A DNA stretch of 64,000 nt from Sipunculus nudus (Eukaryota > Annelida > Sipuncula > Golfingiida > Sipunculidae), in assembly GCA_026874595.1 (NCBI GenBank), contig CM049309.1, forward strand, positions 95,068,723 through 95,132,722, read 5' to 3'. Shown here in pieces: positions 1-64,000 of this stretch; within the stretch, counting starts at the first letter, position 1, and every line of letters begins with the position of its first letter. The position numbers and the translations under genes are program-made. The notes below the pieces were generated by a model. The model was not told the DNA's origin and made no database searches. It saw only the letters and a program-made list of their open reading frames with translations.

Positions 1-3000
1 TCAGAGGCCGAAATCGCTGGGCAGTAGGCCTATCATGTATAAAACTGACGGTTAACTTCGTCTACAATATTCATTTCCCGTCCTTTCTTTCTTTGGAATA
101 TTATTAATTTTTTTTTACCAAAAATGAGTTGACAGTTTGACAGAGCCAACGCCGTAACAGACGAAGAAATATGTCTGAGGTCTCCCGTCACATATTGATT
201 TTTGTTTCACATGATAAATTATTTATCATTATGCCAATGACTTTATACCCCCCCCCCCCCCCCCATCTATGTTTTCTCTGTCTGATTTTAGTGAGTTTCA
301 TTTTCCTCGGGCAACGCCTGGTGCCTCTGCTAGTTATATGGACAAAGGACAGAATGCACCATTGATTTGGATAAGTCCTTTATCACAGAACGGCGGGAAG
401 ATGTCGGCACCTCCGCAATAAGATGCGCACAGGTTTACTGGCAAACACTTGATGTTTTTATGTTATAATTCTTTTTAACTCGCACTCTGTAACAAGGACA
501 GTCCATGTGAAACAAAGATGAACCAAGGCACTCTGGCCTATGTTTATACTTTATACACATGCCAGGGTTAACCAGACAGTGGATCTCCACTTGGTACTAA
601 CTTTTAAATCATAGGTCAGGTCACTTCAGCTTGTTGAAACGGGTTCAAAGGGGAATTAGAAGATGTCCTGTTAAACCTAAAAGCCGACGAAGGTGGCATG
701 CAGGGGGTCAGGTGATCTATCGCGTTGATTTGTGTTAGAAATATCTCAGCAAGTGATCAATGAATTGAATGAAATTTCGTGGAAGAATGGGCTAAGGTCG
801 TTAGAAGGATAACTATAATTTTGGACGGATCTGTGAAATTAAAACGCGGATCGGGATCCGGGTCCCGTCTAATTAAATTCTTTTTGTCTGCTGTTTTGTT
901 TATTTCCGTACAACATATCCGAAAATATATTGATCAACCATTCCTTAGTGCATGGCTAAATTTTCCACAAAATTTCATTAACAAAGATTGAGAATGTTTC
1001 ACATATTTTTAGACAATAAAGGTACCCTTGCCTTACTTGGGCTCGTCATGGTGACGTCGTAACCATGGAAGTTGATTGAAATGATAACGGCGTCATAATA
1101 AGGTCTCGTTATTGTGATTAACTACTGTTCACTGGCTGAGAATGCACCCTGTGAGGGTCTGTATAGCTAATGCCATAGTACCAATCCCTTCCCGCCCCCG
1201 GCTATACGCCTTGTTGGTTGTTGGCATGGCTGCTCTATGGTTTGCCTCACTGATCGAATGATTTTTACTTTGATTTCTCGGTCGAGTCGAGAGGGCTGGG
1301 CGGGCGACAGGTCTCGAGATACAGCTTTTGAAAAGCGATAAACACTATACATCTTTATTAGTTTTTTTCGCATCACAAAATCACAAAAAGTTTTGAATGA
1401 TTTAATTGAATTCCAACTTTTGTGGAAGGATGGGCAAGAGGTTTTGTTTCAAATTATGTTTTTAGTCGATATCACCTGAAGTATTCAATAAATTATTGTG
1501 AATTAATGTAAAATTGGTGAATATGGCTTGCTAAACTTTTGAGGTGTGTCTTGATGCAGGTACATGTTGGTGGAGATTTGAGCCTGGCGCCATTTCGGCC
1601 CTCTGACATTAGAGAGTGTATCCCCCATACTGGCTGTCAGAGTGCCAACGAGGAACGCGCTTTAAGGCTCTATGATAATGCAAATATATTCGTCATTTTT
1701 CAACACCCCATGGCCTATAAGTATGCTGTTACTTGACATAAACCAGACCAGTCGTGGGTGTTTTGAGTATACTTTTCAACAACATCTACCACGAGCCAGA
1801 TAAATTCCTATTAATATTTCTGCATATTGGTAAATCCCCCTGCATGTTTGTTGAATATCTGACGCTTGAATATGAAGATGGCTCGCACGGGTTACTGGAC
1901 GATGACTAATTACCATAGGGACGGAGTTTCACTTTGGGTTGTGAGTTCATATGTATTCTTTTGTGTTAATTCATCATTCGTTGCCTTATGTAAAGTTTAC
2001 GGGCAGTTTACCAAGATATAGGTACAGCACGATGGAAGACCACTGCAATGCATTTCTCCGTATTACTAACATCACGACTCAAGTTAGGCTTACCAGCCTG
2101 TAAGTGCATACTGAGTCGTGTACACACGCCTAGAATGAGCCTTGAGCGTGCTTCTAGTTTAAAAGCGGTACTTGTTACTCGGTACTTCAGCGGCATAGAC
2201 CGGTTTGTAATTTGGCTTGCTGTTGCCTCAGTCTTTATAAAGTGCTGAAAATCAAGTCAATCAGTTCATTAATTAGACTATATTATCAAATGCTAGTGGA
2301 TTCGTAATGGTTTCTTAGTCTAAAACTCTTATTTTGGTGAGTCCGTGGGGGTTTGTACCTTCATTTCCTTACAGACGTCCATCACACCGCAGACCAGACT
2401 GAAATCAGGTCTGAAATCTGGCCCTACGTCCATCACACCGCAGACCAGACTGAAATCAGCCTGCTGGCCCTCAGTACCAGTTAAGGTTTTGTATGAAACC
2501 AACGCTCCGTTCCATAACACAAATATAGTCGGGTCAATACACAGTTTACTCTAAAAATAATCCCACAAAAGGGGGTTTGACGAGTTTAGGTAGTAATTGA
2601 TGTCGGAAACAAGATAATTAAAATATGAGAAATCGGACTTCCGGAAACTGTTTTTTTAAAATGTCATCCAAAATAGCGGCCAAGAGGGATAAGGACCATA
2701 AATGATATATCATTTATCTTAGAATTGTAACATTGCTAGCTCCTATTAGGTTTTTGGAGAAAAGAAATTTACAGAAACCGAATATAACATTGAGTAGTCA
2801 CGTGATATTCAAATCCACGACCCTTAAATCACCATTAATCATTTATTTGAAATTTCGGTAATATATCTAATGCCAGGTTTTTATGGTCTACAAATCCAGT
2901 GAGATCAACTCAAGCCTCCCAGAGTAATCGTGTGACTGGCAAATTCAGGATGGCTTAAAAATGGCTGCCAATTACATGCAGTTTACGCTAATATAGGCAC

Positions 3001-3540
3001 AAGCCTCTGTTTGCCTTATTACTATAATTTTGGTGTTCGCACCGATTCTTTTAAAAGTAACCTATAAATCCAAGATGGCAAATTAGATTAACACAAATCT
3101 AAGATTTTGCACAAACATTTAGGGTATACAACATGAGAAATTAATACCATTACAAGTATCACTGGGTATTCAGATAACCTAAAGTATCAAACATGACATC
3201 TATGATGGCATTTAAACACTGGAAATGCTAAAACATGGCACAGACTTCTTACCTGGTAGCAAATTCTGAGACTGTGATATAATATGGAAGAGTAGGAGAA
3301 ACTTGACCTAAGGTTACATCTAAATTTCAGAAATGACGCCAGGAACTTCGAGCTCCGGGACTCGGAAATATACTTTGATACAAGGACTCTAAAATTTAGG
3401 CCCGACCCAGTTCTGTCGTGTACAGGTAAATGATGCCCAGTATGATGTAAATGTTGTTTAAAGTAATCTTAAACAGTTAGTTATTCTACCACACGTTTAA
3501 GACTCTTAGATATACCCTATTTTTCCCCTATATTCCGCAC
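1..3540. other. No gene recognised
   Basis: I see no supported coding exon, RNA gene or recognisable transposon protein here. Open frames are short and show no family motif. The stretch holds a 17-base cytosine run at 248-264 and one short tandem duplication at 2375-2460, listed separately. Base composition is like the introns further on, so this is probably intergenic or intronic DNA with old repeats. Confidence 0.5.
2375..2460. repeat. 51-bp tandem duplication
   Basis: A segment beginning ACGTCCATCACACCGC at 2375 recurs 51 bases later at 2426, identical for about 35 bases. It gives short open frames on both strands with a duplicated peptide, but nothing suggests they are real genes. Confidence 0.7.
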
Positions 3541-3544
3541 ACTT

Positions 3545-3900
3545 AGTTTTGTTGGTTATCTTGGCTCGAGTCCTGCATCCTTGACATCTTGGTAGCCCAT
3601 CCTTTCCGTCGAGGGCTCATGCATGTCTCTTGTGGATTAGTATAAGACCCAGAAGATTACTAATCTGCATTTTTAGCATGGACATCCTTCTGGTTTGCTG
3701 CTACTAGCTTTAGGAGCTTTTTTCATGCGACGATGTTAGCCTTTACATGGTCTTCAAAGCGTTTCTGGGACCTCCCGTGATTTCTTCACCATATAGGAGT
3801 TGCCTGGGAATCCTGAAATCGACCATCAGGATGGCCTGTCCTGTTCTGGGAGAATTAGGAGCGCCAAGATATCTCCAACAGACTAAAAAAACGATGTGCC
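3545..3900 (-). pseudogene. Eroded LINE tail fragment
   Basis: Read on the minus strand and across frame changes, this stretch resembles the extreme C-terminal region seen after the reverse transcriptase in some metazoan LINEs: a GRSQKRFEDHVKANI-like segment matches the usual pattern of GG.x.KRFKD.LK. It contains several stops and no catalytic domain. Seen: the short motif. Inferred: that it is a LINE relic. It could be chance similarity. Confidence 0.35.
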
Positions 3901-5039
3901 TCGGTCTGATTTATTAATTTTCTTTCCTTACTTTAGTACACGGACATATTATGTGTTATCTATGAGTTCTTATGGAATGTTCTCTTCCTCTTAGGTACTA
4001 CAGGGAATATTCTGTTAAATTCCCTGTGCTGCTGCTCCTGACGTCTTGAAGTTTTTTGAGGATGAAAATATCATCTATTCCATCTTCTTTTTTAGCTTGT
4101 TTCGCTGACTAGTTTTCTCGACCTCTTGCCATAATAGCCAGGGTTAAAGGCTATCGTTTGTATACAGGTAGAGGTCTCTGCTGGATTCGGTCCAGAGTGT
4201 CTGCACTTAGTGGATGGTCTGTTTATGTGAGTGCGATGCCCCGCTTCTTTTCTCAAAGTATGCCGATGGTCCTGTGTTTTCTCCCGTCTTACCTCCCGTT
4301 GTAACTGTAGACTATATCATGTCTATTGTCAAAGCATTCGTGTACCTAGTACACTGGATCAAGTTTTATCAGCTAAAAGTTTTGCCACTGAGCAGGTCTT
4401 ATACCCCCTTTCAATGATGGTTTACAGTCACGAAATCTGTCAATATTGCTTAATTCTGCACGATAACAGGTCAGTTTCCCGTTGTACTTTGTGAACATGA
4501 AATAACTTTCACAAAATCAGTAGCCTGCTTATCCCCCCTGTACTATTTGTTAAGTTAAAGATTTGCCAGGCCGTTAGTGATTACATTGAAAACTACCGTA
4601 AATATGTAAAAATAACGTAATTCAGTACCTGGATGATGTCACAGACTCGTCAGAACTTCTTCAGTTGCTAATACTTACGGCCTGTCGAGTGAATACAGTG
4701 AATCATGATATTTGCATATTAGTGCGTCACGAGATCGTTGGAGGGGCGGACCATTACCCCTTATCTGCATGTTAGTACGTCAAGCTTTATGTCCACAACG
4801 GCGATGACCTAACCTTTAAAGTAAAATCCCGTGTAAGACTCCAGTATCGGTGACGTAGCGAAAGATCACCCACAGGCGGTGCCTGGTAGAGCTAACTACT
4901 GCCCTGTTGTGTAATTACCAGTTGGTATGCCTGTAGCCGTGATTTGCATGTGTAATGTGTCATATACTAGAAATGTTTCAAGGAGTCTTGGACCTCCGTT
5001 TATCATACTCCTAGCTGCATGATTTTAAATCTTCTGGCC
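3901..5039. other. No gene recognised
   Basis: Two overlapping plus-strand open frames near 4.2-4.5 kb have no recognisable motif and no exon signals that I trust. I see nothing else in this stretch before the minisatellite begins. Confidence 0.5.
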
Positions 5040-6205
5040 TCGGTGTTAGCCTTTGTCCGGGGATCTTAGTCCTCCTGCCCCGGTGTCGGCCTTTGGCCGG
5101 GATTCTTGGACCTCCAGTCCCCGGTGTCGGCCTTTGGCCGGGGATCTTGGACCTCCTGGCCCAGGTGCCGGCCTTTGTCTAGGGTTCTTGGACCTCCTGG
5201 CATCGTTGTCTGCCTTTGTCCGGAGATCTTTGACCTCCTGGCCTCGGTGTCGGCCTTTGTCCGGAGATCTTAGTCCTCCTGGCCCCGGTGTCGGCCTTTG
5301 GCCGGAGATCTTGGACCTCCTGGCCTCGGTGTCGGCCTTTGTCCGGAGATCTTTGACCTCCTGGCCCCGGTGTCGGCCTTTGTCCGGAGATCTTGGACCT
5401 CCTGGCCTCGGTGTCGGCCTTTGTCCGGAGATCTTTGACCTCCTGGCCTCGGTGTCGGCCTTTGTCCGGTGATCTTGGTCCTCCTGACCCCGGCGTCGGC
5501 CTTTGTCCGGGGATTTTAGTCTTACTGACCCCGGTGTAAGCCATTGTTTAGGATTCTTGGACCTCCTGGCCTCGGTGTCGGCCTTTGTCCGGGGATCTTA
5601 GTCTTTCTGACCCCGGTGTCGGCCTTTGTCCGGGGATCTTAGTCTTCCTGACCCCGGTTTCAGCCTTTGTCCCGGGTTCTTGGACCTCCTAGCCTCGGTA
5701 TCGGCTTTTGACCGGGGATCTATAACCTCCTGGCCCTGGCATCGGCTTTCATGCATAGATCATGGACCTCCTGGTCTCGGTGTCAGCCTTTGTTCGGGGA
5801 TCTTAGAATCCTGGCACCGGTGTCGGCCTCTGTCCTGGGATCTTGGACCTCCTGGCCCCGGTGTCCGCTTTTGTCCGGGGATCTTGGACCTCCTGGCCCC
5901 GGCGTCGGCCTTTGTCACGACATCTTGGACCTCCTAGCTTCGGTGTCAGCCTTTGTCCGATGATCTTGGACCTCCTGGTCTTGGTGTCAGAATTTGTCCA
6001 TGCAGTACCTTGGACCTTCCGGCCTCAGTGTGTACCTTTGTCCGGGGATCAATGACCTCCTGGCTCTGGGGTCGTCTTTTGTCCATGGATCATTGACCTC
6101 CTGGTCTCGGTTTCGACTTTTGTCCATTGATCTTTGACCTCCTGGCCCTGGGGTCGGCTTTTGTCCATGGATCATTGACCTCCTGGTCTCGGTGTCAGCC
6201 TTTGT
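5040..6205. repeat. 41-bp minisatellite, left block (~28 copies)
   Basis: Tandem copies of a 41-base unit with the core CCTCGGTGTCGGCCTTTGT followed by CCGG(A/G)GATCTT. The period was measured directly: CCGGAGATC anchors at 5341 and 5382. Since 41 leaves remainder 2 modulo 3, three units make 123 bases and cycle through all three frames. Most units lack stops in every frame, which produces long artefactual open frames on both strands. Divergence increases toward the right end, where a variant unit containing CATGCAGTACC (near 5999) matches units in the right block at 14,090-15,540. The block ends abruptly at the gypsy element. Confidence 0.93.
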
Positions 6206-6219
6206 CCACGAGAAAGCCT

Positions 6220-7359
6220 GATATCATTGCTAAAATCATGCAAGATCTAGAAAGCAAAGGTTTAATTGAAGAGACTGAAGTTGAAACATAAAAAAATGAT
6301 AGCCTTGCTATGCAATCGGAATTAAAGAAGTTTGAAATGCAAGAAAGGTTAGAAAGAGAAAAACTAGAAAAAGAAATAGAAATTGAGTTTAAACGACTGG
6401 AGTTAGAAAGACTTAAACTAGAACATAGTCTACGTGCTGCCCCAACTCACAGTTTTGATGTTGGTAAACACATTAGACTTGTCCCACCTTTTCAAGAAAA
6501 AGAGGTTGATAAATATTTCTAACACTTTGAGAAGGTAGCTGAAAATTTAAAATGGCCTGAAGAAAATTGGACTATGCTGTTACAAAGTGTATTGACTGGC
6601 AAGGCCAGAGAAATTTATAGAGTTTTCAGTAGAAGCAGCTGCTGACTATGACCTGGTAAAACGGTTAATCCTAAAAGGTTATGAGTTAGTTCCGGAGGCT
6701 TACCGCCAGAAATTCAGAAATTTCGAAAAGCGCAAAGAACAGACCTACGTCGAATTTCCTAGAACAAAAGAGCAGTTGTTTGATGGTGTAGTTCTAAAAA
6801 TATAATGAAAGATTATGACAATTGGCGCCAGTTGATTTTGCTTGAAGAATTTAAGCGCTGCATTAACGCAGATGTTAAAACTTTTCTCGATGAGAAAAGT
6901 CCTGAAACACTTGACATTGCTGCTCAATTAGCTGACGATTATTCATTAACACACAAAATGTCCCTTACTAGCAAATCAAACCAGTCATTCACAAACAAGA
7001 ATGTAAATCAGTATGGTCAATAGAAGTTTACAGCGCAGTCACCAAGTACTAGTAGTCCTGATAGTTCAGCAAAGTCCATTGCTACATCTCAGTCCAAGTC
7101 CACTGTGTCTAAGTCCAACAAAGACCAGTCATTTTCAAAGAAAATCTGTAATTACTGCAAGAAGGAAGGTCATCTAATATCTGACTGCTGGAAACTTGCG
7201 AATAAACCAAATAGCAAACCTTCTGGGTTTGTTTCAAAATCTATGCATAACATAGTACAGGAGCCAGGCTTATTTCATGTAAATAAGGGGTACAACTCCT
7301 TTATTGACTCTAGAAAAGAGTTAGATGCTACGGAGGCCCACGTGCCTTCTAAATCCTAA
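6220..7359 (+). pseudogene. gag-like region, broken
   Basis: Encodes a charged coiled-coil segment (6310-6480, rich in E, K, L and R heptads), then a gag core beginning FDVGKHIRLVPPF and running through a conserved Glu/Tyr-rich region (6660-6960), then a linker and a CCHC zinc knuckle. Stops at 6289, 6520, 7021 and 7357 and shifts between 6615 and 6800 break it. The structural protein would package the element's RNA; this copy cannot make it whole. The N-terminus is incomplete because the upstream sequence is minisatellite. Confidence 0.75.
7150..7191 (+). other. CCHC zinc knuckle of gag
   Basis: Residues CNYCKKEGHLISDC fit C-x2-C-x4-H-x4-C exactly. Such knuckles in retroelement gag proteins bind nucleic acid. 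Confidence 0.88.
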
Positions 7360-7629
7360 GAAGAATCCGTAGCTTGCGGGGTAAAATCCTCAGTTGATTC
7401 CTGCGAGGAATTAAATAAGGCTAGGTCCTTTCAAGACTCCTACGAGGAGTATTCTCTAAATAAGGCTAAGTCCTTTTATGATTCTTGCGAGAGTATTTCA
7501 AAAGAGGCCAAGTCCTCTTATGACAAACAAAAGTTTGTTTCTGCTGAGGAAAATTCCTCTGTTGACTCACATGAGGAGTTTGATGATAAAAAGGATAAAG
7601 ATTCCTTAGATGACTCTGAAACAGAGTTT

Positions 7630-8001
7630 ATGACTGACACTGTCAATGTCAGTTCTTTGTTTGATGAAGCTGAGGTAGTAGATTCCTCTCTTGACTCTGA
7701 AATGGAGTTATTTGAGCCATTCATACATAATGGTTTTGTACCAGTCCCACTTTCAAGTGATTTTTCAGATTCTACCCCTATTAGAATTTTGAGGGACACT
7801 GGTTCAGGCCAGACTCTCATGTTAGCAAACACTTTGCCATTTTCTAATAGGTCCTTTACTGGAGCACATGCACTTGTTAATGGTGTGTTTTCAGAAAAGC
7901 ACACTTCAGTTCCGCTTTACAGTATCCATTTAAAGTCAGACTTGATTTCTGGGAATATTATTGTGGGCATAAGAACTACTTTATCCTTTAAGGGAATTTA
8001 G
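7630..8001 (+). pseudogene. Retroelement aspartic protease region
   Basis: A DTG catalytic triad lies at 7795-7803 in the context ILRDTGSGQTL, followed by hydrophobic strand-like segments as in retropepsins. An acidic, Ser/Asp/Glu-rich linker precedes it (7360-7700). The frame ends at a TAG at 7999, with another stop at 8032, before a linker (8053-8334) leading to integrase. Assigned from the DTG motif and its place between gag and integrase. Confidence 0.78.
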
Positions 8002-8364
8002 TTGCTACTAGTCAATGCTGTTGCAAGTGATTAAGTACAGCCTGTACCAACAGTGACAGAAAAGCCGTCACTTGATCAGGACACTGATCCTGAAAGTCAG
8101 GAAATTCCTGGTTTTTATCCTTCATGTGCTGTAACTAGATCTATGGCCAAGAAAAACACACATGAGGATAATGGTCCAGATAATAACACTGTGGGAGTCA
8201 CTAATGACTCGTCTAATGACTCGCCCGTACAGTATACAGCATTTTCAAGGTCAGAACTTATCGCGGAACAGCACAAGGACCATGAAATTTCATGTTTTTT
8301 TTCCAGGGCAGTTTCTAAAGATGAACTGTCATAGAACCCAGTTTGTTTCTATGTCAAAAATGGA

Positions 8365-9510
8365 GTGCTTATGCGTAAATGGCGACCACCTGATGTTTGT
8401 GCTGATGATGAGTGGGCCATCAAACATCAAATAGTAATTCCCGAAAGCTGTCGCAATGAAATTCTAAGCATGGCACATGAGTCTCCTTTGTCTGGCCATT
8501 TAGGTATAAATAAAACTTATCAGAAAGTTAATACACACTTCTATTGGCCTAACCTCAGGAAAGATATTGTACAATATTGTAAATCATGCCATACATGCCA
8601 GATGGTAGTCAATCCCAATCAGAATCCTCCTAAGGCCCCACTTAGGCCTATTTCTGCTTTCGAGGAACCATTCAGTGGGATTATTGTTGATTGTGTTGGA
8701 CCACTGCCCAAAACAAAATCTGGACATGAATACTTGCTGACAGTTATGTGCACATCTACCAGGTTCCCTGAGGCAATGCCATTGCGCAAAATTAATGCCA
8801 AAAGTGTTGTCAAAGCTCTGACCAAGTTTTTTACAACTTTTAGATTGCCAAAATCCGTCCAGTCTGACCAAGGGTCTAAGTTTTTGTCTGGCTTATTCCA
8901 ACAAGTTATGCTTGAGCTAGGTATAAAACAGTACAGCTCTTCGCCATACCATCCTGAAAGTCAGGGCGCCCTCGAGCGTTTTCACCAGACGTTAAAAAAC
9001 ATGATCAGGACTTATTGCTCTGACACACAGAAAGACTGGGATGAAGGAATCCAGCTATTGCTGTTTGCTGTCAGAGAATCCTTTTAAGAGTCCTTGGGTT
9101 TCAGTCCCTTTGAACTAGTTTTTGGACACTCCGTTCGAGGTCTATTGAAACTGCTAAAAGTAAAACTCTTGTGTGAAAATCCTGATTCTCTTACTTTACT
9201 GCAGTATGTCTCAGACTTTTGCACTAAACTACACAATGCTTGTGAGATTGCAAAGTCAAATCTAAAATCTGCACAAAGTAAAGTGAAAACAAGGTATGAC
9301 AAACACACTATAAGTGGACGTTTGAGTCTGGTGAAAAGGTCCTTGCTTACTTCCCATCCATGGCAGACTTCTGCAAGCTAGGTATTTTGGTCCTTACATT
9401 GCTGACAAGAAAGTCAGTGATTTAATTACATACTGTTGACACCAGATAGGCGTAAGAAGAAACAACTGTGCCATGTTAACAAGGTGAAACCATATTATGA
9501 CAGAAATAGC
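8365..9510 (+). pseudogene. Integrase, located upstream of RT
   Basis: The zinc-binding N-terminus shows HES..SGHLG and CKSCHTC (about 8480-8605). The catalytic core shows D at 8689 (IIVDCVGPLP), D at 8866 (VQSDQGSKF) and E at 8974 (GALERFHQTLK), with 35 residues between the last two, so DD35E is intact. A TAA at 9085 interrupts the frame, which then continues (GFSPFELVFGHSVRG) to about 9330. After frame shifts, a YFGPY stretch near 9390-9405 is the GPY/F motif typical of gypsy integrases. Role in the family: insertion of the cDNA into chromosomal DNA. It is non-functional here because of stops and shifts. Confidence 0.9.
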
Positions 9511-9642
9511 ACATCAGATGTTGTACATAATGTTACTGCTGTAAATTGTGTAAACTCTGACCCTGACCCAGTTAAAGTAGATACTGATTGTAAGTGTGAT
9601 GTAGACATTTAGTGTGGTACAGTACCATTAAAAAACTCAGAC

Positions 9643-11049
9643 GTGCTTAACAACCTGGATGCCAAACTGTCACACCTTACCGCACAACAACAACAAGACC
9701 TCAAGAACCTGCTGCGGAATTATGAGCATTTGTTTAGTGACATTCCAACGCGGAGTAATATATTTTGCCATGACGTCGATGTTGGCGAGGTACGCGCAGT
9801 CAAGCAGCATCCTTATAGACTGAATCCAGAAAAGCAAAAGTATCTACAAGATGAGGTTCAGTATTTGCTGGACAATGATTTTATTGAACCTAGTAACAGT
9901 AACTGGAGTTCACCATGTATTCTTGTGCCAAAACCTGATGGAAGTTACCGTATGTGCACAGATTATCGAAAACTGAACTCTGTCCCCAAGACTGACACGT
10001 TCCCGATTCCGAGGATCGATAATTGTATTGATAGAGTCGGTAGCTCCAGATATGTCTCCAAGTTTGACTTGCTAGGAGGAACCTGGTGGGTTATGCTGAC
10101 AGATCGAGCGAAAGAAGTGTCCGCATTTGTGGCGCTGCAAGGACTGTACCAGTATAAAGTTATGCCGTTTGGCATGAAGAACCCGCCAGCCACGTTCCAG
10201 CGCCTCATCCACATGGTTGTCAAGGACATTCAGGGCTGCGACGCATATATTGATGACCTTATCGTGTACAGCGGCACCTGGGAGAAACTTCTGCAAATTC
10301 TTCGCGACCTCTTCATAAGACTCAGTTGGCAACGTCTGACCGTCAACTCAGTGAAATCTGAGTTTTGTCATGCACAAGTAACAATTTTGGGTCATATTGT
10401 AGTGCAGGGTCAGGTAAAACCTGTTGATGCTAAAATAAGTGCTATTTCTGCATTTCCTAGACCAGAAAACAAAAAGCAAATAAAGCGTTTTCTTGGTATG
10501 GTTGGATACTACAGGAAGTTTTGTCCAAATTTTTCTGCTGTAGCTGAACCTTTGACTAATTTGTTAAAGAGGAAACAAAAGTTTGTATGGAATGTTCAGT
10601 GTGAAAGTGCATTTCAGAATTTGAAAGCATTTCTGCAAAGTTCACCAGTTTTAGCAGCTCCAGACTTTTCTGTATCTTTTAATTTAGCTGTGGATGCTAG
10701 TGATACTGCTGCTGGTGCTGTGTTGTTACAAGAAGGCAATGATGGCATAGATCATCCAATTTTTTTATTTCTCAAGAAAATTTAATGCAAACCAGAAAAA
10801 CTACTCCACTATTGAAAAAGAATGTTTGGCTTTGATTTTGGCGTTGCAACATTTTGAAGTTTCTGTTACTTCATCAGTGAGGCCTATCATTGTCTTCAGT
10901 GATCGCGATCCTTACGTTCATGAACAAGTTGAAGTGTAAAAATCAGAGATTGTTGAGATGGAGTTTGTTCTTACAGGATTACAATCTTGATATCATACAC
11001 ATTAAAGGGAGAGACAATGTACTTGCTGATTGCTTATCTAGATGTTTAT
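9643..11049 (+). pseudogene. Reverse transcriptase and RNase H
   Basis: A 380-codon open stretch (9643-10785) carries the gypsy-type RT. Motifs are VPKPDGSYRMCTDYRKLN, the first catalytic Asp in KFDLL, FGMKNPPATFQRLI, and the YIDD box at 10246-10257, then the connection region (FLGMVGYYRKFCPNFS). RNase H begins with AVDASDTAAGAVL; a one-base shift in a T-run near 10,765 moves the rest to another frame, ending with an ADCLSR-like motif near 11,040. A stop at 9610 lies just upstream. The first triplet at 9643 is GTG and is not a real start; this is an internal part of a polyprotein. Confidence 0.9.
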
Positions 11050-11172
11050 GAAATGTTGTAAACAGGATGTTTATGTAATGTTGTAAATAAGATGATTTTT
11101 GAGATGTTGTAAGGATTTAGTGATTGTGATCGCAAAAAGAAAGTTTTCAATGAAAACTTTCTTTTTACTTAC

Positions 11173-11854
11173 AGGAGGGGGAGTTTTAGAGGTGCTCTTT
11201 TTATTATATGACACGGGCGTAACACCTGTCGTGGCGCTCGTGTCTGGCCGCGTATTGCATTCTCTGTTTGGTCCGTACTGGTTGAACTCTCGTTGTCATG
11301 TAAGCCTTGGGCTTTCACGCCTGGTCGTGGGTCACGTGATGACCCTGGTGTGTGGGGATACACACGGCTATGTTCTTCTCGATAGTTCCTGAAACGCGTG
11401 TTTACTGTGTTGTATAAAATCCTTAGGACTGTTCGAAAAGTGGAAAGTTCTCGGCTTGAGGTGTGAAGGTATATAAAGGGGCTGTGTTTTAGAAGGGCGG
11501 AGAGAGAGCAGCAGAGCAGATTTCAGCGGACGCAGAAGCGTGTGTCAGTTTCTAGGACCTTATCCGACGAATGCGGCAATTATAGATTTTCTAAGACTTT
11601 CTCCTGGATTTTATGCATTTGGACCTCAGTTTACTTTCTGGATTGTTACAAGACCTTTACACTGGACTGTCATTCTCCGAGAGTATACAATTAAAGAACT
11701 TATCGTGGTGACGGTGTTGGTATCCAGGTACTATGCACATTATTTTCTGTGTGATTGTATCGACTTGTTGCTATACCGCTGTTTTACTGTACAATTGTAT
11801 TGATTTAGTGTATTGTACTGCGAGGGTTGTTTAAAGAATAAATTATAGTTAACA
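11173..11854 (+). repeat. Polypurine tract and probable 3' LTR
   Basis: GGAGGGGGAG at 11176-11185 is a good plus-strand primer (polypurine) tract directly after pol. Downstream is a TATA box (TATATAAAGG, 11470-11479), a purine-rich segment suited to a transcript start about 30 bases later, and AATAAA at 11837-11842. The right border is put at TTAACA (11854) because the L2 LINE tail begins soon after. The left border within 11186-11210 is uncertain. No matching 5' LTR exists in the window, so the borders rest on signals alone. Confidence 0.6.
11470..11479 (+). promoter_or_regulatory. TATA box in LTR
   Basis: TATATAAAGG followed about 30 bases later by a purine-rich start region, placed as expected for the U3/R border of an LTR promoter. 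Confidence 0.55.
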
Positions 11855-11872
11855 AAAACCACTGACTTCTTT

Positions 11873-11970
11873 ATTATATTATTATTATTATATTACAACA
11901 TTTTTATAGCGCTTTATCCAATAAGATTATCGCTCTAAAGCGCTTTACATTAGGCAGTCATGTAAAATGA
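11873..11970 (-). repeat. L2 3' tail with paired GCGCTTTA motifs
   Basis: Two AAAGCGCT-type motifs separated by about 25 bases, followed on the minus strand by an AT-rich trinucleotide run. This is the conserved tail recognised by L2-type reverse transcriptases and often shared by SINEs that parasitise them. Confidence 0.8.
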
Positions 11971-12190
11971 AAGAGTTGAAAAAAACCCACTAATATCCAT
12001 TTAGAGACTAGATTTAAAAACCTAGTCTCCAAGTTAAAACCGAAAGTCCATTTAAAGTAAAAAATTAATATATGATAAAAGCAATAGGATAAGAGATGAT
12101 AAAAAAACTAATTATTCCACTCAGTTCATGGCTATAATGCTGATTAAAAATGAAGTCCTCTGCAGTAAAACATAGTGACTCGCACTCTCA

Positions 12191-13993
12191 CTATTTGGCG
12201 CTATTTATCAGTGTGTGTGCCTGTTTAAAGAGATGGGTTTTTAGTCATTTGCGGAAAGCCAAGAGCGATGGTGCATCCCTTAAAATGTCAGGAAGTTCAT
12301 TCCAAAGTGTTGGTGCAGCCGCTTTAAAACTACGGTCACCATATGTTACAGTCCGCGTTTTTGGTACGACAAGCAAGGACTTTGAGGAGGATCTTAGAGT
12401 CCGAGCAGGTCGGCGGCGTTGCACAAGGTCACAGATGTATTGTGGAGCAATGCCTGCAAGTGCTTGGTATGTGAACTCCAGGACCTTGAACTTGCATCTA
12501 TATTCCACCGGAAGCCAATGAAGACTGGCCAACACAGGTGAGATGTGGTCCCTTCTGCGTGTCCTTGTGATAAGCCTGGCAGCAGCATTTTGTACTCTCT
12601 GTAGGCGATTCATAAGGGTGCGTGGTATTCCATATAGCAGAGAGTTAGCATAGTCCAGCCTCGATGTGATAGTGGCTTGAACTAGTGTCCTGCACGCATC
12701 TGCTGTAATGTACTTCCGGATGGCACCGATGTTCCGCAGCTGAAAATAGCAGGTCCTGCTAATGGCATTTACTTGGGATGCCATGGTGAGATGACAATCC
12801 TGCACAAGGCCAAGGTTCTTGACCTGTTTAGCTGGGGCAATACGGTGACTTGCAATGGTAACACTTAAATCCCTGAACAGATTTTCGCACTGCTTAGGGT
12901 GGAAAATGATGACCTCTGTCTTATCTTGATTTAACTTTAACATATTGCTGTTCATCCATCCCTTCACTTCCTCCGCTAACACCTGGATTCTGGAGAATAT
13001 ATCATCCCAGTTTCCTGATGGTTTGGCCATAGTGTAGATCTGTGAATCATCTGCATAACAGTGATATTTGAAACCATGGTTCCTTATGATATCAGAAACA
13101 GGTCTGGTATACATACAATATGCCTTTGGCCCCAGCACTGATCCTTGAGGTACACCATACTGCAACACCTGCGGAGTTAACTTGGCGTCCCCTATGGCCA
13201 CACATTGTGTCCTACCCTCAAAGTATGAGCGAAACCAGTCCAGTGCTCGTGAAGTAATACCAAAGCGGTGACGAAGGCGGTCCAGTAGGATGTTATGGTC
13301 AATAGTGTCGAACGCTGCCGAGAGGTCCAGCATAACGAGAACGACACAGTTTCCATGGTCAAGAGACTCCATAATATCTGCCTGGACCTTCAGCAGTGCC
13401 GACTCTGTAGAGTGACCGACGCGGTATGCGGACTGGAAGTCATCGTGGAGATGGTATTTTTGTAGGTGGTTCTCTATGCGACTAGATACTGCCTTCTCCA
13501 TCAGCTTGGAAATAAATTGCAAGTTCGACACAGGCCTGTAGTTTTTTAAAGTATCCTGGTCCAGCCCTTTCTTCTTGAGCAGTGGTCTGACTAGAGTTGT
13601 CTTGAAGGATGCTGGTACTGTAGAAGTGGTCAGGGATCTATTAATGATAGCGGTGATCAGTGGGGTTAGCTGAGTGGAGCACTCCTTGATGAGCCAAGTA
13701 GGGAGGGGGTCAAGGTCACATGACTTGCAAGGCGCTTTTGAGACCAATCTCTGTACCTCCTCTTCTGTAACAGGAGTGAACTCTGTGAGAGGCACACCAT
13801 CATAGGCTGGCTCTGCTTCTACATCGAAGGCTGTTGAGCTCTCAAAGCTGATATTATTGCGGATGGTAGTAATTTTATTTATGAAAAACTCACCAAAGCA
13901 ATCAGCTAGTTCTCTAGACGACCTGTGGTTAGGCAAAGTCCCTTTGTCAGACTCACCCATAAGCTTCTTTCCTAATTCCCCTAGACATTTCAC
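12191..13993 (-). pseudogene. L2 LINE reverse transcriptase ORF with late stop
   Basis: A 582-codon open frame (12245-13993) with RT motifs in order: PLLKKKGLDQDTLKNYRPVS, SAYRVGHSTESALL, VVLVMLDLSAAFDTIDH, the GVPQGSVLGP box and the catalytic YADD (in CYADDSQIY), then the C-terminal domain with LHWLPVEYRCKFKVL and WNELP. A TGA at 12245-12247 ends it, but the same frame continues for 17 more codons (LKTHLFKQAH...) to TAG at 12191-12193, the expected family end. So one nonsense change, close to the C-terminus, is the only obvious lesion in the retained part. The 5' end is lost, so ATG at 13993 is internal. Confidence 0.88.
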
Positions 13994-14089
13994 GGTGCCC
14001 AGTGTTACAGAATCTGATTTTTTTTATCTCCATTACAGAATTTGTGTTCATCACGCATATGTGATCTGTTTATATGAGGTTCCGTATCA

Positions 14090-15540
14090 AGGTACCACCT
14101 GGCCTCGTTGTCGGCCTTTTTCCGGGTATCTTGGACCTCCTGGCCTCGGTGTCGGCCTTTGTCCGGGTAACTTGGATCTCATGGCCTTGGAGTCGGCCTT
14201 TGTCCGAGGATCTTGGACCTCCTGGCCTGGTGTCGGCCTTTGTCCGGTGATCTTGGACCTCCTGGCCTCGGTTTCGACCTTTGTCCGGGAATCTTGGACC
14301 TCCTGGCCCCGGTATCTGCCTTTGTCCAGTAATCTTGGACCTCCTGGCCCCGGTGTCTGCCTTTGTCCAGTGATCTTGGACCTCCTTGCCTCGGTGTCGG
14401 CTTTTGTTCAGGGATCTTTGACCTTCTGGCGCTGGCGTAGGCTTTTGTCCATGGGTCATGAACCTCCTGGTCTTGGTGTCAGCCTTTGTCCATGCAGGTA
14501 CCTTGGACCTTCTTGCCTCCGTGTGTACCTTTGTCCGGGGATCATAGACCTCCTGGCCCCGGTGTCGGCCTTTGTCCGGGAATCTTGTAACTCCTGGTCT
14601 CGGTGTCGGCTTTTGTCCAGGGATCTTTGACCTATTGGCCCTGGCGTCGGCCTTTGTCCGGTGATCTTGGACCTCATGGCCTCGGTGTCAGCATTTGTCC
14701 ATGCAGGTACCTTGGACTTCCTGGCCTTGGTGTCGGCCTTTGTCCGGGGATCTTAGACCTCCTGGCCCCGGTGTCAGCCTTTGTCCGGAGATCTAGGACC
14801 TCCTGGCCCTGTTGTCAGCTTTTGTCCAGCGATCTTTGACCTCCTGGCCCTGGCGTCGGCCTTTGTCCGGTGATCTTGGACCTCATGGCCTCGGTGTCGA
14901 CCCTTGTTTGGCCTTTGTCCAGTGATCTTGGACCTCCTGGCCTCGGTGTCGACTTTTGTTCGGGGATCGTGGGCTTCCTGGCCTCGGTGTCGGCCTTTGT
15001 CCGGTGATCTTGGAACTCCTGGTCTCGGTGTCAGCCTTTGTCCATGCAGGTACCTTGGACTTCATGGCCTTGGTGTCGGCCTTTGTCCGGGGATCTTAGA
15101 CCTCCTGGCCCCGGAGTCAGCCTTTGTCCGGAGATCTAGGACCTCCTGGCCCTGTTGTCAGCTTTTGTCCAGCGATCTTTGACCTCCTGGTCCTGGCGTC
15201 GGCCTTTGTCCGGTGATCTTGGACCTCATGGCCTCGGTGTCGACCTTTGTTTGGCCATTGTCCAGTGATCTTGGACCTCCTGGCCTCGGTGTCGACTTTT
15301 GTTCGGGGATCGTGGGCTTCCTGGCCTCGGTGTCGGCCTTTGTCCGGTGATCTTGGAACTCCTGGTCTCGGTGTCAGCCTTTGTCCATGCAGGTACCTTG
15401 GACTTCCTGGCCTTGGTGTCGGCCTTTGTCCGGGGATCTTAGACCTCCTGGCCCCGGTGTCAGCCTTTGTCCGGGGATCTAGGACCTCCTGGCTCCGTTG
15501 TCAGCTTTTGTCCAGCGATCTTTGACCTCCTTTCGACCTT
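14090..15540. repeat. 41-bp minisatellite, right block with 343-bp higher-order repeat
   Basis: Same 41-base unit as at 5,040-6,205. Superimposed is a higher-order period of 343 bases: the marker CATGCAGGTACC occurs at 14700, 15043 and 15386, spaced exactly 343 apart, with an older copy at 14491. The 343-base block is eight units plus a longer variant unit. The left block holds a related marker near 5999 followed by the same variant (GTGTGTACCTTTGTCC), so both blocks descend from one array that the retroelements now separate. Confidence 0.92.
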
Positions 15541-15939
15541 TCGATACATTTAATCAGTCCTGAGATAAATGCATGAACGTATTCTACAGATACATGATTT
15601 CAGGCCACTAGTCTCGTCTACCCAAGACGGATGAACATGCAAAACTGTAGACCGAGACTCCAAACTACTCCTGAGAAAACATGCATAAATGTATTCCACA
15701 ACAAGTGACCCATGGGTCATGACGCTCAGCTGAATTCGACATGTATACATGTAATGCATGTACATTTGATGTTTTGATCTGGTAAAAAATATACAAATAT
15801 ACTTATAGTGACATATATTCAAAATATACTATCTATTCATCGTAATATACCATCTTTACAAAATATCTAGCAGCTGGCCTAATTCTACATGTTTTACTTT
15901 GTTCTTCTTCACAAATCTTGTGTTTAAATAACTTTTAAG
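15541..15939. other. Non-coding; head of a dispersed repeat
   Basis: No gene seen. Two direct repeats of GCATRAACGTATTC type lie about 110 bases apart (near 15,570 and 15,680). From about 15,698 comes a repeat head, AAGTGACCCATGGGTCATGA then CGCTCAGCTGA, which is shared with 28,511 and 49,995. Only the head is present here. Confidence 0.55.
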
Positions 15940-16830
15940 ATCACACTTTATATTTCCAATCAATCCCTCTACAGAAGGATTGGGATCTTTCATATTTCAC
16001 TTCATTTTGAACTTGTACAGTGTCCACACAATAAAAGATATATATATTCTCTTCAATACAGTTCAAGAAATGATTTATAGAAGAGTACCTGACCACAAAT
16101 AATTTCCAACACATCTTACATTTAAATCTGATTTCAAAGTTTCTCCAAATGCATTTGTTTAAACTACATGTAAAGAGCATATGCTCAACATCCTCTTTGA
16201 CATCACACAACTCACATTTTTCAGATGTACGCCTATTCAATTTGTACAATGAAGAATTTGTTACCAAAAAATCTTGTAATAGTTTATAATTGAAATCCGC
16301 TAATCTAGAAATTGGTTCTAGCTGTACTTTGCGCATGCATATATCTCTGAAACAAATAGTATCCTTATCTACACCAAAATTTTGATCCATTTACGTTTGG
16401 ATAAAAATTGAACAATTTGCTTCTTAACAAAGCATCTATATATTATTTTTGTATTAATTTGCGCCAGATCTATACACACTTTGTCAATAGTATGTTTATG
16501 AGTAAGCTTTACATGACAGCATTGAACATTTTCACATTCAAATATTTCATTATATCTTTTAAAGACATTCCTAATGATATAATATTCCCTGATCTAATCT
16601 GTTGTTTGTCGTAGTTTATGTAAAATATTTTGCTCATTAATCAATATCCCGTTTTCATCATATATATCTTTTACATATATTATACCTGCGTCTATCCAGT
16701 TTTTAAAATATAAGCATTTCCCATTGAACGTGAAGTTCTTGATTAACCATATTTGTTGTTTTAAAAATTGGTTATTGCTCATGATATAGGATATCAGATT
16801 TTAGTCCTGCAATGGGGCCATTTTTCAAAC
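15940..16830 (-). pseudogene. Tx1/L1-like LINE, 3' end of ORF2 (zf-RVT region)
   Basis: A minus-strand frame (15941-16390) shows CELCDVKEDVEHMLFTC, the zinc-binding motif found C-terminal to many LINE reverse transcriptases, followed by a tryptophan/phenylalanine-rich helix region. A second frame (16594-16782) has FKNWIDAGIIYVKDIYDENG, the well-known segment just upstream of that motif in L1/Tx1-like ORF2 proteins. The two are in different frames with stops between, so the copy is dead. It belongs with the 5' half at 20,962-23,640. Confidence 0.8.
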
Positions 16831-17027
16831 AGGCCCTAATTTTTTTCAGTTTGCTGCACCCCAAGTCATTATTAGGTTTGATGAAGACATCACCCCTCTG
16901 GAAAAGTGTCCAATAGGCTTGAAATCGGCGATTTTATAAACTAACTTCGGTACATATTTTTTTTAAATATATGGGTTAATATCAAAGGTTCATTCTGCGA
17001 AATTGTTTTGTGGAGAAATGTTTACTG
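16831..17027 (-). other. Probable continuation of LINE ORF2, decayed
   Basis: Lies between the recognisable ORF2 C-terminal segment and the left inverted terminus of the inserted segment. Translation gives only weak, stop-interrupted LINE-like fragments. Confidence 0.3.
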
Positions 17028-17159
17028 CTAAATTCAATCAGGTCTACCACTCTACCTAATTTTGATGTGCTGAATCCATTAAAATTATTTTCTAAACTCC
17101 ATTTTAAATTTTTAACTTAAAAATCCTAAATTCAAAAGTATAAATTATTAAAGAGCATA

Positions 17160-17600
17160 TTATTTTAAAAACATGCTGTTATATGGGATATAAAGAGGCA
17201 AAATTAGTCCCAATCATCAATTTGATGAGCCAAATGGAATGAAAATGTAATTTTTATCATTCAACGTATTACAAGCCTGAGAGGTTAAAATTTTATTCTG
17301 CTCAATATTTAAATAAGAGATTATTTGTTTATAATAATGGTATACATCACCTTCTTAAGCCGAGTAAAACTTTGATGTACACATTCCATATGAACGGCAT
17401 GTAGCAACTTGTTTGTGTTATCTTTAATTCGAATGAAATGAAGTTACAAATGTAATTTTTTACTTTTTTAATTTGAATTTTAAAATAAATGTAAATATAA
17501 ATATAAATATCAAAAGGCATATAATTTTAATACGTTACTGTTGCTTTGGGTATAAACAGGCATGTCTAGTCCTAATCATCAATTTGATCGATCAGTCCCA
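17160..17600 (+). repeat. Direct repeats inside the 3.9-kb segment
   Basis: A block around 17,160-17,230 ending TCCCAATCATCAATTTGAT recurs at about 17,517-17,590 ending TCCTAATCATCAATTTGAT, roughly 360 bases apart. A shorter pair, TATT(A/G)AAGCCGGC, lies near 17,975 and 18,180. Confidence 0.65.
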
Positions 17601-20600
17601 AGTCTTGTTTTAAATTTAAAGATTCACTATTAGAAGATCAGATAAATAACGTTGATATGTTGAGTATAAATTGGCGTTTTCAGCTGAAGCACATCAGTTT
17701 TTGGTGGGCCTTTTCGACTGAAACGGATTGGGGATTCATTTTTTGATTAAAATACAAATTATTTCAAATATTTTACTAAAACCCTTAATTTGAATTTGAA
17801 ATTTACAAAAATGAAAATTAATATAGATATTTACAGTTGTCATGACATTCTGCATAAGATTTGTATTATGATGAAGTAAGTCTGAAACATATAATGTTGG
17901 ACAATGTATAGTGCATTTAAGCTTCTCTAAATTTAAAATCTTTGGGTACGTGTATATACATAAGCTTCATTATTGAAGCCGGCTGCATAACAATACGTTT
18001 CCACACAAACGACACGGACAAACTCTACTGTCATATTGCAAGAAAAAAAAATTACAAAATTAAAATAAAATTTGATGGACAGAAACCAATGAAATGGTGT
18101 CGTAACATTTCGGATCTGTAACTTATAAAATAATGCGTTTGAACTTAAAATATGCTCATGTTGGATGTACAAGTCTTTATTAAAGCCGGCAGGACAGCAA
18201 GGACATTTTGATTTATTTTTTAAATATATATATAGCTTATCTCTCTTGTTTCAGTTGTTTAAACGCCTATTCAATGAAATTCTGGTTAAATGTCTGGCTA
18301 TAGTTAAACCGTTACGTAATTTTAATCGCCAAATTGTTCTTGAAAAGTTATAAAATATGTTTATATTTAATTTATACGTTAGCATTTTGTGTTAATTTTG
18401 TGTTGTGTCCGACAGAACAGCAAAACTTGAGTGTGATTATTCTAATGAAAGAAAAAACTTCCGTTTGAATTTCGAATTTATAAATAAAAGTGTAGGTAAG
18501 CATTTAGAATAGACCCGGATTTTTAACAAATTTTAGTCCACAGGCTTTTTCTGAAAAAAGGCTGCCAAACCCAGCGGAGAGCGTTTATGTTTAGCTTAAA
18601 CCATTAACTTCTAATTTAAAATTATCAAACGTTTTCTTGATTTTACAGTAATTTGTGTAAAAGTTTTAAGCCATGGTAGCCAGGTGACCTGATTACTAAA
18701 TCACCTGTCTACTGACCTTTATTTATAGATGGGATCATAAGTTCCGCCCACTTCAGAGTAAGACACAGACTGGACAATTGATATTAAATCATTTTTTATA
18801 CAAGATGAAAGATTAGGACTAATAGAAGAGAGACATAATTAAATTATATGATAATAATATGGATAAATGTTATATAACACTCTTTTGTTAATTTACATAA
18901 CAAACTGTCATCTGTTCCCAGTTCTCAGGTAAAATCATTAATAAATAAAAAACAGATATATTAACTGAAAGCAACAAATGAATGATTCTTTCATATGAAC
19001 TGATTTTATTTCTTTTAGCTCGGGGCATAATAAATAGTCTTTGTTCGGCAAACAAAAGAATCAGAATTATGAATGAATTATTAACAAACCACATAAACCA
19101 CAAAAATAGTGTTATCTTGCATGTATAACCTTGAGGTCAAATGTTCACTGTTTAATCGTTTTATTATTGAAAATTAATACAAATATTCTCAACACGGAGC
19201 GAATAATATGTGATGCAATTTAGTACGTTCTCAATATTTCCAACAGGGGTTTCTACAAAAAAATATGTTTTGAAGACTTAAGAAGAGGCATTCTCTCTCT
19301 CAAATATTCAGCAAAGTGAACTTGTCAATAAATTGGAAATATTACAGGATTTCCTTCCTCTGCATCTGTCTCCGTCAATCACCATTCACACCGACCAGTA
19401 CTTTAGAACCGTCATAGAAACTTGGCGTACATTATCATTAATGTCTTGAAATTTCTTACACCGTTTAGATTTATCAGATTAGATTGTTGCAGTATTTTTA
19501 TACATATCAGGTAGAACTCATCAATCCAAGGCTCAATATGATACTGAAAAAAAAGAGCAAGACCATATTGATAACAAGAGACTACCATTAGAGAAGTTTA
19601 TTACGCGTTTCCGTTTTCAGTGTTTTTGGATTCTTTGACCTGACCAGAGTCATGTCAGCCATTGTCCCGATTTCCTAACAACAATGACTGCCTCTTCTGT
19701 CAAATAAAGTTTACAGCCATCCAGGCCCCTTGATCCTGCTCATGACTTAGTTTAAGATTTGAACAGGTGTATTTTTTTAATTAATCAAAGGAATGGGTTA
19801 CCTATGCATTATTTGTTATTTTGTATGTTCGCAATCTGAATTAGGATTTAGACTGGTATTCTGATGAATTCTTGACTTTAAAAATCATATGTTGAGAATA
19901 AAAGTTAAACTTTAAATGCTTTAAACGAAAACTATAAAAAAATAAAATGGAATGGAAAATAGAAACAAATGTATTCTGTCCCAGTCTCGCGGAATACTAA
20001 TTGCCCGGTGAATAGAGAAACTCTTTGCCAGGTCCTTGGAGGTTTCAATCAAATATAAACAAACAGTTTGTTTAATTAAAATTTGAAAGACTGAACAAAA
20101 ACTGCAAGTCTTTCTGGCGAATATAAAATGTATTTTAAATGTTTTAATTTCAAAATTATGAGTAGCAACTCTGCTGTGGTCTTTATTATGTTTAACTTAC
20201 AACAACGCATGCAACTGCTCATATTCAGATTTGTTTTTTTTTTAACTAAAAATTAATTCGCCTCCCAGTGGTTTTAGCCAAAGAAGGGTATCCCCAGTTT
20301 GGTTGTCTTTTTTTCAAATTTATTTTTCAAACTTTGGGGGCGGATACTTTTAGCGATTACTTTTGAGGAGCCACTTCATATTATTGAGTTAGTGCTATTT
20401 TTTCACGTAATGCCTGGGTCACAAAACATATAAAAATAATAAAGAACATAAACATTCATCCTAAATATCTGCATTGTTATAATTCTAAATGCTTCACGTT
20501 TAAGGGTGCAAAGCAGAAATGTGTTGAAAGCAGTAATATATCCCTGGATTTGTTCATCAATTTTATATTTTTAACTGCATCTGCAGTTTTGCCATTAAGA

Positions 20601-20640
20601 CTTTAAAATTCAGTTTTTTTATTTAATTTTAAATTCATAT
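17600..20640. other. Interior of the 3.9-kb segment, no gene seen
   Basis: AT-rich sequence with only short open frames and no recognisable transposase or other protein motif. Confidence 0.5.
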
Positions 20641-20961
20641 TCATACTACAATTTTACTGTTGTAACTTTATCTCAGTCGAGTTAAAGAAACACAACGTAT
20701 TCCCCATGCCGTTTACGTGAAATGTAAACATCAAAAGTTTTACTCTACCCCAAAAGCTGATGTATACCCTAATTATAAACAAATAATCACTTATTTACTT
20801 ACTTTAAGTAGCTTAAATTTTATATGCCTTATATGCCTTTTTTATTTTAAAATTTTAATTTTAAAATTTCAAGGTACAATTTTGAAACAGAGTTTTGAAA
20901 GTTAATCAAATGGATTCAGCACATCAAAATTAGGTAATGTGGGAGCTCTGATTGAATTAAG

Positions 20962-21450
20962 CGATAATTTACCAAATCCGCCCGGTTTCCTTTTTTAAAA
21001 CAAGCGTTATCACAGCCTGTTTTATAATATACCCCATTATACCACAGCTGTATAATCCTTTTATCTTTAAAATACGACGAAAATTATTTATAAAATTCTT
21101 GATTCAGCCCATCTAGACAGGGACTTCTGTTTTCCTTCCAACTTTTAATAATATTCTGACATTCCTCGTCTGTAATTATACCTTCCAATGATCTGTTTTA
21201 ACTTCTGATAATATTCGGTCCATCTTAACATCATCTATAAAACTCCGTGTTTTGTTTTTATCAATACCATCGTCAGAGTATAATTTTTCATAAAACTTAA
21301 ATATTCCACTCTAAATTTCATCATCGCCTTTTAGTTTTTCTCCATTTAATTCAAGTTCATAAATTGCATTTGGCATTTGTTTTTCTGTTTATAGTCTGAT
21401 AAAGTAAGAATTTTTCCCTCCTTCCTCCCACCATATTACACGGGACCTGA
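20962..21450 (-). pseudogene. Tx1/L1-like LINE, start of RT domain
   Basis: On the minus strand the segment ITDEECQNIIKSW ... SPCLDGLNQEFYK (about 21,080-21,180) fits the conserved start of LINE reverse transcriptases, and further on KKGNRADLVNYR (about 20,963-20,999) is the RT1 box just before the RPISLL motif. The domain is cut there by the 3.9-kb segment. The catalytic palm motifs are absent from both flanks, so part of ORF2 was also lost. Confidence 0.72.
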
Positions 21451-21899
21451 TTTTGCACGTTTTGTCCTCGATTCATATGTTTCATTTGTCATTTTTGCAG
21501 GTTTTTAATTTAAATATCATTTGAAAAATCTATAAAAAATTGCTTAATTTTTCGTTTCAATTTTCCCTATAAATTTATTTTTGAGGGACTGTAAATACGT
21601 TCATTTTGTTCCAATAGATTTTTTTATACCTTCAGGATAGATAGTTCTTAGCAAGGTGGAATTTAGTTTCCAGTAATTAGGTCCTGTTTATTATGGAAAT
21701 ATACAATATTTCATTATTACGGCCTTGTGATCTGATAAATTTGATGACCTACGGCAAGATACTAAATATTTACGCATACATTCTTCTATATCAAATATTC
21801 CATTTATTAATTATAATCTATTCTATTTATAGTCAGTACCCCTCTCATATGAGAAATCTACTGCTGATTTACCATATTTCATTTGAAAGACATATTGTT

Positions 21900-22430
21900 G
21901 CTCAAGCTGACTGGTAATATATAGAAATTCAATACGACTTATCCTTATCTGTTCCATCAGTAGTTTTGTCACATTCACTTAAGTGGCAATTAAAATCTCC
22001 AGCAATTATTTATTTATTTATTTTTCTCGTTAACTGAGTGTTGTAATATCCATTTAAGAGCATGTCTATAAAAATTCCATTTGCTATTTTCATCATTTGG
22101 TGCATACAGTGATACTAAAGACCTTCTCATTTTGAATTCTAAATTTACCACCGTAATCCTACCATCATTGTCACATACAGATTTTATTAGATTATATACA
22201 AAATTCCTACTCAAGGCTATAGCTACACATATGCTATGTTGACTTTCACTGCAAATGTGAAATAATTGCCCAGACCAACTAAATTAAATATATAATTTTT
22301 TGATTTGGTACAAAATGTTTCTTGTAGAAATGTAATGTCTACCTTGTTATCAATCATCCATAGATAGTTTTTTCCTTTTTATATATTTATTTAGACCTTG
22401 TACATTAACCGAAACACATTTTACAGAAAG
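21900..22430 (-). pseudogene. Tx1/L1-like LINE, AP-endonuclease domain
   Basis: The minus strand shows, across stops, the N-terminal endonuclease motif order: a CVSVNVQGLNK-like start, a FLQET-type segment near 22,320, GRITVVNLEFKMRRSLVSLY then APND (22,110-22,190), and IIAGDFNCH (near 22,000), the GDFN motif of apurinic-type endonucleases. This domain nicks target DNA for target-primed reverse transcription. Confidence 0.78.
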
Positions 22431-23640
22431 CTCCATTCTCATTTATATTTTTGTTTTTGGTGAAGAAGGCTTGAATATTGGGAGATTTATCTCTACTCGA
22501 CCCTGCAGGTTGTCTTCTTTTACTTGTAGTCTCAGGCTCCTCTGTACAAAACTCATCACGTAGAGCCAGCCATAAGGATAGACCCGTACACATTTTCCCG
22601 ATGATTGCGGTCACTTTATAATTGAGTTCCATTCCCCAGCAAAGGTCATTCACCTTTGATTTATGAGAATCTTTGTTTTACGTTCTTGTAGTTTATCACG
22701 GAATTGACCACTCCGGCTAAGTTTGGCAGTCAGGATTTGTTTCATAACCCTGTCTTTCTGGCCTTCCCAGTCTCAATCTGACTTATCCTCAGGGGACAGG
22801 CTCTTCCTATCAGATCGGTTTGTGGATTTTTTTATTTTCGTTGAAATATCCAGTATACCTGATCTTATTGCCCTTGTGTATTGAAAGGCCTGATCAAAAA
22901 AGCCGAACTTCAAACCAAAGGCCAAGAATTCGTCGAGTGGAACACAGATAGTTGGGTTTTTAGCATCGTAGACAGAAAAGAGCCTTTCATGATTATCCTC
23001 AACATTCTGTTGCCCCTTTCAGCAAAGGATTCAGATTTACATGCTGCACATTCCTGAGGTTGTTCACAGCTTGATGCCCAGTGTCCGGGTTGTCCGCAGG
23101 TTCTACACATAGGATGATCTCCGAAACCAGTCTTTCTCGGGAGTGGTTTGTCCTTAATGGAGTTTTCAGTTACATATACAAATCTGTCCCCATTTAAGCC
23201 CACCATAACTGTCTCGTATATTTCCATATATAATTTCTCCTCTCAGTTCTGCATCAAGTTCCACTAACATGTCTCTTTATTTTCCTGTAACTTTTTATTG
23301 TTTCTTAATTGGTCTCCCCGTAGTAAAGAGGTACTTGTCATACAGATTCACGGACTGAGATTTAGCAGTTCTGCCTTCAGACAGTATTTTTTTTCTGGAT
23401 TCAATGGTCTAAAATAGATTCTCCACAGCGAACCAATTTTTGACACCCTTCAATGCACTCAAACGTTACAGAATCTGGAAGACCTGTGACGTTCTAAACA
23501 GAGTAAGATGATTTCCATGTGAGTACACAATATCCCTTTCAATTATGAACTCGGGCAGGACAGGTGCAGATTCCATGAGTGGCGCCGACAGTTAATTGTC
23601 TTTCCAAAAATATGAAGATTCTCTATAATTCTAGTTTAAT
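22405..23640 (-). pseudogene. Tx1/L1-like LINE ORF1 with CCHC knuckle
   Basis: A minus-strand frame at 22910-23227 has GLNGDRFVYV, then IKDKPLPRKTGFG, then a zinc knuckle CRTCGQPGHWASSC, then CAACKSE. This order is typical of ORF1 proteins of Tx1/L1-like LINEs in invertebrates. Weaker upstream fragments (ESRKKILSEGRTAKSQSVNL, near 23,360) extend it toward 23.6 kb. The C-terminal part is a low-complexity tail down to 22405. Stops and shifts break it. Confidence 0.75.
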
Positions 23641-23799
23641 GAATTCTGATTCTTGCACTCCTGTTAAGCTGTGCACTTTACACACCCTTGTGTCAGTTTT
23701 TATACTGATATTCTAATAAATTCCTGCCGAAAACTAGCCAAATCAATGCAGCTTCCTGCATGAAGACCCCTTCTCGCCATGAGCGCATCACGTGACCCC

Positions 23800-24060
23800 T
23801 CGATTACAGATGGCGCCACCAGTCTTTAGTACGAGATTGAGGTATCCAAGATCTTTGAACATGCACAAGTTCTGCATATACATTGAACCAATGACTAAGA
23901 AGAACAGATGGCAAACGCATGGGTGGACGCTACGCAATAGGTAAGTAGCGCCACCAGTCTCGAGTACGAGATGGAGGTATCCAAGATCTATGGACATGCA
24001 CAATTTCAGCCAAATACATTGATCCAATCACTAAGACGAACGTATGGCAAACGCATGGAT
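23800..24060. repeat. Two ~135-bp direct repeats
   Basis: GCGCCACCAGTC, then AGTACGAGAT, GAGGTATCCAAGATCT and later GGCAAACGCATGG occur at 23,813 and again at 23,948. The copies are about 85 percent alike by eye. The GGCGCCACC core recalls the palindrome repeated near 47 and 52 kb. Confidence 0.75.
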
Positions 24061-25106
24061 TGAAGCCTCGGTTGTGGCCTTGTTTAGGCGGATCCATACA
24101 AATTTGGCTTAAATCACAATATTGAAAATTAAGATAAAAGATTAAAGATCCTGTTGCTCCGATATTGTCAAACCTTGGTCAAACATAAACAGAAAGGCTG
24201 TTCTCCAACACATGTAAAGTTTTATTTCTCAGTTTTACAAGAACTGTCTACACATGTTGGCCAACCGTATGAAAACTAATATTTAAAGGATTCATGAACC
24301 AACCCATTTTCTCCAAAAGGGGTCGAGACATGTAATATGAAAATATCAACAGAGTTTGTAATATGTAACATATAATATGATCGACAAGGAATCTAAATCT
24401 GCAAGTAAATATCACAAAATACATATACATTGAATCTTACGTGATCTTCCCTTTAGTAACCTCTTCATGCGACACCGTAATTTAATTTTTTTTTTAACTT
24501 TTTAATGCAAATCAAGAACATGGTGACAATGTATTATACATACTGACTATATAGATACACTCCCGTTGGATATGATTAAAATTTACTGTAAGATCATATT
24601 TCTAAGTAATGAGACAGTCTGACGTGTGATCGACTACGAATATAAAATATAAAATATTACTGGATGTATGTTATTTAACTAAAATGAAATATATCACATA
24701 ATTAACAAGAAATCAATAAATGCAGATATCTGTAAATCATTGAATAAAAGATAAACATTATATACTAGAGAACAAAAACAAAGCACAATCGTTCTTATGA
24801 CATGTTCGTATTACATTTAACGAAATTAAATTAATGTTATTCAACATCATACCACTTAAACTGCTGTTGTTAAAACTTATAACGTCTCCCCAACAGTTTA
24901 AGCGGTCAACAAAATCCTTATCAGCACCAGCTAATTGTGACCATATTTCATTAAAAACAACCAGCCATTTCTAAATTGGTATTTCTGATATTCTTTGTAT
25001 GCAGTTTGGCGTGAAATATCTATATTTCTAAGACCAATATAACGTATTTCTACATTGTTCTTTTGGTATATATAACATTTTGATTGTTGCGTACTTTGTC
25101 TCTTCT
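24061..25106 (-). other. Probable 3' UTR and flank of the EGF-repeat gene
   Basis: No coding sequence seen. A minus-strand AATAAA (TTTATT at 24221-24226) could end the transcript about 880 bases after the stop codon. That use is inferred; nearer weak signals are possible. Confidence 0.4.
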
Positions 25107-45569
<20,463 letters not shown>

Positions 45570-46660
45570 GTTGGTGTGAGGGTACTGTTAATCTGGAATG
45601 TGTACGCCCTGTGTCTGTGTGATACTCCTTGAGTATTCTTCCTGCTCGGGAAGGACCGTGTTCACGTCGGTGACCCGAGCCTGGTGCCCAATACAAAGCC
45701 GAAGTCTGTGGTACCCAGATCCCCCGGCGGGAGCTGCTGCACCCGTATACACCAAAACAAACACGCTTTGTTAGCCCGCTTTTATTCCACCGACAACACC
45801 TACCCGTGCAATACTATATTTGCTGAAGGTGTACATAAACTGTTGATTTTTACGACTTTTTTTAACAACATTGGTCTAAGTGTCAATATTTATCAGTGTC
45901 AGTCCCCTGGCTGAAGCCAAAAGATAAGGTGTATCTGGAAATGGTAGAAAGTGTTATAAAATTTGTAGAAAAAAGGTGTTCAAGTAAGTATAAATGAATA
46001 TGATCATTTGATTGAAATAAACTTTTATTAAAAAAATGGCAGTATTAACTGTAAATGGTCCTAGAGGCCGGTTCAAAAACAGTTTTAGCATTAAAATTGT
46101 GACATATGGCCATAAAATGATAAATATTTGTTAATCCATGTGACGTTCTCTTATTCTAAATCTTCTTTCATAAAGAGCAATTTTTTTTCAACAAGAGATC
46201 ACTCTCAAATGAAAATTTTTTAAATATTTTTGTTTGTTTGTTTCCTATTTAATGTTGGGATGGAATATTACACGGACTCGTGAATTATACGATATTATTT
46301 ACACACAAGTAAATGAAACCTTTAAAATTATCATGCATCTGACGCCCCAACATCCTTGTGCAGAAAGCATTACTTGTGGAATGCAGGGTGTTAGTTATCT
46401 GAAGCAAACTGTACTGACAGCTGTTGACTAACAAGCTACAGTACTGACAGTTATAGACTAACAAGCTACTGTTTCCGCTTTTGTAACTGATAACGTATTT
46501 CACGATGACGGGTTAGCCTGGCGTGACCAGCAGGCCAAACCCCAGGACAGAAATGCAAAGGACTATGTAAATTGTCTATTACGGTTAATTATCTGAATAT
46601 ATAGTAAAGAGGTTATTTTGGTAATTGTTTCCCCCAAAACAGAGGATACAATTCGGGATT
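45570..46660. other. Upstream region of the EGF-protein gene
   Basis: 45,570-45,760 is GC-richer than its surroundings and should hold the 5' UTR and the start of transcription for the minus-strand gene; no clear TATA box was found. Beyond that I see no gene. Confidence 0.4.
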
Positions 46661-47715
46661 ATGATCAGGTCACATGTGAACTACTGCGCCCTCAATTTTG
46701 GTTGACCTCTGACCTTTCCTCGCTGCCCAGCGTCCATTTGTGCGTCTGTTTCCACACTTAAACCCGCATATCTCGGGAACCGTTTAACCGATAAGGATAA
46801 CATTTTTGCACAAATGTAGCCCTTCAATAGCTTTATAACAAAAACAAAAAATTGTAGCGCCACCTGCAACCATTTTTGCACAGCGTCCATCTGCCTTTGG
46901 ATAAAATCACTGATCTCTGCATTGGTTGGACTTATCCATCTGAAATTTTGCATGTGTATACATCCTGGATAGCTTTCTTGATTTTATGACAGGTGGCGCC
47001 ACCTACATTCACGTTAACGCAACAGACATCCAGGCTCATATCTCAGGAACCGTCTGACCGATTGGGCCAAAATTTTGCAAGTGTATAGATCTCACTTAGC
47101 TCTTCATCATACGCACAACTGGTGGCGCCACCTGCAACAATTTTTGCACAGCGTCCATCTGTTCATTTGCCTTGGGATAAAATCACTCATATCTCGGCGG
47201 TGGTTTGACTTTTACCCCTGAAATTTTGCAGGTTTATTCATCCTGGACAGCTTTCTCGATTTTATGACAGGTGGGGCCACCTACATTCCCATTTACGCTG
47301 CAAATATCCAAGCTCATATCGTGGGAACCGTTTGACCGATTGGGTCAAATTTTTGCATGTGTATAGATCTCACATAGCTCTTTATCATATGCAAAACTGG
47401 AGGCAACTCCTGCGACCATTTTTGCACATCGTCCGTCTGTTTGTCTGCCGTCGGCTAAAATCACTCATATTTCAGTAGTGGTTTGACTGATCTGCCTAAA
47501 ATGTTGCATGTTTATACATCTTGGATAATTTTCTCGATTCTGTGGCACCTACATACACATTTCGACTGCAGACATACATGCTAATATGCAACACACCTCA
47601 CTCTACTCCCCTTGCCATTCAATCCATGCCTCACTTCACCCGTCCCTCTCTGATTTCGGCGGATACACGTAGTCGCTTGTCGACTACCCGTATTCTAGTT
47701 TTGTATATATTAGCA
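46660..47715 (-). repeat. Left copy of an inverted repeat pair
   Basis: Matches 51,305-52,650 in reverse complement. Outer edge CAGGTCACATGTGAAC (46,666) pairs with GTTCACATGTGACCTG (52,632); inner edge GGCGGATACACGTAGTCGCT (47,642) pairs with AGCGACTACGTGTATCCGCC near 51,340. The interior has ~280-base units with GGTGGCGCCACC and 'CATATCTCGGGAACCGT'-type segments. Confidence 0.82.
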
Positions 47716-48514
47716 CATTAATATTGTACCTGTATCTAGTTTCAGGCTAGGTTGGAAAACATATTTACGTACAAAAGCATGCTGAATCTAAAAGACGTTT
47801 ACAGCTTTAACCGATTGACACACACACCTCTTACACACACCCACACACACAGCTATTTGATCCAGAAAAAGCTTCAGGTTCCCGGCAACAATTGTGCCAT
47901 TGCCGCCAATAATAACAATCGTATTTTGAAGTATCTAATTCTCTCAGATTTACTACCCCTTTGTGTACCTTGAGGAGCCCAGGGTACAGGTTCTTTGTGT
48001 GGGATGTACTCTCCTCATGCACGGTTATGTTATATTATTTGACATCAGTTTACATTCACAGCATATATATGGCATGCAATTTTATCGAAGATGCGCGTGC
48101 TCAGAATGCAGCTATATGGAGGAAAGTTTTGAAGTCATAACAATGTCACTATCAAAATACAACGCGACTGTATACATTCATGAGCGCCCTCTTCCTGACA
48201 CGTATATAGGGACACATCCGGAAAGTGTCTTCATGGGCCTGCAAGATTACAAGTCAACCGTCCGAAGCGGAGGTATTAGATTAATGAACGCATGTAATTC
48301 TTTTGTGTAAATGCTGTGAAAATTAAATCAACAGTACTTACAGGGGGGAAATGCGCCATGATCAAAACTGGGCAAAATTTAAGGTACTGATTTTAATTTA
48401 TGCTAATAATTTGAAAAATTAATCGGATCTTATTTCAGGTATTCAATTGAATTTTGATTAAGTTATATCCTTGAAAAAGTCTCTAGCTTCAACCATTATC
48501 ATTGTAAGCGAGTA

Positions 48515-48973
48515 TGGGTGCACCCGCGCGGGTCACCGCATGCGGAGAGTCCCTTTCCGTACGTGCGGGTCCCCGCATGCGGGTGACCCATTTGTTTGGA
48601 TAAACGCATGCACTAAAAATCATAATTCATCAAATATCAGTGTAGTGTGTTAAGAAAATATTAAGTGTAAACATTTATTCTAACTGATGAGGCAGATTGA
48701 AGCGGATTAATATCGTACCTCACCACCTTAAATGGTGGCTATTTCCTGTCACAATCTAACTAGAGCTGGCCCCGGGCCGTATATCAGTGACGACTGGTCG
48801 TATATTTTTTATGCAGTTTTATAAGCTCTATCAGCTCCTGTTTTTCAAATACAAGGGCACATACCTGCTACTGATAATGCATGTAGCATCCACATGCGGG
48901 CCCGCGCAGAATACTTGTTGGATTTTAACCGTGCGGGACCCGCGCGAGGGCCCACATGTATGGAAAGGCACCC
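48515..48973. mobile_element. 459-bp insertion with TA target duplication and GC-rich inverted ends
   Basis: Compared with the related uninterrupted sequence GTGAGTAAATATATTTCCTG at 53,408, this copy reads GCGAGTA, then the insertion, then TAAATATATTTCCTG. So TA is duplicated. The insertion begins TGGGTGCACCCGCGCGGGTC and ends GGAAAGGCACCC; both ends hold related GC-rich inverted blocks (CGCATGCGG, CATGCGGGCCCGCGC). Probably a MITE of a TA-targeting superfamily such as Tc1/mariner; the superfamily is inferred from TA alone. Confidence 0.75.
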
Positions 48974-49108
48974 TAAATATATTTCCTGATTTTTTTTTTT
49001 TACAAAATGCATTATTGTCGGGCCCATAACTTTGATAAATCACGTAATACTGACCCAATTTCTGGCATGTCCATATAGAGAATATATAGAGGAATCTTTA
49101 TGCTAAAT

Positions 49109-49797
49109 TACGCTCCCGAGGCAGCGGAAATCTTGCGCTTCTAAAGAAGCAACTTACGCTGCCAGCTTTGACCGTTTATGATATATTTAGACACCAGATG
49201 GCGGTTCGTTGTCCGCTGAAAAAAAACGTGCGTATGATGTGACAAGCAGCCAACCAGATGCCAATAAATAAACACTCGACAGGCGTCCTGGCTCCGCCCA
49301 TAGCTGCGCTTCAAGCGCCGCTTGATGAGAGTTTACGGTCGAATTTTAATTGCTCCCTCTGTATCCTAGCTTCATCGACCGATTCGATTATGATATTATG
49401 ACTGTGTTAGCGTCACCATGTATCTGTTTGCAGAACTGAAACCAGCCAGCGAGGTGTGCACGCGGCCTTTGTTGTTTCGTTTCGTTTGAATTACAACTCA
49501 CCGGCCGGGTATCCTTTGTGCCCAAGGCCCTAAGCAAACCACGCTTGGATAATTCTCTTTGGGCCTGTGGCCTGTTCAGACGGTTACCGGGGCGATAAGC
49601 TGTCACTCAAAACGAAATGAACATGATTTGCTCCGTGTATTTCTCGCTTGGCTGTGTCTTCCAGCACAAGGTCTCATCTGATTGGACAAAAATACAGTGC
49701 TCCCCTCTGGTGTAGCAGTTCAGGATACGAGGTCATACATACAGCGCATACGATATAGGGAGTAGGCCTATAGTTAAAGCGCTGTGTAAAGAGCGTA
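49109..49797. mobile_element. 689-bp insertion with 9-bp target duplication
   Basis: ATGCTAAAT at 49100-49108 and again at 49798-49806 flanks it, and uninterrupted relatives (e.g. ACTAAATATGATCAAAA near 53,532) have it once. The ends TACGCTCCCG and AAAGAGCGTA share the inverted 7-mer TACGCTC. A 9-base duplication suits Mutator-like elements, though 8-9 bases also occur in other superfamilies. No transposase. Confidence 0.72.
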
Positions 49798-51304
49798 ATG
49801 CTAAATATGAACAAAAAAAATTAAGTGGTTGATTGTCCTGTTGTGTAACAATAGGTGTTTAATTTATAATTGAGCTTTTTCCATAAATACTATACAAAGC
49901 ATGTTGAATAAACTCGATAAATAGCGTCTTCTCTTTGAAATAAAATGGTGCTTGTCAAAATAATGAAATGAAACCGTTGGAGAGTGTTAAAACAAGGGAC
50001 CCATGGGTCACGGCGCTCAGCTGATCGTGATTGGACTATAAATGTTTCTCCACTGTGATACTATATTGAGTCGATAAAGCTTATGAATATCATGGACATG
50101 TTGGGCTATTATAAAGGAATGTAATGTAATATGTGAGTAAATGATAAATAAAATTACCTGGCTGATAGATTTATAGATTAAAATATAGTGGTTTATTTTT
50201 CATTTATTTAGGGGGGGGGGTTGACAATTGTGAAATATTTGAGCAAATATGAATGCAATGACAGCAGTAATAAGCAGTAGTAGAATGATGATGAGGCTAT
50301 TTGTTGAAGGATCTAAAGTGTATGGTAGTCTGCAAGCTTTCAATTTGACAGATATGATGTTATGATTAACTGTGCTGATGAAGTGATTTATGAATTTGTG
50401 ACTGTATAACACAATATCTCTTTAGTCTTGACAAGGTACATTATTGTGATGCCCACTATGTCTACATATTACACAATATTGACATAATTTCTGGCATGTT
50501 CATAGGTACCTATGGACGAATAGTTATACAAAATATTAAAGTATGAATGTATCCGAGTCATCTTGTTCTTGCTCACTGAGGCTGACTTTGGGATGTGGTT
50601 CGGAGAAGGGAAAAGTGAGGGCAGCACAAAGGTGGATGTAGAAATATTCTATTGTAATGTTTTTCATTTATATAAGAATATGAAAAGTTAAAGAGGAAAG
50701 GGGCCCTCCTACTTGGTTATAGTAAAGTTCTAAATATATGATTGCAAACTAATACTCTGACAAGACTGTCATGAAGAAAAACAGTAAAAGTTTTGAGATA
50801 CTGTGATGCATATGAAAATTTACAGATGGACAGGCAAGTGGACAGAATGGACTAAAATATTTCACTTTCAAGGGAATAATGCATTTAAGTTTATATATAA
50901 GCCTATTTTTTTAGCATATCCACTTTTTCCATTAAGAAGTTTTTATCTGAATCATGTTTTTTATTTACAGGTTTTATAAATTTTTAATAAAAAAACTGAA
51001 AATATAAGTTAAAATATTAGAATTGTTGCAAAAGTTGCAATCATTATATATACTGAGTGTAGCTCATATTGGGTCATATTATGCATACACATATATTTTA
51101 TTATTTTTAAATCATAAATGTTTAAACTGAATTTAAAAGAAAATAATGCCACAACATGGCATCTACAAGAATATTCCTTGAATCACATGTACATGCTTAA
51201 TTTTATTCACCAAAACAAAATAAAAGATTCAGTAAATTTGATAAAATAAAACACCTTTTCAAATAAAGTATACACACTGTTGGTTGAATGGGGGAAAAAC
51301 AATA

Positions 51305-52650
51305 TCATTGTGCTAACTAGAATACGGGTAGTCGACAAGCGACTACGTGTATCCGCCAAAATCTGAGAAGGACGGGTGAAGTGAGGCATGGATTGAGTGG
51401 CAGGAGGATATAGAGTTACTGTTACATATTAGAATGACTCTCTGCCTAATAAACATGATTGTAGGTGGAGCCACCTGTTATCTGAACGAGAAACTATCCA
51501 AGATGTATACATATGCAAAATTTCATGTGGAAAAGTCAAACCACTGCAGAGATATGAGTGATTATATCCCACACCAGACAAACAGATGGACACTGTGCAA
51601 AAATGGCTGCAGGTGGCGCCACCTTTTTTGTGTATGTTATAAAGCTATCCAAGGGCTACATTTGTGTAAAAAATTTTTCCTGATTGGTCAAACGGTTCCA
51701 GAGATATAAGCAATAATGTCTGCAGCGTGAACGTAAATGTAGGTGGCGCCACCTGTCATAAAATCAAGAAAGCTATCCAGGATGTATACGCATCCCGAAT
51801 TACAGGTAATTTGGTCAAACCACTGCAGAGATATGAGTGATTTTAACCCAAGGCAGACAAACAGATGGACGCTGTGCAAAAATGGGTGCAGGTGGCGCCA
51901 CCATTTTTGTGTATGTTATAAAGCTATCCAAGGGCTACATTTGAGTAAAAATTTTTTCCTGAATGGTTGAACGAGTCGGGAGATATAAGCATGGATGTCT
52001 ACAGCGTGAACTTGAATGTAGGTGGCGCCACCTGTCATAAAATCAAGAAAGCTATGCCGGATGTATACGCATGCCAAATTTCAGGTAATTTGGTCAAACC
52101 ACTGCAGAGATATGAGTGATTTTAACCTAAGGCAGACAAACAGATGGACGCTGTGCAAAAACGGCTGCAGGTGGCGCCACCATTTTTGTGTATGTTATAA
52201 GGCTATCCAAGGGCTACATTTGTGTAAAAATTTTTTCCTGATTGGTCAAACGGTTCCCGAGATATGAGCTTGGATGTCTGCAGCATTAAAGTGAATGTAG
52301 GTGGCCAAACCTGTCATAAAATCAAGAAAGTTATCCAGGATGTATATGCATGCCGAATTTTAAGTGAATTGGTCAAATCACTGCAGAGATATGAGTGATT
52401 TTAACCCAAGGCAGACAAACAGATGGACACTGTGCAAACATGGTTGCAGGTGGCGCCACTTTTTGTTGTGTATGTTATAAAGCTATCCCAGGGCTACATT
52501 TGTGTAAAAATGTTTTCCTGATCGGTCAAATGGTTCCTGAGATATGTGGGTTTATGTGTGGAAACAGCCGCACAAACGGACGCTTGGCAAAGAGGAAATG
52601 TTAGATGTCAAGGTCACTTGGTTAGGCACCAGTTCACATGTGACCTGATA
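51305..52650 (+). repeat. Right copy of the inverted repeat pair, four ~280-bp units
   Basis: Four tandem units start near 51,463, 51,741, 52,020 and 52,300 with AGGTGGCGCCACCTGTCATA then AAATCAAGAAAGCTAT(C/G)C; mid-unit is GCAGGTGGCGCCACC and TGTATGTTATAAAGCTATCC. Plus-strand frames of 70-90 codons repeat with the units but carry no known domain. Confidence 0.85.
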
Positions 52651-52746
52651 ATTTGTGTAAGTTTCGGAAAAATCCATCCAGTAGTCTCAGAGGAGTTCTC
52701 CAGAAACGAACGCGGCGGCGGCGGTGGCAGCGGAACCCGGTCAAAA

Positions 52747-52782
52747 ACATAGTATCCGCAAAACTTCGTTTTGGCGGATACA
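52747..52782. other. Near-perfect hairpin
   Basis: GTATCCGCAAAAC, a three-base loop, and GTTTTGGCGGATAC form a stem with one bulge. It lies 100 bases beyond the right copy of the inverted repeat, next to a GGCGGCGGCGGTGGCAGCGG stretch; possibly a transposon terminus. Confidence 0.65.
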
Positions 52783-52789
52783 ATTACTA

Positions 52790-54340
52790 TCCGAGTTTTA
52801 ATTTATTACTGGAATTAATAGTCAATTTCACACCTGGTGAAGTTTTTACTCTTCTGAAGTAAGGAATTACTTATCTGATGAACATCCACACTTTCATAGC
52901 AATACACCACTTTGTGGACACAATTAAATGTACACTTTAATCATTGTAACCCTGGTGGTACAATACAAAATCTAAAATGTAGCATAGCCTAGAATAAGAA
53001 TGAATCAAATACAGAAAATAATAACATTCATCTAGTTTATGCACCATCTGGCCAAGGCATGCTGCCTGGGGTGGGTTACATAATGCAAGTGAAGGCTGTA
53101 CTACTAGGTGGGCTAGATGTAAACAACACTTGACATGGTGTATGAAAACATGAATAAAAGCTATTCTTTCCAATCAATTTCTTTGAAATTTCAGATTTTA
53201 AAAGATTAAATCCTTATGTATATATGCTGTGAAAATTAAATCAACAGTGCCAAAGTTGGACAAAATTTAAGGTATTGATTTTTTATTTATGCTAATAACT
53301 TGAAAAATTTGCAAAAATCAGATCTAATTTTGGGTAAACAATTGAATCTTGATCAAATATAGTTATATTCCTGAAAAAGTCTCTAGGTTCAGCAATTCTC
53401 ATGTTAGGTGAGTAAATATATTTCCTGATTTTAAAAAAAATTGCATTATGTTTTGGCCCATAACTTCAAAATGATACCCAATACTGACCTAATTTTTGGT
53501 ATGTTCATAGAAAATGTATAAAAGAATGTGAATACTAAATATGATCAAAAACAGATCAGTGGTTTGGATATTAGGCAGCCTTGAAGTGTAACAATGGCTT
53601 TTTTTATGGAAAACAAAGTCCTTATGACCCAATTTTCGGTATGGTAGGAGATTTTGGGGACATCTAACATTATGCCAACAGCCTGGGGAGCATAGAGATG
53701 TGCACTGAATGACCTACAGTCATCAAAGTGGACTGCTTGACAATGTAAGGGAATACAACAAGAGCCTCCAAAAAAATTCAATAACTAGCCTAATTTTGCA
53801 GCTTTTACTTTCAAATTTCAGATTTAAACAGATTAAATCCTTATGTGTACATGCTGTGAAAATTAAATCCACAGTACTTACAGGAAAAAAACGTGCCATG
53901 GCCAAATTTGGGCAAAATTTAAGGTACCAATTTTATATTTTTGCCAATATTTAAAAAAATTTAACAGATTTTGATCTAATTTTTGGGTATACAATTAAAT
54001 TTTGATTAATTAAAGTTGTATTACTGAAAAAAAGTCCCTACCTCTAAAACTTTTGGTCTTAAGTGACCAAATATCTTTCCTGATTTTTTACAAAGTCCAT
54101 TATGTTTGGGCCAATAACTTTTTAAAATTAAATAATACTGACTTAATTTCTGGCATGTACATAGGAACAATATAGAGGAATATTTATGGTAAATATGAAG
54201 AAAACCAGATGAGTGGTTTTGATATTAGACAGTCCTGAAGTGTAAAAATAGATTTCTAATAAAAAATTGAGGTTTTTCCTTAATATCTCAAAGGAACGAA
54301 GTCCTATTGACCCAAATTTTGGCATGGTAGGAGATTTAAC
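52790..54340. other. Non-coding interior of the long dispersed repeat
   Basis: No gene. Contains the repeated units described for the 49,995-54,503 element. Confidence 0.5.
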
Positions 54341-54509
54341 TGTATGCCTAATTTAAGATTCTTAGGTCCAATGGTGTCGAAACGTGCCAGTCTTACGGAC
54401 GGACATCCGGACAGACGGACGGATGGACAGACACACAGACGGACGACGGACAATGGACCACGACAATAGCTTGCTCAGATGACTTATAGTCAGCTGAGCT
54501 AAAAATGAA

Positions 54510-54760
54510 CCGTACGCGATCACTGGCACCAACATAACGAGCATGAATGCCACCTGTGTTTTCCATTTCTTTTTCCGGCTTACAAACGACGTTTCAAAAC
54601 CTTGCACTTTCATATTTCGACTGCTCTTTGTTTCTGGTCTGCCGCGCATGCGCAAAATTGGATGGTGCCTTGTTACAGTAAACGGACACATACGGACCGT
54701 GTTTACTCGCGTGTTATGCAGCTGGAGTGGATGAACTGAGACCCCTGTGCTGGGAAAGTT
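54510..54760 (-). other. Possible first exon and promoter of an unknown gene
   Basis: A minus-strand open frame (54362-54691) includes MKVQGFETSFVSRKKKWK followed by a hydrophobic stretch (TQVAFMLVMLVPVIAYGSFL), like a type II signal anchor, before running into the dispersed repeat. A possible donor GTACGG occurs near 54,518. Upstream, GCGCATGCGC at 54,643 is an NRF-1-type palindrome often found in promoters. No second exon was found, so this stays tentative. Confidence 0.2.
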
Positions 54761-54837
54761 TATCTCAGAAGCTTTTGTTTTGTTAAAAAAAACGGAACTG
54801 ATAGTGTGTAAGAATAGGCATAATAATTATTTCTCCT

Positions 54838-54880
54838 GATTATGCCCCTTTCTTGACTTATAGTCAGCTGAGCTAATAAG
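54838..54880 (+). repeat. Isolated tail of the dispersed repeat
   Basis: TGACTTATAGTCAGCTGAGC followed by TAATAAG, the terminal signature of the 49,995-54,503 family without its body. Confidence 0.6.
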
Positions 54881-55429
54881 AAAAAGGCATACATGACTTT
54901 CTACATCTGTAGCCCCAGTGTTTTCGAAAAGTAACTGTATCAAATACAATAGTACAAGGAATGACGCTGAAATAAACAGCTACAGCATGTGCCAGTTCCT
55001 CCATACACATAGAGAACATATGAACTACTTTATGGCTTCCACAGGGAACCTGTCTTTGCTGGTCTTAATCTGATTTAAGGCATGGTTGCCATAGATGCCT
55101 TGATTGCATGTTGGAAGAGCCAGAAACACAAAGACCATCAATTTAATGACAACCATCATAGCTGTCCTTGTGAATTTTCAGCTTTTGATTGACATTTTGC
55201 AATTTCAGGATAACAGTATTGCTTAATCACTGGGTAGATCTAATACAGTGTATTGACTCCTGCTCTGCACATGTTATGTTACATATTAATTATCTGCTCA
55301 TAAATAATAACAAGGCCTACAGGCCTAATGCGAACCTGTGCAAAGTTTGGGAGTATGAATGTTTATTTTTAAAATTTAATATTTATCCTATTATGTCCTG
55401 CATATCTACCTAAGCCATTATGATTTCAG

Positions 55430-56130
55430 CAAAATGGACGTTTCAGACCTGCAAGTTTTGGACAAGGACATTTTAAAACTACGATGTATCAGTCAGGATA
55501 TTTTTGATATGTTCTTTTTACTAGGGAGGATTATTGGGACAGATGACAGACAATTTGGCAGCATGGTTTTGGAGAGGAACATTTCCCCTATAAAATCTAA
55601 GAAAATGCAGTTAGCCAAGAAAAAAGCAAAATCTGATAGAATTTTTTAGACGACTCATTTTTTGCAAAAAAATTGGTGATGCTAGCTCCTGCCCTTTTTG
55701 AGATAGCTATGACGCATGACGGATGTCGCCACACATTGGCATAAAATTTGGTGATGATAGCTCCAGTCGTTTCTGAGACTGAAATTTTAGTGTGCTTTTT
55801 TGGACAGTTGACTAAGTTCAACCTCCTGTAACACAACCAAAAACCTCCGAACTGGAACCATTCGAACAAACTTGAGAGAGATTGTTCCAGGCATCATTTC
55901 TGTGAAATATTTGACAATTCGGCTGGACAGTTTCAGAAAAGTAGATTTTTAAAGCTTTTTTAGCTATTTCCCTGTAAAATCTAAGAAAATGCAGTTAGAA
56001 AAAAAAAATAAACAAAATCCTATAGAGTTTTCCAGATTACTGATTATTTGCAAAAAAATTGGTGATGCTAGGCACAGCCTTATTTGAGACAGCTAATGTC
56101 AACGTACAGACAATGCACAATGCATGACGC
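55430..56130 (+). repeat. Two ~140-bp direct repeats 390 bp apart
   Basis: TCTAAGAAAATGCAGTTAG then GCAAAAAAATTGGTGATGCTAG occurs at about 55,600-55,685 and 55,982-56,070. An open frame of 71 codons (55434-55649) precedes the first copy and is not recognised. Confidence 0.65.
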
Positions 56131-56193
56131 CGCACCAACGCATAAGCTCACAAGTTTGCTAATGAAAAACAAGGCTTGAAAAATAACATTTGA

Positions 56194-56199
56194 TTTATT
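56194..56199 (-). terminator. HSDL2: Likely polyadenylation signal of HSDL2
   Basis: AATAAA on the minus strand, 190 bases after the stop codon. Use is inferred from position. Confidence 0.5.
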
Positions 56200-56388
56200 C
56201 AGATAAGTGTCATCTAATAAAACAGAACCTGCTTGTCATGATTTTCTCCCTATCTATACATATTCTCTTGTCTTCTTTTCTCTTAACATATCACAACAAC
56301 AGACTCAACATATTTATAGTCATAATTATTCATATGACAGTCAAATTTGTGCCTATTACTGTTCATTATATTGCAGTTTTTCTAAACA

Positions 56389-56633
56389 TTAGAGTTTAGA
56401 ATGCATTTTAGCCATTAATTTTTCCAGCTTCATGGCCAAGCCTAGATCCCCCTTTATTTTCAGTTTTCCGCTCATGAATGCTGCCGTTGGCTTTAAACTT
56501 CCCTGGAACATTTTTACAAAGTCGTCACTGTCCATCACCATGGTGCAATTTGCTTGTCCCTCCTGTGGCTCCCCCTGTCCCACAGCACCTGAACCATTCT
56601 TCAGGTCGAGGTACCACAGACCCTCCTCAGCCC
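56389..56633 (-). CDS. HSDL2: HSDL2 last exon: SCP2 domain and SKL terminus
   Basis: Acceptor TTTCAG, 80 codons plus TAA at 56389-56391. Contains AEEGLWYLDLKNGSG, NCTMVMDSDDFVKMFQGSLK and the SCP2 core, ending HSKL. Confidence 0.93.
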
Positions 56634-59600
56634 CTGAAAGAATATCAAATTTAAAATACTTAAATACAGATGAAATCTTTAATTAATTACTATGTTAACA
56701 AAAGAAATGTTCAGTAAAATATATAAAAGACAAATGGCATATACCATTTATATTCCTTGCATGATTCCAAATGTTTTTCCCACAAAGTTCATAATGTGTC
56801 AATGCTAAGATTATGAAATTTGAAAGATTTTTTAACACAATATTTATTAACATGAATATACAGTATGTATTATTTAAATTTGAAGAATTAGAACGAAATA
56901 ATACTTGTCAGACAGTGTCCTGTGACAAAAGCCTAATTTCCATAACATGAAATTACCTTTTCTTCAACACGTTAAATTACTTTGAATGCCTTGGATATTA
57001 AAATAATAATTATTGACCACTGGGGAAGAACTAATATTGACACCAAAATTATGTTGAATTCATATGTATTAAAGTTTTATAGGAGAGCGACAATGCCTCA
57101 ACATTCCAGATTTGACAAGTCGTTACCCTTAAGATTGAAGGCAAAGACACCACCAATGTCTTTGACCAGCTCCGGGTTCAGCATGGTCTTGAGGCCAGCG
57201 AAGGTTTTGGCTGCCGGAGTGTCTCCTGATGATGATGACTTGATCTCAAAGGCTGGGGTTCCACCTCCCTCCTTCAGGTGGTCTTGGACAGCTTCGGGAC
57301 TCGTCTCATCCAGGAAGAAGTCAGGCATCAAATTGGCATCTTAAACAAAAGTGGAGAGCACAGCTCAGGCAACTCTGTAGACTGTAGGCCCAAATGGTAT
57401 CAATATTAAATTAAATCATTTGCCTTTAGATGGCAGAGGCTCAGGTGGGGATGTAGAATCTGCCATCTGGCAGCAAAATTTGTAACTATTTCAGACCGAT
57501 CACAGTATACTGGCATCCCATGTGGTAATCAAGTACAGAAGTAAGTCAGTGGCACTGTCACCACACAGCTAAACCCAGGCTTGTCAGTGACACTGTCACC
57601 ACACAGCTGAACCCAGGCTTGTCAGTGACACTGTCACCACACAGCTGAACCCAGGCTTGTCAGTGGCACTGTCACCACACAGCTGAACCCAGGCTTGTCA
57701 GTGGCACTGTCACCACACAGCTGAACCCAGGCTTGTCAGTGGCACTGTCACCACACAGCTGAACCCAGGCCTGTCAGTGACACTGTCACCACACAGCTGA
57801 ACCCAGGCTTGTCAGTGACACTGTCACCACACAGCTGAACCCAGGCCTGTCAGTGGCACTGTCACCACACAGCTGAACCCAGGCTTGTCAGTGACACTGT
57901 CACCACACAGCTGAACCCAGGCTTGTCAGTGGCACTGTCACCACACAGCTGAACCCAGGCCTGTCAGTGACACTGTCACCACACAGCTGAACCCAGGATT
58001 GTCAGTGGCACTGTCACCACACAGCTGAACCCAGGCTTGTCAGTGACACTGTTACCACACAGCTGAACCCAGGCTTGTCAGTGACACCGTCACCACACAG
58101 CTGAACCAAGGCTTGTCAGAGGCACCGTCACCACACAGCTGAACCCAGGCATGTCAGTGGCACTGTCACCACACAGCTGAACCCAGGCTTGTCAGTGACA
58201 ATGTCACCACACACCTGAACCAATGCTTGTCAGTGACACTGTCACCACACAGCTGAACCCAGGCTTGTCAGTGGCACTGTCACCACACAGCTGAACCCAG
58301 GCTTGTCAGTGGCATTGTCACCTCACAGCTGAACCTGGCTTGTCAGTGACATGGTCACCACACAGCTGAACCCAAGCTTGTCAGTGACACTATCACCACA
58401 CAGCTGAACCCAGGCTTGTCAGTGGCACTGTCACCTCACAGCTGAACCCAGGCTTGTCAGTGGCACTGTCACCACACAGCTGAACCTGGCTTGTCAGTGA
58501 CATGGTCACCACACAGCTGAACCCAGGCTTGGCAGTGCACTGTCATCACACAGCTGAACCCAGGATTGTCAGTGACACTGTCACCACACAGCTGAACCCA
58601 GGCTAACCTTTGACATACTCACTGTAAGGTATGCCTATATATATATATATATGCATTTACAGCCATTTTATTCACGTTTTACAGTATCATATATATTGAG
58701 CAAAAGGAAATAATATAATCCATAACCTTGAAGAATGGGAAATAGTATAACATTCTTTAAAGGCTTAAAAATGGACAAATGACTTGCTGATAATATGAAC
58801 ATGAAAACAGACCATAAATTATTTTTTTGTGGTTCAAATAATAAAAATTTCACTGATTTCATAAACTATCTTGTGGAAAATCCAGAACTACAAAACACAC
58901 TCTAAAACTCCTTGAGTGTCTATTTGTCTACTTACTGGGCACAAAGCTGTACTGTTCCAGGTCCTTGACTCCAGCTGCAGTAAGCACCTCATCATCAATT
59001 GTAAAGTTACCAGTGAAAGATCTGCTGTTCTTGGAGAGAATCACATAAGCAGCATCAGCCATGATGTCAGGCTTACGGCTCATGTTTCTAGTCGCTTCAT
59101 CCCCTCCCCCGAGCATCTCCAAAGCAGCGGTCCATATACCTGAGGAATAATAATATACCAATAAATAAGTCTGTCCATATACCTGTGGATTAATAAAATT
59201 CAAATAAATAAGTCTGTCCATATACCTGAAGATTAACAATATACCAATAAATAAGTCTGTTCATATACCTGAGGATTACCAATATACCAATAAATAAGTC
59301 TGTCCATATTCTGTTAACGGACAGACGCCAGGTCGTCAGGACGGCTGGATGGACGACGGACAAAGAGTGATTGCCAAAGCTCAGATGACTTACAGTCAGC
59401 TGAGCTAAATATACCAATAAATCAATCTGTCCATATACCTGAGGATTTATAATATATCAATAAATAAGTCTGTCTATATACCTGAGGATTAATAATATAC
59501 CAATAAATAAGTCTGTCCATATACCTGAGGATTAACAATATACCAATAAATAAGTCTGTCCATATACCTGAGGATTAACAATATACCAATAAATAAGTCT

Positions 59601-62600
59601 GTCCATTTACCTGAGGATTTATAATATATCAATAAATAAGTCTGTCCATATACCTGAGGATTAATAATAAACCAATAAATAAGTCTGTCCATTTACCTGA
59701 GGATTAATAATATACCAATAAATAATATACCAATAAACTAGATGTGGTTGGACAATGGTCCTCAGAGAGACCCGCATTTCTTGTAGTGCTGGACTAGTTT
59801 ACCTGTGGGTGAAAAGTTAAGGTTAAAGTAGAAAAATAGGACAAAGAGAAACAGGTTTTTATCCATATTAATGAGGGAAAAAAATCCAACTGGGTCAAAT
59901 AATATTATAGAAGATATGTCTGAAATAAAGTGTGCAATAGAAAATCACCAATTGTACTCTGTTGGCCATATATGATTTTGAGCAAGTCTGTATTTCAACA
60001 GGTCAGAAGCCCTCATATAGGCACCGATGATTCCTGAGAAAATGACAAAGCTCAAGCATGTTCTTGTTGAGATATCTGGTGATAAAAAAATCACCCATTG
60101 TGCTCTGGCAGCTATATTGATATTGGAAAAGAACTGTAATTCGATAGGGATAGTATCCATTCATCCCTGTGAATTTGGGAAAGCTGAAGTATGTTGTTGT
60201 TGAGTTTTCGCACACAAAATAAAGTCAGCAATTTGGCTGTGGTTGCCATATTGGAATTCCAACAGGTCTGTAATTCATAAAAGTCTAGAGCCCTCGTATG
60301 TACCAATCATCCCTGTGAATTTGGGAAAGCTGAAGTATGTTGTTGTTGAGTTATCCACGCTAAAGAAAGTGTCACTGACGGAAGGACGGAAAGACGGAAG
60401 GATGGGCTGACACAGTGATCACTAAAGGGCACTGCTTGTCAAGCAGTATGTCAATATACCTGATGATTAATATTATATATCAGTAAATAGGTCTGTCCAT
60501 ATACCTGATGATGAATAATATATATCAGTAAATAAGTCTGTCTATGTATCTGACAAATTACCATAATAATGCCTGAGTGAGTGAGAGAATCTGAACTCTT
60601 GTGTGTATAAGATGTCTACTGTTACACAGTACATGTGCCTACCAGGTGTGTGTATTAGTTGGTGGATCGAGGGATGTTGCCATTAGATGTCTACTGTTAC
60701 ACAGTACATGTGCCTACCAGGTGTGTGTATTAGTTGGTGGATGGAGGGATGTTACTATAAGATGTCTTCTGTTACATAGTACATGTGCCTGCCAGGTGTG
60801 TGTATTAGTTGGTGGATGGAGGGATGTTACTATAAGATGTCTTCTGTTACATAGTACATGTGCCTGCCAGGTGTGTGTATTAGTTGGTGGATCGAGGGAT
60901 GTTACTATAAGATGTCTTCTGTTACATAGTACATGTGCCTGCCAGGTGTGTGTATTAGTTGGTGGATTGAGGGATGTTACTATAAGATGTCTTCTGTTAC
61001 ATAGTACATGTGCCTGCCAGGTGTGTGTATTAGTTGGTGGATTGAGGGATGTTACTATAAGATGTCTACTGTTACACAGTACATGTGCCTACCAGGTGTG
61101 TGTATTAGTTGGTGGATGGAGGGATGTTACCATTAGATGTCTACTGTTACACAGTACATGTGCCTACCAGGTGTGTGTATTAGTTGGTGGATGGAGGGAT
61201 GTTACCATTAGATGTCTACTGTTACACAGTACATGTGCCTACCAGGTGTGTGTATGAGTTGGTGGATGGAGGGATGTTACTATAAGATGTCTACTGTTAC
61301 ACAGTACATGTGCCTACCAGGTGTGTGTATTAGTTGGTGGATGGAGGGATGTTACCATTAGATGTCTACTGTTACACAGTAAATGTGCCTGCCAGATAAC
61401 TTACCTGTTCTTGGCCACAGTGCATTGACAGCGATGCCGTCCTCCCTGAACTCCTCTGCCATTCCAAGCACACACATGGACATTCCATACTTTGCCATGG
61501 TGTATGCTAAAATTAAAAATAAAACATTCTGTAAGTAACATAATGCTTTTTCATTAGTAATTCATTTACTCAAGCTCAAGGTTTCCTCTTTATTTCCATC
61601 ATTTCAACATGCTGTGGTCAGCTGTGATATTTTGTTCCTTGTAATGAGGATGATAAATCTGTGATGATACACTAACCTTAACAGTATCCTTCTTAGTCTG
61701 ATCAAAATAGTGCTCATTATACTTATTTGCACGGTTTGATAGTAAGTATTCACATATATTTCATCAAAAGTGGGAAAGTACATAACATTTTGTTGTAATA
61801 TTATTTGAATACCCTCTCAGAACAAGTATGATATCACAATTACTATGACGACTTTGAGCAATATCACTATGATCCAAAAATAACTACCAAATGAATGATA
61901 CATCTTTATACATTCAGGACTGTAATCAGTAAAAGTGAACATGGTGAATAATTTACCCTTGAACCAGTGTGGACTCATGATCAGTGGTATATCATAATGA
62001 ATTACCTGTGTTCTCCTTGAACCAGTGTGGACTCATGATCAGTGGTATAATGAATTACCTGTGTTGTCCTTGAGCCAGTGTGGACTCATGATCAGTGGTA
62101 TATCATAATGAATTACCTGTGTGGTCCTTGAACCAGTGTGGACTCATGATCAGTGGTATAATGAATTACCTGTGTTCTCCTTGAACCAGTGTGGACTCAT
62201 GATCAGTGATATAATGAATTACCTGTGTTGTCCTTGAACCAGTGTGGACTCATGATCAGTGGTATATCATAATGAATTACCTGTGTGGTCCTTGAACCAG
62301 TGTGGACTCATGATCAGTGGTATAATGAATTACCTGTGTTGTCCTTGAACCAGTGTGGACTCATGATCAGTGGTATATCATAATGAATTACCTGTGTTGT
62401 CCTTGAACCAGTATGGACTCATGATCAGTGGTATCTCATAATGAATTACCTGTGTGGTCCTTGAACCAGTGTGGACTCATGATCAGTGGTATAATGAATT
62501 ACCTGTGTTGTCCTTGAACCAGTGTGGACTCATGATCAGTGGTATAATGAATTACCTGTGTGGTCATTGAACCAGTGTGGACTCATGATCAGTGGTATAT

Positions 62601-64000
62601 CATAATGAATTACCTGTGTTGTCCATGAACCAGTGCAGACTTATGTGTACAGTGCTACAATGAATTACCTGTGTGGTCCTTGAACCAGCGAGGACTCATG
62701 TTCAGTGGTATAATAAATTACCTGTGTGGTCCTTGTACCAGCAAGGACTCATGTTCAGTGTTATCATAAATTACCTGTGTGGTCCTTGCACCAGTGTGGA
62801 CTCATGATCAGTGGTATAATGAATTACCTGTGTTGTCCTTGAACCAGTGTGGACTCATGATCAGTGGTATATCATAGTGAATTACCTGTGTTGTCCATGA
62901 ACCAGTGCAGACTTATGTGTACAGTGCTACAATGAATTACCTGTGTGGTCCATGAACCAGCGAGGACTCATGTTCAGTGGTATAATAAATTACCTGTGTG
63001 GTCCTTGAACCAGTGTGGACTCATGATCAGTGGTATAATGAATTACCTGTGTTGTCCTTGAACAAGTGTGGACTCATGATCAGTGGTATAATGAATTACC
63101 TGTGTGGTCATTGAACCAGTGTGGACTCATGATCAGTGGTATATCATAGTGAATTACCTGTGTTGTCCATGAACCAGTGCAGACTTATGTGTACAGTGCT
63201 ACAATGAATTACCTGTGTGGTCCTTGAACCAGCAAGGACTCATGTTCAGTGGTATAATAAATTACCTGTGTGGTCCTTGTACCAGCAAGGACTCATGTTC
63301 AGTGTTATCATAAATTACCTGTGTGGTCCTTGCACCAGTGTGGACTCATGATCAGTGGTATAATGAATTACCTGTGTTGTCCTTGAACCAGTGTGGACTC
63401 ATGATCAGTGGTATATCATAATGAATTACCTGTGTAGTCCGTTTACCAGTGCAGACATATGTGTACAGTACTTCAATGAATTACCTGCGTGGTCCTTGAA
63501 AAAGTGTGGACTCATGATCAGTGGTATATCATAATGAATTACCTGTGTAGTCCGTGAACCAGTGCAGACTTATGTGTACAGTACTTCAATGAATTACCTG
63601 TGTGGTCCTTGAACCAGCGAGGACTCATGTTCAGTGGTATAATAAATTACCTGTGTGGTCCTTGAACCAGTGTGGACTCATGATCAGTGGTATAATAAAT
63701 TACCTGTGTGGTCCTTGAACCAGTTTGGACTCATGATCAGTGGTATAATGAATTACCTGTGTGGTCCTTGTACCAGTGAGGACTCATGTTCAGTGGTATA
63801 ATAAATACCTGTGTGGTCCTTGAACCAGTATGGACTCATGATCAGTGGTATCTCATAATGAATTACCTGTGTTGTCCTTGAACCAGTGTGGACTCATGAT
63901 CAGTGGTATATCATAATGAATTACCTGTGTAGTCCGTTCACCAGTGCAGACATATGTGTACAGTACTTCAATGAATTACCTGTGTGGTCCTTGAAAAAGT
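56389..64000 (-). CDS. HSDL2: Hydroxysteroid dehydrogenase-like protein 2 (SDR + SCP2), 3' part
   Basis: Four exons assemble in phase: 61405-61506, 58936-59139, 57127-57339 and 56389-56633, about 253 C-terminal residues. First comes YTMAKYGMSMCVLGMAEEF, whose YxxxK is the catalytic pair of short-chain dehydrogenases, then NALWPRT, then KPDIMADAAY and SFTGNFTIDD, then a Pro-Asp-Phe-Phe-Leu-Asp-Glu linker, and a sterol carrier protein 2 domain (DDFVKMFQGSLKPTAAFMSG, KLKIKGDLGLAMKLEKL). The C-terminus is SKL, a canonical type 1 peroxisomal targeting signal. In known orthologues the protein is peroxisomal/mitochondrial and linked to lipid metabolism; its substrate is not settled. The exons for the Rossmann fold and cofactor site lie beyond 64,000. 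Confidence 0.92.
56700..57126. other. HSDL2: HSDL2 last intron
   Basis: AT-rich intron between the two SCP2 exons; nothing else recognised. Confidence 0.6.
57127..57339 (-). CDS. HSDL2: HSDL2 penultimate exon
   Basis: Phase 1-1. Encodes MPDFFLDETSPEAV, a Ser-rich linker and the start of SCP2 (FAGLKTMLNPELVKDIGGVF). The donor GTAACG is non-consensus at +4/+5, but the family sequence continues correctly across it. Confidence 0.9.
57545..58604. repeat. 38-bp minisatellite in an HSDL2 intron (~28 copies)
   Basis: The unit CAGTGACACTGTCACCACAC continues AGCTGAACCCAGGCTTGT; period 38 measured from 57601 to 57639. Copies vary mainly GACACT/GGCACT. GTGACACTGTCAC in each unit is nearly palindromic. 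It does not reach either neighbouring exon. Confidence 0.95.
58605..58935. other. HSDL2 intron remainder
   Basis: AT-rich, with a short AT microsatellite at 58,636-58,652. No gene. Confidence 0.6.
58936..59139 (-). CDS. HSDL2: HSDL2 exon: end of SDR domain
   Basis: Phase 1-1. Encodes IWTAALEMLGGG, KPDIMADAAYVIL, SFTGNFTIDDEVL and DLEQYSFVP. Its acceptor (CCTCAG/GT) and first ten bases are the unit repeated in the adjoining 43-bp array. Confidence 0.92.
59130..59740. repeat. 43-bp array repeating the 3' splice acceptor of an HSDL2 exon (~13 copies)
   Basis: The unit on the plus strand is GTCCATATACCTGAGGATTA then ACAATATACCAATAAATAAG and TCT. On the transcribed strand each unit reads ATTAATCCTCAG/GTATATGGAC: acceptor plus the first ten bases of the real exon, whose own copy at 59,130-59,146 is the array's left end. 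Starts near 59131, 59174, 59217, 59260, 59303 and onward; one copy is interrupted by a repeat tail at 59,310-59,408. Related units recur at 60,455-60,545. Confidence 0.92.
59310..59408 (+). mobile_element. Dispersed-repeat tail inserted within the 43-bp array
   Basis: GTTAACGGACAGACG ... GGACGACGGACAAAGAGTGA ... TTACAGTCAGCTGAGCTAAA, the same terminal segment as at 29,460-29,550 and 54,400-54,503. The 43-bp unit resumes directly after it. Confidence 0.8.
59741..60454. other. Intronic repeats, no gene
   Basis: Contains two or three diverged copies of a ~150-base segment (CATTGTGCTCTGGCAGC / CTGTGAATTTGGGAAAGCTGAA then GTATGTTGTTGTTGAG) and an ACGGAAGGACGGAAAGACGG stretch near 60,375. No coding sequence seen. 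Confidence 0.55.
60455..60545. repeat. Diverged extra copies of the 43-bp unit
   Basis: CTGTCCATATACCTGATGAT and AGTAAATAAGTCTGTCTATG show the same unit beyond the main array, so the array once extended further or was broken by insertions. Confidence 0.75.
60611..61395. repeat. 75-bp minisatellite abutting an HSDL2 exon (~10.5 copies)
   Basis: The unit GATGTCTACTGTTACACAGT continues ACATGTGCCTACCAGGTGTG, TGTATTAGTTGGTGGATGGA, GGGATGTTACCATTA. Two subtypes (TCTACTGTTACACAG and TCTTCTGTTACATAG) occupy the flanks and the middle. Seventy-five is divisible by three and one frame lacks stops, giving a 218-codon artefactual ORF. The array stops about ten bases from the donor of exon 61405-61506. 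Confidence 0.95.
61405..61506 (-). CDS. HSDL2: HSDL2 exon with catalytic YxxxK
   Basis: Phase 1-1. Begins with CA completing an alanine codon (with the G of the upstream exon), then YTMAKYGMSMCVLGMAEEF and VNALWPRT. Acceptor TTTTAG, donor GTAAGT. A 75-bp array begins about ten bases inside the downstream intron. Confidence 0.93.
61507..61949. other. HSDL2 intron, unique part
   Basis: AT-rich intron between the YxxxK exon and the donor array; nothing recognised apart from the acceptor at its left edge. Confidence 0.6.
61950..64000. repeat. 53/58-bp array repeating an HSDL2 exon end with its splice donor (~37 copies, runs off the window)
   Basis: The plus-strand unit ATTACCTGTGTGGTCCTTGA continues ACCAGTGTGGACTCATGATC, AGTGGTATAATGA. 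On the transcribed strand it reads CCACTGATCATGAGTCCACA, CTGGTTCAAGGACCACACAG/GTAATTCATT, encoding PLIMSPHWFKDHT before a GT donor in phase 1. That is the expected HSDL2 sequence immediately before AYTMAKYG of the next exon. Spacing alternates 53 and 58 (starts 62001, 62054, 62112). Many units differ by substitutions that change the peptide (e.g. FNDHT, CLHW-stop). A larger block near 62,619 recurs near 63,164, a ~545-base higher-order period. The authentic full exon lies beyond 64,000. Confidence 0.9.

Follow-up and report, generated by a model that had tools for sequence, protein, structure and literature searches.

Background

The closest described counterparts of the locus analysed here are the 'mirages' of lancelets, minisatellites lying across exon-intron boundaries that have been reported in amphioxus from Adh3, from the globin genes BflGb6 and BflGb9, and from TnC, with the repeats of PGBD5 having been compared with them (PMC3087553, PMC3902484). 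As portrayed in these reports, mirages leave regular splicing undisturbed, vary in length between alleles, and come from cephalochordates. A second point of comparison is provided by internal tandem repeats within human segmental duplications, some of which are described as lying at exon-intron boundaries, where they may create novel introns, yet these consist on average of four 30-bp units and belong to recent primate paralogues, unlike the arrays considered below (PMC2812944). A third is the ratchet point of Drosophila, described as a juxtaposed AG/GT (the slash here and below marking the splice junction) together with a cryptic exon, some 50 nt long, with its own donor (PMC8605326).

Here we describe an HSDL2 gene of the sipunculan annelid Sipunculus nudus, part of which lies in a 64,000-bp stretch of DNA (the window). 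Judged by its sequence, this locus is a mirage: each repeat unit crosses a splice junction and includes both exon and intron sequence, and AG/GT is present in many copies (37 of 38 in a donor-side array, and 13 of 15 listed in an acceptor-side array, the genuine acceptor included). As in the amphioxus mirages of the cited reports, the unit spans an exon-intron boundary, 5' or 3', many but not all units carry AG/GT, and the unit lengths given for amphioxus Adh3 (10-72 bp) overlap those found here. The two differ in copy number, with at least 37 copies at one donor in HSDL2 as against the 6 and 3 given for BflGb6, and in that a single gene here bears arrays on both the donor and the acceptor side. 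An earlier note on this DNA had drawn attention to the donor-side array; neither the acceptor-side array nor the precedent of mirages figured in it.

Structure of the donor-side array

The donor-side minisatellite, delimited using Tandem Repeats Finder and unit-by-unit alignment, occupies positions 61957-64000 on the minus strand and multiplies the tail of an HSDL2 exon, its donor and the start of the following intron. For 61957-63995, Tandem Repeats Finder reports a period of 53 with 37.1 copies, alongside higher-order rows of 219 and 272 bp. The basic unit of 53 bp, of which there are variants of 52, 55 and 58 bp, is made up of about 40 nt of exon tail, a CAG/GTAATT donor and 13-18 nt of intron. 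Our count of 37 donor-bearing copies (36 complete, and the first cut by the window edge) agrees with the figure of at least 37 in the earlier note, and is a lower bound since the array runs to the window edge at 64000. One further, truncated copy (61958-62005, minus strand) forms the inner edge of the array: it has no donor block and is the sole exception to the presence of AG/GT, its tail being cut after TTCAAG and followed by GGTAAATTATTC and unique intron, such that the array passes visibly into GGTAAATTATTCACC and unique sequence. Among the 37 donor-bearing copies, 36 have the donor 9-mer CAGGTAATT and one has CAGGTATTT.

Each copy had been thought to encode the peptide PLIMSPHWFKDHT. In its exact form this peptide is present in only 5 of the 36 complete units, while PLIMSPHWFKDNT is found in 6 and PLNMSPRWFKDHT in 2, yet a stop-free version of PLIMSPHWFKDHT or variants thereof is retained by 30 of the 36. 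A diverged type, which we term B (TVHI.LHW.., with a 2-nt insertion), makes up 6 of the complete units and no longer encodes the peptide, with a stop falling within the tail in two of the six.

Mean pairwise identity among the copies is 0.84, and the differences between them are structured: similarity at lags of 5 and 10 copies is 0.875, as compared with 0.825-0.861 at the other 13 lags up to 15. Unequal exchange fits this array, given its higher-order periods and the excess similarity at these two lags. Outside the array, the unit core has no donor-like match elsewhere in the window at up to 6 edits, and an exact 25-nt core has no match in viral_contigs, the sole collection searched with the unit.

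Identity of the repeated tail and the downstream exons

The exon that follows the array inward, at 61405-61506 on the minus strand (AYTMAKYGMSMCVLGMAEEFREDGIAVNALWPRT; AYTMAKYG...WPRT), runs from phase 1 to phase 1 and matches human HSDL2 (3kvo, E 3.1e-10), as well as the short-chain dehydrogenase 3sc4 (E 6e-11) and 3e03. The array tail joins this exon in phase 1, and one array tail together with the next two exons gives an unbroken alignment to 3kvo over 115 of 115 query residues (E 1.9e-34), with the same joined fragment likewise aligning to the short-chain dehydrogenases 3sc4 and 3e03. The fragment also matches PRK08278 from residue 1 (E 6.8e-48), at 163 bits, which lies under the whole-protein cut-off of 250 for that model because only a fragment of the protein lies in the window; its Pfam SDR matches are likewise under their cut-offs (25.8 versus 27, and 15.8 versus 26.6). 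The SDR YxxxK segment of HSDL2 is present in its family context, PL....WF..H.AYTMAKYG.

Further downstream on the same strand lie an exon at 58936-59139 (GIWTAALEMLGG...YSFVP), an exon at 57127-57339 (NANLMPDFFLDETSPEAV..., by direct reading of the sequence), and the last coding exon at 56389-56633, which contains the C-terminal SCP2 domain expected of HSDL2 (PF02036, E 1e-22, above cut-off) and the stop codon. All four exons seen are open and in phase as far as the SCP2 domain and stop, and the three that were searched are also family-like. We infer that the complete exon to which the tail belongs lies beyond 64000, as would the N-terminal Rossmann half of the protein.

For the tail itself, a profile was built from the 13 residues preceding AYTMAKYG in the best 80 of at least 565 confirmed prokaryotic loci (38 distinct tails), these relatives having been found with the two exons alone as query and the array not used. 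Five non-B tail variants score 23.6-35.6, a range that encloses the human segment (27.7), whereas two B variants score -5.8 and -18.1. Of 123,721 other 13-mers in the window, none exceeds 6.3. A chance resemblance of the unit to HSDL2 is ruled out by this profile. The earlier note had named alignment with HSDL2 as one comparison on which its reading could fail, and the similarity held; together, the 3kvo alignment and the tail profile bear out its view that the unit joins an HSDL2 exon tail to a phase-1 donor and keeps register with the YTMAKYG exon. Going by profile score, PLNMSPRWFKDHT, the highest among the tails scored, is probably nearest to the original exon.

These results also bear on the suggestion that the array reflects an assembly error or that this is a non-functional copy of the gene. 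The array does extend to the very edge of the window, but its copies differ from one another at the level and in the structured manner described above, and the four visible exons are open and in phase, the three searched being family-like as well; we consider this explanation very improbable.

Acceptor-side array and other repeats of the gene

A second array spanning a splice junction ends the intron between 61405 and 59139. It lies at 59130-59725 on the minus strand, with a 43-bp unit that ends in CCTCAG followed across the junction by GTATATGGAC, and thus comprises an acceptor and roughly 10 nt from the start of the following exon; the genuine acceptor and exon start, at 59139, belong to the last unit. 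Outlying, diverged copies with junctions at 60459, 60504 and 60549 are found at 60445-60553 (minus strand). In total there are 12 intact decoy copies of acceptor and exon start, and CAG/GT has been lost from two listed copies: an inserted element interrupts the one at 59311, and the one at 60549, at the edge, keeps AG but reads AT in place of GT. The inserted element (59312-59407) is a dispersed one starting TAGCTCAGCTGACT, and similar starts are seen by eye near 54875 and 54505.

Two further minisatellites on the minus strand belong to the gene. The first, with a 75-bp unit in 10.5 copies at 60606-61395, begins about 10 bp inside the intron that follows the donor of exon 61405-61506 and does not include the splice site. 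The second, with a 38-bp unit at 57545-58604, lies in the next intron at a distance of 206 bp from the nearest splice site, and so offers a contrast within the same gene. Arrays occupy 4,611 of the 7,612 bp of the visible gene region, and two of the three that are wholly visible terminate at one end no more than 12 bp from one of seven splice sites, a placement equalled or bettered in 64 of 20,000 random placements, in a post hoc test that took one donor to lie at 58934, now placed at 58936.

Other features of the window

Minisatellites are present elsewhere in the window. One 41-bp G+C-rich minisatellite occurs in two arrays 8 kb apart (5034-6207 and 14094-15531), the second of which adjoins a reverse-transcriptase ORF at 12245-14023 (minus strand). 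A 46-bp minisatellite at 31118-32774, with 36 copies and 97% matches, is more uniform than the other minisatellites listed; by eye, no exon is seen at the edges of this array or of the 38-bp array at 57545-58604. Retroelement pieces are found on the plus strand at 7024-10785, including integrase domains (8335-9087) and a reverse transcriptase/RNase H (9613-10785), and the integrase precedes the reverse transcriptase, an order suggesting that these are perhaps pieces of two elements; no Pfam family was matched at 7024-7359. A gene for an EGF-type membrane protein lies at 25107-26740 (minus strand), in which one EGF domain is confirmed at 25107-25640, and further EGF-like exons and a transmembrane stretch are apparent by eye.

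Variation in the coding part and at the splice junction

Among the 30 non-B units, only one of 17 distinct changes in the exon part is synonymous, as against 18% expected without constraint (p 0.34), giving no sign of coding constraint in a comparison of low power. On the account we favour, the copies have ceased to serve as coding sequence.

The splice junction presents a different picture. On a tree of the 36 donor-array units, CAG/GTAATT receives 0 of 42 inferred changes versus 7.1 expected, the lowest value among 53 alignment windows, and 34 of 20,000 random column sets are as low; this test excluded both the truncated copy and the one cut by the window edge, and treated a one-base deletion in the donor block in copy 63808, where the preceding donor reads GTATTT, as missing data and not as a change. 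In the acceptor array, CAG/GTA receives 1 of 36 changes versus 5.0 expected, again the lowest (of 43 windows) and a level matched or undercut by 224 of 20,000 random column sets; this count includes the damaged copies 60549 and 59311 and becomes 0 of 32 changes when both are removed. These figures depend on where the block is drawn: its length differs between the arrays (9 columns in the donor array, 6 in the acceptor array), its limits were set by the analyst, the windows are short, and the copies are related. With 6 columns in the donor array there are still no changes, but 4 of 53 windows are as low, and with 9 columns in the acceptor array there are 4 of 36 changes, with as few or fewer in 1,428 of 20,000 random column sets. 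Bare AG/GT is not exceptional in either array, with 7 of 53 donor windows and 7 of 43 acceptor windows as low, as are 1,389 and 1,957 of 20,000 random column sets respectively. In a 15-nt donor block, picked after the alignment had been viewed, B units share 97% identity with the other copies, versus 64% elsewhere. Taken as sequence comparisons, these observations are suggestive of constraint on the splice block, but they are not proof of it.

A potential explanation for this pattern is recursive splicing that corrects itself. With AG/GT in register in nearly every copy, a splice made at the wrong site would leave a usable GT or AG, a second splicing step would restore the correct mRNA, and selection would act against copies that lose the block. 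The earlier note had offered two options only, a strongly preferred outermost donor or an effect of copy number on expression; these do not exhaust the possibilities, as AG/GT in register makes such stepwise splicing a third. That the splice block is the least variable part of both arrays, and that the B units keep their donor block while diverging elsewhere, would be expected under stepwise removal. The geometry is also that described for Drosophila ratchet points, given a 43-58 nt unit with a donor at each end (PMC8605326): on the evidence of sequence geometry, both systems have a juxtaposed AG/GT and a second donor about 50 nt further on. Re-splicing is itself known, and the exon junction complex is described as holding it in check (PMC8184009, PMC8234774). 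However, the unexceptional behaviour of AG/GT by itself, the weakening of the result when block lengths are altered, and the retention of AG without GT in copy 60549 all count against this explanation, as does the lack of any obvious pyrimidine tract before AG in the donor-side copies when viewed by eye (a pyrimidine-rich stretch is partly present in the acceptor array, also by eye). Moreover, the Drosophila ratchet donor is reported to be usually stronger than the donor of the cryptic exon (PMC8605326), whereas the copies here are equal, and ratchet points are described as conserved sites in long introns, whereas the HSDL2 arrays are tandem copies of an exon junction. We regard self-correction of this kind as unlikely.

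Donor strength and the consequences of inner donors

Scored using a human donor table, array donors reach 4.6 bits, as compared with 8.6, 3.1 and 0.9 for the visible exon donors. Of 156 other GT sites outside the arrays in the gene region, just one attains that score, necessarily the 8.6 donor. At this score the array donors are not obviously too weak for use, and consequently the outermost must be favoured somehow, or mistakes must be repaired. Reading past the donor of a copy leads to a stop 3-6 codons on in 33 of the 37 copies, close to the 6-7 codons previously suggested for typical units, while in the other four the stop comes 18-19 codons on.

Competition among donors could in this way lower or tune HSDL2 output, with copy number acting as a dial. 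Array donors do outscore two of the three visible exon donors, and use of an inner donor would in most copies soon bring a stop, both of which are in keeping with such an effect, but the lancelet literature cited suggests that regular mRNA is produced (PMC3087553, PMC3902484), and we think it improbable that the arrays act as a regulator.

Origin of the arrays

The explanation we favour, with a probability of about 0.75, is that the arrays arose by unequal exchange as by-products that the gene tolerates, both being spliced out between the outermost donor and the last acceptor. It takes its start from what can be read directly in the window, namely the family identity of the repeated tail, its phase, the structure of the copies and the lack of any sign of coding constraint among them. 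The donor array would have begun as a tandem duplication running from the 3' end of the HSDL2 exon through the 5' splice site into the start of the intron, and unequal exchange would then have expanded it to at least 37 copies. In a separate event, the acceptor of the second exon downstream, together with the opening bases of that exon, would have been multiplied likewise. The complete exon would have been kept at the outer edge of the donor array and unique intron at its inner edge, and the sites used are most likely the donor of that exon, which would lie beyond 64000, and the acceptor of the exon at 59139, the last in its array. Splicing from this donor to exon 61405-61506, and from there to this acceptor, would take out both arrays as intron. 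The order of these events, the unseen complete exon, the choice of donor and the normal expression of the gene are the reconstructed parts of this sequence of steps.

Data from lancelets point in the same direction, indicating regular mRNA despite repeats at the boundary (PMC3087553, PMC3902484), although one of these reports allows that boundary copies could act as cryptic sites (PMC3087553). One observation sits less well with the by-product explanation: variation in each array is lowest at the splice block, a pattern not expected if the by-products were wholly neutral.

Significance

Should mistakes at these junctions indeed be spliced again, this would explain both how one gene harmlessly carries 37 or more donors in register alongside some twelve decoy acceptors, and what permits repeats of this type to expand at splice junctions; the locus thus bears on whether copies of AG/GT are harmless because errors are corrected by further splicing. 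It also bears on how duplications of exon-intron boundaries could seed new introns. HSDL2 of this species, in which dozens of near-identical donors and some twelve near-identical decoy acceptors all lie in register, offers a natural test of splice-site choice.
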